Origin: a virus
IMG/VR virus record: IMGVR_UViG_3300013108_000622
Span: 1 to 64,000 of that record
DNA: 64,000 nt
Direction: 5' to 3' (one strand)
The notes under the pieces are model-generated. The model was not told the DNA's origin. It saw only the letters and a list, made by a program, of their open reading frames with translations, and did not search any database. The position numbers and the translations under genes are program-made. Of the stretch, positions 1-64,000 are shown piece after piece (position 1 is the stretch's first letter; every line of letters begins with the position of its first letter).

Positions 1-2634
1 ATTTTTAAAGATTGTGATTATGCAATGTTGGGTGATATTCATCTTGAGAATCAAATACTTGACAAAGACGGTCGCATTCGTTATGCCGGATCCACAATTC
101 AGCAAAATTTCGGAGAGGCAACTTGTAAAGGTTTTTTGCTTTGGGACATTAAAGATAAAGAAAGTTTTACCTGCAAGCCTTTCCTCTATACGTCGCCCAA
201 GCCTTTTATCTCCATTTCTTTAACTGCCGAGGGAAAAGTCCCAGAGGCCAAAATTCCAGAAGGTTGTCGTCTTCGACTTGTAGTAGAGAACAGTATTTCA
301 ACGACTGCTCTTAAAAAAGCGGTCAATGTGGCCAAGAAACTATACAGTCCAGAATCCGTTTCAATAATCAACCGGGCAACTTCCAGTAATGGAGTGGAAG
401 TTTCTGATGACTTTAAGCGGGATGACTTAAGAGACATTACCGTTCAAGAGACATTAATCCGGGAGTATTTAGAGGATTATAAATTAAATGAAGATCTTGA
501 TACGCGCATCATCGAACTCAATAAAAAATATAATGAAATTGCCGAAAAGAATGATGAGACTTATCGCAACACCAATTATGAGATTCTTGAGTTGGAGTGG
601 GACAACCTATTTAACTATGGTGAAAAGAATAGGTTAGACTTTACCAAATATACTGGAATTACAGGAATTTTTGGAAAGAATTTTTCTGGTAAGTCGAGCA
701 TCGTTGACTCTCTTTTGTTCACGATTTATAATTCAATTTCCAAGAATTCGCGTAAGAGTGTTAATATTGTCAACAACAACAAGACTGAAGGTTACGGACG
801 AGTAAAGATTAAGCGAGGAAATAAAGTTTATACGATTTCGCGCAAGGTTGAAAAATATCTTAAAAAATTAAAAGGTAAAGAAACTGTCGAAGCCAAGACG
901 ATATTAGACTTTAAATGCACCGATCTTCTTACAGAAGAAACCCATTCTCTTAATGGGTTGACTCGGGCCGACACAGATCGCAATATTGTTAAATATTTCG
1001 GCACTATTGATGACTTCTTAATGACCTCTATGTCATCTCAATTGGGAGCATTAAATTTTATTGGAGAGGGCTCGACTAAGCGTAAAGAGATATTGGCTAA
1101 ATTTTTGGACCTGGATTTGCTAGATAAGAAGTTCAAAAATGCCAAAGACGACGCGGCAGATCTAAAAGCCGCCATCAGAATCTTAGATAATGTAGATTAT
1201 GATGAAGAAATCAAAAAGTATCAAAAAGAATTGCTCAATAATGAGGCCATTACCGAAGCTAGAAAAAATCAATGTCAAAGATTAAAATTAAAAGTTGGAG
1301 AAGTGGAGAAAGAAATTTCGCTACTGGAAGATAAGATAAATTCTGCACCGACTGAAATGATTAATATAAAAGAGTTGCAAAGTAAGATTATAAAAACAAA
1401 AAAAAATATTTCTGACTTTGATTCTCAAACATTGGCTACGCAAGATCTTATTGAAAAAAATAAAGAAAAGATTACTAAAGCAGAGAGATTCGTCGAAGAT
1501 TTTGACTTTGAGGCTTTAACGTCGCAAAAAACAGACCATACAGAAATCTCGAAAGAGTTGGACACCATTGTTAGAAATCTTAATGATGACGAGAGTAGTA
1601 TTAAACGTCTCAAAAACCAAATCGATCTATTAAAAGAGGTTCCATGTGGAAAAGAGTTCTCGCACTGTAAATTTATCAAAGGCGCATACGATGCCCAGGA
1701 ACAGGTCGAGCTGATTCAATTGTCAATCAATAATAACAAGCGAGTCCGCGATGCTTTGAGAGATAAAGCTGAAGTGATAAAGATAGAAAATGTCCTTGAT
1801 GATTTAAAGAAGTTTGACACATTTTTAAACATTAAAAAGCAACTAGAAATAGAAACGAATTCTTCTCATTTAATGCTGGAAAGTTTGACCTCGAAAAAAT
1901 CTGTTGCGAAACACGAACTGAAAGACTTGAAGAATAAAGAAAAAATTTATGAAGAAAACAAAGACGTTATTGAGAACATAAACAACGTCGTTGCCCAAAA
2001 GACCGACAAGCAAAATGTTTTGGTTTCTTGCAATCAAGAGCTTTCTGAGTGTGAAAATCTTTTATTAGATCTCTATAAGTCTCACGGATTTTATGAACAG
2101 AAGATTGAGAATTTAAAAGAGCAAAAGCTTAAGAAAGAGCAAACACAAAACCAGTTCGAAGCATACGATCTTTATATGCGAGCGATGCATCCCAATGGGA
2201 TTGCGTATGATATAATCAAGAAGTCTCTACCCGTCATTAATTCAGAAATTTCAAAAGTTCTTGCAAACGTGGTAGACTTCGAGGTGTTCTTTGAAACGGA
2301 AGACAATCGTTTGGATATCTACATTAAACACCCTGATCGCGATCCAAGCCCATTAGAAATGGCAAGCGGCGCAGAAAAAACTGTTTCGTCAATGGCGATC
2401 CGATTAGCTTTTATTGCAGTATCCACAATTCCTCGGAGCCAATTATTTGTTTTGGACGAACCAGGGACAGCCTTGGACGAAGAACGAATGGAGGGTTTTA
2501 CAAGAATTTTAGAAATTGTAAAGTCCGTGTTCAAAACAGTTATGCTAATTTCACATTTGGATAGTTTGAAAGATTCCGCTGACTCTATCATTAATATTGA
2601 AAAGAAGAATGGATATGCAAATGTGAACTGTTAA
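1..2634 (+). CDS. Fused Mre11/Rad50-type recombination nuclease (gp47-gp46 like), 5' end outside window
   Basis: The frame is open from base 1, so the ATG at 25 is not taken as the start; 877 residues are visible. The first ~150 residues look like the end of an SbcD/Mre11/gp47 phosphoesterase: GDIH (metal-site motif) and YAGSTIQQNFGE, followed by a capping-type region. From about residue 190 the protein is an SbcC/Rad50/gp46 ATPase: Walker A GKNFSGKS (225-232), long coiled coils, a hook with two cysteines spaced C-x6-C (549 and 556), the signature ASGAEK (788), Walker B LFVLDEP with D819/E820, and an ISHLD switch. In T4 these are two genes whose products form a complex that resects DNA ends for recombination-dependent replication. 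Here no stop separates them. The Rad50 half is certain; the fusion is read directly from the frame. Confidence 0.9.
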   Translation: MFKDCDYAMLGDIHLENQILDKDGRIRYAGSTIQQNFGEATCKGFLLWDIKDKESFTCKPFLYTSPKPFISISLTAEGKVPEAKIPEGCRLRLVVENSISTTALKKAVNVAKKLYSPESVSIINRATSSNGVEVSDDFKRDDLRDITVQETLIREYLEDYKLNEDLDTRIIELNKKYNEIAEKNDETYRNTNYEILELEWDNLFNYGEKNRLDFTKYTGITGIFGKNFSGKSSIVDSLLFTIYNSISKNSRKSVNIVNNNKTEGYGRVKIKRGNKVYTISRKVEKYLKKLKGKETVEAKTILDFKCTDLLTEETHSLNGLTRADTDRNIVKYFGTIDDFLMTSMSSQLGALNFIGEGSTKRKEILAKFLDLDLLDKKFKNAKDDAADLKAAIRILDNVDYDEEIKKYQKELLNNEAITEARKNQCQRLKLKVGEVEKEISLLEDKINSAPTEMINIKELQSKIIKTKKNISDFDSQTLATQDLIEKNKEKITKAERFVEDFDFEALTSQKTDHTEISKELDTIVRNLNDDESSIKRLKNQIDLLKEVPCGKEFSHCKFIKGAYDAQEQVELIQLSINNNKRVRDALRDKAEVIKIENVLDDLKKFDTFLNIKKQLEIETNSSHLMLESLTSKKSVAKHELKDLKNKEKIYEENKDVIENINNVVAQKTDKQNVLVSCNQELSECENLLLDLYKSHGFYEQKIENLKEQKLKKEQTQNQFEAYDLYMRAMHPNGIAYDIIKKSLPVINSEISKVLANVVDFEVFFETEDNRLDIYIKHPDRDPSPLEMASGAEKTVSSMAIRLAFIAVSTIPRSQLFVLDEPGTALDEERMEGFTRILEIVKSVFKTVMLISHLDSLKDSADSIINIEKKNGYANVNC

Positions 2635-2645
2635 CAGAACAAGAA

Positions 2646-2653
2646 ACTACTTA
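2646..2653 (+). promoter_or_regulatory. Candidate late promoter box, ACTACTTA variant
   Basis: ACTACTTA lies 17 bases before the start codon at 2671, in the short gap after the recombination nuclease. It differs by one base from the ACTATTTA box found before several structural genes. The following gene has an almost perfect ribosome site (AAGGAGGTGAT). Function is inferred from position and similarity to the other boxes only. Confidence 0.4.
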
Positions 2654-2670
2654 TAAGGAGGTGATATATT

Positions 2671-2919
2671 ATGAAAGATTTAGAAATCAAAGACATTTTT
2701 GAAAAAGTCAGTGAAGGCGTAGCCGGAATTACTGGCGTTGTCATTAATCTCGTTGCTCTCGCTATTCTTGTTGAGGTTATTTACGGCCAAGGCATTTTTG
2801 GAATGGGCGTTATTGGCAACATCACTAAACTTGTTAACGACATTGGTTCAAGTGGCTTTGCTGGTCTCGTCTCTCTCCTTGTACTTGTTGTGCTATTTAG
2901 AGGAAAGAAATCCTCATGA
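2671..2919 (+). CDS. Small two-helix membrane protein
   Basis: 82 residues with two hydrophobic segments (about 16-40 and 58-77) and a charged RGKKSS tail. It is preceded by a very strong ribosome site, AAGGAGGTGAT, suggesting high expression. It overlaps the next gene by four bases (ATGA). I do not recognise the family. Its size and topology, and the neighbouring small membrane proteins at 2916, 3752 and 4116, would suit a holin or another lysis/envelope function, but no endolysin is present nearby to support that. Confidence 0.75.
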   Translation: MKDLEIKDIFEKVSEGVAGITGVVINLVALAILVEVIYGQGIFGMGVIGNITKLVNDIGSSGFAGLVSLLVLVVLFRGKKSS

Positions 2920-3122
2920 GCGAAGTAATCAAACCAGTTTTTGACAGATTGATGGGAAAAGTCATTTCCCGTAAATTCACAGTATTCTCACTCGCAACTT
3001 TATTTTTATATCTTGGCAGTATCACTGGCGAGCAATGGGTTGCTATATCTTTGGGCTATATCGGAATACAAGGTATTGCTGATATCGCTACACAATGGAA
3101 ATTTGGGAAACAACAATTATGA
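2916..3122 (+). CDS. Small membrane protein, holin-like
   Basis: 68 residues, ATGA overlap with the gene before and again with the gene after (3119). Two hydrophobic stretches (about 22-37 and 41-58) follow a basic N-terminal helix containing KVISRKF. The arrangement, a short cytoplasmic N-terminus with two closely spaced membrane helices and a basic tail, is common among small phage holin-like proteins, but no diagnostic motif is visible. Translational coupling to 2671 and 3119 implies joint expression. Confidence 0.7.
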   Translation: MSEVIKPVFDRLMGKVISRKFTVFSLATLFLYLGSITGEQWVAISLGYIGIQGIADIATQWKFGKQQL

Positions 3123-3433
3123 AATTAACAAAAGAAAAGCTGCAAGAAATCATCGAAGAAGAACTTAGAGAATACAAGGTTAAAACCCCAAAACATTTTA
3201 ACCCAAGCCAAGAACCAGGAACCGCAGACGATGTGTTTCACGATTGTATTGCAAGCGTAAAAAAGAGTTTTAAGAAGCACGACTATAAGCCAGATGCAGG
3301 TAAGACAGTTGAAGACGCCGCCGCAGCCATTTGTACTGATTCTCGCAAAGAAGGCGGCGCAACTTTAGATTGGGGCGAAAAGCGCAAGAAGGAAGTTGAA
3401 AAAGCTCGCCCAGGTGGAAAAGACGGAGAATGA
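3119..3433 (+). CDS. Small protein with candidate capsid-targeting N-terminus
   Basis: 104 residues. The ATG at 3119 overlaps the previous stop (ATGA) and is preferred to an upstream ATG at 3095 that lies inside the previous gene. The N-terminus MKLTKEKLQEIIEEEL is an amphipathic helix that recurs with variations on proteins at 4897, 11297 and 12377. The rest, from residue ~28, is soluble, Lys- and Asp-rich, and ends in a basic GGKDGE tail; it contains two cysteines and no recognisable fold. The terminal motif resembles the role, though not the exact sequence, of T4 capsid-targeting peptides, so an internal head protein is a plausible inference. Confidence 0.7.
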   Translation: MKLTKEKLQEIIEEELREYKVKTPKHFNPSQEPGTADDVFHDCIASVKKSFKKHDYKPDAGKTVEDAAAAICTDSRKEGGATLDWGEKRKKEVEKARPGGKDGE

Positions 3434-3765
3434 ATATAATTGAGCTAAAAAAAATGATCAGGGATCAAATTCTTGAGCAAAAGTGGAACAAAGATTCAGA
3501 AACTCCTCGTGATTATTCAAAAGAATACGATAAGCCTGGTTCAAAAGAGCAAGAAGAGAGAAACAAGAGAAAGCGCGATAAACGAAAACATGATAAAGAA
3601 AACGGCGAGTGCAAACCGGGAGAAGAATTGCACCACGTTAATGGCATTGAGAACGATGAAGTGGTATGCGAACCGGTATCAAAAAATCGTGGCCGCAAAG
3701 AAAAGTCTCGATTAAAAGACAAAGAAATAGTTATAAAGGTGGTTAAAGATAATGAGTGTTCTTAA
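3430..3765 (+). CDS. Small basic protein with HNH-like motif and helical N-terminal tag
   Basis: 111 residues, starting in an ATGA overlap with 3119. The N-terminus MNIIELKKMIRDQILEQ is a shorter version of the helix tag seen on neighbouring proteins. The middle is very rich in Lys, Arg and Glu. Around residues 57-85 the sequence has C-x5-ELHHVNG, later VVCEPVSKNRGR, which recalls the first His pair and Asn/His positions of a beta-beta-alpha metal (HNH) nuclease core, though the third catalytic position is not clear. It could be a DNA-binding protein packaged with the genome. Nuclease assignment is tentative. Confidence 0.6.
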   Translation: MNIIELKKMIRDQILEQKWNKDSETPRDYSKEYDKPGSKEQEERNKRKRDKRKHDKENGECKPGEELHHVNGIENDEVVCEPVSKNRGRKEKSRLKDKEIVIKVVKDNECS

Positions 3766-4150
3766 GAGTGTGTGGGTATTTCTAAAAACGCATTGGTATA
3801 TTCCTGTAATTATTGTTGCTGGGATCATATTCAAAAGCAAAAGTGACAGCTTGTTGAAAGTCATTGACGCTCAAAAAGAGTCATATAAAAAACAAAAAGA
3901 TGCTATTGAGTCGGCTGAAATTGAAAAAAAGAAGTCTAAAGAAAAAATAAATAATGAATTTAATAATGCAGTGACAGCAATTGAAAGCTTTCACAAAGTA
4001 CAAGGAAAAAAACTAGAAGCCTCTAAAAAGAAAGAAATTAAAAATATTGTTAAAAAGCATTATAATAATAAACAAGCAATAACATCAGAGATAAAAGATT
4101 TGTTTGGTATAACTTATGTTCCTAAAAAAGATAACGATAATTCTAACTAG
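3752..4150 (+). CDS. Membrane-anchored coiled-coil protein, i-spanin-like
   Basis: 132 residues. One membrane segment near the N-terminus (about 7-27, followed by FKSKS) and then a lysine-rich coiled coil (30-110) give the layout of an inner-membrane spanin subunit (Rz type). The next gene overlaps it by 35 bases and carries a signal peptide, which is also how Rz/Rz1 pairs are often arranged, although that partner lacks a clear lipobox. It starts 14 bases before the end of 3430. Lysis function is an inference from architecture only. Confidence 0.65.
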   Translation: MSVLKSVWVFLKTHWYIPVIIVAGIIFKSKSDSLLKVIDAQKESYKKQKDAIESAEIEKKKSKEKINNEFNNAVTAIESFHKVQGKKLEASKKKEIKNIVKKHYNNKQAITSEIKDLFGITYVPKKDNDNSN

Positions 4151-4568
4151 CTTTTTATTTATCACCAGCACTGCTCAAGCTCAGACAACAACAAGCACAT
4201 CTGGAAAATTTACTATTTTAAACAAAGGCGATGCCGCCCCTTTTGACGGAACATTGCTTGATCCTGTGGCAATGGCCAAAATAATTGCAGACAAAAAATA
4301 TGCAGCAAAAGACTGTAGTTTAAAGATAAAATATGAAAAAGACTTAGGTAATGCCCGATGCATCCGTGACACTAAGTTGTTAAAATCAGAATTAGAAATT
4401 GAAAAGAAGAAATATAACCTGATTGTTTCTGCTCAAAAAGAAGAAATTGAAGTGTTAAGAAGTTTAGCTACCGGACAAAACAATACACTTTGGGCAACCA
4501 TTGGTTTTGCGCTCGGTGCCGTAACATCAATTGCAATATTTTATGCTGCAAAAGAGGTTTCGAATTGA
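4116..4568 (+). CDS. Secreted/membrane protein with signal peptide and C-terminal membrane helix
   Basis: 150 residues. Residues 1-22 form a signal peptide ending in TAQAQ, with likely cleavage after the AQA. Then come a Thr/Ser linker, the sequence GDAAPFDGTLLDPVA, a helical coiled-coil part with two cysteines, and a C-terminal membrane helix (about 124-146). The APFDG(T/V)LL pattern after a signal peptide occurs in many phage proteins of unknown function. It overlaps 3752 by 35 bases in another frame, as spanin pairs often do, but the C-terminal membrane anchor is unlike a classical o-spanin lipoprotein. Confidence 0.65.
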   Translation: MFLKKITIILTSFLFITSTAQAQTTTSTSGKFTILNKGDAAPFDGTLLDPVAMAKIIADKKYAAKDCSLKIKYEKDLGNARCIRDTKLLKSELEIEKKKYNLIVSAQKEEIEVLRSLATGQNNTLWATIGFALGAVTSIAIFYAAKEVSN

Positions 4569-4933
4569 AAGATCCAAACAAATTAATTAAGGTCGAACAA
4601 GCGATTCAAGAAAAATACGGAGCACAAACCGTACAAAACCCAAAGAATAATTGGGATGAGATTAAAGAAAAAGAATATCTCGAACAGATTAAAAAGATTT
4701 ATAAAGCTGAAAACCCCAAGGAGATCGTAGAGGTTGATGGTGTTTTAATGCCCAAGAAACTATTTAAGAAAGAGTCAAATCGTACTTGTCCAGAATGTAA
4801 GGTCTACTCGTTTCACATGAGAGATGATTTATATATGAACAAGTTTAAATGTTGTTTCAAATGTTATATACAATATGTTGAAGGAAGGGAAGAGAAGTGG
4901 CAACAAAAATTAAAATCACAGAAAAGATTTTAG
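4565..4933 (+). CDS. Zinc-ribbon-like conserved phage protein
   Basis: 122 residues from a TTG at 4565 that overlaps the previous stop (TTGA); an ATG at 4490 would put 25 residues inside the previous gene and is rejected. The C-terminal part has CPEC, then KFKCCFKCYIQYVEGREE, giving a four-cysteine zinc-ribbon-like cluster (about residues 75-107). The N-terminal half is helical and charged. Similar small Cys-x2-Cys proteins sit near head genes in T4-like marine phages; function unknown. It overlaps the next gene by 37 bases. Confidence 0.7.
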   Translation: MKDPNKLIKVEQAIQEKYGAQTVQNPKNNWDEIKEKEYLEQIKKIYKAENPKEIVEVDGVLMPKKLFKKESNRTCPECKVYSFHMRDDLYMNKFKCCFKCYIQYVEGREEKWQQKLKSQKRF

Positions 4934-5436
4934 AAGATATGATATTAGAAGAAATGAATGAGCTTTCTGATAGTAATTTGCAAGAATTAAGCTTCTTATC
5001 AAAATTAAAAGGTGGCTTTAAAGGTATCAAGCAGGCAGCATCTGCTGGTGCAGAAAGACAAGTGGAATCAGATTTTATCAAAAAATACGTTCAAGCATTC
5101 CTCGCTTTACATAACGAATTGTATAGCTTGCCTGATCAGATGATAAAAGATGCTGGAAAATATAATCTTGATATCCAAAAAGACGATCAGCTTGCTGGAC
5201 TTGTCAGAAGAATAAAAGAAACATCAGATGATTTGGAATCTAGCAGGAAAGAAATCGTTGGGATGGCAAAATCATTGGGTATGGATATCGATGATCCTGG
5301 TGCAGAAGTAAGTGCCGATGCCAAGGCTGTTAAAACAGGGCTTGCGAGTAAGGCTGGATCTGCTATAAAGGGAATAGGAAAAGGACTCTTCGGAATAAAC
5401 GAAGAAACAGGAGAAAATAATAATGGCGACAAATAA
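4897..5436 (+). CDS. Helical protein with candidate capsid-targeting N-terminus
   Basis: 179 residues from a GTG at 4897 preceded by AAGGAAGGGA. The N-terminus MATKIKITEKILEDMILEEM carries the same amphipathic helix pattern as proteins at 3119, 11297 and 12377. The body is helical, then has a Gly/Ala/Ser-rich C-terminal region (GSAIKGIGKGLFG). I do not recognise a domain. Being in the late region, upstream of terminase and portal, and sharing the tag suggests a protein built into the prohead core, cleaved by the gp21-like protease; this is inference. Confidence 0.7.
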   Translation: MATKIKITEKILEDMILEEMNELSDSNLQELSFLSKLKGGFKGIKQAASAGAERQVESDFIKKYVQAFLALHNELYSLPDQMIKDAGKYNLDIQKDDQLAGLVRRIKETSDDLESSRKEIVGMAKSLGMDIDDPGAEVSADAKAVKTGLASKAGSAIKGIGKGLFGINEETGENNNGDK

Positions 5437-5995
5437 TGATATTATAGAGATTATCAATGGCATCTCAACTGCTGCGGCTCAAGCATATGATGGAGCAATT
5501 GATGATAAGGGAGAGGCTGTCGAGATTGGCCTTTCTAGAGAAGACGGAGATATAATTCATGATAAAAGACTAATTGATGGGTTTAATGTTTCTATTTCTG
5601 GAAATGTTTTGATAATCAAATATCAGGGTGAAATCATGTTAAAGGATGTTTACAAAGGCGATTTTGAATCTGAAATGGAACAAAGATTTGCAGACATTGT
5701 TTCATATCTCAAAAAATCATTTCGAAAAATTACTGGTAAATCCTTGTCGCTTTCAAAGATTGATAAAGAGCCGGACTTGCTTGTTCAAACAATGAGCAAG
5801 ATCAGAACCTGGGTTCAGGGCACTTGTTCTTATAAAATTGGTGGAATTCCAGACGAACCAGAATTAGGCGCAACTGTTGAAGAAAGGCTTTCCACGGCAG
5901 TTAAAAATTGGATTGGTATGGGTAAAGATGAATTCCCAAAAACCAAAGCACCACAGAATGTAAAAGGTAAGCGGGACGAAAATCCTAAAAGCTAA
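5423..5995 (+). CDS. Conserved protein upstream of terminase
   Basis: 190 residues, overlapping 4897 by 14 bases. The sequence looks like a soluble alpha/beta protein: a helical start, a beta-rich middle (NVSISGNVLIIKYQGEIM), a helical region with SYLKKSFRKITGKSLSL, and a charged tail. No signal peptide, membrane helix or catalytic motif is visible. It sits immediately before the large terminase, where T4 has gp16, but I see no helix-turn-helix that would make it a small terminase. Probably a head- or packaging-related protein. Confidence 0.7.
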   Translation: MATNNDIIEIINGISTAAAQAYDGAIDDKGEAVEIGLSREDGDIIHDKRLIDGFNVSISGNVLIIKYQGEIMLKDVYKGDFESEMEQRFADIVSYLKKSFRKITGKSLSLSKIDKEPDLLVQTMSKIRTWVQGTCSYKIGGIPDEPELGATVEERLSTAVKNWIGMGKDEFPKTKAPQNVKGKRDENPKS

Positions 5996-6004
5996 TTAAT
6001 ATGT

Positions 6005-7594
6005 ATGTCGCATTACTTATCCAAAAAAGAGCTTGTAAAAGAGATAGTTAAATGTGGCAAAGATCCTGTTTATTTTATAGATAATTATTGCAAAATCGCC
6101 CACCCAACCAGAGGACAAATAGCCTTCAAGACTTGGGACTTTCAACAAGAATTATTGTACAAATTTAACGATTATCGCAACAATGTTATATTAAAATCGA
6201 GACAGATGGGCATCTCCACCATCACTGCTGCATATGTTTCTTGGATAATGCTATTTCATCGCGATAAAAATGTATTAGTCATCGCAACAAAGTTTAATAC
6301 TGCCGCCAATTTAGTAAAAAAAGTAAAAGCAATGATAAAGCTTTTACCACCTTGGTTCGATCAGTTAGCACAAATTGCAATCGATAACCGCTCATCGTTT
6401 GTTTTAAACAATGGATCAGAAATTAAAGCATCATCAACGTCAGCAGACGCTGGTCGTTCTGAAGCATTGTCATTGCTGGTTATCGATGAGGCCGCACATA
6501 TCGAAGGTTTTGATGATCTATGGACAGCCCTACAACCTACAATGGCCGCTGGTGGTCGTTGTATTGCTCTTTCATCCCCTAATGGTGTTGGAAATTGGTT
6601 TCATAAAACATACGTTTCTGCTGATTCTGGGGAGAATGATTTCCACCCAACTAGGTTACATTGGACTCTCCACCCAGAAAGAGATAAGAAGTGGTTTGAT
6701 GACACCACAAAAAACCTCTCCAGAAGAAAAATTGCACAAGAGTATGAATGTAATTTTAATGCATCTGGTGAAACAGTTGTCCATCCCGATAATTTAAATA
6801 AAATCGAGCAGATATGTTCAGACCCGAAATGGCAAACAGGTTTTGATAGAAATTTTTGGATTTGGAAAGAATATAATCCAGAGAGCAATTACTTATTGGT
6901 GGGTGATGTCGCTCGCGGTGATGGAAATGACTATTCAGTATTTCATATATTTGATACCAAAACCATGGAACAAGTCGCCGAATATCGCGGAAAACCAACG
7001 ACAGACTTGTTTTCGCGGATACTATTCGATGCCGGAAAAGAATATGGCGATGCAATGCTTATCGTTGAGAACAATAACATTGGCTATTCAGTTCTGGAAA
7101 AACTCATTGATGCCGGTTATCCAAATTTATATTACTCTACTAAAGGAACTCATGAATATGTTGAGCAATATCAGGCAGAAGCTATCTCAAATGCAATAGC
7201 CGGGTTTACCACTTCTCAAAAGACAAGACCTTTAATTATTGCCAAACTGGAAGAGTTCATAAGAAATGAACTAATTACGATCAATTCTATTAGATCTTTT
7301 CAAGAATTAAAGACATTCGTTTGGAGAAATGGAAGACCCGAAGCCCAGCGAGGATACAACGATGATCTTGTGATATCCCTATCGATTGCTTGCTGGGTTA
7401 GGGATACAGTGCTAGAGGAAAATACAAGAGAGCTTCAATATAAAAGAGCATTTTTAAACTCGATGATTGTTTCAAATACTAAATTAAATACTACAATTCC
7501 TGGAATGAATGGCTACAAAAAGTCTGAATCTTTTGATAAAATGAACAATGCAAAGAAAATTTATAAAGATTTTGGCTGGCTTATAAAAGGATAA
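6005..7594 (+). CDS. Terminase large subunit (gp17-like)
   Basis: 529 residues. The protein pumps DNA into the prohead and cuts the concatemer. Visible landmarks are the adenine/Walker A region SRQMGIST (65-72), Walker B LLVIDEAAH with D161/E162, the coupling motif ALSSPNG, and an RNase H-type nuclease domain: GDVARGDG with D301, then IVENNN, and NDDLVISL with the last acidic residues. Length is slightly below T4 gp17 (610), mostly from a short N-terminus. The start ATG at 6005 is nine bases after the previous stop. The portal gene follows three bases after the stop, so the two are co-translated. Identification is firm. Confidence 0.96.
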   Translation: MSHYLSKKELVKEIVKCGKDPVYFIDNYCKIAHPTRGQIAFKTWDFQQELLYKFNDYRNNVILKSRQMGISTITAAYVSWIMLFHRDKNVLVIATKFNTAANLVKKVKAMIKLLPPWFDQLAQIAIDNRSSFVLNNGSEIKASSTSADAGRSEALSLLVIDEAAHIEGFDDLWTALQPTMAAGGRCIALSSPNGVGNWFHKTYVSADSGENDFHPTRLHWTLHPERDKKWFDDTTKNLSRRKIAQEYECNFNASGETVVHPDNLNKIEQICSDPKWQTGFDRNFWIWKEYNPESNYLLVGDVARGDGNDYSVFHIFDTKTMEQVAEYRGKPTTDLFSRILFDAGKEYGDAMLIVENNNIGYSVLEKLIDAGYPNLYYSTKGTHEYVEQYQAEAISNAIAGFTTSQKTRPLIIAKLEEFIRNELITINSIRSFQELKTFVWRNGRPEAQRGYNDDLVISLSIACWVRDTVLEENTRELQYKRAFLNSMIVSNTKLNTTIPGMNGYKKSESFDKMNNAKKIYKDFGWLIKG

Positions 7595-7597
7595 ACA

Positions 7598-9556
7598 ATG
7601 GCACACAACAATAATAAAAATCAAAACAACCCAAGAAATCCAGATTCATTTTTGTTCAAAGCATTGACAAGATTGTTATCCGGGCCGTTGACAAAGTACC
7701 AACGCCAAAACCCAAGACAACTTAAGAGGTGGCAACTCGATAAATATAAGTTTCAATCTGCTGGTGGTCTTTCGTTCAAAAAAACCACCTACAACCCTTT
7801 TGAAACTGCTTTCGGCAATACTGCAACTGATGCCGCTAGAACAGAAAGATACAACGATTTTGATCAAATGGAATATATGCCGGAAATTTCATCTGCTTTA
7901 GACATATACGCAGATGAGATGACAGTATCTTCTCCCTTGCAAAAACTGTTAACAGTTCAATGTCCAAACGAAGAGATCAAAGAACTTCTTAGTAATTTAT
8001 TTTACAATGTTTTAAATGTTGACTTCAACCTTTACGGTTGGTGTAGATCAATGTGTAAGTATGGGGATTATTTTCTATATTTAGATATTGATGAAACCCT
8101 GGGTGTTAAATCCGTAATTGGATTACCAGCTGGAGAAATTCAACGCCTCGAAGGAGAAGACAAAACAAACCCAAGTTATGTACAATACCAGTGGAACTCT
8201 GGTGGCCTCACCTTTGAAAACTGGCAAATGGCCCACTTTAGGATTCTTGGGAATGATAAATATGCACCTTATGGAACATCGACTTTGGAGTCTTCTCGTA
8301 GAATCTGGAGGCAACTAATGTTGCTTGAGGATGCTATGATGGCGTATCGAGTTGTCAGATCACCAGAGCGAAGAGTGTTTTATATTGATGTTGGCGCAGT
8401 TCCTGAGAAAGAAGTCGAACAACATATGCAACGCATTGTAACTCAAATGAAGAGAAATCAAGTAATTGATCAAGACACAGGTCGTGTAGATTTGAGATAC
8501 AACCCCATGTCTGTTGATGAAGATTATTTTATCCCAGTCAGAGGAGCAGCTGGTGGCACTAAAATTGAATCATTGCCTGGAGGAACCTATACAGGTGATA
8601 TCGACGATGTTAAATATCTCAGGGACAAACTCTTTTCAGCATTGAAAATTCCAGCCTCTTACCTGACCCAAGAGGGTGACGGAGAAGATAAGACCACCCT
8701 AGCACAAAAAGATATTAGATTTGCAAGAACAATTTCTAGACTACAGAGGAGTATAATTTCGGAACTAGAAAAGGTCGCAGTGATTCATCTTTACACCCTT
8801 GGGTATACAGGTAAGGATTTAATTTCTTTTAAATTAAAGTTAAATGCTCCATCAAAGATTGCAGAATTACAAGAGCTGGAGCATTGGAGGACAAAGTTCG
8901 AAATTGCAGCATCTGCCACAGAAGGTTATTTCAGCCGCCGCTGGGTTTCGAAGAATATCTTTGATTTGTCAGATGACGAGATTGTAAGAAATCAGAGAGA
9001 AATGTTTTACGATAAAAAACTGGACACAATGTTGGAGATTGTCGCGTCCCCAGAAATGGGCGGTGATGCCGGAGCAATGGACGATACGGTTGGAGACATA
9101 GGATCAGAAGACGATACAGGTATTGATGATGCAGGAACTGATGATGCAACAGAGGAGCCTGCTGAAGATGAAACATTGTTGGCAGAACCAGGTAAAAGAA
9201 ATGATATTTCTTGGAAAAATTTAGAAGAAGATTCTTATGTAACCCCCGGCTCCAAAGGTAAAGCCTACACCCCCGTTAAATCAGACAAGAGGGATATGGG
9301 TGCAAGAAACCGTAGCTACAAGAGCCATTGGGCCAATGAGAAGGGAAAAAACACACAAAGAAACACGTTTGCTGGATCATCGGAACTTAACCAACTTGCA
9401 AGAGGAATTTATGAATCTCAAGAAACTAATTATAAAAATGAAGATGACTTAGATGAGATTCGGGTTGTAGAAAATGATTTTGAGATTCAAAAAATAATTA
9501 AAAGTCTTGAAAATAAAGAAAAACGAGGAAAACAAAATGCCAAAATTCAAACATAA
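7598..9556 (+). CDS. Portal protein (gp20-like)
   Basis: 652 residues. It forms the dodecameric ring at the unique head vertex through which DNA passes. Recognisable gp20-type stretches include YMPEISSALDIYADE (about 90-105), VVRSPERRVFYIDVG, and the segment with DDVKYLRDKLFSALKIPASYL. The C-terminal ~140 residues are an acidic Asp/Thr/Glu/Ala-rich linker followed by a basic tail, an extension compared with T4 gp20 (524). It starts four bases after the terminase stop and its end overlaps the next gene by 20 bases. Identification rests on family resemblance and gene order. Confidence 0.93.
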   Translation: MAHNNNKNQNNPRNPDSFLFKALTRLLSGPLTKYQRQNPRQLKRWQLDKYKFQSAGGLSFKKTTYNPFETAFGNTATDAARTERYNDFDQMEYMPEISSALDIYADEMTVSSPLQKLLTVQCPNEEIKELLSNLFYNVLNVDFNLYGWCRSMCKYGDYFLYLDIDETLGVKSVIGLPAGEIQRLEGEDKTNPSYVQYQWNSGGLTFENWQMAHFRILGNDKYAPYGTSTLESSRRIWRQLMLLEDAMMAYRVVRSPERRVFYIDVGAVPEKEVEQHMQRIVTQMKRNQVIDQDTGRVDLRYNPMSVDEDYFIPVRGAAGGTKIESLPGGTYTGDIDDVKYLRDKLFSALKIPASYLTQEGDGEDKTTLAQKDIRFARTISRLQRSIISELEKVAVIHLYTLGYTGKDLISFKLKLNAPSKIAELQELEHWRTKFEIAASATEGYFSRRWVSKNIFDLSDDEIVRNQREMFYDKKLDTMLEIVASPEMGGDAGAMDDTVGDIGSEDDTGIDDAGTDDATEEPAEDETLLAEPGKRNDISWKNLEEDSYVTPGSKGKAYTPVKSDKRDMGARNRSYKSHWANEKGKNTQRNTFAGSSELNQLARGIYESQETNYKNEDDLDEIRVVENDFEIQKIIKSLENKEKRGKQNAKIQT

Positions 9557-10367
9557 TAAAAAAAGAAATAGCTCTTTTCTATATGAAGCTTTGATTCAAG
9601 AGCTAACAAAAGCTGTTGTTTCTAAAGATGAGTCTAAAAAAGAAACAATTGTGAAAATGATTAAGGAATCATTTAACAGCAAATCAGCGATGTACCTTGA
9701 GTTAAAACTTTATAGAGCGATTACACATACCAAAGGCGCTGGGGTGGTAACGGCTGAAAAGATTATAAATGAAGTAAAGCGCAGACACGCGGCTCTTGAC
9801 CAAAAAAAGTTAATCAAAGAGCAGGAGAGTCTAGTTAGGAAAATCCGTAAATCTCTTTCAGATGATACTTTTTCTAATTTTGTTCCTAACTATAAACAAT
9901 TAGCTTCAATTGCTCAAATTTTTAATAACAATGTTTCTGTAAAATCTAAAATTCTATTGGAAAACGAGGTTGTTGCCTCTATGACCTCGAAAGAAACCGA
10001 CAAGCAAAGGTTGGAACCAATTGATAATATAGTTTATAAATCTTTTGTTAAGAAATTTAATGAAGAATATGGCGACAAGCTGTTGAGTGAGCAAAAAGAT
10101 CTTCTAGGCAAGTTTGTTAATTCCTTTGGTGATAATTCTTTAGAGTTGAAAGCTTATTTAAATGAAGAAATTGGCCGCCTCAAGAAAGCTGTAAGTTCCT
10201 CTAAGGATAAAGAAGAATTTTTAGAAGATAAAGAGATGTCAAAGAATATTAATAAAGTTCTAGACATGTTAGAAACTTATAAAGATAGAAAGCCTGATGC
10301 AAAAATGATCGAGGAAGTTGTGATGGTCCAAGGCTTAGTATGGGAGCTTACCCAAGATGTCAATTAA
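9537..10367 (+). CDS. Prohead-associated conserved protein between portal and protease
   Basis: 276 residues from ATG 9537 (RBS CGAGGAAAA); an in-frame upstream ATG at 9507 lies deep in the portal gene without a ribosome site. N-terminus is very basic (MPKFKHNKKRNSSF) then LYEALIQELTKAVV, a helix reminiscent of the tag on other head proteins here. The remainder is helical and charged. In T4 the small prohead-core genes 67 and 68 occupy this position between portal and protease, but this protein is much longer and I see no direct similarity. Likely a head assembly protein. Confidence 0.7.
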   Translation: MPKFKHNKKRNSSFLYEALIQELTKAVVSKDESKKETIVKMIKESFNSKSAMYLELKLYRAITHTKGAGVVTAEKIINEVKRRHAALDQKKLIKEQESLVRKIRKSLSDDTFSNFVPNYKQLASIAQIFNNNVSVKSKILLENEVVASMTSKETDKQRLEPIDNIVYKSFVKKFNEEYGDKLLSEQKDLLGKFVNSFGDNSLELKAYLNEEIGRLKKAVSSSKDKEEFLEDKEMSKNINKVLDMLETYKDRKPDAKMIEEVVMVQGLVWELTQDVN

Positions 10368-10896
10368 AATCAAAATCGATCCAGATCCTCAATCTGAGCC
10401 TGAACCGATAATAATTTCTTTAGAAGTTCGGAAAACGCTAGATGGCAAGATTATGATTCTTGATCATTTATTGATTGATATTGTTCTTGACACACAGCAG
10501 AATAAAATTGTTTTATTTCCTAAAAACTCAATTGATGATGAAATTTATCATATACAAGACTCATACTTCAACCACTTGCGCAACGAAGGCATAATCCTCG
10601 CAGATAGCATAGTTTCAGGAAATGTCTTTGGTAGCCTGGAGGCAACATACCCAAACCCCGTCGATGAATCAATCAGTGCCGCACAGGTAATACTTTTGGC
10701 AACTAAGAAATTTATTGACTCTGAGAATCCAAAAATTGAAGCTCAAGAATATATTGAGAATGAAATAGAGGATTACTTAGTAGATCCTACTGATAGTGAT
10801 TCTACCGAGTTGGGTGAGGTTCCGCAAGAACCAAAGAAGGGTTCCCAACAGTCAGAAAAAGTTAGAAGCTATTTAAGTGGTTATGGATATTACTAA
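10357..10896 (+). CDS. Conserved head-region protein of unknown function
   Basis: 179 residues, overlapping the gene before by 11 bases and touching the next start by one base. N-terminal ~70 residues look beta-rich (IIISLEVRKTLDGKIMI), the middle is helical, and the C-terminal 50 residues are acidic and disordered, ending in SGYGYY. No motif identifies a function. Similar order, portal then unknown proteins then protease, is typical of marine T4-like phages, so a structural or assembly role is likely. Confidence 0.65.
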   Translation: MSIKIKIDPDPQSEPEPIIISLEVRKTLDGKIMILDHLLIDIVLDTQQNKIVLFPKNSIDDEIYHIQDSYFNHLRNEGIILADSIVSGNVFGSLEATYPNPVDESISAAQVILLATKKFIDSENPKIEAQEYIENEIEDYLVDPTDSDSTELGEVPQEPKKGSQQSEKVRSYLSGYGYY

Positions 10897-11195
10897 TGAA
10901 CTTATTGCTATTTGTGCTTGCGGCTTATGGTCTTACGCAAATTATAGTATTTGGAAGCATATTCAATAAAATTCGCCCCTCCCACCACTTCTTCCACTGC
11001 TCTATGTGTGTAGGATGGTGGGTTGGACTCTTTTTATGGGCAATTAACCAACATACAGAACTATTTACATTTGACTATTCTATTACTAGTGCTGTTTTAT
11101 TAGCATGTATTAGTTCTGGAACGTCATATGTTTTGAGTATGGTGTTTGGCGACGAAGGGATAAATTTTAAAAATCGAGGTGATAATAATGTTTGA
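10896..11195 (+). CDS. Small integral membrane protein, DUF1360-like
   Basis: 99 residues with about three membrane segments (1-17, 36-55, 65-88). The central sequence HCSMCVGWWVGL resembles the cysteine-containing loop (C-x2-C-x3-W) of DUF1360-type membrane proteins. It is translated from an ATG overlapping the previous stop by one base. Why a membrane protein lies among head genes is unclear; head assembly in T4-like phages begins at the membrane, so a membrane anchor for prohead assembly is conceivable but unproven. Confidence 0.65.
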   Translation: MNLLLFVLAAYGLTQIIVFGSIFNKIRPSHHFFHCSMCVGWWVGLFLWAINQHTELFTFDYSITSAVLLACISSGTSYVLSMVFGDEGINFKNRGDNNV

Positions 11196-11322
11196 AAATT
11201 CTTTTACAACAAAAAAACGTTTGTTGCGTCCTGTTCGGCGCTGTAAATCTGGCTGCCATCCCGTGCGGGTTGCGCCCGCACCGACAGGAATAAAGTATGA
11301 AAATTACAGAAAGTTATATTAG
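11188..11322 (+). CDS. Possible 44-residue basic, Cys-containing protein
   Basis: ATG at 11188 follows CGAGGTGATAATA, a reasonable ribosome site, and overlaps the previous stop by eight bases. The product is MFENSFTTKKRLLRPV.. with RRCKSGCHPVRV in the middle. Its codons are strikingly GC-rich compared with the surroundings, and its last 26 bases overlap the gene at 11297. The same DNA can fold into a stable leader structure, so the base composition may reflect RNA structure instead of protein. I cannot decide between the two from sequence alone. Confidence 0.35.
   Translation: MFENSFTTKKRLLRPVRRCKSGCHPVRVAPAPTGIKYENYRKLY
11230..11288 (+). promoter_or_regulatory. GC-rich folded leader that can mask the ribosome site of 11297
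   Basis: Two nested stems can form. The outer stem pairs CCTGT (11230-11234) and CGG (11236-11238), with T11235 bulged, to CCG (11281-11283) and ACAGG (11284-11288). The inner hairpin is GTGCGGG (11263-11269), loop TTGCG, CCCGCAC (11275-11281). The AGGA ribosome site of the gene starting at 11297 lies in the 3' side of the outer stem. No T-run follows, so it is not an intrinsic terminator. This is a candidate translational switch or autoregulatory site. I matched it to no known riboswitch class. Confidence 0.5.
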
Positions 11323-11779
11323 AGAGATAATAAAAGAAGAGATTAAGAATCTTCGTGAAAACCTTGAAAATGAGGGAGAGCACAAAATTGCGCATTTAGC
11401 ATATCTTATGTTGGGCAAGCTCCGTGAAGAGTTTGAAGATCATATGGGTAACGTGAATAATGATTCGGATATCTCTAAAGAGTTTGAACTCTTACATGAT
11501 TCTATCAGTGAGTCATGGATGGTGGCAGACAAAATGTTAACCGGTGGAGAAACGGCAGATGGCCTTCCTGGTCTTTATGAAGCTCAGGGAGACTGCGCAC
11601 AAGAAGAAATTTCCAACGCTTTAGATGTTGTTTCGCGGTGTGTAATGTCGGGTCAATCTCAAAGACCCAAATCAACAGAAACTGAATTGGGTATAATGCC
11701 ATCTAAAGTCGCCGCCCCACCGGAAGGAACAAGTGCAGGTGGAGTAAAATGGATAAAGGAAGAGGAATCAAATGAGTAG
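11297..11779 (+). CDS. Acidic helical protein with candidate capsid-targeting N-terminus
   Basis: 160 residues. It starts MKITESYIREIIKEEIKNL, the clearest example of the repeated N-terminal amphipathic helix. The body is acidic and helical to residue ~120 and ends in a Pro/Ala/Gly-rich tail. It is directly upstream of, and overlaps by eight bases, the gp21-like prohead protease, the position of prohead-core proteins in T4. Its ribosome site AGGAA is inside the GC-rich leader stem at 11230-11288, suggesting translational control. Likely a prohead core or internal protein; no enzymatic motif seen. Confidence 0.7.
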   Translation: MKITESYIREIIKEEIKNLRENLENEGEHKIAHLAYLMLGKLREEFEDHMGNVNNDSDISKEFELLHDSISESWMVADKMLTGGETADGLPGLYEAQGDCAQEEISNALDVVSRCVMSGQSQRPKSTETELGIMPSKVAAPPEGTSAGGVKWIKEEESNE

Positions 11780-12377
11780 TAAATATCTTTTAAGAGAATA
11801 TTTTGAGCTTTGCTCAGGTGGCGTCTGTCAAGACTTGCTTTCCGAAGACGAGAAAAAACAAGTCCAAAACGGCGCGACCTTTCTTTCTGGTGTAATGCAG
11901 CGATGCGATGAGCAAAACGGAAATGGCCGAGTATATCCTGGACCTATCCTGCAAAGGGAAGTAAAGAATTATATGAAGGCGATTAAAGAGAATAGAGCTT
12001 GCGGGGAGTTAGATCACCCAGAGGATTCTGTTGTTAACCTTAAAAACGCAAGCCATATGGTGACTTCTGTTTGGTGGGAAGGAAAAGACTTGATGGGAAA
12101 AATCAAAGTTCTTTCAACTCCTGCTGGTAAAATCTTAGAATCATTAATCAATGATGGTGTAATGCTTGGGATTTCATCGCGTGGTTTGGGGTCTGTTCGT
12201 GAATCCCAAGGCCAAACGATGGTTGAAGACGACTTTCAGTTGATTTGTTTTGATATTGTATCAGAACCTTCAACTCAAGGTGCATATATGATGATGAATG
12301 AATCCAAAGAAAAGAGAATTTGGTCTAAAGCAGACCGCATAAACCGAATGTTAAACGATATTATTGGTGACAAATAA
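11772..12377 (+). CDS. Prohead maturation protease (gp21-like)
   Basis: 201 residues. Serine protease of the T4 gp21 type (peptidase U9 / assemblin fold), which cleaves scaffold, capsid and internal proteins during head maturation. Key visible sites are GELDHPE with H82 and GISSRGLGS with S135/S136, plus the family-typical N-terminal NGNGRVYP and later FDIVSEPSTQGAYM. Length agrees with the family (T4 212). It overlaps the genes on both sides (8 and 1 bases), in a run of proteins carrying the N-terminal helix tag that would be natural substrates. Confidence 0.92.
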   Translation: MSSKYLLREYFELCSGGVCQDLLSEDEKKQVQNGATFLSGVMQRCDEQNGNGRVYPGPILQREVKNYMKAIKENRACGELDHPEDSVVNLKNASHMVTSVWWEGKDLMGKIKVLSTPAGKILESLINDGVMLGISSRGLGSVRESQGQTMVEDDFQLICFDIVSEPSTQGAYMMMNESKEKRIWSKADRINRMLNDIIGDK

Positions 12378-13210
12378 TGAAACTTACAAAAGAAGTATTA
12401 AAAAGAATTATTAACGAAGAGATAGACTCACAAAGATTTCCAATGAAGTTAAGTCAAGTTAATCCGAGTATCGCAAAACAAGTTACAACTTCAGGCAAAA
12501 AAGACGGAAATCCAGCAGACGACGCAAGAGATGTAAATGTTAAAGAATATTCTGTTTCTGAATTAAAACCATCGCAGTCTTCTATGAACCTTCCTAAAAG
12601 CTTGGGTATGTTAGTTGCAATGATTAGTGGTAAAATGCCAAGCGGCGGTAATTTAGGCGGGTTCATCAGCAGTGATAGATTTATTATGGACGGACACCAC
12701 AGATGGGTGTCAACAGCAATGTTGAATCCAAAATTAAAAGTCGCAGGATATGTTGTAAATATGCCAGCTTCTGACTTGATTCCTGTATTGAACGCTATCA
12801 CCGTGGGCAGACTTGGGATTACAAAAGGAAAACAAGGCACCGGCTCATTTGCTCAATTCCAAAAAGAGCCGATTCAAAAAGAAATGTTAAACCTTATAAA
12901 GAAAGGAAATAAGCATGTAAAGCCTCAAGCCGTTAAAGCAGCTTTTCAAAAGTATGTCGGTCAGCAAATTGAAAGCGATGAACAGCTTGTAGCAGCAGCT
13001 GCACAAAAAGCGGCAACTAATTTGAGAAATGTTAAATTTGAACTTCCTGCAAACGCTCCAGCGCGGCCTGATATGCCAGTAATAGATAAAGATAAGGTTC
13101 CTGATGCAGATAAAATAGCAATTGCGGCCATTGAAAAAGGCGAAGTAGATATGTCAAAACCTTATGCGAAAATTAAAGAATCTAAAAAAACATCCATTAA
13201 AAAGAGATAA
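12377..13210 (+). CDS. ParB/sulfiredoxin-fold protein with candidate capsid-targeting N-terminus
   Basis: 277 residues. It begins with the tag MKLTKEVLKRIINEEI, followed by a domain with SSDRFIMDGHHRWVS (DGHHRW at 105-110), the hallmark of the ParB/Srx fold that binds nucleotides or cleaves DNA in various families. The C-terminal third is Lys/Ala-rich and helical with a basic tail. It starts with a one-base overlap with the protease gene. A tagged ParB/Srx protein in the head cluster could be packaged and ejected into the host; the activity (nuclease, kinase or binding) cannot be told from sequence. Confidence 0.75.
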   Translation: MKLTKEVLKRIINEEIDSQRFPMKLSQVNPSIAKQVTTSGKKDGNPADDARDVNVKEYSVSELKPSQSSMNLPKSLGMLVAMISGKMPSGGNLGGFISSDRFIMDGHHRWVSTAMLNPKLKVAGYVVNMPASDLIPVLNAITVGRLGITKGKQGTGSFAQFQKEPIQKEMLNLIKKGNKHVKPQAVKAAFQKYVGQQIESDEQLVAAAAQKAATNLRNVKFELPANAPARPDMPVIDKDKVPDADKIAIAAIEKGEVDMSKPYAKIKESKKTSIKKR

Positions 13211-13212
13211 TA

Positions 13213-13635
13213 GTGAAAAAGAACGAACTAAAAAAGATCTTAAAACCCTTAATCAAAGAGTGCATCAAAGAAGTTATCTTTGAAGATGGCACTTTGTCTG
13301 GTATTATATCAGAAGTGGCGCAAGGACTGTCATCTGTGCAGTCAACAGCTCCACAACAAATTGTAAAAGAACAAACAACCCTTGCACCCAAAGTACAGTC
13401 GGTATCACAATCTGAAGGTTATAGGCAAGCAAGGCAACAACTAGAAGAAGTAAAGAACTCTCTAGCTAAGACTACTGGATTGTCTGGTATTTTTGAGAAC
13501 ACTACTCCAATGCATTCTAGTGGTGGTGCGTCTTCAAGACATGGGGCACTATCTGATGTAGATCCTACCGATCCTGGTGTTGACATCAGTGGTATAATTG
13601 ATGTCGCAGGCAGAGCTTGGGGTCAATTAAAGTAA
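13213..13635 (+). CDS. Small conserved head-region protein with helical tag
   Basis: 140 residues from a GTG at 13213, two bases after the previous stop. N-terminus KKNELKKILKPLIKECIKEV is a long amphipathic helix related in style to the other tags. The remainder is low in charge, rich in Ser, Thr, Gln and Gly, with a DVDPTDPGVDISGI segment near the end. It looks like a flexible structural protein. It sits between the ParB/Srx-like protein and the bS21 homologue. Function unknown. Confidence 0.7.
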   Translation: MKKNELKKILKPLIKECIKEVIFEDGTLSGIISEVAQGLSSVQSTAPQQIVKEQTTLAPKVQSVSQSEGYRQARQQLEEVKNSLAKTTGLSGIFENTTPMHSSGGASSRHGALSDVDPTDPGVDISGIIDVAGRAWGQLK

Positions 13636-13639
13636 TAAA

Positions 13640-13846
13640 ATGGAAGTTAAAAAAAGAAAAAACGAAACCAACGAATCACTTATAAGAAGATTTGTTAGGA
13701 AAGTTAAAAAAGAAAAAATTATTGAAGAATATCGAGAAAGAGAGTATTTTAAAAAACCTTCTGAGGTTCGCAGAGAAAAAAACGCTCGTCGTCAAATAGA
13801 GCTTGAAAAACAAAAACGAAAAGAAAAATTAGAAAGAGAAGAATAG
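13640..13846 (+). CDS. Ribosomal protein bS21 homologue
   Basis: 68 residues, almost half Lys, Arg or Glu. It follows the bS21 pattern: short strand EVKKRKNE, helix ESLIRRFVRKVKKEKIIEE, the turn REREYFKKPSEVRR, then a basic helix to the end. Bacterial bS21 (about 70 residues) sits on the small ribosomal subunit near the anti-Shine-Dalgarno helix and affects initiation. Phage-encoded bS21 has been reported in pelagiphages and many uncultured viruses. Its place among head genes suggests late expression, so it could favour translation of late mRNAs. Identification rests on pattern and length. Confidence 0.8.
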   Translation: MEVKKRKNETNESLIRRFVRKVKKEKIIEEYREREYFKKPSEVRREKNARRQIELEKQKRKEKLEREE

Positions 13847-13880
13847 AAAACTAATTATTTAACGTAAGAGGGTATAAAAA

Positions 13881-14285
13881 ATGGCAGTTTTTAATTACGG
13901 CGCACCAGGCATTGGGAATGTAGCATCATACCAGGTGTCTGGCAAACCATTTGTTTCGGGCGGCATTAACGTCGGCGCAGAACCAGATGACACCACAGAG
14001 ATCGGCTTTCCATCTGTTACAAGGTGGATTATCATAACTAATCATGATACTGCACAAGATGTATCTTGCTCTTTTTCAGAGACTGGATTTACTACAAACA
14101 ATTATTTTACAGTGTCGAGAGATAGAAATGATTATACAAACACACAGACACAAAGAATGGAGTTGAAAATTAGTAAAATATTCTTAAAAGGCGCTTCGTC
14201 CAATGTTGATGTTATAGCTGGTCTTACCGGGATTTCTACTGGATCAATTTTGAATAATTGGTCGGGCTCTATGGGAGTAGGATAG
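13881..14285 (+). CDS. Tandem paralogue family, copy 1 (probable virion protein)
   Basis: 134 residues, strong RBS GAGGGTATAAAAA. Beta-rich, no charged helices. Shared family features: GxGNVASYQVSGKPFVSGG at the N-terminus, an FPSVTRWIIITNHD strand, NNYFTV in the middle, and a terminal NNWSGSMGVG. Closely related genes follow at 14294 and 14712 and a fourth lies at 50590. A compact all-beta domain present in several copies next to the scaffold and capsid genes suggests a head decoration, fibre or whisker-like protein. The family is not one whose function I know. Confidence 0.8.
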   Translation: MAVFNYGAPGIGNVASYQVSGKPFVSGGINVGAEPDDTTEIGFPSVTRWIIITNHDTAQDVSCSFSETGFTTNNYFTVSRDRNDYTNTQTQRMELKISKIFLKGASSNVDVIAGLTGISTGSILNNWSGSMGVG

Positions 14286-14293
14286 AGGTTAAT

Positions 14294-14710
14294 ATGGCAG
14301 TTTATAAACCAGGACCACCAGGTTTAGGAAATGTAGCATCATACCAAGTATCAGGAAAACCGTTTGTTACTGGGGGCATAGATGTTGGTGCTGCAACTGT
14401 GGGTGGACATCCTCTAGAAATAACCTTCCCAAGTGTTACTAGTTGGATTATAGTTACAAATCTTGACGATGCCGCCGACGCACCTGTAAAAGTCGGTGCT
14501 TCACTAAATGGTTTAGCTACGGACAATTATTTTACTGTATTAGAAGATTATAGTCAGTGGAAGTGCTCAAGAACTCCTAGGATGGATTTAAAATTAACAA
14601 AACTTTATTTAACTGGAACATCGAACAATGTTGACATTGTTGCTGGTGTTACCGGAATCAACACTACGGAAATATCTGGCAATTGGACCGGATCAGTTGG
14701 AGTAGGATAA
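14294..14710 (+). CDS. Tandem paralogue family, copy 2
   Basis: 138 residues from ATG 14294 with AGAGGTTAAT upstream; an in-frame ATG at 14258 falls within copy 1 and is rejected. It is the closest relative of the first copy: GLGNVASYQVSGKPFVTGG, FPSVTSWIIVTN, DNYFTVL, LKLTKLYLTG, and the terminal GNWTGSVGVG. Divergence is greatest in the loop around residues 30-45 and in the loop after NYFTV, as expected for exposed loops. It is followed by copy 3 after one base. Confidence 0.8.
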   Translation: MAVYKPGPPGLGNVASYQVSGKPFVTGGIDVGAATVGGHPLEITFPSVTSWIIVTNLDDAADAPVKVGASLNGLATDNYFTVLEDYSQWKCSRTPRMDLKLTKLYLTGTSNNVDIVAGVTGINTTEISGNWTGSVGVG

Positions 14711-14711
14711 A

Positions 14712-15116
14712 ATGAAAATTTACGACCCAACACTACAAACACCATCTTTAAATTCGGCGGGTGCGTATCAAGTATCGGGGATACCATTTTTCAAAGGCGG
14801 ACTTACGGCAACAAACACCGTACAGGTTATCGAGTTCCCGTCTGTAACTAACTGGATTTATTTTGCAAATGTAGATGAAACCCTCGCAGACGATTTGAAG
14901 GTCGGCTTCAGTGAAGATGGTATCAATGGGAAGAATTATTTTATCATTGGCTCAAGCAATTTTAACTACGCACCATACGAGGCTTTCCCGTGGAAAGTGA
15001 CTAAGATCTATTATAAGAGAGTCAGCGGGGATGTTACTTTTGATATTGCAGCAGGTTTAACTGGCATCGTCACAGGCTCAATTCTTAACAACTGGGCTGG
15101 TTCCATCGGGGTATAA
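14712..15116 (+). CDS. Tandem paralogue family, copy 3
   Basis: 134 residues, starting one base after copy 2. The most divergent of the tandem three: N-terminus MKIYDPTLQTPSLNSAGAYQ replaces the Gly-rich start, but SGIPFFKGG, FPSVTNWIYFANVD, KNYFII and terminal NNWAGSIGV are kept. After it comes an 89-base gap with a candidate late promoter before the scaffold gene. Three different copies retained side by side suggests different binding specificities or a heteromeric structure; this is inference. Confidence 0.8.
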   Translation: MKIYDPTLQTPSLNSAGAYQVSGIPFFKGGLTATNTVQVIEFPSVTNWIYFANVDETLADDLKVGFSEDGINGKNYFIIGSSNFNYAPYEAFPWKVTKIYYKRVSGDVTFDIAAGLTGIVTGSILNNWAGSIGV

Positions 15117-15157
15117 TACTACTTTTCCCCATTTTAAGTCTTTTCTTTCGAATAACA

Positions 15158-15165
15158 ACTATTTA
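15158..15165 (+). promoter_or_regulatory. Candidate late promoter box ACTATTTA
   Basis: ACTATTTA followed by TTAAC, 40 bases before the scaffold start (15206), in the only sizeable gap of the head cluster. The same eight bases occur in the gaps before 18290, 21139, 25912 and 50590 and, on the other strand, before the gene starting at 54582. No -35 element is apparent, as in T4 late promoters (TATAAATA), which use a dedicated sigma factor. Confidence 0.55.
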
Positions 15166-15205
15166 TTAACGATACATATATTTTTTATATTTTAAGGAGA
15201 GAAAA

Positions 15206-16312
15206 ATGTCATCATCTATGTTACAGCAAGCCGTCATCGACGCGCAAGCACTTAAGGAAGCTGCAATCAAAAATGCAGAGCAGGAAGTTCTTAAAAAATA
15301 TTCTGGTGAAATAAAGGAGGCCGTCGATTCATTGTTGGAAGAAGAACCAATCACAACAGATGATTCAATGGACTTAAATTCAGATGAAACCCCTACAGAG
15401 ACTATTGTCGAGGACATTCCACTCAAGGCAACCGAAGGACTCGATGACCAACCTGAACAAGGAGAAGTGGTCGAATTAAACTTAGACGAATTGAGAGCCT
15501 CTATGGTTGACAACTCCACAGAAGAGCCGATGTTTGAAGTTAACGAGGCTGAACTAGAAAGTCTTTTATCTGAAGACGAACAATCGAAACCTGACTATAT
15601 TGATATTGATAACGACGGCGACAAAGAAGAGTCAATGAAACAAGCCGCTGCTGACAAAAAGAAGGGCGAAATTAAAGAAGAAATCAACGAAGAAGAATTG
15701 GAGCTAAACGAGGAAGAACTCAAAGCGGCAATTGAAGAAATTTTAAAAGTTGATTACGAAGTCGTTCCACGTGGCAAAAATGGCCAAACACATGCAACAA
15801 AAGTTGGGCATGAGTGGGCTTTGGAAGCATCTCTCGCAAAACAAGAAGACACCGAGACCAAAGAAACCGATGCTTCAATGGTAAAAGCAATCGAAAAAAT
15901 CCAAAAACTAGAAGAGCAAGTAAAATCTCTCAAGTCTGACAAGAATAGACTTGCAAAAGATCATAGTGAACTAAAGAGTATTGCCTGTCAAGTCAGTGAT
16001 AAGCTGGCTGAAATAAACACCACCAACGCTAAGTTGGTATATCAGAATCGTATTCTGAAATCCCCCTCCTTGAATGAGCGACAAAAAACAAATCTTGTCG
16101 AAGCGGTTTCAAAAGCGAATTCAACCGAAGAGGCCAAAGTTATTTTTGAAACTTTGCAAGATTCTTTAACTTCTAAAGAGCCCAGTGCTCCTAAGAATTT
16201 AAATGAAGCTGTAAGTAAAAATAATCGGCTTATTTTGAAATCACAACAAACAACCAGCCAATCTTCAGATTCTACTTCGGTGAGAATGAAGAGGCTTGCT
16301 GGAATTATTTAA
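15206..16312 (+). CDS. Prohead core scaffolding protein (gp22-like)
   Basis: 368 residues, RBS TAAGGAGAG. Very acidic and largely helical: an Ala/Glu N-terminal helix, a long acidic stretch (about 35-180), a coiled coil (about 230-265, KIQKLEEQVKSLK), and a basic C-terminal region ending MKRLAGII. Position just before the major capsid gene and this composition match T4 gp22, which forms the prohead core and is digested by the protease; many L/I-x-E sites fit that fate. An embedded SKPDYIDIDNDGDKEE motif (about 130-146) resembles the first half of an EF-hand calcium loop and is common in marine phage proteins. Confidence 0.82.
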   Translation: MSSSMLQQAVIDAQALKEAAIKNAEQEVLKKYSGEIKEAVDSLLEEEPITTDDSMDLNSDETPTETIVEDIPLKATEGLDDQPEQGEVVELNLDELRASMVDNSTEEPMFEVNEAELESLLSEDEQSKPDYIDIDNDGDKEESMKQAAADKKKGEIKEEINEEELELNEEELKAAIEEILKVDYEVVPRGKNGQTHATKVGHEWALEASLAKQEDTETKETDASMVKAIEKIQKLEEQVKSLKSDKNRLAKDHSELKSIACQVSDKLAEINTTNAKLVYQNRILKSPSLNERQKTNLVEAVSKANSTEEAKVIFETLQDSLTSKEPSAPKNLNEAVSKNNRLILKSQQTTSQSSDSTSVRMKRLAGII

Positions 16313-16334
16313 TTATTTAAGGAGATTTAATACA

Positions 16335-18176
16335 ATGAGTATTATTGAAAAACTAACTGAGGGCGTCATGAAACGTGATGTCCAAAAAGAAGGTCAAGCT
16401 CTTCTCAATAAATGGGAAAAGACTGGTCTACTAGAAGGTATTGAGAATGATCACGGTCGTAATAGTATGGCTGCGCTTCTTGAAAACCAAGCTAAAGAGC
16501 TTCTTCGCGAAGCTTCCTCTATGCATGCTGGCGATGTCGAAGGCTTCGCAGCAGTAGCATTTCCAATCGTCCGTCGAGTATTCGGAAATTTGGTTGCTAA
16601 TGAACTTGTTTCTGTTCAACCTATGAGCCTGCCATCAGGACTCATTTTCTTCCTCGACTTTACATATGGTAGCGCCCGTGCTGATCAATATGTAGAGCGC
16701 ACCTCACTTTATGGTGGTGGTGCTGTCGGTAATCAAATCACTGGTGGTGTTGATCTTAGCACCGTTAGCGGTTCTCAGTCTGGTTACTATGGCCTTAACA
16801 ATGGCTATGCGTCCCCTACTGGTTCTTCCGACGTTTCTCTATATTGTGTTGTTTCTGGATGTTTTGGTGGTTCCGGTCTTCAGACCGAAGCCGTTGGTAA
16901 AACAGTCGGTGACGGCCTATCAACTGGGTTTAGTGTTGCTACAACAACATCTGATTATCCAATCCCAACCACAACAACTGGTTTGGGCACAACAAAATTA
17001 AACAGCCAAGATGCATTTGATCGTCTTTGTAACTTTGATCCTGATTTTACATCTGGAACAACTCAAGTTGCTGTTTTCGCACTAACAACTGCTTCAAATG
17101 CGTTGAAAAATGCTAATTCTGAATATAACAAACATGACCTTGTTGCAATCAGTGCATCACCTGCAAATGGTTCGCAAGTTCGTCGTTTGACAGCATATTC
17201 AGGTTCTAACATTTTTTATCGTAACACTTCTGATGGTGGTTTGGGCGACGGAACTATTTTCCTTTTTGTTGCTAGTGATACTGTGCCAGCAAGCACACTA
17301 CGCGCAGCATATGGAACTACAGCCGGTGTCAACTACCCACTTGAAGATTCCTTTGGCGCAGCTCCAACTCTAGGTGCTGTTCAAGGTCAACTAAACTGGG
17401 CGCTTGAAGATAACGCGGCAATCCCCGAGATTGATATCAAGGTTGATAGTGTGTCAATCACTGCAAACACTAAAAAGTTGAAAGCTCGTTGGACACCTGA
17501 GTTGCAACAAGATATTAATGCTTATCACAATCTTGACGCTGAAGTTGAGCTTACAAGCATTCTTTCTGAGACAATTGCACTTGAAATCGATCAAGAGATT
17601 CTAGAAGACCTTATCAAAGGCGCTTTGGCTGGTACATACTACTGGTCACGTAAACCTGGTAAGTTTGTGAATCGTGAAGAAGGTACAAGCACAAATCAAA
17701 CTCTGTTCCCAGATTTCACTGGTACAGTTTCTGAGTGGTACGAAACGCTTCTTGAAACTATCAATGATGTTTCCGCTGCTATCCATCGCAAGACATTGCG
17801 TGGTGGTGCGAACTTTATCGTTGTTAGCCCTGAAGTTTCAAACCTTCTTGAGTTCACTGCCGGATTCCGTGCAGACACAACAGCTGATGAGGCTCGTGGC
17901 ACAACCGGAGCAATGAAAGTTGGCTCACTTAGCAAGAAGCTTGATGTTTATGTAGACGCATATTTCCCAAGAAATGTGGTTCTAGTTGGACGCAAAGGAA
18001 ACAGCTTCCTTGAATCCGGCTATGTATATGCGCCATATGTGCCACTACAAATCACTCCTACCATTTTTGGACCTGACGACTTTACACCACGAAAGGGTGT
18101 AATGACTCGATACGGAAAGAAGATGGTAAGACCTGATATGTATGGTCTTGTAATCGTTGAAGACTTGTTAGGTTAA
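16335..18176 (+). CDS. Major capsid protein (gp23-like)
   Basis: 613 residues from ATG 16335 with TAAGGAGATTT upstream; an in-frame earlier start at 16296 lies in the scaffold gene. N-terminal ~65 residues (NKWEKTGLLEG, then LLENQAKELLREASS) are the typical gp23 propeptide region with L-x-E protease sites. Core gp23 features follow: FPIVRRVFGNLVANELVSVQPM, LIFFLDFTYG, and near the end YGKKMVRPDMYGLV. It is about 90 residues longer than T4 gp23, with extra Gly/Ser/Thr-rich sequence around residues 130-300, probably surface insertions. Followed by a strong terminator, consistent with the most highly expressed late gene. Confidence 0.95.
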   Translation: MSIIEKLTEGVMKRDVQKEGQALLNKWEKTGLLEGIENDHGRNSMAALLENQAKELLREASSMHAGDVEGFAAVAFPIVRRVFGNLVANELVSVQPMSLPSGLIFFLDFTYGSARADQYVERTSLYGGGAVGNQITGGVDLSTVSGSQSGYYGLNNGYASPTGSSDVSLYCVVSGCFGGSGLQTEAVGKTVGDGLSTGFSVATTTSDYPIPTTTTGLGTTKLNSQDAFDRLCNFDPDFTSGTTQVAVFALTTASNALKNANSEYNKHDLVAISASPANGSQVRRLTAYSGSNIFYRNTSDGGLGDGTIFLFVASDTVPASTLRAAYGTTAGVNYPLEDSFGAAPTLGAVQGQLNWALEDNAAIPEIDIKVDSVSITANTKKLKARWTPELQQDINAYHNLDAEVELTSILSETIALEIDQEILEDLIKGALAGTYYWSRKPGKFVNREEGTSTNQTLFPDFTGTVSEWYETLLETINDVSAAIHRKTLRGGANFIVVSPEVSNLLEFTAGFRADTTADEARGTTGAMKVGSLSKKLDVYVDAYFPRNVVLVGRKGNSFLESGYVYAPYVPLQITPTIFGPDDFTPRKGVMTRYGKKMVRPDMYGLVIVEDLLG

Positions 18177-18208
18177 TTCTTATATTAACTTAATAAAAGT
18201 TATGAATG

Positions 18209-18245
18209 CCCCGTCTTTCTTATGAGAGGCGGGGTTTTCTTTTTC
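18209..18245 (+). terminator. Intrinsic terminator after the capsid gene
   Basis: An 11-base-pair stem, CCCCGTCTTTC (18209-18219), loop TTAT, GAGAGGCGGGG (18224-18234), with three G-T pairs, followed by TTTTCTTTTT. It lies 32 bases after the capsid stop and before the next late promoter box, so it insulates the head and neck transcripts. Confidence 0.9.
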
Positions 18246-18262
18246 GTTTAACATTAATTTTA

Positions 18263-18270
18263 ACTATTTA
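18263..18270 (+). promoter_or_regulatory. Candidate late promoter box ACTATTTA
   Basis: ACTATTTA lies between the capsid terminator and the neck gene start, 19 bases before ATG 18290. A promoter is required here because the terminator would stop most upstream transcription, which strengthens the reading of this motif as a start signal. Confidence 0.6.
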
Positions 18271-18289
18271 AACACAGGAGAACGGAAAA

Positions 18290-19567
18290 ATGTCAGTACC
18301 TATTTTAACGCCATCACAAACAACAAGCATTGTGGCCCTTCCTGCGACCGGAACACATTCTCAAGTTCATAACGGCTCCTTACCTTACGGAATATACCTA
18401 AACTCAACTGAATTTATTTCTGGTGCAGTGGATCAAGTATCCTTTACCTATAAAATGTTGGGTGGAGATGTTCTTGACATTGAATTAAGCTCCTCAAATG
18501 TTTATAGCTCTTATGAGTTAGCAGTTCTAGAATATTCATATATTGTTAACAATCATCAAGCGAAGAATGTCTTATCTAGTTTTTTAGGAGCAACCACAGG
18601 AACCTTTGATCAAGATGGAACTTTGCAGGACGGCATACTATCTTCTAGTTTAAGTGGTTCTTATGCCTCTTTAAAGTTACCCAAATTCACATTTGAATAC
18701 TCAAAGAAGGTTTCAGAAGGGCTTGCGGCAGAGGCTGCTCTGGGCGGAATAAGAATCTATTCCTCCTCTGTTGATTTACAAGATAACATTCAGGATTACG
18801 ATCTTCAACATATTGTCCAATCCGCATCATTAGATTCAGGATTCGACTATAGTGGCAAAGTTAATAACAAAAGAATAGCTATTCGAAGAGTGTATTATCG
18901 TTCACCCAATACGATGTGGCGATTTTATGGTTATTATGGCGGCTTGAATGTCGTAGGAAACTTATACACTTATGGTCAATATTCAGACGACTCAACTTTC
19001 GAAATTGTTCCAGCGTGGCAAAACAAGTTGCAAGCCATGGCATTTGAAACAAGTCTTTATACCAGAGCTTCACATTATTCTTATGAAATAAGAGATAATA
19101 GAATGAGGGTTTATCCACCCCCTTCACTTCCTGGGACAGGTTCACCACGAAAAATTTGGTTCGAATTTTCAATCCCTGAAGATTCCTGGCAATCTGATAA
19201 AACTTTAAAAGATGGGACAGATGGTGTAAACAATTATAACACACTACCTTTTGCAAATATTCCATATGCAAACATTAATAGCATGGGTAAGCAGTGGATC
19301 CGTAAATATGCCCTGGCAATCTCTAAAGAGATGCTCTCACAGGTAAGAGGAAAATTCGGAGCAGTACCAATCCCAGGAAATAGCGTAACTCTGAATTCTA
19401 CTGAGCTGGCAGCACAAGCAAAAGAAGAGCAGAATAATTTAAAAGAAGAATTAAAAACATTGTTGGATGACCTAACTTACGACACCTTGGTGGAAAAAGA
19501 CGCTAAAATGTCTGAAGATGCAAATAGAATTAATGTTGTAATACCGATGGGCGTATATATAGGATAA
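18290..19567 (+). CDS. Neck / head-completion protein (gp13-like)
   Basis: 425 residues, RBS CAGGAGAAC. Position (after capsid, before a gp14/gp15-like pair and the sheath) matches T4 gene 13, whose product closes the filled head and links it to the tail. The C-terminal third carries INSMGKQWIRKYALAISKEM, then QVRGKFGAVPIPG and a helical LKEELKTLL segment, an arrangement I associate with adaptor/neck proteins of T4-like phages. The N-terminal half is beta-rich. It is longer than T4 gp13 (309), so function is given by context and C-terminal similarity. Confidence 0.6.
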   Translation: MSVPILTPSQTTSIVALPATGTHSQVHNGSLPYGIYLNSTEFISGAVDQVSFTYKMLGGDVLDIELSSSNVYSSYELAVLEYSYIVNNHQAKNVLSSFLGATTGTFDQDGTLQDGILSSSLSGSYASLKLPKFTFEYSKKVSEGLAAEAALGGIRIYSSSVDLQDNIQDYDLQHIVQSASLDSGFDYSGKVNNKRIAIRRVYYRSPNTMWRFYGYYGGLNVVGNLYTYGQYSDDSTFEIVPAWQNKLQAMAFETSLYTRASHYSYEIRDNRMRVYPPPSLPGTGSPRKIWFEFSIPEDSWQSDKTLKDGTDGVNNYNTLPFANIPYANINSMGKQWIRKYALAISKEMLSQVRGKFGAVPIPGNSVTLNSTELAAQAKEEQNNLKEELKTLLDDLTYDTLVEKDAKMSEDANRINVVIPMGVYIG

Positions 19568-19580
19568 GGGGGTATGTAGA

Positions 19581-20075
19581 ATGTCAGATGATGACAACAA
19601 GTGGAACAGGCCAACAAACCCACCAGCGCCTCTCTTTTTTAATAAAAAAGAAAGAGATTTGGTCAAACAAGTTAATGATGAGTTAATTGAGCGAGTTTTA
19701 GGGCAAACGATTCTTTACTATCCGATTAGTAATACTCATACTGAGTTTCACCCATTATATGGTGAAGCAATCGAAAAAAACTTTTTACCTCCGATTAGAG
19801 TGTATGTGTTGGTAGATTGGAACGGAACCGACACAACAGCAACTAGCTATGGGATTGATAGAATGTATAATTTAACCTGTCATTTCCACAAACGCAGATT
19901 AACTGAGGATCAGGATTTGTTTGTTCGTGAAGGAGACTTTATTTTATATGGAGGCGATTATTATGAGATTCTCTCAACTTCCGAAACTACACAAATCTTT
20001 GGTCAAGTAGACAACCAGTTAGAGATATCTGCAAAATGTACAAGAGCAAGACAAGGGCTTTTTGATGGGACATAA
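19581..20075 (+). CDS. Neck protein / head-tail connector (gp14-like)
   Basis: 164 residues, RBS AAGGGGGTA. Features: helical NKKERDLVKQVNDELIERVL, then beta strands with FVREGDFILYGGDYYEI (about 112-128), and a terminal AKCTRARQGLF. The GD-x-x-x-YGG-x-x-YEI pattern is typical of head-tail stopper proteins that plug the connector; gene order agrees with T4 gene 14. Two bases separate it from the next start. It is shorter than T4 gp14 (256). Confidence 0.6.
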   Translation: MSDDDNKWNRPTNPPAPLFFNKKERDLVKQVNDELIERVLGQTILYYPISNTHTEFHPLYGEAIEKNFLPPIRVYVLVDWNGTDTTATSYGIDRMYNLTCHFHKRRLTEDQDLFVREGDFILYGGDYYEILSTSETTQIFGQVDNQLEISAKCTRARQGLFDGT

Positions 20076-20077
20076 AA

Positions 20078-21064
20078 ATGAGCAAAGAAGACGAAGTTAA
20101 AGAGATGCTCGCCGAGCGCCGCAAAGCTGGTAAGAAAGCACGTAAAAATAAAGAAACTGGATTACCTTCCAAAATACCCGGCGAATCTTTAGAGCCTGAC
20201 AAAGATTTAAAAGTTATGGAACAAATTGTGGGTTTTGAGCCATCAACTTTTGAAACTATGGACTATGCAATGTTCGAGTGGTTGAATAATGAGGTTAACG
20301 TATTTTGTACCACCAACAAGGGTTGGAAAAAGACCCCTATCGTATGGGTGGCCGGAGAACGCTCTTGGCAGGTTAAAAACCACAAAGATTTAAGAGATTC
20401 TGACGGTGCTTTGATATTTCCTATCATAACCCTAGAGCGTGGCCCGTTCTCAAAAGATCTTCAAAAAAAGGGTGCTTTTTACGGCAATATATTTCCCGTC
20501 AAAGACAAACAGGGCGGCTCAATAACGGTGGCAAGAAAGTTATATCAAGATAAAACTTCGAACTTTGCCAATGCTGATGCAAGACGCCGCAGTACACAAC
20601 CAGACGATCCTAGTACCGCAAACTTAATTCGTGGTCCACTGACAAATAATAAAAAGGTAGTATATCAGACAATTTCAATCCCAATGCCATCTTATGTTGA
20701 TGTAACTTATAATATAAGCATCAGAACAGAATATCAACAACAGATGAACGAAGCAACTCAGCCATTTGCGACTTATACTGGCGGAATAAACTATTTTACA
20801 GTAACAAGGGACGGGCATACATACGAAGCTTTCATTCAGTCAAACTTTGATAGCACTAACGATGTAAACGATATGAAAGATGAGACAAGAATATATGAAA
20901 CAAAAATACAAGTAAAACTATTAGGATATTTGGTGGGTGCTGACAAGAACAGTAAACAACCACATATAGCTGTTAGAGAAAATGCAGTCGAGGTTAAGGT
21001 GCCTCGGGAACATGTTATTGTTGGGGATAAAAACCCTTGGAAGGGTGGAAAGTACCGTCCCTAA
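20078..21064 (+). CDS. Tail terminator / sheath stabiliser (gp15-like)
   Basis: 328 residues. A basic, helical N-terminal extension (to about 50) precedes an alpha/beta domain with MDYAMFEWLNNEVNVFCT, WVAGERSWQVKN, FPIITLERG, then IPMPSYVDVTYNISIRTEYQ and YTGGINYFTVTRDGH, a pattern recognised in gp15-type proteins of marine T4-like phages. In T4 gp15 caps the tail tube and sheath and joins the neck. Its position directly before the sheath supports this. Confidence 0.7.
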   Translation: MSKEDEVKEMLAERRKAGKKARKNKETGLPSKIPGESLEPDKDLKVMEQIVGFEPSTFETMDYAMFEWLNNEVNVFCTTNKGWKKTPIVWVAGERSWQVKNHKDLRDSDGALIFPIITLERGPFSKDLQKKGAFYGNIFPVKDKQGGSITVARKLYQDKTSNFANADARRRSTQPDDPSTANLIRGPLTNNKKVVYQTISIPMPSYVDVTYNISIRTEYQQQMNEATQPFATYTGGINYFTVTRDGHTYEAFIQSNFDSTNDVNDMKDETRIYETKIQVKLLGYLVGADKNSKQPHIAVRENAVEVKVPREHVIVGDKNPWKGGKYRP

Positions 21065-21094
21065 AGTTTCATTAGGCTTTTTGGCCTATAAGAT

Positions 21095-21102
21095 ACTATT
21101 TA
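21095..21102 (+). promoter_or_regulatory. Candidate late promoter box ACTATTTA
   Basis: ACTATTTA followed by TTAATG, 36 bases before the tail sheath start at 21139 and within the 74-base gap after the gp15-like gene. It is identical over eleven bases (ACTATTTATTA) to the box before the scaffold gene. Confidence 0.6.
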
Positions 21103-21138
21103 TTAATGACTTTAAAGACCTTTGAGGAGAACACACAA

Positions 21139-24075
21139 ATGCCAGCAAATAAATTTAGATTTATATCACCAGGTATTCAATTTCGCGAAATTGATGAATC
21201 AACAATACAAGAAACCCAAGGACCAATCGGCCCTGTTATTATCGGAAGATCGCAAAAAGGCCCAGGACTTGTTCCAACAAGGGTTGAAGACTATGACGAA
21301 TTCGTAAGACTTTTTGGAGAACCACAACCAGGAACGGTATCAGGTGATATTTGGCGAAATGGTGGAGAGGGCCTCGCACCAACATATGGTGCTTATGCTG
21401 CTCAAGCATACCTAGAAAACAGCAATGGCTTAACTTTTGTTCGACTATTGGGAAGAGAGAATAAATACTCAACTACTGCCGGTAAAGCAGGTTGGTCCGT
21501 AGGATCAGGCTTCACGGGTAATGCTGGTGCAAAAGGCGGCGCATATGGACTCTTTCTAGTAGAGTCTGGCTCTACAAACGGCTCACAACAGGGCACATCC
21601 GTAAATACAACTGGTACACTCGCCGCCGTTTGGTATATGCAAGATGTGACCGCTGCTGCTTGGTTAAGACTATCCGGCGCACACGGTGGTACAAACCTCT
21701 CACCGACTGGTGCAAACGCCACCACACTTCTTAACGAAGAAGACAGCACATACACAATCGAGTATGTCGAAGCGGGCGTAGTACAAAGAAAATATAACTT
21801 CGATTTTGATGAAGATAGTGGTAATTTTGCTAGAAAAGTTTTCAACACAAACCCAACGAAACTTAATTCTACATATTATGAAAATTCTGAAAACTTTTTT
21901 CTCGGAGAAACATTTGAAAGAAATGTAGCAGAAAAAGGATTGTCCGCACCAAGCTCCAAACACACTGTTTGGGGAGTGATGTTGGGCCTCCAGAACTCGT
22001 CTAATAAATATAACAATAACAAATCTTCCGCAGGCCCAGCTTCAACAAACTGGATTGTTTGCCAGGATCAGGGTGCATCTGGAAGTTTTGAACCATCGAA
22101 ACTTACAAAACTCTTTAGGTTTAAATCTAGAGAGTTGGGAGACCATGCACAAAGAAACATAAAAATTTCTTTTGATGATATCCGTTACTCCCCAGATCCA
22201 GATTACAAATATGGCTCTTTTACCGTCCTTGTACGTGACATTAGAGATAGTGATAACTTTCCAAATGTTTTAGAGAGTTTTACAAATTGTAATTTAGATC
22301 CTGAGTCAACAAATTATGTTGCAAACAGGATTGGTAATGCTTTCTCAAGATGGGATGATGACGACAAGAGATATCGCTACTATGGAGAGTATCCAAACCG
22401 TTCTCAATATATCACAATTGAGATGGCCGAAGATGTAGCTCTAGGTGCAGTTGCCCCAGAACTCTTGCCATTCGGCTATTTCGGTCCTCTACGACCTGTA
22501 TCGTTTGGTGTAGCATCTGGTTCTATTTCACCTCTCAAACCTTGGATTGGGATGAGCGTTGGAAACAGCGACAATGCCAACACATCAGCAATGGTGTCAA
22601 ACGCCTTGCCGGACACCTATGGTGGAATTAACTTTGTCTCTGGTGGACATGCCTTCGTGGGTGCTTTTGATTTCCCACGCTCTTATGTAAGACCAAACTC
22701 TACGATTGGAAATCTATCATCTAGAAATGATTGTTTTTGGGGTCTTGACACTTCAAGATCTGGCTCAAGTATTCGTTACTCTGAAGCTGTTGTAGACACA
22801 CTAAGGGGTCTGCCAGACAATTATCGTTTGGGGGAAGATGGACCAACTCTGAGCCCGTCATCTGACGTGTCAGATTATCAATACATCTTCACCCTAGATG
22901 ATGTAAGTCTTTACAGCTCCACAGACCATACAATTGGAAGCACATCTTCAGTAGATGCGTTTTACTTGTCGGGCTCTAGAAAAGTCGGATATTCAGTATC
23001 TTCTACCGGATCCAATACTTACAAAAATACACTTGATGACGGATATAATAAGTTTACAGTGCCGATGTTTGGTGGGTTTAACGGCCTTGATATTACCGAG
23101 GTTGAACCTTTTAACAATAACTCAATTGGTTCGAACGCACAAGATTCGTATGAGTATAACTCAATTATGAATGCGATTGATTCCGTAGCAGACCCAGAAT
23201 CCGTAGATATGAACATCTTAAGCGTTCCAGGTGTTACAACCACTGGCTTGACTGATAGGGTTCTTGATGTAACAAGAGAGCGTGGTGATTCCTTGGGTGT
23301 TATTGATATTGTTGGTGGGTTCAAACCAAAGGCCGACCGCGCTGCGGCAACAACAAAAGATTATGACGCATCTGCTCGCGGAAGTGTTGACACAACTGTG
23401 TCAAATATGAAGACACGACAAATCAATAATAGTTACGGAGCCGCTTATTATCCGTACATTAAAATTAGAGATTCTAAATCTGGACGAGCATTCTTCGCGC
23501 CACCATCAATCGCGGCAATCGGAACATACTCTTTCTCGCAAACTTTGTCAGATGTCTGGTTCGCACCAGCTGGCTTTGTTCGCGGCGGTCTCTCTGACGG
23601 CGCAGCCGGTATTCCAGTAGTTGGAGTATCTGAGCGACTAAGCGCAAAAGAGCGTGATAAGTTGTATGAAGTTAATATTAACCCAATCGCATCGTTCCCA
23701 TCAGAGGGTATCGTTGTCTTCGGCCAAAAAACACTTCAAGCGACACCAAGTGCATTGGATAGAGTAAATGTTAGAAGATTGTTGATTTATCTGAAGAAGG
23801 GTATTTCACTAATCTCCTCAACCATCTTATTCGATCCAAATATGGCAGTAACATGGGACAGATTCAAGTCAGCAGTTGATCCATTCCTTGGAAATGTTAA
23901 ATCAAGATTGGGGTTGATGGATTACAAGATTGTTCTTGACGAAACAACTACAACACCCGACTTAATTGACAGGAACATTATGTATGCCAAAATTTTCATT
24001 AAGCCAGCACGAGCAATAGAATACATTGCAATCGACTTCGTTGTTACCAACTCTGGAGCATCTTTTGCGGACTAA
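21139..24075 (+). CDS. Tail sheath protein (gp18-like), enlarged
   Basis: 978 residues from ATG 21139 with GAGGAGAACA upstream; the earlier in-frame ATG at 21106 overlaps the promoter box and lacks a ribosome site. Contractile sheath subunit. The N-terminal part (SPGIQFREIDESTIQE, GPVIIGRSQKGPG) and the C-terminal domain (FPSEGIVVFGQKTLQ, DRVNVRRLLIYLKKG, then FDPNMAVTWDRFKSAVDPFL) are characteristic. T4 gp18 has 659 residues; the extra ~320 lie in the middle (about 120-640), where sheath proteins carry surface domains facing outwards. Confidence 0.95.
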   Translation: MPANKFRFISPGIQFREIDESTIQETQGPIGPVIIGRSQKGPGLVPTRVEDYDEFVRLFGEPQPGTVSGDIWRNGGEGLAPTYGAYAAQAYLENSNGLTFVRLLGRENKYSTTAGKAGWSVGSGFTGNAGAKGGAYGLFLVESGSTNGSQQGTSVNTTGTLAAVWYMQDVTAAAWLRLSGAHGGTNLSPTGANATTLLNEEDSTYTIEYVEAGVVQRKYNFDFDEDSGNFARKVFNTNPTKLNSTYYENSENFFLGETFERNVAEKGLSAPSSKHTVWGVMLGLQNSSNKYNNNKSSAGPASTNWIVCQDQGASGSFEPSKLTKLFRFKSRELGDHAQRNIKISFDDIRYSPDPDYKYGSFTVLVRDIRDSDNFPNVLESFTNCNLDPESTNYVANRIGNAFSRWDDDDKRYRYYGEYPNRSQYITIEMAEDVALGAVAPELLPFGYFGPLRPVSFGVASGSISPLKPWIGMSVGNSDNANTSAMVSNALPDTYGGINFVSGGHAFVGAFDFPRSYVRPNSTIGNLSSRNDCFWGLDTSRSGSSIRYSEAVVDTLRGLPDNYRLGEDGPTLSPSSDVSDYQYIFTLDDVSLYSSTDHTIGSTSSVDAFYLSGSRKVGYSVSSTGSNTYKNTLDDGYNKFTVPMFGGFNGLDITEVEPFNNNSIGSNAQDSYEYNSIMNAIDSVADPESVDMNILSVPGVTTTGLTDRVLDVTRERGDSLGVIDIVGGFKPKADRAAATTKDYDASARGSVDTTVSNMKTRQINNSYGAAYYPYIKIRDSKSGRAFFAPPSIAAIGTYSFSQTLSDVWFAPAGFVRGGLSDGAAGIPVVGVSERLSAKERDKLYEVNINPIASFPSEGIVVFGQKTLQATPSALDRVNVRRLLIYLKKGISLISSTILFDPNMAVTWDRFKSAVDPFLGNVKSRLGLMDYKIVLDETTTTPDLIDRNIMYAKIFIKPARAIEYIAIDFVVTNSGASFAD

Positions 24076-24088
24076 ATTGAAATGAATA

Positions 24089-24096
24089 ACTACTTA
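24089..24096 (+). promoter_or_regulatory. Candidate late promoter box, ACTACTTA variant
   Basis: ACTACTTA followed by ATTAAAG lies 22 bases before the tail tube start at 24119, in the 43-base gap after the sheath. One base differs from the main box, the same T to C change as at 2646. Weaker evidence than the exact matches. Confidence 0.4.
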
Positions 24097-24118
24097 ATTA
24101 AAGAAGAGGACATATAAC

Positions 24119-24682
24119 ATGGCAGCATTTTGGACAGACACAACAGTAGAACCGAAAAGGAATTTTAAGTTTATCTTAAGCATCCCCGGTGGAACAGTCC
24201 CAGGAGGAATTCAAGAATTTTTAGTTCAAAAAGTGAGCAAACCTTCGATTGAAACCACTGCGACTGAGCATACATTTTTGAATCATTATTTTTATTTTCC
24301 AGGCAAGAGTAAATGGTCAACAGTTCAAGCGACTTGCGTTGATTTAGTTCGACCTGCAAACGGAAATATGACTGCTACTATTATGAATATGATTGAGGCT
24401 TCCGGCTATTCTCGCCCAACTGCGATTGATTCTCAAAATCCAGCGAGTTTAAATACAATGTCAAAAGCGGGAGCGACCGCTGCGTTGGGGACTGTTAAAA
24501 TCAAAACACTTGATTCTAAAGGCCAAACAGTTGAAGAATGGGTGTTGCATAACACTTTCGTTCAAAAAGCAGAGTGGAGCGAACTTGATTACGGTAATGA
24601 AGAACTGTCAACTTGCACACTAACACTTCAATACGATTTTGCCCACTTGGAAGTTGGTGGCACTGAAATTCCACGTAGTTAA
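24119..24682 (+). CDS. Tail tube protein (gp19-like)
   Basis: 187 residues, RBS AGAGGACATA. Tail tube subunit that stacks around the tape measure inside the sheath. Typical segments are VEPKRNFKFILSI near the N-terminus, EFLVQKVSKPSIETTATEH, FYFPGKSKWSTVQATCVD, and the C-terminal KAEWSELDYGNEELSTCTLTLQYDFA. Length is close to T4 gp19 (163). Order sheath-tube-chaperone-tape measure is the standard one for contractile tails. Confidence 0.92.
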   Translation: MAAFWTDTTVEPKRNFKFILSIPGGTVPGGIQEFLVQKVSKPSIETTATEHTFLNHYFYFPGKSKWSTVQATCVDLVRPANGNMTATIMNMIEASGYSRPTAIDSQNPASLNTMSKAGATAALGTVKIKTLDSKGQTVEEWVLHNTFVQKAEWSELDYGNEELSTCTLTLQYDFAHLEVGGTEIPRS

Positions 24683-24742
24683 TTAAACAACGTAGATATT
24701 TATGTTATAATAAGATTATCTTTATATAGATAAGAGGTATCG

Positions 24743-25570
24743 ATGCCAAGAAATAATAAGGACCGAATGGGGGTTCAAGACGAAAACCCACCTTTGGTCG
24801 CAGAAACGAATTCAATTTTAAATTTTGTAGTTCCTACTGAATTTGTAGAATTACCAACAAAGGGTCTATTTTATCCCCCGGAACATCCATTACATAATGT
24901 CGAAAGTGTTGAAATCAAACACATGACAGCGAAAGAGACAGATATTTTATCTTCAAAAACACTTCTTAAAAAAGGTGTTGCAATTGATAGAATGCTTCAA
25001 AGTATTATTGTAGATAGTTCCATCCAAGTAGATGATCTTTACACTGGAGATAAGAATGCACTCATCATAGCCGCAAGAACAAGCGGTTTTGGTGAAGAAT
25101 ACAGTGCTTCAATAACTTGTACAAACTGCTCAACAGTTTTTGAGCAAGAATTTAACCTTACAGAAGTAAGTGTTAAGCAAGTAGAGGACGATATAAAGTT
25201 TACAGATACGGGGACATTCTTCATTGAACTCCCACAAACCAAAGTAAATGTGGAGTGTAAGCTTCTCACCACTGAAGATGAGAAGCGATTGCTTGCATTA
25301 CTGGAGAAGAGACAGAAGTTAAAACTTCCAGAATCTTCTTTGACAGATCAATATAAATCATTTATAGTTTCGCTAAATGGCGTTACTGAAAGGAGTACGG
25401 TAGAAGAGTTTATTGACTTGATGCCAGCTCGCGATGCAAATTACTTGAGAAAAGAGTATGATAGAGCAAGACCAGATGTGGACTTAACCCACGTTTGTGA
25501 TTGTGATAATTGTGGCGCGACTGTTCAAGTAAATATTCCTTTTACCGCCAACTTTTTTTGGCCTCAGTAG
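24743..25570 (+). CDS. Tail assembly chaperone / gp26-like baseplate hub protein, zero-frame product
   Basis: 275 residues. Belongs to the T4 gp26-like (T4_baseplate) group: ELPTKGLFYPPEHPL near residue 32, EIKHMTAKETDILSS, and two cysteine pairs, CTNCSTVFEQEF (about 128) and CDCDNCGATV (about 252), that could bind zinc. It occupies the classical position of tail assembly chaperones, between tube and tape measure. Near its 3' end the run of seven T (25553-25559) can shift reading into the frame described at 25533-25742, which would add a conserved 60-residue extension. A sigma70-like -10 (TATAAT, 24706) lies upstream without a good -35. Confidence 0.82.
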   Translation: MPRNNKDRMGVQDENPPLVAETNSILNFVVPTEFVELPTKGLFYPPEHPLHNVESVEIKHMTAKETDILSSKTLLKKGVAIDRMLQSIIVDSSIQVDDLYTGDKNALIIAARTSGFGEEYSASITCTNCSTVFEQEFNLTEVSVKQVEDDIKFTDTGTFFIELPQTKVNVECKLLTTEDEKRLLALLEKRQKLKLPESSLTDQYKSFIVSLNGVTERSTVEEFIDLMPARDANYLRKEYDRARPDVDLTHVCDCDNCGATVQVNIPFTANFFWPQ

Positions 25571-25742
25571 TAAATATGCTGAGTCTGTTTATGAGGAAAT
25601 ATTTTATCTTAAACAATATGGTGGGTGGAGCTTTCTAGAAGCCTATAATTTGCCAATACGTATCCGACAATGGTGGTTGCGGAGACTTATTAAGCAGTTA
25701 GAGCAGGAACAGGAAGCAGTGAAAAATGCTCATAAAAAGTAA
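25533..25742 (+). CDS. Frameshift extension of the tail assembly chaperone (+1 or -2)
   Basis: The +1 frame is open from 25533 (after TAA 25530-25532) to the stop at 25740-25742 and has no ATG, GTG or TTG ahead of its conserved part. From 25560 it reads GLSSKYAESVYEEIFYLKQY, GGWSFLEAYNLPIRIRQWW and a helical charged tail, 60 residues. The YEEIF..LKYYGG.SF.EAYNLP pattern is what I know from the C-terminus of gp26-like proteins of other T4-like phages, where it is fused in frame. At TTT TTT TGG the peptidyl-tRNA(Phe) on TTT can slip forward one base onto TTT. The product would be 332 residues. This is read as a programmed frameshift of the G/GT type. Confidence 0.75.
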   Translation: MFLLPPTFFGLSSKYAESVYEEIFYLKQYGGWSFLEAYNLPIRIRQWWLRRLIKQLEQEQEAVKNAHKK

Positions 25743-25748
25743 AAGATT

Positions 25749-25828
25749 GGAGTGGTGGCCGATTGGAAGGTGGTAGTTTTTTAAATTATTGAGCGAAAGC
25801 TTTGGGGGTTCGATTCCTTCACACTCCG
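25749..25828 (+). tRNA. Class II tRNA-Ser-like gene with apparent UUU anticodon
   Basis: 80 bases folding as a tRNA. Acceptor GGAGTGG (25749-25755) pairs with ACACTCC (25821-25827) except the last pair (G7-A66). D arm GCC..GGT with GG in the loop. Anticodon stem GTAGT/ATTAT (two G-T pairs) with loop TTTTTAA, putting UUU at 25780-25782. Long variable arm with stem GAGC/GCTT and loop GAAA. T arm GGGGG, TTCGATT, CCTTC. Discriminator G73; CCA not encoded. Long variable arm, TGGCCGA D-arm start and G73 are serine-type, yet UUU reads Lys AAA codons. It may be a decayed gene, a decoy or an unusual decoder. Confidence 0.72.
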
Positions 25829-25837
25829 TTTTTTTTC

Positions 25838-25861
25838 AAACCCCTTTATGGGGTTTTTTAT
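25838..25861 (+). terminator. Intrinsic terminator after the tRNA-like gene
   Basis: AAACCCC (25838-25844), loop TTTAT, GGGGTTT (25850-25856), then TTTA and an AT-rich tail. A second T-run (25829-25836) directly follows the tRNA-like 3' end. The hairpin closes the tube/chaperone/tRNA transcript, and a late promoter box follows 12 bases on. Confidence 0.85.
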
Positions 25862-25872
25862 TTTAATTAATA

Positions 25873-25880
25873 ACTATTTA
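25873..25880 (+). promoter_or_regulatory. Candidate late promoter box ACTATTTA
   Basis: ACTATTTA followed by CTTTAA, 31 bases before ATG 25912 and directly after the terminator at 25838-25861. As with the box at 18263, the terminator makes an independent start for the tape measure operon necessary. Confidence 0.6.
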
Positions 25881-25911
25881 CTTTAAATAATGTAAGTGGA
25901 GATACCATATC

Positions 25912-26223
25912 ATGTCCGAAGAAACTCTTGAATTAAATTTAAACTCAAAAACCAATATAGAAGAAGATTTATCAGTAAACCTTGATAAGGCAAATACAAT
26001 CAAAGAGGTTGTAAAAGGTGCGCTAGGCTTTTCATCCAAACCTGTGTCCATAAAGGGCACCCAAGACCAGGTTGAGTCCTTAAAAGAGCTGTTGTTTGTG
26101 GAAAAACAGTTGATTGAATCAGATGGTCTATCCACAGAACAGATAGAAGAAATAAAACAACTTTTAGAAGAAAAAGTGAGCAAATTTCAAGAACAAACAG
26201 AGATAGAGTGGCCTCTTAGGTAA
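25912..26223 (+). CDS. Small acidic helical protein before the tape measure
   Basis: 103 residues, RBS AGTGGAGAT. Acidic and helical with no cysteine or aromatic core; contains QVESLKELLFVEKQLIES and a C-terminal coiled-coil-like segment. It lies six bases before the tape measure start and is therefore co-expressed with it. Possibly a further chaperone of the tape measure or hub; no family recognised. Confidence 0.7.
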   Translation: MSEETLELNLNSKTNIEEDLSVNLDKANTIKEVVKGALGFSSKPVSIKGTQDQVESLKELLFVEKQLIESDGLSTEQIEEIKQLLEEKVSKFQEQTEIEWPLR

Positions 26224-26229
26224 ACTTAG

Positions 26230-28695
26230 ATGGCAACACCGGAACAAGACATCGCTGAACAAACCAAGATTCTAAAACAAATCTTGGCACAGTTAAAAAA
26301 AGGTGGTGGTACATCTGATGCTTCCGGTGGCACAAAAAGTGTTGGTGATGTCGAGCAGGCATCTGAAGACGTTGAAAAATTAAACGAGAATCTTGACCAA
26401 ACTGAACAAAAAACAGATCAAATTGCAGATAATTTTAATGAATTAACAACCTCAATCGGAGATACAGCAGATGCAGTCAGCGGACTTGTTTCTGCTATGG
26501 CACCAGGATTTGGGTCATTTACCCCAGCTAGTATTCGTGATGTTGCTCTTGAGATGGACGCACTTGAGGCTGAGTTAAACAAAGTTACTGGAACTGCTGG
26601 AAAACTAACTCCATTAATGTATGAGTTGGCTAATGCTAATAGGGAATTTGGTATTACTACAGCAATGTCACAACAGGCATTGGCATCTTTACAAAACAAT
26701 ATGACCCAGTTTTCAAGACTGTCAGATATTAGCAAGACAAAGGTCGGAAACTTAGCAGTTCAGATGGAAAAACTTGGAATTAGTTATGATCAAACCGCCC
26801 AACTGCAAGACACTCTTGTAAAGGGTATGAGTATGTCTACTGAGGCGGCTATCAATACTCAAAGGGAGATAGCAAAAGTCGCAGGCTCCTTGGGTGTTGC
26901 TCCAGAGCGTATGGCACGTGACTTTCAGGCAGCAGCACCTCGACTTGCAGCATATGGTTCTCAAGCAGTTGATGTGTTTAAAAAATTAGCCGCACAATCA
27001 AAAGCTACAGGAATTGAAATGAGCAAGTTGTTGGTCGTCACTGAACAATTTGACACTTTTGAAGGCGCAGCTAAAGCTACAGCACAACTAAATGCAGTGC
27101 TAGGCACCACTTTAAATAGTGTAGACCTCCTAACGGCATCAGAAGGTGATAGAATCGAAATGATCAAGCGTTCAATCGCCGCCACCGGGCAATCATTTGA
27201 TTCAATGGGAAGATTTGAACGAAAAGCGATTGCTGCAACAATAGGGATTTCAGACATGGATGAGGCAGCCAGATTGTTTGGGACATCCCTGGGAGAATTG
27301 GAAGATCTAGAGGATGCAGTTGATCCACAAGTTTTAGCTCAGCAAGATTTGCAAAAAATGATGGCCTTGAGTACCTCGATGCAAGATCAGATGCTAGCCA
27401 AATTCGAACAAATGGCACAAGTTTTGGGTGGACCAGTACGAGAAGTGTTGAGTGATTTGCAACGATGGTTTTCAACAGAGGGATTACAGCAGGTCGAGAG
27501 TTTTTTCAAAACAGTTTCTGAAGCGATCACGAATGTTCATCAACAATGGACAAGTTTTACAAATTCGTTCCCACTAATGTCTGGAATAATTGGCACTGTA
27601 ACGAAATCTATTATTACTTTCGGAATCCTTGGGACTGCAATATTTGCCACCACAAAAGGTTTGGGCGCTTTGGTGGTGGGCGTAAAAGGCATCAGTGGCG
27701 CACTAGTAGCCTTTGGTAAAGACGGCAAAGACGCCGCCGATGGTGTCGGAGAAGCTCTTGAAAAAACGGCAGAATCAGGTGCAAATGCAACAAAATCCTT
27801 TGGGCAGGGATTAGCTGATGCAATTAAAAAAGTAGGTCAAGCTGCCACAACAAACGCCAAGGGATTGCTTGCATTTGGTGGGGCTGTGGCTTTGATTGGT
27901 GTCGGCGTTGGCGCTGCGGCGCTTGGGATGGCACAATTTGTTTTATCATTTTCTAAATTGAAAGCGGATCAGATCGGTGGGCTCGTGGCAGGGCTTGTTT
28001 TGTTTACGGCTACAATGGTCTCGTTAGGTATGGTCATGTCTACGGTAGGCACAGCAGCAGCCCCGGCAATGTTGGCATTCGGAGCAGCATTCTTAATGAT
28101 TGGTGGTGCCATCGCCGCAGCCGCTGCCGGTTTTAGTTTGTTGACTGAATCCATAGCTGTGTTATGGGCAACAATAATGGCAAATGATACTTCTGCTTTT
28201 ACAGAAATGGCAGTTGGAATAACTGCATTGGCAGCGTCTATTGGTACTTTAACAGCTTCTCTTAGTATGCTTGGGCTAACAGCAATTCCAGGCTTACTTG
28301 GGTTAGCTACTTTAGTCAGTAGTTTAACGGCAATGTCCAATTCTATAAAAGATATGGACACTTCCAAGATTGCGGCTTTAAGTGATATGACTCTCTCAAT
28401 TAGTCAGACCACTAGTGAACAATACAACGGACTGGGCACAGCTATGAAGAATTTTGGGACAGCAATAACTTCTGCCAACAGTGCTGGTGTAACAATACTA
28501 CAACAAGCATCACAGCTTGTAAAAGAGATGGCCGCCATGAATGCTGGCGCAACACAAAAATCTGCTGCACAAACAAATACCACTACCACCACAACACAGG
28601 CACAAAAACCAGTTGAAGTAGTAATTAATATAGATGGGACAGAGTTTGTAAGACAGGTCGTAATCCCTGGGTTAGACCGAGTTTATTCTCAATAG
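26230..28695 (+). CDS. Tape measure protein
   Basis: 821 residues. N-terminal helical region (KILKQILAQLKKGGG), an acidic Glu/Gln/Asp coiled coil (about 45-75), a long helical central part, then hydrophobic segments near residues 450-480, 550-575 and 580-650 (rich in Gly/Ala: GLLAFGGAVALIGVGVGAAAL), and a Thr/Gln-rich linker before a short beta-type C-terminus. Helical length plus membrane-active hydrophobic segments downstream of tube and chaperone genes define tape measure proteins, which set tail length and help DNA cross the host membrane. T4 gp29 has 590 residues, suggesting a longer tail here. Confidence 0.85.
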   Translation: MATPEQDIAEQTKILKQILAQLKKGGGTSDASGGTKSVGDVEQASEDVEKLNENLDQTEQKTDQIADNFNELTTSIGDTADAVSGLVSAMAPGFGSFTPASIRDVALEMDALEAELNKVTGTAGKLTPLMYELANANREFGITTAMSQQALASLQNNMTQFSRLSDISKTKVGNLAVQMEKLGISYDQTAQLQDTLVKGMSMSTEAAINTQREIAKVAGSLGVAPERMARDFQAAAPRLAAYGSQAVDVFKKLAAQSKATGIEMSKLLVVTEQFDTFEGAAKATAQLNAVLGTTLNSVDLLTASEGDRIEMIKRSIAATGQSFDSMGRFERKAIAATIGISDMDEAARLFGTSLGELEDLEDAVDPQVLAQQDLQKMMALSTSMQDQMLAKFEQMAQVLGGPVREVLSDLQRWFSTEGLQQVESFFKTVSEAITNVHQQWTSFTNSFPLMSGIIGTVTKSIITFGILGTAIFATTKGLGALVVGVKGISGALVAFGKDGKDAADGVGEALEKTAESGANATKSFGQGLADAIKKVGQAATTNAKGLLAFGGAVALIGVGVGAAALGMAQFVLSFSKLKADQIGGLVAGLVLFTATMVSLGMVMSTVGTAAAPAMLAFGAAFLMIGGAIAAAAAGFSLLTESIAVLWATIMANDTSAFTEMAVGITALAASIGTLTASLSMLGLTAIPGLLGLATLVSSLTAMSNSIKDMDTSKIAALSDMTLSISQTTSEQYNGLGTAMKNFGTAITSANSAGVTILQQASQLVKEMAAMNAGATQKSAAQTNTTTTTTQAQKPVEVVINIDGTEFVRQVVIPGLDRVYSQ

Positions 28696-28699
28696 TAAG

Positions 28700-30637
28700 A
28701 TGGCAAAATCAAAAAAACAAGAAGCCGATGAGCGAAGGCAAAAATATATTAACGATCTCTTAACCTTTAATCAACGCACCGCAGCAGCTGCAAAACAAAA
28801 GGCAGAAGACGCAGCAAATCGACGAGCCGCTCGCCGTGCGGCAGAAGAGCGAGCAAATCATAATGATAGAATGGATTCACATTCCCAAGACGCACAATCA
28901 GCAGCCCGAAATGCAGAAAATCGTTCCAGACAATTAGAAGAGCAACGCAGGCGTGATCCTGTATCCCAATCACAACAAAATCAAAAAGTAAATGAGCAAA
29001 TTAGGCAAAACGAGCGACGACAAGCAAGAACGGATGCCGCGTTTAAAAGAGCCGAAAATAGAGATGATGCCGAAACCGAACAACGTCTTGTCCACCAGGC
29101 AATAGATAGGAATAATGGCGCAGCCGCTGCCGACGCATTACTACGTGGAGAAGAACCGGGTGAGAATTTTGTTTCTCGCTCTAGACCGCGACTAGTTGAA
29201 CCTCGCAGGCAACGAGAAAAGACCAGTTTTGAAAGTGATATTGCTAAATTAAAACAAGAAAGATACGACAGACAAATCGCCGACCGTGAAGAAGAACAAT
29301 ATTGGGAAAATTTTAATGCACAAGAGGACGCCAGAAGTGTTGATCAAATGCTCGAACGTCTTGATGCTGAAAATGCCCGCTCAGAACGGTCAGAACGGTC
29401 AGCCCTTTCGCGCCGGGTCGGGACAGCATTCAATTCTGAACCGGAAAGAGCAAAGAACTTACAAAAACTAGCAAAACAACACCAACAGGAATTAGCCAAT
29501 AGACAAGCAGCTGAACAAAGGGCTCAAGAAACTGTCAAAGCCGAAAAACGTGCGAATGCTGTAAATAATCTTAACAAAAATGTTAAGAATTTAACCCCAG
29601 CAGAACTAATAAAACGCAGAGAAAAAAGAGCTTTACAAACAAGGCAAAAAAAGTTTGATATAGCCGAGAAAAAAAGACTTCGAGCAGAAAATCTCGCCAA
29701 GGCCGCAGCCAAAAGGAAGGCAGCCGCAGAAGCCAAAGCAGCTCGAAGATTTGGTACAAACCCGGTAGCAAAACTTGGCTCTCAAAATAAACCAAAAGGG
29801 TTTAACTCCGGGAATCAAAAACCATTCGGAGGAGATCCTGCCAATGGTATGATAGCAGACCCATCAGATGTCCTAGCTAATCAAAAAATGCAGTATATCG
29901 AGGTCTATAGTTTGGTTTCTGGCTACACTACTGCATTCAAGGCATATATTACAAATTATCAAGATAACTTTAAATCTGATTGGTCTAGAACACAAGTTTA
30001 TGGCAGGATGGATCCTATTGTTAATTTTAAAAATACCACAAGACAGATAGTCTGTGAGTTTGATATCCCTGCTGTATCACCTGAAGAAGCAAAACAAAAT
30101 ATGGAAAGGATTTCAACTCTTGTTCAAATGTTGTATCCTTCATATGAAGAAGAAGGTGCATTCGGAAGCCAACAACCAGGCGCTCGAAGCTTTCCGGGGT
30201 CAACTATAAAGGGAGCACCAATGGTGAAAATTTCTTTTATGAATTGGATTCAGCATGCTGGCAAAATGCATGCTGAAGCTTCAACATCCGGCTTGATGGG
30301 ATATTTGGATGGGTTTAGTTTTAACCCAGAAATGAAAGATACAGGATTTTTCCAAGGCAAATGGCCAACTGGCAGACATTCGGCATATTTATACCCAAAA
30401 TCAATTCAAGCAAGTTTTACCTTGAATGTGATTCACGAACATGAGCTTGGTTGGGTGCAAGTTGATAATAAAATGATTCCACGTCAAGGCAATTTTCCAT
30501 ATGGTTTAGAGTCAGGAGACAAAACAAGCTTCAGAAAACCTACAACCTTTGAACAAGAAAACAGCGGAAAGAATGACAACATAAATGAAGCGAAGGCAAT
30601 AAGCATAACTTTCGGCGGGGAGGATCCATTTGAATGA
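28700..30637 (+). CDS. Baseplate tube-initiator protein (gp48/gp54-like) with long charged N-terminal extension
   Basis: 645 residues. Residues 1-390 are an extremely charged, Ala/Arg/Glu/Gln-rich helical region (e.g. NRRAARRAAEERANHND). From about 395 a globular domain follows: MQYIEVYSLVSGYTTAFKAY, SRTQVYGRMDPIVNFKNTTR, MERISTLVQMLYPSY, MVKISFMNW, GLMGYLDGFSFNPEM, YPKSIQASFTLNVIHEHELGW. This pattern belongs to T4-like proteins at the tube-baseplate junction (gp48/gp54 group). The extension is not part of that family as I know it. It overlaps the LysM protein gene by four bases. Confidence 0.65.
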   Translation: MAKSKKQEADERRQKYINDLLTFNQRTAAAAKQKAEDAANRRAARRAAEERANHNDRMDSHSQDAQSAARNAENRSRQLEEQRRRDPVSQSQQNQKVNEQIRQNERRQARTDAAFKRAENRDDAETEQRLVHQAIDRNNGAAAADALLRGEEPGENFVSRSRPRLVEPRRQREKTSFESDIAKLKQERYDRQIADREEEQYWENFNAQEDARSVDQMLERLDAENARSERSERSALSRRVGTAFNSEPERAKNLQKLAKQHQQELANRQAAEQRAQETVKAEKRANAVNNLNKNVKNLTPAELIKRREKRALQTRQKKFDIAEKKRLRAENLAKAAAKRKAAAEAKAARRFGTNPVAKLGSQNKPKGFNSGNQKPFGGDPANGMIADPSDVLANQKMQYIEVYSLVSGYTTAFKAYITNYQDNFKSDWSRTQVYGRMDPIVNFKNTTRQIVCEFDIPAVSPEEAKQNMERISTLVQMLYPSYEEEGAFGSQQPGARSFPGSTIKGAPMVKISFMNWIQHAGKMHAEASTSGLMGYLDGFSFNPEMKDTGFFQGKWPTGRHSAYLYPKSIQASFTLNVIHEHELGWVQVDNKMIPRQGNFPYGLESGDKTSFRKPTTFEQENSGKNDNINEAKAISITFGGEDPFE

Positions 30638-30978
30638 TAACACGTTATGGGGCAAGAAATATCTTATTGACTGGCGCAGGGACTACATATAAAGATATAA
30701 TAGGCAGGAGAAATTTACGATTCGTGGGTCATTATGCAACTCCTGATATGGACTTCCCAAGTCCACAAGAAATAGCAAATTTAAAAACAATAAGTCATGT
30801 TTGGAAGGAAGGTGATCGATTGTGGAAATTAGCTGCCCAACACTATGATGGCAAAGCCCATTTGTGGTGGGTAATTGCTTGGTTCAACCAGGCACCAACG
30901 GAATCGCATTTAAAAATTGGAGATATTGTTTATATACCAACTCCATTAAGAAAAGTTTTGAATTATTTGGATGTTTAG
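30634..30978 (+). CDS. Baseplate wedge protein with LysM domain (gp53-like)
   Basis: 114 residues. After a short N-terminal part, residues 52-112 form a LysM-type domain: HVWKEGDRLWKLAAQHYDG, WWVIAWFNQAP, LKIGDIVYIPTPL. T4 gp53 and small tail proteins of many phages carry this fold next to the hub. ATGA overlap with the previous gene and two bases before the hub gene point to joint assembly. Confidence 0.82.
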   Translation: MITRYGARNILLTGAGTTYKDIIGRRNLRFVGHYATPDMDFPSPQEIANLKTISHVWKEGDRLWKLAAQHYDGKAHLWWVIAWFNQAPTESHLKIGDIVYIPTPLRKVLNYLDV

Positions 30979-30980
30979 TT

Positions 30981-33857
30981 ATGAGCTTAGAAGCTGATAA
31001 AATTATAGAAGACGTGGAGTTTGATGATCAGTCCTTTTTGTGGGATTTCATCGACAAGTTTCAAAACTATGGTGTAAATGTTGTCGATGACAAAATGGAG
31101 CAAAAATATCAATATGAGAACTTCATCCAATTGCATGATGAGGATCCAATCTCTTTAGTTAATAAATTATCTGCCGATGGTATTGACTCAATAATGGAAC
31201 TAACGACAGCGCAGGCGTCTATGTTGATTCCAAAAATCAAACTTTATAAGGTAAAGAGCCACAAAGAAAAGGATAAAAAAGTTGAAATCCTTTTTCCATT
31301 TGGCGGGCACTCAACTTTGGAGTCGATTACCAATAGCGACCTAGATAGGGGAACAGACGCTGGTATTGTTAGTGTTGATATCCGAGATACAGGGTTCAAC
31401 CCCGCCAATGTCGGAATTGCATTTGAGGGAGATATAAAGTTACACTTTCAATCATTTCAATCTATTTTTATGGAGCGATATGTTGGCAATGAAATTATTT
31501 CTTTTGCAGAATTGCTCGATCAACAGGGGGCGACAGGAATAATAAAGACCGAAGCCAAAGCCGCTGCCCAATCAAAAGACCCAGGAATCGATGCACCCAT
31601 GATTAAAATGGTTGTTGGATGGCAAACCCCTCCAATTCCAGTAAAAAAAGATGGCTTCGATTCCCCAATTTCAATAATAGATTCAGGAACTATAGAAAAA
31701 ATTGAAAAGCTAACAAGATCATATATAATCCTGCCAACCAGGAATAACTTAAAAATCAATGATGACGCTTCAGTGACTGTCACAATAAATTTTGCAGCAA
31801 GAATTGAGGGTAGAACACTTGGCGCTGATGCAGACTTGTTGAATGTTGGAAACTATGATCCTGACGCCGCAGAAAAAATTAAAAACCTAAAAAGCCAGCG
31901 AGATAAATTAAAGAAAGACTATGCAAAGCTGAAAAAAACATTCAGAGGAAAGTATAAAAAAATCCCACCATTAAGTAAAACGACAGCCATCTTTGACCCC
32001 GACCAGAGCGGAGCATCAGTGACCGCTGGTGCCGAAACGGGAGAAGCAGTAGGACAAGCAGCCGGAGCAGGTATGGCGGTTCTCGGTGTCGCCGCAGTCG
32101 CCTCAGGAGTGGGGGCTGTTGGCGTTGCCGCAATCGCTGGCGCAGGAGCACTAGCACCGGCTGCGGGTGAAGCAATCGGCGGTCAATTTGACCCGGATGC
32201 TGAACAGATTCAACTTACAAATCTTGCAGATAGTAGATTTGATGGAGATGAAGCAAAAGCAAAAGATTACAAAACAAGCAAGGCTCAGCTTGAGGAAATT
32301 AAACGGAAATATAAACAATTGGCTGTACAATCTCGACAAATTGCTTATAGTAGTTTTTTAAATAGAGTAAGGAATAGCCCAAGAGGAACGAAAAGACTGT
32401 TCCAAGTAAAAATCCCTAGAGAAGCTTACGCTTTATACGAAGAGTTGTTAACCGGTGCAAAAGAATTTTTTGAAAAAGATAAACAAGAGAGAAAAGAAAA
32501 TAAACGACAAAATGTTTTTGATAATAGTTTTCAAAGATTAAGAAAAAATTCAAAAATTGATATTCAAAATAAAATTTCTAAATCCCTAAATAAACCAGGC
32601 GTATGGTCAGAAATGAATCCCAATGCCAAACTTGGTCTTACAAAAAAAGATTTGGGTAATAAAAATCAATACCAAAAACAATCCAAATATGTTAAAAGAG
32701 CGGAACAATGGACAGGAATTTATAACGACTCGGATGATATTAAATTAAAAGATAGTTATGTTCTAACTTATTTTTATCTAGGTGATTTGTTGGAGTCGGT
32801 AATGTCTATGTGTTGGGACAAACCAATCAACTCTGATTCTGATTCAAGCGGCAAAAACACACGTGACGATAAAAGATATAGAGAGCAAATTAGGTTGTTG
32901 TCTGGACCATTTAATTATGTAGACCCAGATACTGGGAAAACAAGAAATATCTCTATTGCTGATATTCCCGTATCTTTAGAGTTTTTTAATGCTTGGTTTG
33001 TGGACCGCGTGGTAAAAAGGAAGATAGATAAATACCCGTTGCGGGCCTTTTTGAGAGATTTGTGTTCTAGATTGTTGAACAATGTCTTGTCTCCAAAACG
33101 ATTTGGTCCACTAAATTTCAACAAACAAATAAAAACCAGAGTGATGCCTGTGTGGAGAAAGAAAGGTGATCCAATATCTCAAAAGTGGAAAAAAAACATA
33201 AACTATCAAAACGGTGATATCACAAGGTTAAAAGCTAACAACCTGGCAAACACAGATAGTGGTATCACAACAGATATAGAACCCTATCTTTTCCTATACG
33301 TTGTTGGAAGCGTAACCGATTTTTTAAATGCAGAATATGAGCAGGATATAGAAAATAACATCCCACATTTTGCTGTTGGAGCCGAAAATGGGATTGTTAA
33401 GAAAATAGATTTTTCTCGTACAAAAATTAAGTATAAGTTAGAGTCTGAATTGTCTAAACAATCTGGATTAGCCAGAGGGAATCTGCTCTTGGCGGATCAA
33501 TATGATTCAAACTTAACCCTGTTAGGCAATCCAGCGTTCAAACCTGGTTCTCTGTTATTTATCGACACTAAAGCTTTGGGTCTTGGTGTGACAAGAGGTA
33601 AGAGCACAGTTGGTGCGCTTTCTGGTAAGCCAATTGAAGTAGAGCCTCAGTGGAGAGCAGACCTTGGGATAGGCGGATATTACAGGGTAGTAAATGTTGC
33701 ACACAAGATCAACGAAAGTGTCTTTGAAACAACATTAGAGACGATTAGTGAGTTCTCTTATCGTTCGCTCCAAAGAAAAAGGAACAAGTCGGTAACTTCT
33801 CAATCAAAAAAGAATAATAGTGTACAAACTAGGCTGATAAACGCAAACAAACAATAA
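30981..33857 (+). CDS. Large baseplate hub protein (gp27-like C-terminus)
   Basis: 958 residues from ATG 30981, just after the LysM gene stop; an upstream in-frame ATG at 30864 lies within that gene. The C-terminal ~130 residues have the layout of hub proteins: LTLLGNPAFKPGSLLFID, then GIGGYYRVVNVAHKINESVF and TTLETISEFSY. The middle contains a Lys/Arg-rich coiled coil and an unusual uncharged Gly/Ala/Val-rich stretch (about residues 355-390, e.g. GVAAVASGVGAVGVAAIAG) that could insert into a membrane. It probably forms the central hub at the end of the tube. The N-terminal half matches nothing I recognise. Confidence 0.65.
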   Translation: MSLEADKIIEDVEFDDQSFLWDFIDKFQNYGVNVVDDKMEQKYQYENFIQLHDEDPISLVNKLSADGIDSIMELTTAQASMLIPKIKLYKVKSHKEKDKKVEILFPFGGHSTLESITNSDLDRGTDAGIVSVDIRDTGFNPANVGIAFEGDIKLHFQSFQSIFMERYVGNEIISFAELLDQQGATGIIKTEAKAAAQSKDPGIDAPMIKMVVGWQTPPIPVKKDGFDSPISIIDSGTIEKIEKLTRSYIILPTRNNLKINDDASVTVTINFAARIEGRTLGADADLLNVGNYDPDAAEKIKNLKSQRDKLKKDYAKLKKTFRGKYKKIPPLSKTTAIFDPDQSGASVTAGAETGEAVGQAAGAGMAVLGVAAVASGVGAVGVAAIAGAGALAPAAGEAIGGQFDPDAEQIQLTNLADSRFDGDEAKAKDYKTSKAQLEEIKRKYKQLAVQSRQIAYSSFLNRVRNSPRGTKRLFQVKIPREAYALYEELLTGAKEFFEKDKQERKENKRQNVFDNSFQRLRKNSKIDIQNKISKSLNKPGVWSEMNPNAKLGLTKKDLGNKNQYQKQSKYVKRAEQWTGIYNDSDDIKLKDSYVLTYFYLGDLLESVMSMCWDKPINSDSDSSGKNTRDDKRYREQIRLLSGPFNYVDPDTGKTRNISIADIPVSLEFFNAWFVDRVVKRKIDKYPLRAFLRDLCSRLLNNVLSPKRFGPLNFNKQIKTRVMPVWRKKGDPISQKWKKNINYQNGDITRLKANNLANTDSGITTDIEPYLFLYVVGSVTDFLNAEYEQDIENNIPHFAVGAENGIVKKIDFSRTKIKYKLESELSKQSGLARGNLLLADQYDSNLTLLGNPAFKPGSLLFIDTKALGLGVTRGKSTVGALSGKPIEVEPQWRADLGIGGYYRVVNVAHKINESVFETTLETISEFSYRSLQRKRNKSVTSQSKKNNSVQTRLINANKQ

Positions 33858-33884
33858 CAATTTTTATTACGGATATTTATAGAC

Positions 33885-35981
33885 ATGGCAATTAAACCAA
33901 ATCATCCATCTAGGGAGTCTGAAGTTGATGACTCAAAGTATGAATCGAAAAACGGCTACACGATTGTTAAAGATGTCCAACCTCCACAGGGCGAAAATAG
34001 TCTTGGCGCACAAGACATGTTCCTTCAAAGAAAGTATTATAAAGAACAGATTTACCCGAATCAATTCATCGCTGCCACTCCCATCGATATGTGGTATGAC
34101 AAAAAAAAACAATTTTTTGGAAAGGTTGACCCAGAAGGACTTGCAATTTATGCTGACAATTCTAAACTAAAGCAACTAGTAAGCTTAAACGACTCAAATA
34201 TTTTTGCTTTAGACTTTGTTGCTGATGCCTTTGAAGACTTCAAAAGCAATTTTCTTTTTTTAAATAAGAAACAAGTCGCTGGTACTCCATTCGCAACTTT
34301 GGATCCCCAAAGAGGTGCGAGACAAGTATTAAAAGATTATGACGTATGGATGGATGAAGTTTATACCAGATTCTCTTCAGGCTTTATGTCCGATGTAAAT
34401 AATCAAAATAGTTTAATCGACTTTGGAAGTTTCATGAAATTGTTTAAAAAGTTCGTTAAATTTAATTATGGTGAAATGCCAGTTACTCTTTCGCAATATA
34501 TTTACTCTCCACTAGCGGCTTCGACCATCAGCGGGTTGATGATTGAGGTCACACTAGACAAACACGGAAACGATCTGAATAAATATAACCATTTTATTTC
34601 TGATAAGAATTTTTTGTGCTTTGCTAATTCGGCTCAAAAATATGGATTTAAAATTGATAAGAATATGCCCGGTCGATTGATCGCTGACATTAAGTCACCA
34701 GCAATGAAAAAATATATGGATGTTTACCCAAAACAGCCGAAGCCATTTATCTTAGAGCCACCGCAAGCACCTACAGCAAACCCACCGCAGCCCCCATCAC
34801 AAGTAGAGGCGGAGCCGCTTGAACCCGGTGATTTTGTGGAGTTTGTAGTGATGGTTCCGACTACGCCAGACGTTTCTTTGCCAAACCTTATTTTAAGAGA
34901 TCACAGTTTGGTGCAGGACAGATATCTATCCCCAGGCACAAAATCTAAAATAGTAAATGATGCTGAATCTGGTCAGAAGAAAAATATGCTCACTTCTTTG
35001 ATTGAGCACAATAAGGGTAATAATGGCGGGATGGTGCCTGTGCTTTATCGGGGAAAAATATTAGAGACATCCCCAACAGATAGGTTAACAGATCAGTCTG
35101 GATATAAACCATTTTTCGATCCCAATGGGGAAAAATATTATATTATTGATGTTGACCAAACACGCCCATTTGGAAACACCTCAAACGTACACATTACAGA
35201 TGCCAATACAATTGCCAGAAATCATTACGGAACATCTTATGAAAACATAAACTTGCCCACATCGGGAAGAACGAGAAGGTATGTTAGAGGGCAATTAACA
35301 ACTGAATCCTTCGCCCAACCAGAATTGGTAATCTCAATGGAAGTCCCAGCCGATGCTGTACACTTGTCTGCAACAAGAAACGAAACAGCAGTACGAAGAT
35401 TCATAGAGAGGACAACATACAAACAAAGATATGAACAGTGGGAAAGAGCAAACGATGAATATTATGAAATCTGGGAACAGACTACACTAAGGGATTACAA
35501 TAGATTATATAATACATGGTCGCAGAAAAAAGAACAATATGAGATTGACTTAGAAGAATATGAATCAAGCCCAAGGTTGTCCACAAACAATGTTATTGGC
35601 AACAGAATGATTCGTTCATCTGATGTTGATATGTATCTACTTAAACAAATTTGTATGCAATTTTATCACTCATATGTGACTGATCATCCTATCGTTTCAC
35701 CTACAACCTTCACCACTTGCAAAAATGGCACTTATGGAACTAAAAAATTAGCAATCTATAGAGAGCAGATTACAAAATCTATTATCGAACAAAAATTTAA
35801 TGATTCATATTGGCTTGATCAAATTATACAAATTAGGTATTATGAAACAGGATTAAAATTGCCTAAAAAAACATTAAATAAATATCGAAACCAAGCGCAA
35901 CTATTGTTAAAAAATAACGGGGGTCAACAAGCGATGTTATACATTAATAAAGAGTTTAGGAAATTGCTATTGACAACCTGA
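33885..35981 (+). CDS. Large virion-associated protein of unknown function
   Basis: 698 residues. Starts at ATG 33885, four bases after GATATTTAT and without a ribosome site. N-terminal 280 residues look like a folded domain (DNSNIFALDFVADAFEDFKS, FGSFMKLFKKFVKFNYGE, LSQYIYSPLAASTISGLMIE); then a Pro-rich linker (about 285-310); an alpha/beta region with TDRLTDQSGYKPFFDPNG; and a C-terminal helical region very rich in Tyr, Trp and Glu. It follows the hub and closes the late region, so a tail or baseplate component is likely. No function is recognisable. Confidence 0.75.
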   Translation: MAIKPNHPSRESEVDDSKYESKNGYTIVKDVQPPQGENSLGAQDMFLQRKYYKEQIYPNQFIAATPIDMWYDKKKQFFGKVDPEGLAIYADNSKLKQLVSLNDSNIFALDFVADAFEDFKSNFLFLNKKQVAGTPFATLDPQRGARQVLKDYDVWMDEVYTRFSSGFMSDVNNQNSLIDFGSFMKLFKKFVKFNYGEMPVTLSQYIYSPLAASTISGLMIEVTLDKHGNDLNKYNHFISDKNFLCFANSAQKYGFKIDKNMPGRLIADIKSPAMKKYMDVYPKQPKPFILEPPQAPTANPPQPPSQVEAEPLEPGDFVEFVVMVPTTPDVSLPNLILRDHSLVQDRYLSPGTKSKIVNDAESGQKKNMLTSLIEHNKGNNGGMVPVLYRGKILETSPTDRLTDQSGYKPFFDPNGEKYYIIDVDQTRPFGNTSNVHITDANTIARNHYGTSYENINLPTSGRTRRYVRGQLTTESFAQPELVISMEVPADAVHLSATRNETAVRRFIERTTYKQRYEQWERANDEYYEIWEQTTLRDYNRLYNTWSQKKEQYEIDLEEYESSPRLSTNNVIGNRMIRSSDVDMYLLKQICMQFYHSYVTDHPIVSPTTFTTCKNGTYGTKKLAIYREQITKSIIEQKFNDSYWLDQIIQIRYYETGLKLPKKTLNKYRNQAQLLLKNNGGQQAMLYINKEFRKLLLTT

Positions 35982-35998
35982 ATTATATGTGATATTTT
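35970..35998 (+). promoter_or_regulatory. Sigma70-like promoter for the family A polymerase
   Basis: TTGACA (35970-35975), 17-base spacer, TATTTT (35993-35998). The expected transcription start, about seven bases after the -10, coincides with the ATG at 36006, so the message would have essentially no leader. The promoter overlaps the end of the preceding late gene. Confidence 0.6.
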
Positions 35999-36005
35999 AT
36001 GAAAT

Positions 36006-37208
36006 ATGTTATTTCAAATAATAGATAACAAACGAGCTTGTCCAAATATATATCTTAACAATAAGATTGTTTCCGATCCAGATTACAGTAATTTAACTGG
36101 AACTTGGTCTTATGATCCTATGTTTAATAAACATGATATTAAATATGCCTCTTTATATGCTGAAGGCGACAGCCTTGATGATTGCTGTCCCGATAACTTA
36201 ATCCCAAAATGGGAAGAAGTCAAGCAAAAACACGTGGCTTTCTTTAAATCTTTTAATATTGCCAAGGTAAATTTTCAAGATTATTGTCTATACGATCTTC
36301 TTCCTGAGTCTTTTGTGAGTGAGTATTTTGAGACAAAAAATAAAATAACACAACATGTTTTTGATAGCTATGAAATCCCGACAAATTATGATTTTTTGGT
36401 GGAGTTGTCTGATCTGGTGGCATCGATTCAGAGCCAGAGATTGATCATAGACACAAGTTTGATGGATGAGAACATACACGAATTAAGGGTTAGAAAGATA
36501 AAAGAAAAATTAATGAACATTGAGCCAGTTGTTTCTTATAATGTGTTTGGAACAATTACTGGCAGATTAACAACCAAGAAAAATTCATTCCCTCTTTTGA
36601 CCTTGGATAAAAATTATAGAAATATAATACAACCCAATAATGATTGGTTTATTGAGTTAGACTTTAATGCTGCTGAATTGCGCTGTCTTTTGGCACTCAA
36701 CGAACAACCCCAACCTTGCGAGGATATACATAAGTGGCACGGGAAAATATTAAATAAATTATACGACCACAGGATGGAAAGAGATGAAATTAAACGTAAG
36801 ATTTTTAGCTGGCTTTATGGACCAGCGAATGTTTCTCTTGGTATCCCAGAGATTGAAAGGTTTTATGATAAAGAAAAGGTAATTGAAAAATATTGGGATG
36901 GTGAAGAAGTGGTAAACCCATTTGGAAGGCGCATAAAGGCGGATCATTTTCATTCACTTAATGCAATAATCCAAAGCACAACCTCCGACACTTTTTTACG
37001 TCGTGCAATTGCGGTAAATAAACTCCTGAATGGTAGAAAGTCCTTTACAATGGGGCTCATTCATGATAGTATGGTAATTGATTTTGATCGTAATGACAAA
37101 GATCTTCTAGAAGAATTAATGGTTGAGTTCGGGAATACCGATTTGGGTATTTTTAAAGTTAATGCAAGTTTGGGAACAAACTTTGGTAATATGAGGAAGT
37201 TTAGATGA
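36006..37208 (+). CDS. Short family A DNA polymerase (polymerase domain only)
   Basis: 400 residues. Template-directed DNA synthesis. All three PolA active-site motifs are visible: after GTITGRLT, motif A ELDFNAAELR with D219; motif B RDEIKRKIFSWLYG with R259, K263 and Y271; motif C LIHDSMVIDF with H353-D354, where the usual HDE reads HDS. A 3'-5' exonuclease domain, normally ~300 residues upstream in phage family A enzymes, is absent, and the N-terminal 180 residues are unassigned. No ribosome site precedes the start; the promoter at 35970 suggests a leaderless message. Coexistence with a DnaE-type polymerase at 54970 is unusual. Confidence 0.85.
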   Translation: MLFQIIDNKRACPNIYLNNKIVSDPDYSNLTGTWSYDPMFNKHDIKYASLYAEGDSLDDCCPDNLIPKWEEVKQKHVAFFKSFNIAKVNFQDYCLYDLLPESFVSEYFETKNKITQHVFDSYEIPTNYDFLVELSDLVASIQSQRLIIDTSLMDENIHELRVRKIKEKLMNIEPVVSYNVFGTITGRLTTKKNSFPLLTLDKNYRNIIQPNNDWFIELDFNAAELRCLLALNEQPQPCEDIHKWHGKILNKLYDHRMERDEIKRKIFSWLYGPANVSLGIPEIERFYDKEKVIEKYWDGEEVVNPFGRRIKADHFHSLNAIIQSTTSDTFLRRAIAVNKLLNGRKSFTMGLIHDSMVIDFDRNDKDLLEELMVEFGNTDLGIFKVNASLGTNFGNMRKFR

Positions 37209-37816
37209 AAAGAATATTTAATCGAAGTAAGCTATTAAAAGATGCAGAATTAAGATATGCTCCAGTTGTTATTCGAGTTGAAAAATTCACACCCGAATCG
37301 GCATTAAAGTTTCAAGAAAAAATGGAACTCGCCCACAATACTGGCCAACCAGTAATCCCTATTGTTATTGATTCTTACGGTGGTCAAGTTTATAGTTTGA
37401 TGGCTATGATCGCACAAATCAAAAGCTCTGAAATCCCAGTGGCTACAATTATTGAAGGTAAGGCAATGTCTTGTGGGGCAATCCTAGCAACCTTTGGCCA
37501 AAAAGATATGAGATATATGGATCCTAATGCGACAGTAATGATACATGATGTTTCCTCAATGGCGTGGGGCAAAATAGAAGAATTAAAATCTAGCACTGAC
37601 GAGGCAGCCCGATTAAACACTATAGTGTTCCAAATGATGGCCAAAAATTGTGGAAAGAAAAAAAATTATTTTCTAGATATCGTACATGATAAGGGTCATT
37701 CCGATTGGTACTTGGATGCAGATGAATGTGTAAGTCACAATATTGTGCAACACTTGGAATTACCACAGTTAAAAGTTGATATCGAGGTTAATTTCGAATT
37801 CGGCACCGGAGAATAA
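37205..37816 (+). CDS. ClpP-like serine protease
   Basis: 203 residues, ATGA overlap with the polymerase. ClpP/S14 fold: IVIDSYGGQVYSLMAMI oxyanion loop (about 55-72), nucleophile in GKAMSCGAI (S89), histidine in MIHDVSS (H114), and a candidate Asp in HSDWYLDADE. ClpP cuts unfolded proteins delivered by an ATPase; some phages use homologues in head maturation. This one is not next to the portal or protease but in a replication operon, so a regulatory or host-take-over role is as likely. No ATPase partner is seen. Confidence 0.85.
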   Translation: MKRIFNRSKLLKDAELRYAPVVIRVEKFTPESALKFQEKMELAHNTGQPVIPIVIDSYGGQVYSLMAMIAQIKSSEIPVATIIEGKAMSCGAILATFGQKDMRYMDPNATVMIHDVSSMAWGKIEELKSSTDEAARLNTIVFQMMAKNCGKKKNYFLDIVHDKGHSDWYLDADECVSHNIVQHLELPQLKVDIEVNFEFGTGE

Positions 37817-37819
37817 TTA

Positions 37820-38131
37820 ATGGCTTCTAAAAAATATAATAAGTTGGTAAGAGACAAGATTCCAGAAATTATAAAAAGCAAAGGAAAAACCTGTATCACA
37901 GTGACCGCTACCCAGAAGGTATATTTGCAAAAACTAAGAGAGAAATTGTTAGAGGAGGCGAATGAATTTTTTGAGAATCCATCTTTGGAAGAATTGGCAG
38001 ATGTTCAAGAGGTTGTGTGTGCTATTGAAAATGCCTATAACTGGGATAGTTTGCTTCTTGCAAGGCTTGACAAGAGAATCGAGCGAGGATCTTTTAAAAA
38101 GAGGATAATTTTAAAAGAGGTGTCTGAGTAG
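37820..38131 (+). CDS. MazG-like / phosphoribosyl-ATP pyrophosphohydrolase-type nucleotide hydrolase
   Basis: 103 residues. Starts with YNKLVRDKIPEIIKSKGK, the signature of a subgroup of all-alpha NTP pyrophosphatases, followed by EKLLEEANEFFENPSLEELADV with the metal-binding E-E-x-x-E ... E-x-x-D pattern. Such enzymes hydrolyse NTPs or dNTPs, for house-cleaning or to reshape nucleotide pools; MazG is common in marine phages. It lies three bases after ClpP. Confidence 0.85.
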   Translation: MASKKYNKLVRDKIPEIIKSKGKTCITVTATQKVYLQKLREKLLEEANEFFENPSLEELADVQEVVCAIENAYNWDSLLLARLDKRIERGSFKKRIILKEVSE

Positions 38132-38134
38132 GTT

Positions 38135-38968
38135 ATGGAAACTGTGATTGGACTTGGCCAAGCTGGTTGTGTGATAGCTGATGAATTTGCAAAATATCCG
38201 CAATATTCTATTAAAAAAATCGATGTTGGGTTGCCGAAGACAAAGACCACCTTCCCGATAAAAGAGTATGAAAAGCTTGAAGATTATGAGGAAAAACTCC
38301 CAACACTACAGCATTTTTTTAGGGGAGTGAGGGGCGATATATTATTTGTTGTTGCCGGTGGTGGAAAAGTATCTTCAGCATCATTAACTGTTTTAAAATA
38401 TTTAAAAAATAAATGCAACATCAGTGTTCTATATATTCAACCAGAATTATCTTTACTGAACGATGTCCAACAGAAGTTGGAAAAACTGGTCTACAATGTT
38501 TTCCAACAATATGCAAGGTCCGGCTTATTCGAAAGACTTTATTTGGTATCTAATGAACAGATCGACTCTATTTTAGGGGGTTCTCCCATAAAAGATTACA
38601 ATAATAACATTAATCATATGATCACTTCAACAATTCATATGATTAATATTTACAAAAACAATCAAGCAGTGACAGACACTTTTTGCCAACTACCCGTAGG
38701 GGCTAGGATTTCCACTATTGGGATGAAAAATATAGAAAAAAATGAAGACATGGTGTATTTTAACCTTGACAGCGTGTCAGATATGGTGTATTATTACGCA
38801 TATAACAAATCGAAACTTGAATCTGATTCAAATATAATGAGCAACATTAAAAACAACATTACAGAGAATAAGAAATCAGGGATTAGAACAACATATGGCA
38901 TTTATGAAACAGATTATGAAGAAGATTATATTTATTGTCTGTCTCATACGTCGATAATTCAAAAATAA
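38135..38968 (+). CDS. Divergent tubulin/FtsZ-like GTPase candidate
   Basis: 277 residues. Layout resembles the GTPase half of FtsZ/tubulins: a Rossmann start VIGLGQAGC (4-12); GDILFVVAGGGKVSSASL at the place of the tubulin G-box (GGGTGSG); NISVLYIQPELS followed by a long helix and ERLYLVSNEQIDSIL, comparable to FtsZ VTKPF .. IVIPNDRLL; then a helix resembling the DAF..AD.vL..AV..I region. The phosphate-binding GTGSG is replaced by GKVSSAS, and no clear catalytic loop is seen in the C-terminal part. If correct it is a phage cytoskeletal relative, possibly non-hydrolysing. Assignment is by pattern only. Confidence 0.5.
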   Translation: METVIGLGQAGCVIADEFAKYPQYSIKKIDVGLPKTKTTFPIKEYEKLEDYEEKLPTLQHFFRGVRGDILFVVAGGGKVSSASLTVLKYLKNKCNISVLYIQPELSLLNDVQQKLEKLVYNVFQQYARSGLFERLYLVSNEQIDSILGGSPIKDYNNNINHMITSTIHMINIYKNNQAVTDTFCQLPVGARISTIGMKNIEKNEDMVYFNLDSVSDMVYYYAYNKSKLESDSNIMSNIKNNITENKKSGIRTTYGIYETDYEEDYIYCLSHTSIIQK

Positions 38969-38972
38969 TTGG

Positions 38973-38996
38973 AAAAACAGGAAAATTACTGTTTTT
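38973..38996 (+). terminator. Weak hairpin between the FtsZ-like gene and gp32
   Basis: AAAAACAG (38973-38980), loop GAAAATTA, CTGTTTTT (38989-38996), then ACC and the gp32 ribosome site TAAGGAG. An eight-pair, AT-rich stem ending in T residues could act as a weak terminator, or as a leader structure for gp32, whose T4 counterpart controls its own translation through its leader. Confidence 0.35.
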
Positions 38997-39016
38997 ACCT
39001 TAAGGAGAAATAAATT

Positions 39017-39748
39017 ATGGCATTAGATTTAGCAAAAATGAAGGCCAAACTTCAAGAATCAGAAAGCGGTGGCAAATCAAAATCTGATAATGTGTGGTGG
39101 AAGCCCCAAGAAGGAGATCAAGAAATTCGTATCGTACCCACCGAAGATGGCGATCCGTTTAAAGTGTTTCACTTTCATTACAACCTTGGCGATGGCGCTC
39201 GTGGTGGTGTTTTGTGTCCCAAGCGTCAATTTGGTGAAGAATGTCCCATTTGTGATTTCGCTTCGAAGTTGTGGCAAGAGGGAACTGATGATAGCAAGAG
39301 AATGGCTAAATCATTGTTTGTCCGACAACGATTCTTTTCTCCTGTGGTTGTCCGAGGAGAGGAAGAAAAGGGAACCCGAGTTTGGGGATATGGTAAAACA
39401 ATTTACGAAACCCTACTTGGGCTAGTTTTAAACCCAGACTATGGTGATATCACCGATATTGATAGTGGTGTTGATTTCACACTGACATATACTTTGCCGA
39501 AAACAAAAGGTGCTTTCCCACAAACAAATCTTACTCCAAAGCGTAAGTCTTCTAGCCTAGCTAAGACCAAAGCAGCAATTAAAGAAATTGTGGACGCAGT
39601 ACCAGACATTGATACCCTTTTTCAACGGAAGTCACCCTCCGATGTCAAGGCGATTTTAGAATCATTCTTGAGCCCAGTCGATGGCCCACTGGTGGAAACA
39701 TCCTCTGTAAGTAGTGTTGAAGACGCTATTAAAGAATTGACAGCGTAG
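39017..39748 (+). CDS. Single-stranded DNA-binding protein (gp32-like)
   Basis: 243 residues, strong RBS TAAGGAGA. Coats ssDNA during replication and recombination. N-terminal LAKMKAKLQE, WWKPQEGDQEIRIVPTEDGDP (about 27-48), FHFHYN and a CP..ECPICDFA cluster that provides the zinc site typical of gp32, then RQRFFSPVVVRG and WGYGKTIYETLL. The acidic interaction tail of T4 gp32 is reduced to a short Glu-containing end. A strong terminator follows, consistent with high expression. Confidence 0.9.
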   Translation: MALDLAKMKAKLQESESGGKSKSDNVWWKPQEGDQEIRIVPTEDGDPFKVFHFHYNLGDGARGGVLCPKRQFGEECPICDFASKLWQEGTDDSKRMAKSLFVRQRFFSPVVVRGEEEKGTRVWGYGKTIYETLLGLVLNPDYGDITDIDSGVDFTLTYTLPKTKGAFPQTNLTPKRKSSSLAKTKAAIKEIVDAVPDIDTLFQRKSPSDVKAILESFLSPVDGPLVETSSVSSVEDAIKELTA

Positions 39749-39772
39749 TAACTAAAAACATTAAGGTTTTTG

Positions 39773-39817
39773 GAAGCTACCGCCGTTGAGTATAACCTCG
39801 GTGGTAGCTTCTTTTTT
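39773..39817 (+). terminator. Strong intrinsic terminator between gp32 and UvsX
   Basis: A 13-pair stem: GAAGCTACCGCCG (39773-39785) with CGGTGGTAGCTTC (39799-39811), one G-T pair, 13-base loop, followed by TTTTTT. It ends only 13 bases before the UvsX start (39831), leaving no room for a promoter, so UvsX depends on read-through, antitermination or RNA processing. Confidence 0.92.
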
Positions 39818-39830
39818 ATTGGGAATTCTT

Positions 39831-40946
39831 ATGAGCAATGGAAAATTATCATCTTCAGATATCTTAAAAATGATTAACAAAAAAGCTGGAAGAACGGTCG
39901 CCTTTGCAGGCGATCAAGAGAATCCAGCAGACATTAAAGATTGGATCCCCACCGGTTCCCGTTGGCTCGATTCAATTATTTGTCGCGGACAACTGGCAGG
40001 TATTCCAGTCGGTCGATGCACAGAAATCGCAGGTCTTGAAAGCTCAGGCAAATCTTATATGGCTGGACAAGTCGCACGTGAAGGTCAAAAGAAAGGTATT
40101 AAAGTATTATATTTTGATTCAGAGGCTACAATGACCAGTGAGTTTTTAGAAAAACTTGGTTGTGATATGGAAGGTGATAATCAAATCGTTATCATCCAAC
40201 CAGAAGACATTGAAATGGTTCTTGAGACTATGGAAATGTGTATGGCCAACGATCCAGATAATCGTTATTTATTTATTCTAGATTCTCTTGCGATGACACC
40301 ATGTCGAGCAGACTTGGAAAAAGATTTCAACCCGCAATCCTCAATGGCACAGATGCCTCGTGTATTGTCTGTTGGAATGAAGAAGCTGACAGTATCCTTG
40401 TCCAAGAGCCAATCTACATTCCTTGTTCTTAATCAATTAAAAACAAATATTAATGTTAGTAATCCGATGATGATGCTATCCCAACCTTGGTTTACTCCTG
40501 GTGGAAAAGCAATCATCTATGCGTATTCATTGCGACTATGGTTGACTGGTCTGAAAGGAAAGAAAACGTTTATTGAAGATGAGAATGGTTATCGCATAGG
40601 CTCAGAGGTCAAAGCCAAACTAGAGAAGTCAAAGTTTGGAACCCAAGGTCGTATTTGCAACTTTAAGATCTTGTGGGGAGGCGAAGAAGTTGGAATTATG
40701 AATGACGAATCCCTCTTGACAGCAATCAAACCATCTGATAGAATTAAAAATGCAGGAGCGTGGTTTACATTGGAAGGGTATGAAAAGAAATTCCAAGCTG
40801 CCACATTTCCTAAACTTATGAAAAGTGATCCAAAGTTTTCAAAGATCGTTTATGATATTATGGACGAAGAAGTCATTCGTAAGTTTGAAAACAAAACTGG
40901 AAAGGCGCAAGATTTTTACGATCTGGAAGACACGGAAGCACAATAA
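39831..40946 (+). CDS. RecA-family recombinase (UvsX-like)
   Basis: 371 residues from ATG 39831; an in-frame ATG-type start at 39786 would lie within the terminator hairpin. Catalyses strand exchange with gp32 and the gp46/47 nuclease. WIPTGSRWLDSIICRG, Walker A GLESSGKS (68-75), VLYFDSEATM (the base-stacking/Walker B neighbourhood), YLFILDSLAM with the Walker B Asp, and LVLNQLKTNINVSNPM. Length agrees with UvsX (391). The stop is adjacent to the start of the phosphomannomutase gene. Confidence 0.93.
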   Translation: MSNGKLSSSDILKMINKKAGRTVAFAGDQENPADIKDWIPTGSRWLDSIICRGQLAGIPVGRCTEIAGLESSGKSYMAGQVAREGQKKGIKVLYFDSEATMTSEFLEKLGCDMEGDNQIVIIQPEDIEMVLETMEMCMANDPDNRYLFILDSLAMTPCRADLEKDFNPQSSMAQMPRVLSVGMKKLTVSLSKSQSTFLVLNQLKTNINVSNPMMMLSQPWFTPGGKAIIYAYSLRLWLTGLKGKKTFIEDENGYRIGSEVKAKLEKSKFGTQGRICNFKILWGGEEVGIMNDESLLTAIKPSDRIKNAGAWFTLEGYEKKFQAATFPKLMKSDPKFSKIVYDIMDEEVIRKFENKTGKAQDFYDLEDTEAQ

Positions 40947-41750
40947 ATGGAAAATGTTATCTTATTGGATATGGATGGTACAATCACACCACCACGAAAA
41001 CCAATCGAATCAGAGATGGTAGATGCCCTGTTCCAATTGTCCAAAGTGTCTAAAATTGGGATTGTTACTGGTAGTGGACTTGATTATGTATTGCAACAAT
41101 GTTCGGATTTATTAAAACCTGCTTACAATATGAAAAACTTTTTCCTGCTACCTTGTAATGGGACTCAAAAATATGAATGGTCGGAAAGCGATTGGGAAAA
41201 CGGGTATTGGACTAAGACATATGATATGGATATGAGAGAGTTTATCGGTGAAGACAAGTTTAATAAGACGATGGGTTTTTTAACCGAACAGCTATACATC
41301 ACTCACCTGACAAATTCGTCCATTCCAAAATCTGGCCACTTTATTTCATATAGGGGGTCTTTGATTAATTGGTGCCCGATTGGGCGTCAAGCAATCGAAA
41401 GGGATAGGAAGGTGTTTATGGAGTACGATAAGGAAAACAAATTACGTAGGAAGAAAATGGCAAAGTTTAAGGAAAGCTTTATGTGTGATTTTCTTTCTTT
41501 CTCCATGGGCGGCAATACCTCGATTGATATATATCCGGTCGGTTGGGATAAGACACAGGCTTTAAAACATTTTACAAATCATGATTTTTGGTTTATTGGA
41601 GATAGATGCACGACTCCCACTGGTAACGATAAACCTCTTTATGATAAAATCAGAACTGAAAAACCCGCTCAAGCCTTTGAAGTAAAATCAACAGCGGATA
41701 CTCTAAAGATCGTTAAAAAAATCACAAAAAAGCTGAACAACCAGGAGTAA
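40947..41750 (+). CDS. Phosphomannomutase, eukaryotic (PMM2/HAD) type
   Basis: 267 residues starting directly at the end of UvsX. HAD phosphotransferase that interconverts mannose-6-phosphate and mannose-1-phosphate. Catalytic LLDMDGT with D8 and D10; GIVTGSGLDYV; LLPCNGTQKYEW; FISYRGSLINWCPIGRQA; FSMGGNTSIDIYPVGWDK; and WFIGDRCTTPTGNDKPLYD. The N-W-C-P-I-G-R and G-G-x-x-S-x-D-x-x-P-x-G-W-D-K strings are those of the PMM1/2 family, mostly eukaryotic, and unlike bacterial alpha-phosphohexomutases. With 48032 (isomerase-like cupin) and 49624 (nucleotidyltransferase-like) it could feed GDP-mannose synthesis. Confidence 0.88.
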   Translation: MENVILLDMDGTITPPRKPIESEMVDALFQLSKVSKIGIVTGSGLDYVLQQCSDLLKPAYNMKNFFLLPCNGTQKYEWSESDWENGYWTKTYDMDMREFIGEDKFNKTMGFLTEQLYITHLTNSSIPKSGHFISYRGSLINWCPIGRQAIERDRKVFMEYDKENKLRRKKMAKFKESFMCDFLSFSMGGNTSIDIYPVGWDKTQALKHFTNHDFWFIGDRCTTPTGNDKPLYDKIRTEKPAQAFEVKSTADTLKIVKKITKKLNNQE

Positions 41751-41752
41751 CA

Positions 41753-42718
41753 ATGAGTAACAAGATTTTAATTATCGATGCAATGAACACTTTCATTCGC
41801 AACTATGTGATGAATCCAAGCCTTGCGGCAGACGGTTCACCCATCGGCGGAACGAAAGGGTTTTTAATGTCCCTGCAAAAGATGATAAGAGAAATTCAAC
41901 CAGATAACGTGATTGTTGTTTGGGATGGTGGCGGAGGAAGCGCCAAGAGAAGAACCATTGTTAAGGAGTATAAAGAAGGTCGTAAACCCCTTAAGTTAAA
42001 TCGTGCATATAAAGGGATGTCATCGCTTGAAGAATCACAAAATCGATATGATCAAATGCGTAAAACCATCGAATATCTTAATGCTATGCCGGTGGCACAG
42101 TTAATGATTGAAGACATCGAAGCTGATGATGTGATTGCGTATATCTGTCAAATGCCTTCCATAAGAAACGATGTAAAAATTATTGTTTCTATGGATAAAG
42201 ACTTTTACCAACTGTGTGATGATAAGACAATGATTTATAGTCCAGTAAAAAATGAGTTTTTGAACAAAAAAAGGATATTAGAAAAATTTTCAATTCATCC
42301 CAACAATTTTGCGATTGCTCGTGCAATTGATGGTGATAAATCCGACAACCTTGATGGCATAAAAGGTGCTGGTTTAAAGACGATTGCCAATAAATTTAGT
42401 TTTTTAGCAGAAGAAAAATCATATACACTGGATGAATTATTTAAACATTGTAGGCTTGATGATTCAGGACTAAAATTGTATAAAAATATTTTAGCAGAAA
42501 AAAATAAAGTTAAGATAAATTATAAATTAATGCAACTCTATTCACCCTATATTTCAACCAAAAGCTCGCAACATATTAAAGATACTGTTGAAAATTTTAA
42601 TCCAAAATTTAACTTAACAAATGTTATGAAGATGATGTCTCAAGATGGGATTCACCAATATAATTGGAATAATCTTTTTCAAAAATTTAGATTGATTGTT
42701 GATCAAGGTAGGCACTAG
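41753..42718 (+). CDS. 5'-3' exonuclease / RNase H (flap endonuclease family)
   Basis: 321 residues, two bases after the previous stop. Removes RNA primers and flaps. FEN-like landmarks: ILIIDAMNTFIRN (metal-binding D), VVWDGGGGSAKRR, KEYKEGRK, MIEDIEADDVIAY, IVSMDKDFYQLCDD, and the helix-hairpin-helix region RAIDGDKSDNLDGIKGAGLKT. Corresponds to T4 Rnh (305 residues). It ends next to the helicase promoter. Confidence 0.92.
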   Translation: MSNKILIIDAMNTFIRNYVMNPSLAADGSPIGGTKGFLMSLQKMIREIQPDNVIVVWDGGGGSAKRRTIVKEYKEGRKPLKLNRAYKGMSSLEESQNRYDQMRKTIEYLNAMPVAQLMIEDIEADDVIAYICQMPSIRNDVKIIVSMDKDFYQLCDDKTMIYSPVKNEFLNKKRILEKFSIHPNNFAIARAIDGDKSDNLDGIKGAGLKTIANKFSFLAEEKSYTLDELFKHCRLDDSGLKLYKNILAEKNKVKINYKLMQLYSPYISTKSSQHIKDTVENFNPKFNLTNVMKMMSQDGIHQYNWNNLFQKFRLIVDQGRH

Positions 42719-42740
42719 TTATTCTACCGTCAACAAGTTC

Positions 42741-42769
42741 TTGACTTTTCGCGTAAAACATCGTATGAT
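42741..42769 (+). promoter_or_regulatory. Sigma70-like promoter for the helicase operon
   Basis: TTGACT (42741-42746), 17-base spacer, TATGAT (42764-42769). Predicted start at about 42776, giving a ~19-base leader with GAGG ahead of ATG 42795. It would drive helicase, RNR, GroES-like, ThyX and the following genes, which are closely packed with no further sigma70 site seen. Confidence 0.7.
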
Positions 42770-42794
42770 GTTTTTAAACAAACATGAGGTTCCA

Positions 42795-44171
42795 ATGTCT
42801 GTAAATAATAAGATTTCTTTTTCAAAATACGGCAAAACTTTTCAAGAAAAATTGGCTTTTATCATCTTAGACGATAGAGTTTTTGCAGATAGAATGATGG
42901 AGGTTTTAAACATTGAGTTTCTTGAATACAAATACTTGCAAACATTCGTAGAAAAAGTTTTTTATTATAAAACAAAATATGGTTCTCAACCCTCTCATGA
43001 TACAATGAAATCTATTGTTAAATCGGGAATAGTTGAGGAAAATGAGGTATTGCAGGAACAAATTGTTAAGTTTTATGCAAAATCTCTATCTGATATAAAT
43101 ATCCTTGAGTCAAGTGAGTACATTAAGGATACTGCTCTTGATTTTTGTCGAAAACAGAAACTTAGAGAAGCGATGATGAAGTCATCTACACTGCTCCAAA
43201 AATGCTCATTTGATGAGATTTCTGTATTGATTAATGATGCACTGAAGGCTGGCGCAGATGCTGACTTTGGTTATGATTATATGAAAGATTTCGATAAAAG
43301 ATTTGAATTCTCTGGTCGCGAAACCATCACCACTGGGTGGCAAAAGATGGATGAACTTACAGGTGGTGGTGGAGGCCGAAAAGAGTTGGGGGTCGTGATT
43401 GCGCCTACGGGTGTAGGAAAGTCTATGGTTCTAGTCCATCTCGGCGCAACAGCAGTAAAAGCTGGAATGACTGTTGTCCACTATACACTTGAATTGCGTG
43501 ATACTGTAATTGCTAATCGTTACGACTCTTGTATAACCGGTATACCATTAGATGAGTTGATGGATAGGAAAGATGAAATCCGTGAATATCTTAAGGATGT
43601 CGATGGCAACCTTATTGTAAAAGAATACCCCACAAAAACTGCAACGACCAACACTATCCGGGCACACATAGAAAAATTAAAACAACAAGGAATAATCCCA
43701 GATATGATTATCGTTGATTATGCAGACTTGTTAAAAACAATATCTACCCGCAGAGAAAAAAGAGAAGAATTGGAAACAATTTACGAAGACCTGCGGGCAA
43801 TTATGATGGAAAATAATGTGGCAGGCTGGACAGCATCACAAACAAACCGAACAGGATTACAAGCTGAAATCATAACAATGCAGTCAATTTCAGAAGCATT
43901 TAACAAATGTTTCGTTGCAGACTTAATATTTTCAGTATCCCGAACAGCCGAAGACAAGCAAACCAATGGAGGCAGAGTATATATTGCAAAAAATAGAAAC
44001 GGCCCAGATGGTTTGGTACACTCCATCTTCATGGACACGGCAAATATTGATATAAAAATTCTAGAAAGATACACCTCAGAAAGTGGTATATCCCCCTCCT
44101 TATCGCAAGGAGAAAAACAACAACAAATGTTAAGCAAATATAAAAAACTAATGAAAGGAGCAATTATGTAA
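42795..44171 (+). CDS. Replicative DNA helicase (DnaB-like, gp41)
   Basis: 458 residues from ATG 42795, which follows the promoter and GAGGTT; the earlier in-frame starts at 42696, 42765 and 42768 precede or lie in the promoter. N-terminal helical primase-interaction domain (to ~150), then a RecA-fold motor: TTGWQKMDELTGGGGGRKEL, Walker A APTGVGKSM (203-211), HYTLELRD, Walker B MIIVDYADLL with D308, and WTASQTNRTG with the sensor Gln. Length equals T4 gp41 (475). No primase gene is visible in the window. Confidence 0.93.
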   Translation: MSVNNKISFSKYGKTFQEKLAFIILDDRVFADRMMEVLNIEFLEYKYLQTFVEKVFYYKTKYGSQPSHDTMKSIVKSGIVEENEVLQEQIVKFYAKSLSDINILESSEYIKDTALDFCRKQKLREAMMKSSTLLQKCSFDEISVLINDALKAGADADFGYDYMKDFDKRFEFSGRETITTGWQKMDELTGGGGGRKELGVVIAPTGVGKSMVLVHLGATAVKAGMTVVHYTLELRDTVIANRYDSCITGIPLDELMDRKDEIREYLKDVDGNLIVKEYPTKTATTNTIRAHIEKLKQQGIIPDMIIVDYADLLKTISTRREKREELETIYEDLRAIMMENNVAGWTASQTNRTGLQAEIITMQSISEAFNKCFVADLIFSVSRTAEDKQTNGGRVYIAKNRNGPDGLVHSIFMDTANIDIKILERYTSESGISPSLSQGEKQQQMLSKYKKLMKGAIM

Positions 44172-46033
44172 TGGAGAAATCAAGTAAAATTTTATCAGAT
44201 ATTACTGTATTTATGAAATATGCTAAATACAGAAAAGACCTGGGTAGGCGGGAGACCTGGGAGGAACTTGTTACTAGGAACAAGGAGATGCATGTTAAGA
44301 AATTTCCTTATATGCAGGGAGAAATTGAAGCAGCATATGAATTTGTATATGATAAAAAGATTTTACCATCGATGCGTTCCTTGCAGTTCGGAGGCAAGCC
44401 AATTGAAATCAGCCCAAATAGGATTTATAATTGCGGGTTCCTTCCTGTTGATGATTATAGAGCTTTTAATGAAATACTGTTTCTTTTATTAGGTGGAACC
44501 GGCATAGGCTTCTCTGTTCAGAAGCATCATGTCGAAAAACTACCAGAAATTAGACAACCCAGACAAGATCGTAAACGTAGGTTTCTTGTAGGGGACTCTA
44601 TTGAAGGTTGGGCAGATGCAGTTAAAGTGCTGATGCGATCTTATTTTGAAGGCACATCAACGATTGATTTTGATTTTTCAGATATTCGCCCAAAGGGTGC
44701 TAAGCTTGTGACCTCTGGTGGCAAAGCCCCAGGCCCAGAACCTTTAAAAACTTGCGTAAGGCAAATTAAATCAATTTTAAATGAAAAGGTGGAGGGTTCC
44801 CAACTTGAACCAATTGAGGTCCATGATATTGTTTGTCATATTGCTGATGCCGTTCTCGCTGGTGGGATTCGCCGTGCTGCACTTATTTCACTATTTTCGG
44901 CAGATGATCAAGAAATGATCTCATCAAAATCGGGAAATTGGTGGGAAAAAAACCCCCAAAGAGCCCGTGCAAACAACAGTGCAGTTTTGGTCCGACATCG
45001 TGTTAAGAAAAAGTTTTTTGATGAAGTATGGAATCGCATTGAACATTCGAATTCTGGGGAGCCAGGTATTTATTTTACCAATGATAAGGATTGGGGAACA
45101 AATCCTTGTTGTGAGATCGGCTTAAAGCCATTTCAATTTTGTAATCTATGTGAAGTGAATGTTTCCAACATCACGAGCCAAGAAGACTTAAATGATCGTG
45201 CCCGAGCCGCCGCCTTTATTGGAACCCTACAAGCTTCCTACACTAATTTTCATTATTTAAGACCTATTTGGGAGCGAACGACGCAGAAAGAAGCCTTGTT
45301 GGGCATTGGACTAACAGGTGTCGGTTCTGGAAAGGCACAACATATGGATATGGAGCAAGCATCAGAAATAACGAAAAAAGAAAATAAGAGAGTGGCAGAG
45401 TTATTGAATATAAATCCAGCAAACAGGGTTACAACAATTAAGCCCAGCGGCACTTCATCACTTGTATTGGGGTGCTCAAGTGGCATCCATGCTTGGCATA
45501 ATGATTATTATATTCGAAGAATTCGAGTTGGGAAAAATGAAGATATCTATCATTATTTATCCATCAATCACCCAGAATTAATAGAGGATGAATTTTTCCG
45601 CCCCCATGATACTGCTGTAATCTCCATTCCACAGAAAGCACCAAAAGATGCAATATTACGCACTGAATCTGCGTTGGGATTGCTGAATCGAGTAAAGTGG
45701 TTTTCTCAAAATTGGATACAACCAGGCCACAACAAGGGTAATAATACACATAACATTTCCGCCACGGTATCCTTAAAGGAAGAAGAGTGGGCACCTGTTG
45801 GTGAGTGGATGTGGCAAAATAGAGATTTTTATAACGGGTTGTCTGTACTTCCATACAATGGTGGAACATATAAACAAGCCCCATTTGAAGACTGTGATGA
45901 GCTAACTTACAAAAGGATGATGGAGAGTTTATCTGATGTCGATTTAACTAAAATTGTAGAATTAGATGATAATACTAATTTGAGTGGAGAAATCGCTTGC
46001 GCCGCTGGTGCTTGTGAGGTAAAATATATTTAA
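44171..46033 (+). CDS. Adenosylcobalamin-dependent ribonucleotide reductase (class II, monomeric)
   Basis: 620 residues, start overlapping the helicase stop by one base. Reduces ribonucleotides to deoxyribonucleotides using vitamin B12, without a radical-generating subunit. Typical RTPR-type segments are LPSMRSLQFGGKPI, NCGFLPVDD, LLLGGTGIGFSVQ, NPCCEIGLKPFQFCNLCEVN with the active-site cysteines, KPSGTSSLVLGCSSGIH, and a C-terminal redox pair CAAGAC (C-x4-C) near the end. No class I or III genes are in the window. Class II enzymes are frequent in marine phages and imply a host with access to cobalamin. Confidence 0.93.
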   Translation: MEKSSKILSDITVFMKYAKYRKDLGRRETWEELVTRNKEMHVKKFPYMQGEIEAAYEFVYDKKILPSMRSLQFGGKPIEISPNRIYNCGFLPVDDYRAFNEILFLLLGGTGIGFSVQKHHVEKLPEIRQPRQDRKRRFLVGDSIEGWADAVKVLMRSYFEGTSTIDFDFSDIRPKGAKLVTSGGKAPGPEPLKTCVRQIKSILNEKVEGSQLEPIEVHDIVCHIADAVLAGGIRRAALISLFSADDQEMISSKSGNWWEKNPQRARANNSAVLVRHRVKKKFFDEVWNRIEHSNSGEPGIYFTNDKDWGTNPCCEIGLKPFQFCNLCEVNVSNITSQEDLNDRARAAAFIGTLQASYTNFHYLRPIWERTTQKEALLGIGLTGVGSGKAQHMDMEQASEITKKENKRVAELLNINPANRVTTIKPSGTSSLVLGCSSGIHAWHNDYYIRRIRVGKNEDIYHYLSINHPELIEDEFFRPHDTAVISIPQKAPKDAILRTESALGLLNRVKWFSQNWIQPGHNKGNNTHNISATVSLKEEEWAPVGEWMWQNRDFYNGLSVLPYNGGTYKQAPFEDCDELTYKRMMESLSDVDLTKIVELDDNTNLSGEIACAAGACEVKYI

Positions 46034-46044
46034 AGGAGTGCTAA

Positions 46045-46305
46045 ATGGCAACTATATCAATAACTGAAGAAAAGAAGAAGCATGTAATTAACTTAATTAA
46101 ATCTTATAGAGCAATCGATGGAGCGATCCAACCTTACCAAGACCAGCGTAAAGAACTACGTACCGAATATATCGAGAATCAATGGTTAAGTAATAGTGAG
46201 ATTTCTTTAGTTAAGAAAGCATACAATGCTGTCAAAACCAAGGTGGATTTAGATGATCTCTCCTCGTTTGTAGATATTGTAAAGAGTGAGATACCAAATG
46301 TGTAA
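46045..46305 (+). CDS. Small helical protein of unknown function
   Basis: 86 residues, RBS AAAGGAGTG. All-helical and charged, with SITEEKKKHVINLIKSYRAI, a middle rich in Gln/Arg/Glu, and a second helix. It faintly recalls small nucleoid-type helical proteins (GapR/DUF2312), but the similarity is not strong enough to name it. It overlaps the co-chaperonin-like gene by eight bases. Confidence 0.65.
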   Translation: MATISITEEKKKHVINLIKSYRAIDGAIQPYQDQRKELRTEYIENQWLSNSEISLVKKAYNAVKTKVDLDDLSSFVDIVKSEIPNV

Positions 46306-46663
46306 ATTCAAACCATTTAATAAACACGTATTGGTCGAAAAAACCGCCGAGAAAAAATCTCCAGATTTGAGCCCTGTATTGATACCAGAAGGAGCCCAAT
46401 TGGGAAATCAAGAAAGGTTCGGCCTGGTGCAATTTGTGTGTGCAGCTAGTGATTGTGAAGATTTTCTAAAACGACTAAACCCAGATAATCCTTCTTGGGC
46501 AACTCAGACAGGCACCATGGATGATGCTTACATTACATCAAGAAAAAAAGATGGTGTTGCTAATCTGGTTGTTGATCAGACAATGGTGGAGGAGATAAAA
46601 ATAGATAATAGTCTATTCCACTTGGTGCATCAAAGACATATTGTTGGGATAATTGACAAGTAG
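46298..46663 (+). CDS. GroES-like co-chaperonin (gp31-like)
   Basis: 121 residues from ATG 46298. Starts CKFKPFNKHVLVEKTAEKK, then SPVLIPEGAQLGNQERFGLVQFV and ends KIDNSLFHLVHQRHIVGIID, which follow the GroES pattern (KPLxDRVLVK, a mobile loop, G-x-V, and a final strand H-x-I-x-x-I-I). T4 gp31 replaces GroES so that GroEL can fold the capsid protein. A GTG further upstream (46286) is an alternative start. Fold assignment is by pattern; the mobile loop around residues 18-30 would bind GroEL. Confidence 0.65.
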   Translation: MCKFKPFNKHVLVEKTAEKKSPDLSPVLIPEGAQLGNQERFGLVQFVCAASDCEDFLKRLNPDNPSWATQTGTMDDAYITSRKKDGVANLVVDQTMVEEIKIDNSLFHLVHQRHIVGIIDK

Positions 46664-46670
46664 GTAAAAA

Positions 46671-47363
46671 ATGAATATAAAAGATTTAAAAGAAATGGTT
46701 CGAGAAGCCTTGACAGGGCTTCCAGTATTGTTGTCTAAACCAAAATTAATTGTAGAGGCAAATTATGGACGTGTAAAGCGAAGAATAGAGGATGAAAAAA
46801 TCCCGTTTGCCATGTTAACTGCCTCTCGTGGAGATTATAATCAAAAAGAAAATCAATTAAGGAATAAAGAGCTTAAAATGTCTTTAGACACCGCTGGTTT
46901 TCCATATGTTTTAATGCCTGGGAGTGGATATAAAGAAGGAGGCTCTGACGGCGATGTCGTTACAGAAGATTCAATACTGGTATGGAATGAGCCTCGTGGC
47001 GACAAATTCCCATCAAGTGGTGGGTTGTTTGATCTAGCTTCTCGTCTATCAGAGGAATTTGAGCAAGATTCATTTTTATATGGTGGACCACGAAAAGGCG
47101 ATAATGAAAAGCCATACGCAATTCACTTATACACCAACACAGGTGAGATTATAGATGAAATTTGGGCCGGAGGAGAAGAAGGTTATAATGAGCTTTTTGT
47201 TGTAGATGATGCCGCTGAATATTGGTCTAAAATTGCTGGTAAAAAGACGCAATTTAAAGAAATTTTAAATAAATGGAATAATTTTAATTCCAAATCTCGT
47301 CTTGATGCGATGAAAAAACAATATTACATAAATCTGGCAGAATCCAAACTTAAAAATGATTGA
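46671..47363 (+). CDS. DUF3293-like protein with N-terminal helical tag
   Basis: 230 residues. N-terminus MNIKDLKEMVREALTGL resembles the helix tag of the head-region proteins. The following domain (about 40-165) has FAMLTASRGDYNQKENQLRNKELK, GFPYVLMPGSGYKEGG, EDSILVWNE and LSEEFEQDSFLYGG, the spacing of DUF3293 proteins (T/S-x-x-N .. N-x-x-L .. G .. E-S .. Q-x-A/S). That family has no settled function. C-terminal 60 residues are helical. Finding the tag on a gene in the RNR/ThyX operon is unexpected. It overlaps ThyX by eight bases. Confidence 0.7.
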   Translation: MNIKDLKEMVREALTGLPVLLSKPKLIVEANYGRVKRRIEDEKIPFAMLTASRGDYNQKENQLRNKELKMSLDTAGFPYVLMPGSGYKEGGSDGDVVTEDSILVWNEPRGDKFPSSGGLFDLASRLSEEFEQDSFLYGGPRKGDNEKPYAIHLYTNTGEIIDEIWAGGEEGYNELFVVDDAAEYWSKIAGKKTQFKEILNKWNNFNSKSRLDAMKKQYYINLAESKLKND

Positions 47364-48057
47364 ACCAATTTTTCTTTATGATGATAAGGTAGGAAAGGTA
47401 GAGTATGTCGAGCACATGGGTAGTGACTTATCTGTTGTTAATTCTGCTCGTGTTTCTTTTGGTAAGCATAAACAACTATTAGAAGAAAATGATGCGAAAT
47501 TGATTAATTATCTTATTAAACATCGCCACACCTCTACTTTAGAGCACTGTGTAGTGACTTTTAGGTTTAAGGTTCCTCTATACGTGAGATCCCAACACCA
47601 TCGTCACCGCACCTGGAGTTATAACGAAATAAGCAGGAGATATACAGATTACAATATAGAATTTTACAACCCAGAGTTATATAGAACACAGCATGATTCT
47701 AACAGGCAAGCAAGCAACACAGATGAATTTGTTAGTGGTCCTATGTCACATCCAATTTTAGGCTGCGGTTGTAATGAATATATAAGAAGATTTAACAATC
47801 AAGCTCTAAAGGTGTATAATAGTTTATTGGATATTGGTGTCTGTCGAGAACAAGCACGAGGAATTTTGCCTCAAAATATGTATACTGAATACTATGGAAC
47901 AGCAAATTTAAACAATATTTTAAAGTTTGTAGATTTAAGAATACACGAGGGAGCACAAGGCGAGATACAAGAGGTTGCAAACGCAATTTTAAAAATAACA
48001 AAAAAATTGTATCCGATTACAGTAGGCGCATATGAGAAAAACAAAAAAGAACGTTGA
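47356..48057 (+). CDS. thyX: Flavin-dependent thymidylate synthase
   Basis: 233 residues. Makes dTMP from dUMP with FAD, NADPH and methylene-tetrahydrofolate. The defining ThyX motif R-H-R-x7-S-x-R-Y is present as HRHRTWSYNEISRRY (from about residue 82), preceded by HTSTLEHCVVTFRFKVPLYV and followed by a C-terminal YGTANLNNILKFVDLR. Works with the class II RNR and dUTPase of this phage to supply dTTP. Overlaps the neighbours by 8 and 26 bases. Confidence 0.95.
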   Translation: MIEPIFLYDDKVGKVEYVEHMGSDLSVVNSARVSFGKHKQLLEENDAKLINYLIKHRHTSTLEHCVVTFRFKVPLYVRSQHHRHRTWSYNEISRRYTDYNIEFYNPELYRTQHDSNRQASNTDEFVSGPMSHPILGCGCNEYIRRFNNQALKVYNSLLDIGVCREQARGILPQNMYTEYYGTANLNNILKFVDLRIHEGAQGEIQEVANAILKITKKLYPITVGAYEKNKKER

Positions 48058-48388
48058 ACATCGTCCGTGGGGAACTTACGAGGTTTTACAAGACAAAAAA
48101 AAATACAAGTTAAAAGAAATCATAGTTATGCCCGGTCAAAGACTGAGTTATCAATCCCACCACCAAAGAACGGAAATTTGGGCGATAATTTCGGGGGAAG
48201 GTATTGTTACCTTAGAGGGTCAAGAGCTGGAATGCTATGCTGGACGGTCGTTTTTTATCCCAAAAGAACAAAGGCACCGCATCGAGTGCGTAGGAAAAGA
48301 ACCTTTAATGTTTATTGAAGTGCAAACAGGTGATTATTTTGGCGAAGATGATATCGTAAGGCACGAGGATGATTATGGAAGAAAATAA
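48032..48388 (+). CDS. Mannose-6-phosphate isomerase-like cupin
   Basis: 118 residues in the form of the cupin domain of type II phosphomannose isomerases: EHRPWGTYEVL, KLKEIIVMPGQRLSYQSHHQ, RTEIWAIISGEGIVTL, GRSFFIPKEQRHRIE, LMFIEVQTGDYFGEDDIVR. The metal ligands are the HH, E and H residues of the first and second cupin motifs. The enzyme would convert fructose-6-phosphate to mannose-6-phosphate, the substrate of the phosphomannomutase at 40947. The pyrophosphorylase half found in ManC proteins is absent here. Confidence 0.85.
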   Translation: MRKTKKNVEHRPWGTYEVLQDKKKYKLKEIIVMPGQRLSYQSHHQRTEIWAIISGEGIVTLEGQELECYAGRSFFIPKEQRHRIECVGKEPLMFIEVQTGDYFGEDDIVRHEDDYGRK

Positions 48389-48674
48389 TTATTATGATTT
48401 TATGTTGGTGTGTAAAGACTTCGTTGATTCAAGTAAGAAACTGAACGAGGCCGCCGCACTTTGTGATAATGATCCAGTGAAACAAGAGATGGTAGCCTTT
48501 ATCATCCCAGATTTTCAAAAAATGTTTGCTCGTTCAGAAGGTATAAAGGTTTTATTAGAACAGGAAAGGTATGATAAAAATCGCGGTTTTATACTTGAAG
48601 AAATGAAGGCTGTTACCAAGGAAAACCTTAAAATGGCACGAAGGATAACAGATAAGCTATCTGGATTGATTTGA
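48375..48674 (+). CDS. Small helical protein of unknown function
   Basis: 99 residues from ATG 48375 (GAGG six bases upstream; an ATG two codons earlier is possible). Helical with two cysteines, segments FMLVCKDFVDSSKKLNEAA and MARRITDKLSGLI, no membrane helix. Overlaps the cupin by 14 bases. Family not recognised. Confidence 0.65.
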   Translation: MEENNYYDFMLVCKDFVDSSKKLNEAAALCDNDPVKQEMVAFIIPDFQKMFARSEGIKVLLEQERYDKNRGFILEEMKAVTKENLKMARRITDKLSGLI

Positions 48675-48745
48675 GCCTCTCTGATAAACTCATTATTGCA
48701 TTAATAGTGTGGGTGATTGTTTGTGAATATATCGTCAGAAGTTAA
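48671..48745 (+). CDS. Possible 24-residue membrane microprotein
   Basis: TTG at 48671 overlaps the previous stop as TTGA, the same arrangement that starts the zinc-ribbon gene at 4565. The product has SLSDK, a hydrophobic stretch of about 14 residues (IIALIVWVIVC) and EYIVRS, a minimal membrane helix. The next gene starts inside it. Supported only by the overlap and hydrophobicity; could be fortuitous. Confidence 0.3.
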   Translation: MSLSDKLIIALIVWVIVCEYIVRS

Positions 48746-49655
48746 TCTTCATTCCTCCATACGAAAAATAAATTTTAAATATGAACAAATCATCGTTGGT
48801 TGCACTCTAGAGGCACTAATGTTTTCATATCTTAAAAATATTCCCATTGTTTATACTAACCTCTCTGCCCCCAAGATGTTTGACAGATTTGAGTTAGGGC
48901 AAGATTTATCTTTGTTTTCTTATGAAAACAGGGCGCAGAAAATAATAACACCCAAAACTGAAATTATGGTGGGTGCCCAAAAGCTCCCTCTTTGGGAAAA
49001 ACTGTATTTTCATGTCTCTCTTGCTGGCTTGTGTATTTCCCCCTTTGAATTATCGTCAATAAGAGTAAAAGATAGCATATTAAAGGGCTTCACAGACAAT
49101 GCTAGAATGGTAGCTTGTGAGTTTGAAGAACTAATAATCTTTGATGATGCAGGTGTATATGGGATAGGAGATCCCATTACCCAACTTGATAAAAAGAAGA
49201 TGGTATATGATTGGTTTTCAGTCCGCAGCGGTATGAAGCACCGGTATGATGTAATAGAGTCAGATTCTGAATTTGTAAGTAAGATTATCTTTTATCGTTC
49301 ATCTCGCATAGATGGTGATCATGATTTTAAAGATGCGGTCGCCGTTTCAAACCTTACGGATAAGCAATTGATAGAATATGAATTTTCAGATGTTAATTCT
49401 CGCTTCAAATCAACCTATATGATGAAAAAAGCAGGCATACGTGGCGCACGTAACGGTCGCGATATGAGAAACAAAGAGAAATATAAATACTACGCAGTAA
49501 AAATTGAGAACACAAAAAGAGAAATCGAATCTGTTAGAAATTATTATAATCCTACAGAAAATATCATCTTTAATTACGATAGTGTTTATGATATAATAAG
49601 TCACACCCACCCTAAGCAAACTTATGCAACAAAACTCATCAGAAGAATATATTGA
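48723..49655 (+). CDS. Conserved hypothetical protein next to sugar genes
   Basis: 310 residues from GTG 48723 (GGGTG seven bases upstream); TTG 48717 is an alternative. Begins with a strand-turn-helix KYEQIIVGCTLEALMFSYLKN, IPIVYTN, similar in rhythm to a nucleotide-binding Rossmann start but lacking its glycines. The rest is alpha/beta with a basic C-terminal helix region (GARNGRDMRNKEKYK). It overlaps the nucleotidyltransferase-like gene by 32 bases, so the two are probably functionally linked. Function unknown. Confidence 0.7.
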   Translation: MNISSEVNLHSSIRKINFKYEQIIVGCTLEALMFSYLKNIPIVYTNLSAPKMFDRFELGQDLSLFSYENRAQKIITPKTEIMVGAQKLPLWEKLYFHVSLAGLCISPFELSSIRVKDSILKGFTDNARMVACEFEELIIFDDAGVYGIGDPITQLDKKKMVYDWFSVRSGMKHRYDVIESDSEFVSKIIFYRSSRIDGDHDFKDAVAVSNLTDKQLIEYEFSDVNSRFKSTYMMKKAGIRGARNGRDMRNKEKYKYYAVKIENTKREIESVRNYYNPTENIIFNYDSVYDIISHTHPKQTYATKLIRRIY

Positions 49656-50568
49656 TCTCAAGTCATTTCATTTGGCTGGAATAATTCCAACTGCTGGCCA
49701 GCCAATGGATTTTAATTTTCCTTGGCATGACTGTATGGTTCCGATTTCTTCTGACTTCTTGGCAATTGAGCGAGCAGTTTTAGAGTGCGCAACAGTAGGA
49801 TGTGAGACTATCTGGGTAGTGTGTCATAGCGATATGCAACCCTTATTAAAACATAGACTAGGAGAATCGGTTCAGGATCCTGTTTGGATCAGTAGGAAAC
49901 ATGACTTGTTTCCATCATCCTCTAAAAAAGAAATCCCGATTTATTATGTGGAAATCCACCCCAAAGATCAGGATAAAAGAGATTCTTTGGTGTGGTCAAT
50001 TTTATACGGCTCGAAGGTCGCAAAAAAAATATGTCATAGTTTGAGCCAGTGGGTTATGCCCAACAAGTTTTATGTTTCTTTCCCCCACTCTGTTTATCCC
50101 TCTCAGCATTTAAGAAAATACCGCTCCGAGATTTCTAATCACGGTAATTTTTTTGTTTTAACTGATAAGGGCGACTCGATTTTAGAAGATTGTTATGTTG
50201 GTTTCGCCTTTGAAGCATCCGAGCTGGGTGGGTTAATAAAGCACTTTTGGGACAAACAAACAGGAAAATATGACCCTTCTCAACCAATCTCTGATAGGCG
50301 AGATGGAAAATTCATAACTAAAATGCTCCCAATTGAAGAAAGATATTCTGGTAGGCATTTCAAAATTATGGATATCTTTAAAAAATTAGATAATTCTAAA
50401 AAAATATTTAAAATTGAGATGGAATGGTATTATGATATTAGCAGTTGGGATAATTTATGTAATTATCTTAGTTCTGAGCATCGTAAAGTTTTAAAAAAAC
50501 CAAAATTGCCTTTTTTATCTGGCAGGAAATGGAATAAGGTAGGAGAAGATGAACCGGAAACTATTTAA
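49624..50568 (+). CDS. Sugar nucleotidyltransferase-like protein
   Basis: 314 residues. N-terminus LAGIIPTAGQPMDF, then HDCMVPIS, FLAIERAVLECATVGCETIWVV, has the GT-A nucleotidyltransferase layout (G-x-x-P-x-A-G ... lP ... I-x-x-a-v-x-x-x-x-x-a-G-x-x-x-I). The usual GxGxR/K signature is reduced to TAGQ with no arginine, so activity is uncertain. The C-terminal half contains YVGFAFEASELGGL and a terminal basic region. With a mannose-6-phosphate isomerase-like cupin and a phosphomannomutase nearby, a role as mannose-1-phosphate guanylyltransferase is an attractive but unproven reading. Confidence 0.55.
   Translation: MQQNSSEEYIDLKSFHLAGIIPTAGQPMDFNFPWHDCMVPISSDFLAIERAVLECATVGCETIWVVCHSDMQPLLKHRLGESVQDPVWISRKHDLFPSSSKKEIPIYYVEIHPKDQDKRDSLVWSILYGSKVAKKICHSLSQWVMPNKFYVSFPHSVYPSQHLRKYRSEISNHGNFFVLTDKGDSILEDCYVGFAFEASELGGLIKHFWDKQTGKYDPSQPISDRRDGKFITKMLPIEERYSGRHFKIMDIFKKLDNSKKIFKIEMEWYYDISSWDNLCNYLSSEHRKVLKKPKLPFLSGRKWNKVGEDEPETI
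50560..50567 (+). promoter_or_regulatory. Candidate late promoter box ACTATTTA
   Basis: ACTATTTA followed by AATTAAAAGG lies 22 bases before the TTG start of the fourth paralogue at 50590, overlapping the end of 49624. A late-type box directly before an isolated virion-type gene outside the structural region supports the motif as a promoter. Confidence 0.55.
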
Positions 50569-50589
50569 ATTAAAAGGAAAAGTAAAAAA

Positions 50590-51006
50590 TTGTCAGTAAA
50601 ATATCTTGAATATAAAGCGGGTCTAGGAAACGTAGGCTCTTATCAAGCCAGCGCAAAACCATATTTATCATCTTCTATACATGTCCCCACTGGTGGTGCC
50701 GTGGTTAAAATAGAGTTCCCGAATGTAACTAGGTTTTTAACAATCGCAAACGTCGGCCCAGCCGACTCGGATGATGTTGCAATGCGCGTCGGGTTCTCAG
50801 TAAATGGCATAAACGATCTTGAGCACTGCAATTATTTTCTCCTTGAAAACGGGGAGTCATATTCTGGCGATTGGAGGGTTAAAGAGCTTTATTTGAGAAC
50901 CGACACTGGCTCTACTAATGCCACTGGCTCAATTATTGCTGGCTTGACTAATATTGCAGCGAGTGAATTATCCCATAACTGGACTGGTTCTGTGGGGGTG
51001 GGATGA
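50590..51006 (+). CDS. Tandem paralogue family, distant copy 4
   Basis: 138 residues from a TTG at 50590 with AAAAGGAAAAG upstream. Shares GLGNVGSYQASAKPYLSSS, FPNVTRFLTIANVG, CNYFLLENG, VKELYLRTDT, IIAGLTNIA and terminal HNWTGSVGVG with the three tandem copies at 13881-15116. It is 35 kb away, next to the leftward fibre genes. Preceded by its own late promoter box. This may be the member associated with tail fibres instead of the head. Confidence 0.78.
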   Translation: MSVKYLEYKAGLGNVGSYQASAKPYLSSSIHVPTGGAVVKIEFPNVTRFLTIANVGPADSDDVAMRVGFSVNGINDLEHCNYFLLENGESYSGDWRVKELYLRTDTGSTNATGSIIAGLTNIAASELSHNWTGSVGVG

Positions 51007-51305
51007 TGGCACAAGGTGGATTTAGCAGGGACTATGCAAGAGCTGCAAGAATTAGACAAGAAGCTCAAGCCCGAAAAGAAAAAGAAGAACGCGGACTTAT
51101 TGGGGATGAGGTTATTATAAAATTAAATCCTTACTTTGAAAACAAGATGAATAAAATGGAAGAAGGTTTAATTTTGAAGCAAGACGAGACGATTGAAGAA
51201 TTTATCAAAATAACGCGAGATAGAAATAGGTTGTTGAAGTTTTTGCTCTGGACTAACGCTTTGACATTGCTTGGGTTGTCTTTTGTTTTAGGTTATTTTT
51301 TATGA
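51003..51305 (+). CDS. Small protein with C-terminal membrane anchor
   Basis: 100 residues (start ATG 51003 overlapping the previous stop, or ATG 51006). N-terminal half is basic and helical (FSRDYARAARIRQEAQARK), then KIT RDRNRLLKF and a single membrane helix at the C-terminus (about 80-100). A tail-anchored layout. Function unknown; it overlaps the next gene by four bases. Confidence 0.65.
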   Translation: MMAQGGFSRDYARAARIRQEAQARKEKEERGLIGDEVIIKLNPYFENKMNKMEEGLILKQDETIEEFIKITRDRNRLLKFLLWTNALTLLGLSFVLGYFL

Positions 51306-51514
51306 AAGTTCACAATGTAATTCAGCGACTGCAACGCGAAAGGGAAGACGAAGAGGTTGTCTTGATTTTTGATGATAACCGAGCTAAATATTATATTATA
51401 GAAGAGTTGCCTTTTCTACACGGTGGTCCGCGCAAGTTTAAATTAAAGCATGGTGGTACTGATACCAAGAGTGTAGTACAAATAAGAATTAAAGAATACG
51501 AACCGTCTGAATAA
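51302..51514 (+). CDS. Small protein of unknown function
   Basis: 70 residues, ATGA-type overlap with 51003. Mixed alpha/beta composition with VVLIFDDNRAKYYIIEELPF and a basic C-terminal strand region. No cysteines or recognisable motif. It is the last rightward gene before the convergent fibre gene. Confidence 0.6.
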   Translation: MKVHNVIQRLQREREDEEVVLIFDDNRAKYYIIEELPFLHGGPRKFKLKHGGTDTKSVVQIRIKEYEPSE

Positions 51515-51548
51515 AAAATGCCCCGCCCAATCATCAGACCGGACGGGG
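51511..51548 (-). terminator. Intrinsic terminator of the leftward fibre transcript
   Basis: Inverted repeat CCCCG (51521-51525) and CGGGG (51544-51548), extended by two more pairs (51527-51528 with 51541-51542) across a one-base mismatch. Read leftward the hairpin is followed by CATTTTTTATT, a good T-run; read rightward there is only ACTTTAGTTT. It sits in the gap between convergent genes, so it mainly ends the - strand transcript. Confidence 0.75.
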
Positions 51549-51584
51549 ACTTTAGTTTAACTCAAAAAGTTAAAGAATAATAAA

Positions 51585-53978
51585 TTATTCTTCTTCAATT
51601 GGAATCATAGCCATTTTAAAGTCTTGACCAGTTTTGTTGTTTCGGATCCGCAAGTGATCTGATTCCTCAAATAGTGTCCAATCGCCACGCTCATTCTTCA
51701 TATGGAAATCGCCTGTGTACACATTGGTCGCCCAAACAGCGGCAAATTTCTTACTAGAACTACCGAGGCTTCGGGTGTCATTAGCATCAGCAATGATGTC
51801 TGAATCCAAAAGACCATTGAAAGTAACCGAATCACTAGAGTCAGAACCTAGATCAACGTTACCATTAGCAACAAGATTGCTGCTCAAAGTACAAGTTGTA
51901 CCAACAATTGCAGCAAAGCTACCAGCAGCAACACTGCTAGCACCGATTGTCGTTCCATCAATAGCACCGCCATCAATGTTAACGCTTGCCGCAGCCAGAG
52001 AAGCTACGTTACCATTGTCAACATCAATTTTGTGCAATGAAGCAAGTCCAGAACCACTTACTGTAGTAGCGGTCAAACCACCGTTAGCAGCAAGTGTAGA
52101 ACTATAAGTACCGGTTGTACCCACAACAGCAGCAAAAGAACCAGCAGCAACACTGCTAGCGCCAATTACTGTTCCGTCGATAGCACCACCATCGATGTTA
52201 ACGTTAGCTGATGAAAGATCAGCAATGTTACCATTGTCAACGTCAACTTTGTGCAATGAAGCAAGTCCAGAACCACTAATTGTTGTAAGACCAGCCAAAG
52301 CCGAGTCAAGATTAACAGTTAAAGTGTTTCCAGAACCAGCAGTATTAATATTGGTTCCACCAGCAATATCAAGTGTTTCGCTATCTAAATCAATAGACAG
52401 AGCACCACCAGCATCACCTTCGAAATCTAAATCTTGTGCAGTTACTTGCGCATCAACATAAGCCTTGATGGATTGTTGAGTAGCAAGAGCAGTAGCAGAA
52501 TCAGAAGCCATGTTGTCCTCATCTTTGACTGAAGTCATTGCAGCTCCACCAAGTAGAGCAAAAGAGCTACCACTTATAGAAGTGAATTTACCAGTAGACG
52601 ACGAGTTCGCACCAATAGCTGTTCCATCAATAGCACCTGAATCAACATTAATGTTGGTCATCGCTTGAGATGCACAGTCCATCGCCGCACCAAGAGCATC
52701 TGCTCGAAGGTCGTCGATATGAGCAACACCGTCAATGTATAGGTCTTTCCACTCTTTAGAGGAGGAACCTAAATCTTGAACGCCATCACGTGCTGGAGCA
52801 ACACTACTATAGAATGTCGCAGCACCACCAACTTGTAGAGTTGAAGAACCACTAATTGTGGTTGCTGTAACGGTTCCCAAAGCAGAAGCGCCGGTAACTG
52901 TCATCGCATCAATGTGACCAGCATCAGCATGGATTTCTGCCCATTGAAGTGCAGAAGTACCAAGATCACGAGCTGAATCAGTTGAAGGTACAAGATCAGA
53001 ATCAAAACGACCAGTAGCCGTAATTGTATCCGATGTTGCATTACCCAGATCTGTATCTCCGTTAGCAGTCAGTGTAGAACTGAAAGTTGCAGTTGTACCG
53101 ACTAGAGCAGCAAAAGAACCAGCAGCAACGCTATTAGCACCGATTACTGTTCCATCAATAGCACCACCGTCAATGTTAACACTGTCAGAATGCATTGAAG
53201 CAAAATCAGCCGCACCAGAACCACTTACTGTAGTAAATTTAGCAGCCGCTTGAGAGGTAAGACCAACTGTCATTCCATCTGCTGAACCGCCACTAATAAT
53301 AGCGTGACCAAGAGTAGCTTTATCAACATCAACTTTGTGTACTGAAGCAAGTCCAGAACCACTTAATGTAGTAAATTTACCAGAACTTGGTGTGTTTTCA
53401 CCAATAGTCGCAGCGACATCACCAAAAGTAACGTTTGCATCTGTAGTAAGATCTTGATTGAGTGTAGAAGCTCCTTCAATTGTTAGGTTTGCACCAACAG
53501 TGAAGGTTGATCCTGCATTGACATCAAGTTTTAACTCGCTACCATTAGGTGCCTTAAAATCAAGATTACCTCGATCATCATCAGCAACACGCATGTAACC
53601 AGTGACAGAACCATTCTCTTCGATATCAAGACCAGCACCTGCCGCAGAAGTCGCGCCACCACCATCATTGATAAGAATGTTTTTATCTTTTACTTGCAAG
53701 TTGGTTGTATCAACTTGAGTTGTTGTCCCGTTAACTGTTAGGTTTCCGTTAATAACCGCATCACTTGTAGTTGAAAGGGTTTTAAACGAACCAGCTCCAC
53801 CAATTGCAAGGGTTTGCCCTGAGATTGTGTGCGAAGCAGAAACACTAGTTAGGTTTTGTAAATTTTTGTTGTGATCCAACAACGTCACTGGTGTAAAACT
53901 AGATACACCGTTTGTCCATTGGATACCACCAAACGAGCCAGTACCCGCTTGTATACCAAATCTATATTCATTAGCCAT
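51585..53978 (-). CDS. Repetitive tail fibre-like protein
   Basis: 797 residues, leftward, RBS TAAGGAGAAA. Composition Ala/Ser/Gly/Thr/Asp-rich and poor in aromatic residues. N-terminal FGIQAGTGSFGG, then several repeats built on NIDGGAIDGTVIGA, SVAAGSFAAVVG and SGSGLASLHKVDVDNG, a pattern of trimeric beta-helical phage fibres. Residues 750-797 (NVYTGDFHMKNERGDW, LRIRNNKTGQDFKM) form a terminal domain also found at the end of 54181-54582. Together these fit a host-binding fibre or needle. It lies against the direction of all other genes with its own promoter and terminator. Confidence 0.8.
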   Translation of the reverse strand: MANEYRFGIQAGTGSFGGIQWTNGVSSFTPVTLLDHNKNLQNLTSVSASHTISGQTLAIGGAGSFKTLSTTSDAVINGNLTVNGTTTQVDTTNLQVKDKNILINDGGGATSAAGAGLDIEENGSVTGYMRVADDDRGNLDFKAPNGSELKLDVNAGSTFTVGANLTIEGASTLNQDLTTDANVTFGDVAATIGENTPSSGKFTTLSGSGLASVHKVDVDKATLGHAIISGGSADGMTVGLTSQAAAKFTTVSGSGAADFASMHSDSVNIDGGAIDGTVIGANSVAAGSFAALVGTTATFSSTLTANGDTDLGNATSDTITATGRFDSDLVPSTDSARDLGTSALQWAEIHADAGHIDAMTVTGASALGTVTATTISGSSTLQVGGAATFYSSVAPARDGVQDLGSSSKEWKDLYIDGVAHIDDLRADALGAAMDCASQAMTNINVDSGAIDGTAIGANSSSTGKFTSISGSSFALLGGAAMTSVKDEDNMASDSATALATQQSIKAYVDAQVTAQDLDFEGDAGGALSIDLDSETLDIAGGTNINTAGSGNTLTVNLDSALAGLTTISGSGLASLHKVDVDNGNIADLSSANVNIDGGAIDGTVIGASSVAAGSFAAVVGTTGTYSSTLAANGGLTATTVSGSGLASLHKIDVDNGNVASLAAASVNIDGGAIDGTTIGASSVAAGSFAAIVGTTCTLSSNLVANGNVDLGSDSSDSVTFNGLLDSDIIADANDTRSLGSSSKKFAAVWATNVYTGDFHMKNERGDWTLFEESDHLRIRNNKTGQDFKMAMIPIEEE
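51888..52065 (-). repeat. Fibre gene DNA repeat, copy A
   Basis: Encodes the NIDGGAIDGT / SVAAGSFAAIVGTT / SGSGLASLHKIDVDNG unit (approximate borders). Similar at DNA level to copies at 52111-52285 and 53084-53190, with an offset of about 220 bases to copy B. Confidence 0.7.
52111..52285 (-). repeat. Fibre gene DNA repeat, copy B
   Basis: Second copy (approximate borders), with long identical words such as CCAGCAGCAACACTGCTAGC and GAAGCAAGTCCAGAACCACT shared with copy A. Such near-identical units permit expansion or contraction by recombination. Confidence 0.7.
53084..53190 (-). repeat. Fibre gene DNA repeat, partial copy C
   Basis: Partial third copy covering the GSFAALVGTT and NIDGGAIDGTVIGA part (approximate borders). 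It shares GCAGCAAAAGAACCAGCAGC with copy B. It is more diverged and about 950 bases from copy B. Confidence 0.6.
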
Positions 53979-54059
53979 ATTATAATTTCTCCTTATTAAA
54001 AATTTTCCAAATTTTTTTTAATAAAACGGATCTGCCCGAATTTTCGTTATTGAAAAAAC

Positions 54060-54088
54060 ATCGTACCCGCTTGCATAAGTAGGGTCAA
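54060..54088 (-). promoter_or_regulatory. Sigma70-like promoter for the leftward fibre gene
   Basis: On the - strand TTGACC (54088-54083), 17-base spacer, TACGAT (54065-54060), then a ~75-base AT-rich leader to the ATG at 53978. It lies in the 202-base gap between the two leftward genes, which otherwise holds a short inverted repeat at 54113 and T-rich tracts. The -10 matches the consensus at four of six positions. Confidence 0.5.
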
Positions 54089-54112
54089 AAAAAGAAAAAG
54101 GCAATTTATCAA

Positions 54113-54132
54113 AACAGCTTAAATTGGCTGTT
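54113..54132 (-). terminator. Weak hairpin after the upstream leftward gene
   Basis: AACAGC/GCTGTT six-pair stem with an eight-base loop. Read leftward it is followed by TTGATAAATTGCC and then TTTTTCTTTTTTT. It might end transcription of 54181-54582, but the T-run is displaced, so this is uncertain. Confidence 0.3.
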
Positions 54133-54180
54133 AGACGTTAAGTTCGGAGGATTAGAGTGGTTTTATAGGGGGAAAAAAAA

Positions 54181-54582
54181 TTAAATTTTTTCAAGCATAA
54201 TTTTAAACTTTTCACCAGTCAAATTATTTCGAACAGTTAGCATGTCCTGTTCCTCAATGAGGGTCCAGTTCCCTCTTTCGTTTTGTAAATGAAGGTCGCC
54301 AGTGTAAACATTTGTTGCATATATGTTGGCCCAACGGCTGTTGGATTCCCCCAAATCATAAACGAGATCCCCGTATGGGATTACGCTACCAGATGCATTG
54401 GTTATGCCACCAATTGTTATGTTCCCAGTCAACTCAACAGTTGCGCCATTCCAAGTTAAATTATTGGAACTAGAAAGTTTAGTTTTGGTTTGGACAACAG
54501 TTATTTGATTCCCACCAGCATCACCAGTGATTTTTATCCTGTTTCTATTGTCTCTACCACTAAATCCGCTACCAAAGCCCAT
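54181..54582 (-). CDS. Short fibre-tip-like protein sharing its C-terminal domain with 51585-53978
   Basis: 133 residues from ATG 54582 (leftward); an upstream TTG at 54663 is possible but would include the promoter box. N-terminus MGFGSGFSGRDNRNRIKITG, a beta-rich middle with LTWNGATVELTGNITIGG, then a C-terminal domain NVYTGDLHLQNERGNW and LTVRNNLTGEKFK closely matching the end of the long fibre-like protein. No ribosome site; the promoter box ends eight bases before the ATG, suggesting a leaderless message. Confidence 0.7.
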   Translation of the reverse strand: MGFGSGFSGRDNRNRIKITGDAGGNQITVVQTKTKLSSSNNLTWNGATVELTGNITIGGITNASGSVIPYGDLVYDLGESNSRWANIYATNVYTGDLHLQNERGNWTLIEEQDMLTVRNNLTGEKFKIMLEKI

Positions 54583-54590
54583 AACAGAAA

Positions 54591-54598
54591 TAAATAGT
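54591..54598 (-). promoter_or_regulatory. Candidate late promoter box ACTATTTA (leftward)
   Basis: On the - strand ACTATTTA followed by TTTCTGTT and then the ATG at 54582. Same eight bases as the rightward boxes, and the only one on this strand, placed exactly before one of the two leftward virion-type genes. Confidence 0.55.
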
Positions 54599-54662
54599 AA
54601 TTTATTGGAACATTCACCTTTAACAGTGTATTTATTATCAGCGAAGGAAGGAAAATAAACCA

Positions 54663-54917
54663 ATGGAAGATGAAAACCCTACAATAAGCAACCCTTTTAC
54701 AAGGGAGTTAACCCAAGAAGAAATTAACGAAATATCTATTAAATCCTTCGACCGTGGTCAAATAATGGGACAAAAAGACGCCTATTTCAAGGTAGAACAA
54801 TGGCTTAGAAAACAAGTGATAGATCAATTTATGAAAAAGGCTGATGATAATGCTAAGATATTAAGATCAGTTCTGGGGCATGTTGAAGCCCTAATAAAAA
54901 CAATCCCCGAAGAATAA
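54663..54917 (+). CDS. Small helical protein of unknown function
   Basis: 84 residues starting divergently from the leftward fibre-tip gene. Sequence SNPFTRELTQEEINEISIKS, then a helical region with FDRGQIMGQKDAYFKVEQWL. Acidic N-terminus, helical, no motif. It precedes the DnaE promoter by 17 bases. Function unknown. Confidence 0.65.
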   Translation: MEDENPTISNPFTRELTQEEINEISIKSFDRGQIMGQKDAYFKVEQWLRKQVIDQFMKKADDNAKILRSVLGHVEALIKTIPEE

Positions 54918-54934
54918 TTAATATTTTATTTTAC

Positions 54935-54963
54935 TTGACAAAAAGGATAAGATCTAGTATTAT
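54935..54963 (+). promoter_or_regulatory. Sigma70-like promoter for the DnaE-type polymerase
   Basis: TTGACA (54935-54940), 17-base spacer, TATTAT (54958-54963), close to consensus. The -10 ends six bases before ATG 54970, so transcription is expected to start at or next to the start codon; no ribosome site is present. This matches the arrangement before the other polymerase gene at 36006. Confidence 0.8.
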
Positions 54964-54969
54964 TTCACT

Positions 54970-57900
54970 ATGATTAAGTCTGGTATTCCGTTCGTCGGTC
55001 TTCATGCACACTCAACTGCGGGTTCTCCGTTCGATGCTATCGGATACCCTCAACAACACATGGACTTTGCTTATGAAAATGGCTGTGATGCCTTGGCACT
55101 GACCGATCACGGAAACTGTAATGGTCTAGCATATCAGGTTCTTCATGCAAAGTCAATGGAAAAAGCTGGCAAGAACTTTAAACCAATCTATGGGTGTGAA
55201 GCCTATTTCATCCCATCACTCAAAGAATGGGAAGAAGTCTACAACCAAAGCAAAACAGACAAGAAATCTAAGAAAGACGCAACAAGTGGTGGATTCACAG
55301 TAGAAGACGAATCAGAAACCAAATCAGTAAAAGATATACTTAATCGTCGTCGTCATCTAGTGTTGCTAGCCCAAAATCAAACAGGTCTTAATAATATCTT
55401 TAAGTTAATTTCACAATCATATAAGCCAGGAAACTTCTATCGCTTCCCAAGAATTGATTATGATCTGCTCCGAACACATAGTGAGGGTATCATCGCTTCC
55501 TCTGCCTGTTTAGGTGGCGTTTATGCAGGAGATCTGTGGGAAAATATGGATAATGGAGATGAGGCTGTCCTAAATGCTATGCGTAAAACTACTGAAAATA
55601 TGCAAAGTATTCTGGGTGATCGGTGGTATGCAGAACTTCAATGGTTTAAGCACCCCACACAAATGAAGCTGAACACCTTTATCGTTCAAATTGCTAAAGA
55701 ATATGGCCTTGAATTAATCTCAACTGCTGATAGTCACTACTTTAATCCTGAAGTGTGGAAGTCTCGCGAGCTATACAAACGATTCAGACCAGGCGCAACC
55801 GCATTCTTTGGTGAGATGGCTGAAGATTTAGATGAGTATGGAATGGAACTGTATCCCAAGAATGGTGATCAAATGTTTGCGTCTTATAAAAAGTATTCAT
55901 CCGAACTCGGCGTGAAATTCGATGATGATTTGATTAAAGACTCGATTGCTCGGACTCACCATATTGCACATAACCGCATCGAAAAATTCTATCCAGACAA
56001 TACAGTGCGACTACCCTCCTTTGTAATACCTGATAATATGACAGACGACGAGGCACTAAGTGTAGCTTCGGTTAATAATTTGCAATCCAAAGAATTGACC
56101 GACCCTGTTTATGTGGAGCGACTTGAACATGAACTCCAAGTAATCAAAGACCGTGGTTTTAGTCGTTATTTCCTAACAATGAAAGCCATCGCAGATAAGG
56201 CAACTTCGATGCAAATTACTGGCCCATCACGCGGTTCAGCCGGTGGCTCTTTGGTTGCATATGTTCTTGGAATTACTCAGGTAGATCCTATTAAGTATGG
56301 TTTGCTTTTTTCTCGTTTCTTGAGATCTGATGCGAAAGACTATCCAGATATTGATTATGATGTGTCAGATCCTATGACACTTAAAGAGTCTCTAGTGAAG
56401 GAGTGGGGTGAAGATAACGTAGTTCCTATTTCAAACTGGAACACCCTCCAGTTACGCTCTTTGATTAAAGATATATCAAAATTTTATGACATTCCATACC
56501 AAGAGGTAAACGTCGTAACCAAGAAGATGGTGTTTGAGGCTATGGCCCCTGCTAAACGCGATCACGGTATAAAGGCTGGCGTGTATGAGCCAACTTTTGA
56601 AGAATTAATGAAGTATAGTACAAGCCTTCAAGAATTCCTAAAGAAATACCCACAAGTCGAGCCACACGTAAGAACCTTGAAAGGTCAGGTGCGTTCTTGT
56701 TCACGTCATGCTGGCGGCCTGGTTGTTGGCGAAGATCTCAACAAGTATATGCCCTTAATTTATTCCGGTGGTGTTCGTCAAACTCCCTGGACTGAGGGTC
56801 AGAATGTTAGACACCTTGAACCAATGGGGTTTATTAAGTTTGATATTCTTGGACTAAGCACCCTAAGAATGATTGAGGATGCAATCTCAAGAATCATTCA
56901 GAAGCAAACCGGTACAACGCCAAAATTTAGTGAGGTTAAAAAGTTTTATGATCAGAACCTCCACCCAGACAAGATGGATTTTGATAATCAATCCATATAT
57001 CGAAATATATTTCACAAAGGAAAGTGGGCAGGTGTTTTTCAGTTTACCGAATCTGGAGCACAATCGTTTTGTAAGCGAGCAAAGCCAACTTCTTTGATTG
57101 ATATTGCAGCTATTACATCAATTTTTCGCCCCGGACCGTTGAGCGCCAAGGTTGATAAAGATTATGTAAATGCTAAGAATTCGCCGGGAGATATTAAATA
57201 TAACCACCCAATCATTCAAGAGGTTACTGAAGAAACATATGGCTTTCTAATTTTTCAAGAGCAGATTGCTTTACTAGCTCACCGCTTGGGTAAGAATATC
57301 TCACTCGACGAAGGTAATCTTTTACGTAAACTATTAACTAAAAAAGGAACAGGCAAAGGTGCAAAAGATAAGCTTAAAATCTATAACAAATTCGTGGCAG
57401 GATGTGCAGAGAAAGGAATTAGCACGGTCGAGGCAGAGAATCTTTGGAAAACTTTTGAGTATTTTAGTGGTTATGGCTTTAATAAGTCCCATGCTGTCGG
57501 TTATAGTATTCTATCTTACCAGTGTGCTTGGCTACTAAACTATCACCCAGCAGAATGGTTAGCTGCGTTTCTAAACAAGGAGCCTGAAAGCCGCAAAGAA
57601 AAAGCTATTAATGTTGTCAAGAATTTGGGATACAACATTCAGGAAGTAAACATTAATCTATCCGGTCGCAACTGGGAAGTCTCAGACTCCGGTGAACTAG
57701 TTCAGCCCCTTACCTCGATTAAAGGTCTGGGCGATAAGGCTATGGATCAAATCTTGGAACACCGACCCTTTAATTCAATTGAAGATTTGCTGTTCAATGA
57801 GGAGATAAGTTATTCTAAACTTAATAAAAAATGTTTAGATGTTTTAGTGCGTTCTGGTGCTTGTGATACTATTGTTGATGATCGCTTTAAGCATTGTAGA

Positions 57901-58359
57901 CACCTTTGGCTTTCAACCGTAAATAATCGTCCTAAAAACAGGAAAAAGCTGGAAGAAAATATTAAATTAAACACTGCTGAGCCTGATTTTTCTGAGGAAG
58001 AAAAGATTGAAAATGTTGTAAGTTTAACTGGTATATTTCCATTTGATCTAGTTTTAGACAAGAAGGTGAGAGAGAGGCTAGAGCAGGCCAAGGTTCCACC
58101 GATTGCGGATTATGATAAAGATTTACAATTATCTTGGTTTATTCCTAGGGAAATCATACCAAAAAAGACTAGGAACGGCAAAACTTTCTGGATTTTGAAT
58201 GTAATTGATGATACATGTCAAACCACTAAAATAATGTGCTGGAATATTTGGGGAGACACACGTGTTTTTCTCAACAGACCATACATTGCGAAACTTGAAC
58301 ATAGCGATCAATGGGGTTTTTCAACCCGCAAAGTTGGTGGCTTTAAACTAATAGGATAA
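54970..58359 (+). CDS. DNA polymerase III alpha subunit (DnaE type) with PHP domain
   Basis: 1129 residues. Family C replicative polymerase. N-terminal PHP domain with LHAHST (11-16) and LALTDHGN, a possible metal-dependent proofreading or structural domain. Polymerase core: GPSRGSAGGS (418-427), catalytic PDIDYD with D460 and D462, third aspartate in KFDILGLST (D625), GVFQFTESGAQSF, DIAAITSIFRPGPL, and FNKSHAVGYSILSYQCAW. A helix-hairpin-helix follows (SIKGLGDKAMDQIL) and a short OB-like end. Length and motifs are those of an intact DnaE. It would be the main replicase, since no family B polymerase is seen in this window. Confidence 0.95.
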   Translation: MIKSGIPFVGLHAHSTAGSPFDAIGYPQQHMDFAYENGCDALALTDHGNCNGLAYQVLHAKSMEKAGKNFKPIYGCEAYFIPSLKEWEEVYNQSKTDKKSKKDATSGGFTVEDESETKSVKDILNRRRHLVLLAQNQTGLNNIFKLISQSYKPGNFYRFPRIDYDLLRTHSEGIIASSACLGGVYAGDLWENMDNGDEAVLNAMRKTTENMQSILGDRWYAELQWFKHPTQMKLNTFIVQIAKEYGLELISTADSHYFNPEVWKSRELYKRFRPGATAFFGEMAEDLDEYGMELYPKNGDQMFASYKKYSSELGVKFDDDLIKDSIARTHHIAHNRIEKFYPDNTVRLPSFVIPDNMTDDEALSVASVNNLQSKELTDPVYVERLEHELQVIKDRGFSRYFLTMKAIADKATSMQITGPSRGSAGGSLVAYVLGITQVDPIKYGLLFSRFLRSDAKDYPDIDYDVSDPMTLKESLVKEWGEDNVVPISNWNTLQLRSLIKDISKFYDIPYQEVNVVTKKMVFEAMAPAKRDHGIKAGVYEPTFEELMKYSTSLQEFLKKYPQVEPHVRTLKGQVRSCSRHAGGLVVGEDLNKYMPLIYSGGVRQTPWTEGQNVRHLEPMGFIKFDILGLSTLRMIEDAISRIIQKQTGTTPKFSEVKKFYDQNLHPDKMDFDNQSIYRNIFHKGKWAGVFQFTESGAQSFCKRAKPTSLIDIAAITSIFRPGPLSAKVDKDYVNAKNSPGDIKYNHPIIQEVTEETYGFLIFQEQIALLAHRLGKNISLDEGNLLRKLLTKKGTGKGAKDKLKIYNKFVAGCAEKGISTVEAENLWKTFEYFSGYGFNKSHAVGYSILSYQCAWLLNYHPAEWLAAFLNKEPESRKEKAINVVKNLGYNIQEVNINLSGRNWEVSDSGELVQPLTSIKGLGDKAMDQILEHRPFNSIEDLLFNEEISYSKLNKKCLDVLVRSGACDTIVDDRFKHCRHLWLSTVNNRPKNRKKLEENIKLNTAEPDFSEEEKIENVVSLTGIFPFDLVLDKKVRERLEQAKVPPIADYDKDLQLSWFIPREIIPKKTRNGKTFWILNVIDDTCQTTKIMCWNIWGDTRVFLNRPYIAKLEHSDQWGFSTRKVGGFKLIG

Positions 58360-58363
58360 AAAA

Positions 58364-58891
58364 ATGACTGAAAATAAAGATAAAATTTTATTTGAAAGGA
58401 AATCTTTTCAATACCACTATAGAATGATGGCCATTATGTGTAATAATGAAGGGCTTGGCGATCCTCACAACTATGGAAGATCCAAAGAGATTTTCGCAGC
58501 TTGTGAGTTGGGCCATAAAGTGGCGACAAAATACTCTGGTGCTGATGCTTTTCTGCTTGATGGAACCCCTGTTGAATACAAGTCAACGATTGGTAAAAAT
58601 GTCAAAGGTTCTTATACGGGAGTTTCTGTGCAGCCCACTTGGAATTTACAGGAAAAATATTTACGAGAAGACAAGATTGGAAAGTATCCCTATCACTTTT
58701 ATAACCGTTTTGATAAAAGTGGGCTCTTGGTCGAATCGTGGAAAGTATCAGCTGATGCAGTTCTCAAGGTTCTTTTGCCCAAATTTAAAGCATCCTACCC
58801 CACAGTATTGAAGAAAAAAGATCCTAGACTTAGTGCCAACATGACTACGGCAGAAATTAAAAAATATGGCAAGAGGGTATATAACTCTTGA
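58364..58891 (+). CDS. Restriction endonuclease-like PD-(D/E)XK protein
   Basis: 175 residues, four bases after DnaE. The segment GADAFLLDGTPVEYKST (about 64-80) gives D-x(n)-E-x-K spacing of the PD-(D/E)XK nuclease fold, preceded by a helix with CELGHKVATKYS and followed by strands VSVQPTWNLQEKYLRED and HFYNRFDKSGLLVESW. The overall size fits a single-domain nuclease such as a type II restriction enzyme. A DNA methyltransferase lies 1 kb downstream with a ParB/Srx-like gene between, so a restriction-modification-like cassette is possible. Specificity cannot be read. Confidence 0.6.
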   Translation: MTENKDKILFERKSFQYHYRMMAIMCNNEGLGDPHNYGRSKEIFAACELGHKVATKYSGADAFLLDGTPVEYKSTIGKNVKGSYTGVSVQPTWNLQEKYLREDKIGKYPYHFYNRFDKSGLLVESWKVSADAVLKVLLPKFKASYPTVLKKKDPRLSANMTTAEIKKYGKRVYNS

Positions 58892-58915
58892 CAAAAGATT
58901 TAAATCCTGTATAAT
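58888..58915 (+). promoter_or_regulatory. Sigma70-like promoter for the ParB-like/methyltransferase genes
   Basis: TTGACA (58888-58893), 16-base spacer, TATAAT (58910-58915): both hexamers are perfect. Predicted start about 58922, leaving a ~28-base leader with AGAGGAGAA before ATG 58950. It gives the methyltransferase region its own strong early promoter, independent of DnaE. Confidence 0.85.
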
Positions 58916-58949
58916 ATAGATAATAAAGCATTTTTACAGAGGAGAAAAA

Positions 58950-59933
58950 ATGAACACCGAAATGTTTGATAAATTAAAACAAGAAATCCCAAACTTTGTT
59001 GAAGAACATTGTTTTTTGGTAAAGCCGGAAAACGTTGTGTATGATGAAACTAAGTCACAATGCAGACAAGGCGGCCATATTAAAGAAAAGTATCCACTAT
59101 TTAAAGAAATTATAGAATCGGGTGCTGAATTAGCACCAATTTCAGGCATCCGTTTGCCGAATGATAAGTTTGATTTGCGAGAAGGGGCGACTAGAGTAGG
59201 TGGCGCAAAACTGGCAAACAAACCTCTTTTAGCATCTGACTACTTTCACAAAGAATTGGGTTACACTGAATCCGACTGGGAAGATTTTCAGGCAATAGCA
59301 AACGATCCTAAAATTGAGACACCCAACTCTATTGGTGATATGGAATATTTAATTTCCAAACAAATCAATAATGGAAATCTTGAGAAAAAAATAGGAATTA
59401 ACTATGATGAAAATCCAGATGAGTTCATTGAAGCTGCTGCAAAGCGATATAAGAGTGTGATTTATAAAAACTCTGGTAGAAGCAAAGATTTTTTCACCAG
59501 AAAGGTCAAAAACGCCCTTAAGCCTAAAGTTCAAGCTGCTGGTGCTTATGAGAATTACGACAAAAAAGCTGCACTAGAGATTTATAAGGCTCAAGCAGGT
59601 TCAAACTGGAATGGTCAAAGACAGGGGGAAATCGACAATAACAGAACTGTATATCCAATTGCTAGTATGAACCACTTGAATCCTAACATTATGGGGTATT
59701 CTGCTTCAAAAATGATGTCAAATCCTGATATAATTATAGATTTAGTATTTTGGACTGGAGACATTGTTGGCAAAACGAAGGATGAGATCATACAAAAGGA
59801 GAGAAATCAGGTTCTCGGATGGTTTAATAAGGTAAATGCAACATATGGGTTTTTCGGAGATCTTTATGTACTTCCTCAAATCAAGCAGGGGAAAAATAAA
59901 GAAAACCTACACAAATTAATCAAGTTGACATAA
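58950..59933 (+). CDS. ParB/Srx-like protein paired with the methyltransferase
   Basis: 327 residues, RBS AGAGGAGAA. Around residues 50-95: ELAPISGIRLPNDKF then LREGATRVGGAKLANK, which has the shape of a ParB/Srx active-site region (D/E-G-x-x-R followed by a small-residue helix). The middle is basic and helical (KNSGRSKDFFTRKVKNALK), suggesting DNA binding, and the C-terminal part is alpha/beta (DIIIDLVFWTGDIVG). It is translated one base before the methyltransferase. It could be a nuclease or DNA-recognition partner. Family assignment moderately uncertain. Confidence 0.55.
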   Translation: MNTEMFDKLKQEIPNFVEEHCFLVKPENVVYDETKSQCRQGGHIKEKYPLFKEIIESGAELAPISGIRLPNDKFDLREGATRVGGAKLANKPLLASDYFHKELGYTESDWEDFQAIANDPKIETPNSIGDMEYLISKQINNGNLEKKIGINYDENPDEFIEAAAKRYKSVIYKNSGRSKDFFTRKVKNALKPKVQAAGAYENYDKKAALEIYKAQAGSNWNGQRQGEIDNNRTVYPIASMNHLNPNIMGYSASKMMSNPDIIIDLVFWTGDIVGKTKDEIIQKERNQVLGWFNKVNATYGFFGDLYVLPQIKQGKNKENLHKLIKLT

Positions 59934-60802
59934 TGGATATTACAATAAACCAACAAGATGGACTTGAGCTTCTGCGCTCCCTTGAAAAGGGGAGCGTGGA
60001 TCTCATTCTTACAGATCCCCCCTATGTTACATCCCGCCAAAGTGGGATGCAAAAATGGTATGAAAAAACGAAGAACAACACCCATGAAGCAAAAACAGAA
60101 TCTGAATGGCTAAACCTTAAAACTCTTACCGAGTGGAAACAATTCCTACGAAAAGGTAAAGTGGCAAGGGGTAAAAGAAAGAAGAAATTGCAAGAATGCA
60201 GAGAAAACTTTCTAAAAACAGGCAGCATTTATGGAGAGAAGTACGGAGTTCAGACTGATTATGGAGACTGGGATTCAGAGTTTACACTTGATAAGTTAAA
60301 TGAATTTGTAAAAGAATTTCATCGAGTGCTAAAAGATGGCGGCACGTGTATCATCTTTTTTGATATTTGGAAACTTACCAACTTAAAGGACATTTTAGAG
60401 GACAATAAGTTTAAACAATTAAGATACATTGAATGGATTAAAACAAATCCTGTTCCAATTAATAGTAAAGTAAATTATCTAACTAATTCGCGAGAGATTG
60501 CTTTGACTGCCATCAAGAAGTCTAAGCCAACTTTTAATTCAAAATATGATAATGGAATATACAAATACCCCATTCAGGGAGGCAAGAACCGAACCCACCC
60601 AACTCAGAAGAATTTAAAGTTGTTTGAAGAATTAATAACTAAACATTCGAATGAGGGTGAACTAGTGCTAGATTGTTTCCTTGGTGGTGGCACAACCGCT
60701 ATTGCTTCTTTCAATACTGGTCGTAGCTTTATTGGTTGCGAGCGAGAGAAAGAGCATTACGACAATTCTATTGATTGGTTGGAGAGAGAAGGTAATGAAT
60801 AA
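59933..60802 (+). CDS. DNA methyltransferase, beta class (N4-cytosine or N6-adenine)
   Basis: 289 residues, start overlapping the previous stop by one base. Catalytic motif IV LTDPPY (27-31) comes first, and the SAM-binding motif I LVLDCFLGGGTTAIA follows near residue 245, with THPTQKNLKLFEELI between: this order defines the beta class of amino-methyltransferases. The central region contains a Lys/Arg-rich insertion (GKVARGKRKKKLQE) that may contact DNA. It may protect phage DNA from host restriction or from the adjacent nuclease-like protein. Two GC-rich hairpins lie within its first 120 bases. Confidence 0.9.
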   Translation: MDITINQQDGLELLRSLEKGSVDLILTDPPYVTSRQSGMQKWYEKTKNNTHEAKTESEWLNLKTLTEWKQFLRKGKVARGKRKKKLQECRENFLKTGSIYGEKYGVQTDYGDWDSEFTLDKLNEFVKEFHRVLKDGGTCIIFFDIWKLTNLKDILEDNKFKQLRYIEWIKTNPVPINSKVNYLTNSREIALTAIKKSKPTFNSKYDNGIYKYPIQGGKNRTHPTQKNLKLFEELITKHSNEGELVLDCFLGGGTTAIASFNTGRSFIGCEREKEHYDNSIDWLEREGNE

Positions 60803-61019
60803 TACTGAACATACTTTAGAAATACAAAAATTAATTATAGGTAGAGATGAGGCAGAATGCGAAGCGAATTCTACTATCTCAGAATATCTTGTAGAAAGAG
60901 CTGCACTCTATGGAAATAAGCTCGGCAGGATGAAAAAGAAGGTAGTTGAATTTGACATTGTAGAAGATCAATACTCAGGGGATTGGGTGTTGATATGTTA
61001 CTGTGAGAGGGACTTTTAA
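60795..61019 (+). CDS. Small acidic protein of unknown function
   Basis: 74 residues from ATG 60795 (RBS GAGAGAAGG), overlapping the methyltransferase end by eight bases; earlier in-frame starts lie deep inside that gene. Helical N-terminal two thirds, then a strand VVEFDIVEDQYSGDWVLICY. No motif recognised. One-base overlap with the next start. Confidence 0.65.
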   Translation: MNNTEHTLEIQKLIIGRDEAECEANSTISEYLVERAALYGNKLGRMKKKVVEFDIVEDQYSGDWVLICYCERDF

Positions 61020-61354
61020 TGAGTGATGAGTATGACGTATTAATCGATGATTTGTTCATGGATGACTCAAAACCACCATCAAAACCAACCGCCCAAGATA
61101 TTAGGCAGGCAATAAATAAAGAGATTCGCTTAAATCGTGCAGCAACCAAAACAGTAAAGGGTCTAGAAATCGATGTACCAGATTCTTGGGTGGACGTACT
61201 TCAAAATAATGCAGCTATTCTATATGACTATGGACCAGCAGGTTGGAAAGTTATGTGGTATCAGAAGCACTCTGAAGGACCGGGCGAAGGAGAGTTAATT
61301 CGCTCTTGGATAAGCATAAGAGACAAACGGCATGTTGCCAAGGAGATGAGATAA
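61019..61354 (+). CDS. Small conserved protein of unknown function
   Basis: 111 residues. An acidic start (SDEYDVLIDDLFMDDSK) and a helical middle, then VPDSWVDVLQNNAAILYDYG and WKVMWYQKHSEGPGEGELIR. The C-terminal half looks like a small alpha/beta domain with several tryptophans. It precedes dUTPase with no gap, so it may belong to the nucleotide operon. Family not recognised. Confidence 0.65.
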   Translation: MSDEYDVLIDDLFMDDSKPPSKPTAQDIRQAINKEIRLNRAATKTVKGLEIDVPDSWVDVLQNNAAILYDYGPAGWKVMWYQKHSEGPGEGELIRSWISIRDKRHVAKEMR

Positions 61355-61840
61355 ATGATTATTGAATACACAAGAATGAGAGCAGATGTGCGTCCGCCGG
61401 AACGAGCAAACCCCAGTGATGCAGGATTAGATTTGTATTTTAACCCAGAATCAAAAGGGTTTTTACCAAGCCCAACGATAGATAGCGTAGTTATCAATCC
61501 CGGCGAGAGTCAATTACTTTCCACCGGCTATCGCTTTGGCGTACCGCATGGCTATATGTTGGAGATTAAAAATCGTTCTGGTGTTGCATCGAAACGCTCT
61601 TTGATTGTTGGTGCCTGTGTTGTTGACAGTGGGTATGATGGGGAGGTATTCATCAATCTTCATAATGTCGGTAAAGAAGCGCAAACAATCGAACCAGGAA
61701 CCAAGATTGCCCAAGCGGTGATGGTGCCTGTTGTCCATTTCCGTGCTGTCGAGACACAAAGTGGAAATCTATATGGGTGGTATCCCATCACTATTTCTGA
61801 ACGAGGCGACGGTGCCCTAGGTTCAACTGATAAAAAATAG
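61355..61840 (+). CDS. dut: dUTP pyrophosphatase
   Basis: 161 residues. Hydrolyses dUTP to dUMP and PPi, keeping uracil out of DNA and making the substrate of ThyX. Trimeric dUTPase motifs in order: I SDAGLDLYF (about 22-30), II KNRSGVASKRSLIVG, III CVVDSGYDGEVFINLHNVG, IV KIAQAVMVPV, and V RGDGALGST at the end. Slightly longer than typical (150) through a loop before motif II. Confidence 0.95.
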   Translation: MIIEYTRMRADVRPPERANPSDAGLDLYFNPESKGFLPSPTIDSVVINPGESQLLSTGYRFGVPHGYMLEIKNRSGVASKRSLIVGACVVDSGYDGEVFINLHNVGKEAQTIEPGTKIAQAVMVPVVHFRAVETQSGNLYGWYPITISERGDGALGSTDKK

Positions 61841-61852
61841 GGGGATTTGTAA

Positions 61853-62866
61853 ATGAAAAAGGGAATATGTTTTGACGACGTATTGTTGGTTCCTAAATAT
61901 AGCGAGATAAGATCCAGAAGCGAGATTGATATTGGCAACCGTCTAGGCGGGTCAATAGAACTAAGATTGCCGATTATCTCATCTCCAATGGATACTGTAA
62001 CCGAGCATTGTATGTCTGTTGTTATGGCGGATAAGGGCGGGATGGGAATTGTCCATCGCTACAACACCATTGAAGAGCAGGCAAAATTGATTCCGAAAGC
62101 AACACTCGTCGGCGCAGCCGTAGGTGTAAACGGAGATTACTTGGAACGCGCCCAAGAAATGGTCAATGCTGGTGCAAAATTGATTTGTGTTGATATCGCC
62201 CATGGGCATCATTCACTTATGCGCAGTGCCCTGTGGAATTTAAAGAACAAATTACCACGAGAAATTCATTTGATGGCTGGAAATGTTGCAACCTCTGAAG
62301 CCTTTTACGATCTTGCTTCTTGGGGAGCAGATAGTATAAAAGTTGGCATCGGAGGCGGAAGCATTTGTTCCACTCGTATCCAAACTGGTCATGGTGTGCC
62401 GACTTTACAGAGTGTCATAGATTGTTCTACTGCTTCCTTTGAGACCGGAGTTAAAATGATTGCAGATGGAGGTATAAAAACATCAGGTGATATAGTAAAG
62501 TCTCTCGCTGCTGGAGCAGGATTTGTTATGTTGGGCTCGATGTTAGCAGGAACGCACGAATCACCAGGTGAAATTATAGAGCCAAATAGCGAAAGACCTC
62601 GAAAAGCATATAGGGGTATGGCGTCTAAAGAAGCACAAGTTGAGTGGAGAGGGAGTGTATCCTCCAGAGAGGGTGTTGCCACAGAAATTCCTTATAAAGG
62701 TAGTGTGGAGCCCATCTTAGAAGACTTGCAAGTAGGCATACGCTCAGGATTTTCATATAGTGGAGCCTCATGTTTAACAGAGCTTCAAGAGTTTTCTAGT
62801 ATGTTGCAGCAAACCAATGCTAGCCGCAGAGAAAGCTCAACCCATATTATGGAGCAGGGGTTTTAA
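61853..62866 (+). CDS. IMP dehydrogenase / GMP reductase family enzyme
   Basis: 337 residues. TIM-barrel of the IMPDH/GMPR family: FDDVLLVPKYSEI, LPIISSPMDTVTE, GGMGIVHRYN, and the catalytic loop KVGIGGGSICSTRIQTG with C172, then IADGGIKTSGDIVKSLAAGA and AYRGMASKEA. The CBS regulatory domains of bacterial IMPDH are absent, leaving a core-only enzyme closer in size to GMP reductase. It either makes XMP from IMP (towards GTP/dGTP) or IMP from GMP. In the same operon as dUTPase. Confidence 0.9.
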   Translation: MKKGICFDDVLLVPKYSEIRSRSEIDIGNRLGGSIELRLPIISSPMDTVTEHCMSVVMADKGGMGIVHRYNTIEEQAKLIPKATLVGAAVGVNGDYLERAQEMVNAGAKLICVDIAHGHHSLMRSALWNLKNKLPREIHLMAGNVATSEAFYDLASWGADSIKVGIGGGSICSTRIQTGHGVPTLQSVIDCSTASFETGVKMIADGGIKTSGDIVKSLAAGAGFVMLGSMLAGTHESPGEIIEPNSERPRKAYRGMASKEAQVEWRGSVSSREGVATEIPYKGSVEPILEDLQVGIRSGFSYSGASCLTELQEFSSMLQQTNASRRESSTHIMEQGF

Positions 62867-62868
62867 TT

Positions 62869-63147
62869 TTGTCATCATTTGCACGTAAACATCGTCGTAA
62901 AAAAGAAAAAGACGCCCAAAAGGATTTCAAGAAAAAGGTAGGCTTGTTTGACAAGTTGCCTGATCATTGTTTGGTTTGTCAAAAAGATTTTGATAAAAAA
63001 GATAAAGAAATGGTGATGTCTTGGAATGTTGTGGTTCACAAAGAAAAAGAAGTGGTGAGGCTATATTGCCCTACTTGTTGGGATGAAGCCGGAAAAATTA
63101 TTAAGGATATAAAAAATGGACAACAAAACGCAAAAGTTAATGTTTAG
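62869..63147 (+). CDS. Small zinc-binding protein conserved in T4-like marine phages
   Basis: 92 residues from TTG 62869, two bases after the previous stop. Basic N-terminus (SSFARKHRRKKEKDAQKDF), then FDKLPDHCLVCQKDFDKKDKE, SWNVVV and VRLYCPTCWDEA. The two C-x2-C pairs (about residues 34-37 and 67-70) form a zinc ribbon. I recognise the pattern from cyanophage-type genomes as a conserved hypothetical; a nucleic-acid or RNA polymerase-binding role is plausible. It overlaps the next gene by 32 bases. Confidence 0.75.
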   Translation: MSSFARKHRRKKEKDAQKDFKKKVGLFDKLPDHCLVCQKDFDKKDKEMVMSWNVVVHKEKEVVRLYCPTCWDEAGKIIKDIKNGQQNAKVNV

Positions 63148-63610
63148 CTCAAAATCAGATATGTGGGGCACTCCGCAATCTTTTTTTGATAAATTAAATA
63201 AAAAATATAAATTCTCCTTAGATGCTTGTGCAACCAAGGAGAATAGTAAGTGTGAAAGATTTTATACTATTGAGGATGATGGCCTTTCAAAGAGTTGGGA
63301 GAATGAGGTGGTTTTTGTAAATCCCCCATACAGCAACGTGGGCGAGTGGGTTGCTAAAGCTCATTATGAATCCACCCACAATAATGCCACTGTTGTGATG
63401 TTGATTCCATCTCGCACTGATACAAAATACTGGCACCAATATATAATGGATGCGGCAAATAAAATCTTCTTTATCAAAGGAAGGTTAAAATTTCAGAACG
63501 GGTCAACAGTCTCGGCACATTCTGCTCCGTTCCCATCAGCAGTCGTAGTATTTGACTTGGGCCACTTTCGTTGGTCCGGTGGTCCGACAATTAAAACAAT
63601 GGAGAGGTGA
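63116..63610 (+). CDS. Phage-type N6-adenine DNA methyltransferase (Dam-like)
   Basis: 164 residues. Matches the small phage Dam family (PF05869 type): WGTPQSFFDKLNKKYKFSLDAC, catalytic FVNPPYSNVGEW (about 63-74), MLIPSRTDTKYWHQYI, and GRLKFQNG near the C-terminus. Methylates adenine, commonly in short palindromes, protecting phage DNA or marking it. It is independent of the beta-class enzyme at 59933. Confidence 0.9.
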   Translation: MDNKTQKLMFSSKSDMWGTPQSFFDKLNKKYKFSLDACATKENSKCERFYTIEDDGLSKSWENEVVFVNPPYSNVGEWVAKAHYESTHNNATVVMLIPSRTDTKYWHQYIMDAANKIFFIKGRLKFQNGSTVSAHSAPFPSAVVVFDLGHFRWSGGPTIKTMER

Positions 63611-63931
63611 ATGTCTGACAAAAAATCAAAAATTATCTTCACCATCCCCGAAAGAAAAAAGGTCGATCTCAAGTTACAGTTACAATATGATAACTTAACT
63701 CAGGTAAAATTTTTCACAACTATTGTTGATGGCTATATCAATAAGGAATCCAGTTTAATGGAATATATTAATAAATTTAAAAAACAAAACTCAATCCAAA
63801 ACAACGAACAGCGAAAGAAGATTTCGGGGAACATAAGAAAAGCCCAGCAAGTTAAAAACAAGTTTTCCTTGGAAGATTCTGAAGTTGAAAACATATTTGA
63901 TATTTTAGAAAAAGAGCACCCAGAACTATGA
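63611..63931 (+). CDS. Small basic protein, possible ribbon-helix-helix regulator
   Basis: 106 residues, starting directly after the methyltransferase stop. N-terminal strand KSKIIFTIPERKKVDLK followed by two helices (LQYDNLTQVKFFTTIVDGYI) has the size and order of a ribbon-helix-helix DNA-binding unit. The remainder is Lys/Gln/Asn-rich and helical. Such proteins often repress transcription. Assignment is by pattern only. ATGA overlap with the following gene. Confidence 0.6.
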   Translation: MSDKKSKIIFTIPERKKVDLKLQLQYDNLTQVKFFTTIVDGYINKESSLMEYINKFKKQNSIQNNEQRKKISGNIRKAQQVKNKFSLEDSEVENIFDILEKEHPEL

Positions 63932-64000
63932 AGTGTTATGACAAGTGCCGGATTGACGGAAAAAAATGTAAAGAAAAGAAATGTCGATTGTGGATAAATT
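63928..64000 (+). CDS. Start of a cysteine-rich protein, cut by the right edge
   Basis: ATG at 63928 overlaps the previous stop (ATGA). The 24 visible residues are MKCYDKCRIDGKKCKEKKCR then LWIN, with four cysteines. Small phage proteins with this Cys-rich start followed by a helix-turn-helix (sigma region 4-like) exist, but the rest of the gene is not in the window, so no function is claimed. Confidence 0.55.
   Translation, partial: MKCYDKCRIDGKKCKEKKCRLWIN

Follow-up and report, generated by a model that had tools for sequence, protein, structure and literature searches.

The 64,000-nt stretch of DNA analysed here (hereafter the window), which derives from a marine phage, carries one lone tRNA gene, and this gene can with high confidence be described as a serine-type body bearing a UUU (lysine) anticodon. 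As the best explanation we tentatively propose, regarding it as close to evenly balanced, that a tRNA-Ser(UGA) was acquired by the phage and that, with the constraint of decoding relaxed, its anticodon arm drifted to UUU.

Detection and fold of the tRNA gene

ARAGORN returned a single tRNA call within the window (25748-25829, anticodon ttt), and the Rfam family RF00005 matched positions 25749-25828 with 40.8 bits and an E value of 3.4e-5, while 150 dinucleotide-shuffled windows gave one ARAGORN call. Drawn by hand, the standard cloverleaf contains 23 of 24 pairs over the acceptor, D, anticodon, variable and T arms (Table 1), against at most 21 standard pairs in mononucleotide shuffles of the tRNA sequence. 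A chance fold was rejected from these matches, the shuffled controls and the pair count, and the initial annotation, according to which all arms fold, with TTCGATT in the T loop and G73, is confirmed by the same evidence. The expected conserved bases U8, A14, G18, G19, U33, A37, A38 and G53 and the TTCGA motif are all present. Three further features had not been listed in that annotation, namely the G7·A66 mismatch, the lack of an encoded CCA, and an anticodon stem free of G-C pairs (two G·U and three A-U). Since this stem pairs in one register only, leaving the loop UUUUUAA, the anticodon UUU is fixed by geometry. The sequence comes from one record of the phage, and a lone assembly mistake within the T-run is conceivable.

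Table 1. Coordinates of the tRNA gene, its neighbours, and class II tRNA-Lys loci in other genomes
Feature	Position	Strand	Evidence or remark
Class II tRNA-like gene, Ser-type body, UUU anticodon, G73 at 25828	25749..25828	+	ARAGORN, Rfam, Ser covariance model 53.2 bits
Acceptor stem, 5' strand GGAGTGG	25749..25755	+	Pairs with 25821-25827 ACACTCC; 6/7 pairs, G7·A66 mismatch
D arm GCC-GATTGGAA-GGT	25758..25771	+	3 pairs; G18 G19 retained; loop shorter than in relatives
Anticodon arm GTAGT-TTTTTAA-ATTAT	25773..25789	+	5 pairs, 0 G-C
Anticodon TTT (UUU)	25780..25782	+	UGA in nearest tRNA relatives
Variable arm GAGC-GAAA-GCTT	25791..25802	+	4 pairs, one unpaired base 5' of T stem (Ser-type)
T arm GGGGG-TTCGATT-CCTTC	25804..25820	+	
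8-T run immediately 3' of G73, CCA not encoded	25829..25836	+	Sequence
Baseplate hub-like protein gene, upstream of tRNA	24743..25570	+	PHROG 150
TTTTTTT slippery run and frameshift extension ORF (+1 or -2)	25553..25742	+	Stop 25740-25742, 6 nt 5' of tRNA
Intrinsic terminator AAACCCC-TTTAT-GGGGTTT	25838..25856	+	
Class II tRNA-Lys loci	L083:5208-5293, L084:5907-5993, L085:2966-3052, L086:4447-4527, L087:3255-3340		
Class II tRNA-Lys loci	L088:5414-5596, L089:5674-6082, L090:3495-6077, L091:3997-4083, L092:3990-4078, L093:3990-4077		

Serine-type body and comparison with phage tRNAs

In pairwise comparison with about 300 phage tRNAs, the anticodon being masked, the top nine matches were without exception tRNA-Ser, and a body pattern blind to the anticodon matched 47 IMG/VR contigs. 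Of the 45 IMG/VR tRNAs carrying the CCGATTGG motif, 38 were Ser(UGA) and none had UUU. The two closest bodies found belong to tRNAs of the IMG/VR loci L134 and L159, and the body relatives in GenBank include Synechococcus phage S-CREM1 and Streptomyces phages. Together with the CCGATTGG-type tRNA-Ser(UGA) of S-CREM1, Streptomyces phage Blueeyedbeauty, L134 and L159, the window tRNA has a GGAG acceptor, the CCGATTGG D arm, the variable arm (capped by GAAA in L134 and L159 as well), the TTGGGGGTTCGA T arm and G73; it differs from this type, besides the anticodon, in lacking G-C pairs in the anticodon stem, in its shorter D loop, and in the broken 7-66 pair, which is intact in those members that were checked. 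When the tRNA itself was compared with phages by BLAST, only weak matches to its 3' half appeared (E of 2 or more), the annotated matches listed being tRNA-Ser, plus two tRNA-OTHER. No further CCGATTGG-type tRNA with UUU was found in IMG/VR by pattern search, and wider UUU patterns recovered there only a family with U73.

A covariance model built from 26 phage tRNA-Ser scored the window tRNA at 53.2 bits, which lies at the low end of, and still inside, the range of held-out phage tRNA-Ser (from about 53 upward), whereas a model built from 14 phage class II tRNA-Lys scored it at 39.0 bits, compared with 86.7-100.2 bits for that model's own members. The gene thus has the Ser-type long variable arm, G73 and a body nearest to Ser isoacceptors, with an anticodon that is neither NGA nor GCU; judged as a canonical tRNA-Lys, it has an anticodon of the UUU/CUU type and lacks the short class I variable loop and the A73 expected by class II LysRS. 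The combination of a serine-type body with a lysine anticodon proposed initially is therefore upheld by the nine best matches and by both models, and the ordinary UGA in the nearest-body tRNAs of other phages points to an anticodon shift.

Pattern and BLAST searches also brought up class II tRNA-Lys genes of a distinct family, with UUU or CUU as the anticodon, in phages of Rhodobacter, Ruegeria, Mesorhizobium, Caulobacter, Xanthomonas and Microcystis and in IMG/VR contigs (Table 1), annotated, where annotation is present, as plain tRNA-Lys; no description of this family was found in the open literature searched. With the exact pattern, only one of 84,980 species genomes, that of Thalassospira, contained such genes. 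In Thalassospira xianhensis (L088), a CUU and UUU pair lies about 0.8 kb from a ten-tRNA array, and the genome also encodes a class I LysRS. Both Lys tRNAs of the array of Rhodobacter phage RcXuper are class II, likewise those of Mesorhizobium phage Cp1R7A-A1, and because both are of this type in each array, the family members probably carry lysine. The lysine alternative for the window tRNA gains weight from the existence of this family. The two share a long variable arm and a Lys anticodon, but the phage class II tRNA-Lys (those of RcXuper, Cp1R7A-A1, Caulobacter phages, Xanthomonas phage XacN1 and others) have U73 or A73, never G73 among the 14 model members, a short variable stem of about 3 bp followed by 3-4 unpaired bases, strong anticodon stems and, in most, an encoded CCA. 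In this comparison, the window tRNA appears to have made the anticodon change and none of the family's other changes. Membership of the window tRNA in this family was rejected on its model score, its nine best matches and its G73; that it is an ordinary member, for which the common anticodon and long variable arm might speak, is extremely improbable given the differences at position 73, in variable-arm layout, encoded CCA and score.

Among the phage tRNA-Ser listed, G73 was present in 44 of 51, two of the exceptions being register errors; some tRNA-Ser genes of L108, L110, L116, L129 and L139 end in U73 instead. Long-variable-arm tRNAs with Thr, Cys or Asn anticodons were encountered in phages as well (L094:2992-3077, L085:2866-2952, L109:10567-10654, L089:6092-6179, L110:1718-1800), and class II bodies with the anticodons of other amino acids seem to be common in these viruses. 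A match to permuted/alphaproteobacterial tmRNA (87.4 and 74.1 bits) was observed on the phage contig L083 (3356-3814).

The window tRNA and the tRNA-Ser(UGA) of L134 (the closest relative found and not an ancestor, so that some changes may belong to the L134 branch) differ at ten paired positions: three double changes (5-68, 28-42 and the third variable-arm pair) are compensatory, two changes preserve pairing by wobble, and one pair (G7·A66) is broken. Random placement of the changes was equally good with a null P of 0.0003. Accordingly, past selection acted on the fold across much of the divergence from L134, and the fold was long maintained. The compensatory change in the anticodon stem is C28-G42 to U28-A42, and in the loop three of seven bases (32, 35 and 36) have all become T, converting CUUGAAA to UUUUUAA. 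A G-C-free anticodon stem occurred in none of 599 other phage tRNAs collected, a comparison that is suggestive and not proof, since many of the source phages are richer in G+C; the option of a decaying gene, raised in the initial annotation, nevertheless gains weight from it.

Genomic locus and codon usage

The position of the gene between the frameshift ORF and a terminator, as initially reported, was borne out by the flanking stop codon and hairpin (Table 1). The hub gene is extended by frameshifting at TTTTTTTGG, a sequence kept in 123 of 133 relatives, with TTCTTTTGG in 9. Several relatives show GC-rich stretches of hairpin plus T at the corresponding junction. A consensus scan found no plus-strand promoter near the tRNA, and its co-transcription with the tail genes is plausible.

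At the junction, the gap to the next ORF measures 8-111 nt (median 53) in the 127 relatives that span it, versus 169 nt in the window. None of these 127 has a tRNA there, ARAGORN detected none in 159 relative loci, and 50 relative records contain tRNAs for Asn, Ala, Leu, Ile and Arg only. A tRNA ancestral to the phage group was rejected on these counts, and the gene is best regarded as an insertion that is recent or confined to this lineage. The initial annotation had named an ordinary Ser anticodon at the site in relatives as a sign of local mutation; no relative has any tRNA at the site, and UGA is seen only in the nearest bodies, which belong to other phages. The nearest relative covering the site (L002) has a hub protein 67% identical, and the tRNA may occur in closer relatives than this one. 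A sheath search reached relatives of up to 68% identity, in a contig (L160) that stops short of the tRNA site, and none closer was found via the 103-aa downstream protein. No further tRNA is present in the final 13 kb of the virus record. Elsewhere in the window, positions 46671-47363 weakly matched the Pfam model of S-adenosylmethionine lyase, an enzyme family by which phages counter restriction (E of 7e-4, below the curated cut-off), and positions 61853-62866 encode an IMP dehydrogenase / GMP reductase domain protein (345 bits).

The most frequent codon of the phage is AAA (1040 of 18115 codons, 57 per 1000). At 31 AAA codons in columns conserved among relatives, the relatives have Lys in 28, Arg in two, Gly in one and Ser in none. 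Genome-wide reassignment of AAA to serine was rejected on this basis, and the suggestion that serine might be inserted at AAA as normal decoding did not hold. The code of the phage is, as judged from these columns, standard, AAA being ordinary lysine, and efficient insertion of serine at AAA would damage every protein.

Identity conflict and competing explanations

Serine identity is set by G73 together with the variable arm, the anticodon being of no account to SerRS; for class II LysRS, lysine identity depends on both the anticodon and A73, and G73 reduces it in E. coli; class I LysRS relies on U35 and U36, position 73 being marginal; and with human LysRS, UUU alone gives lysine identity to some other tRNAs (PMC9976931). 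The window tRNA retains both serine elements and adds the lysine anticodon, and which synthetase prevails, SerRS or LysRS, would depend on the host.

Under the favoured explanation, a phage-borne gene of tRNA-Ser(UGA) type would have entered this lineage alone, at a site flanked by the hub frameshift ORF and the terminator, and would long have been kept folded; later drift of the anticodon arm, in which the last G-C pairs were lost, would have placed UUU on the serine body. Transcription would probably occur by read-through from the tail genes, and the tRNA may still be processed. Decoding would be weak or absent, and residual charging, mainly by SerRS, would presumably be too low to matter. 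Consistent with such drift are the Ser body, UGA in the relatives, the G-C-free stem, the broken G7·A66 pair, the loop changes and the reading of AAA as Lys, and the weakness of the anticodon arm suggests a serine tRNA leaving normal use and not a deliberate change of code. Against it, the conserved bases and the 23 of 24 pairs are good for a relic, a compensatory change appears even in the anticodon stem, the new triplet with A37 and A38 forms a coherent lysine-type loop, and the Ser-model score still falls inside the span of held-out phage tRNA-Ser, near its lower limit.

A somewhat unlikely alternative is alloacceptor remoulding, in which the tRNA-Ser would now function as a tRNA-Lys, receive its lysine from LysRS by way of UUU and supply AAA, possibly standing in for host tRNA-Lys lost to an anticodon nuclease. 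The anticodon weighs heavily in recognition by LysRS (PMC9976931), tRNA-Lys is usable by phages against PrrC (PMC11555353), AAA is the top codon, and class II tRNA-Lys exist in many unrelated phages, including as both Lys tRNAs of the RcXuper and Cp1R7A-A1 arrays. However, the gene retains the Ser-type variable arm and G73, a base with which the class II LysRS of E. coli lysylates less efficiently (PMC9976931) and which occurs in none of the 14 class II tRNA-Lys modelled, its class II Lys score of 39 bits compares with 87-100 for members, and its anticodon stem has no G-C pair. Another alternative, a missense tRNA charged by SerRS that places serine at a small but useful fraction of AAA/AAG codons (statistical proteins), is quite unlikely: its serine identity elements are intact for a synthetase that ignores the anticodon, and in yeast, tRNA-Ser with foreign anticodons do mistranslate (PMC9976931), but with AAA so frequent no structural protein would be spared, none of the AAA codons falls at a conserved Ser column, and the gene is not kept in relatives. 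That the phage deliberately carries a seryl-tRNA reading AAA/AAG for low-level Lys-to-Ser substitution in proteins of the host or the virion at a late stage of infection is very improbable.

It is also unlikely that the RNA is non-decoding and acts as a decoy or sink for nucleases that cut tRNA-Lys (of PrrC, AriB or colicin E5 type) or as an mRNA 3'-end processing element. The phage counter-measures to tRNA nucleases known to us are functional replacement tRNAs and not decoys, which argues against such a role, whereas the UUU loop, the past structural selection and the terminator directly downstream would accord with it. Both PARIS AriB (PMC12409363) and PrrC (PMC10264068) cut tRNA-Lys(UUU), although AriB makes contacts also outside the anticodon arm (PMC12409363).

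No phage Ser-body tRNA with a Lys anticodon was met in the literature searched. The same mix of one amino acid's body and another's anticodon characterises alloacceptor anticodon shift, or tRNA remoulding, which, as far as these accounts describe it, concerns mitochondria and eukaryotes (PMC4783518, PMC3923123), whereas here it concerns a phage gene known from its sequence. Allo-tRNAs likewise combine Ser identity elements with a non-serine anticodon, as the window tRNA does with G73, its variable arm and UUU, but have a 12-bp acceptor branch of 8/4 or 9/3 (PMC7609411), whereas the branch here is 7/5 with G7·A66. The window tRNA represents a natural test of the conflict between anticodon and synthetase identity, which may end in inertness by drift, in mistranslation or in a switch to another amino acid. 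In the class II tRNA-Lys family, position 73 and the variable arm have both departed from serine identity, and together the window tRNA and this family make a route from Ser-type to Lys-type tRNA experimentally testable.
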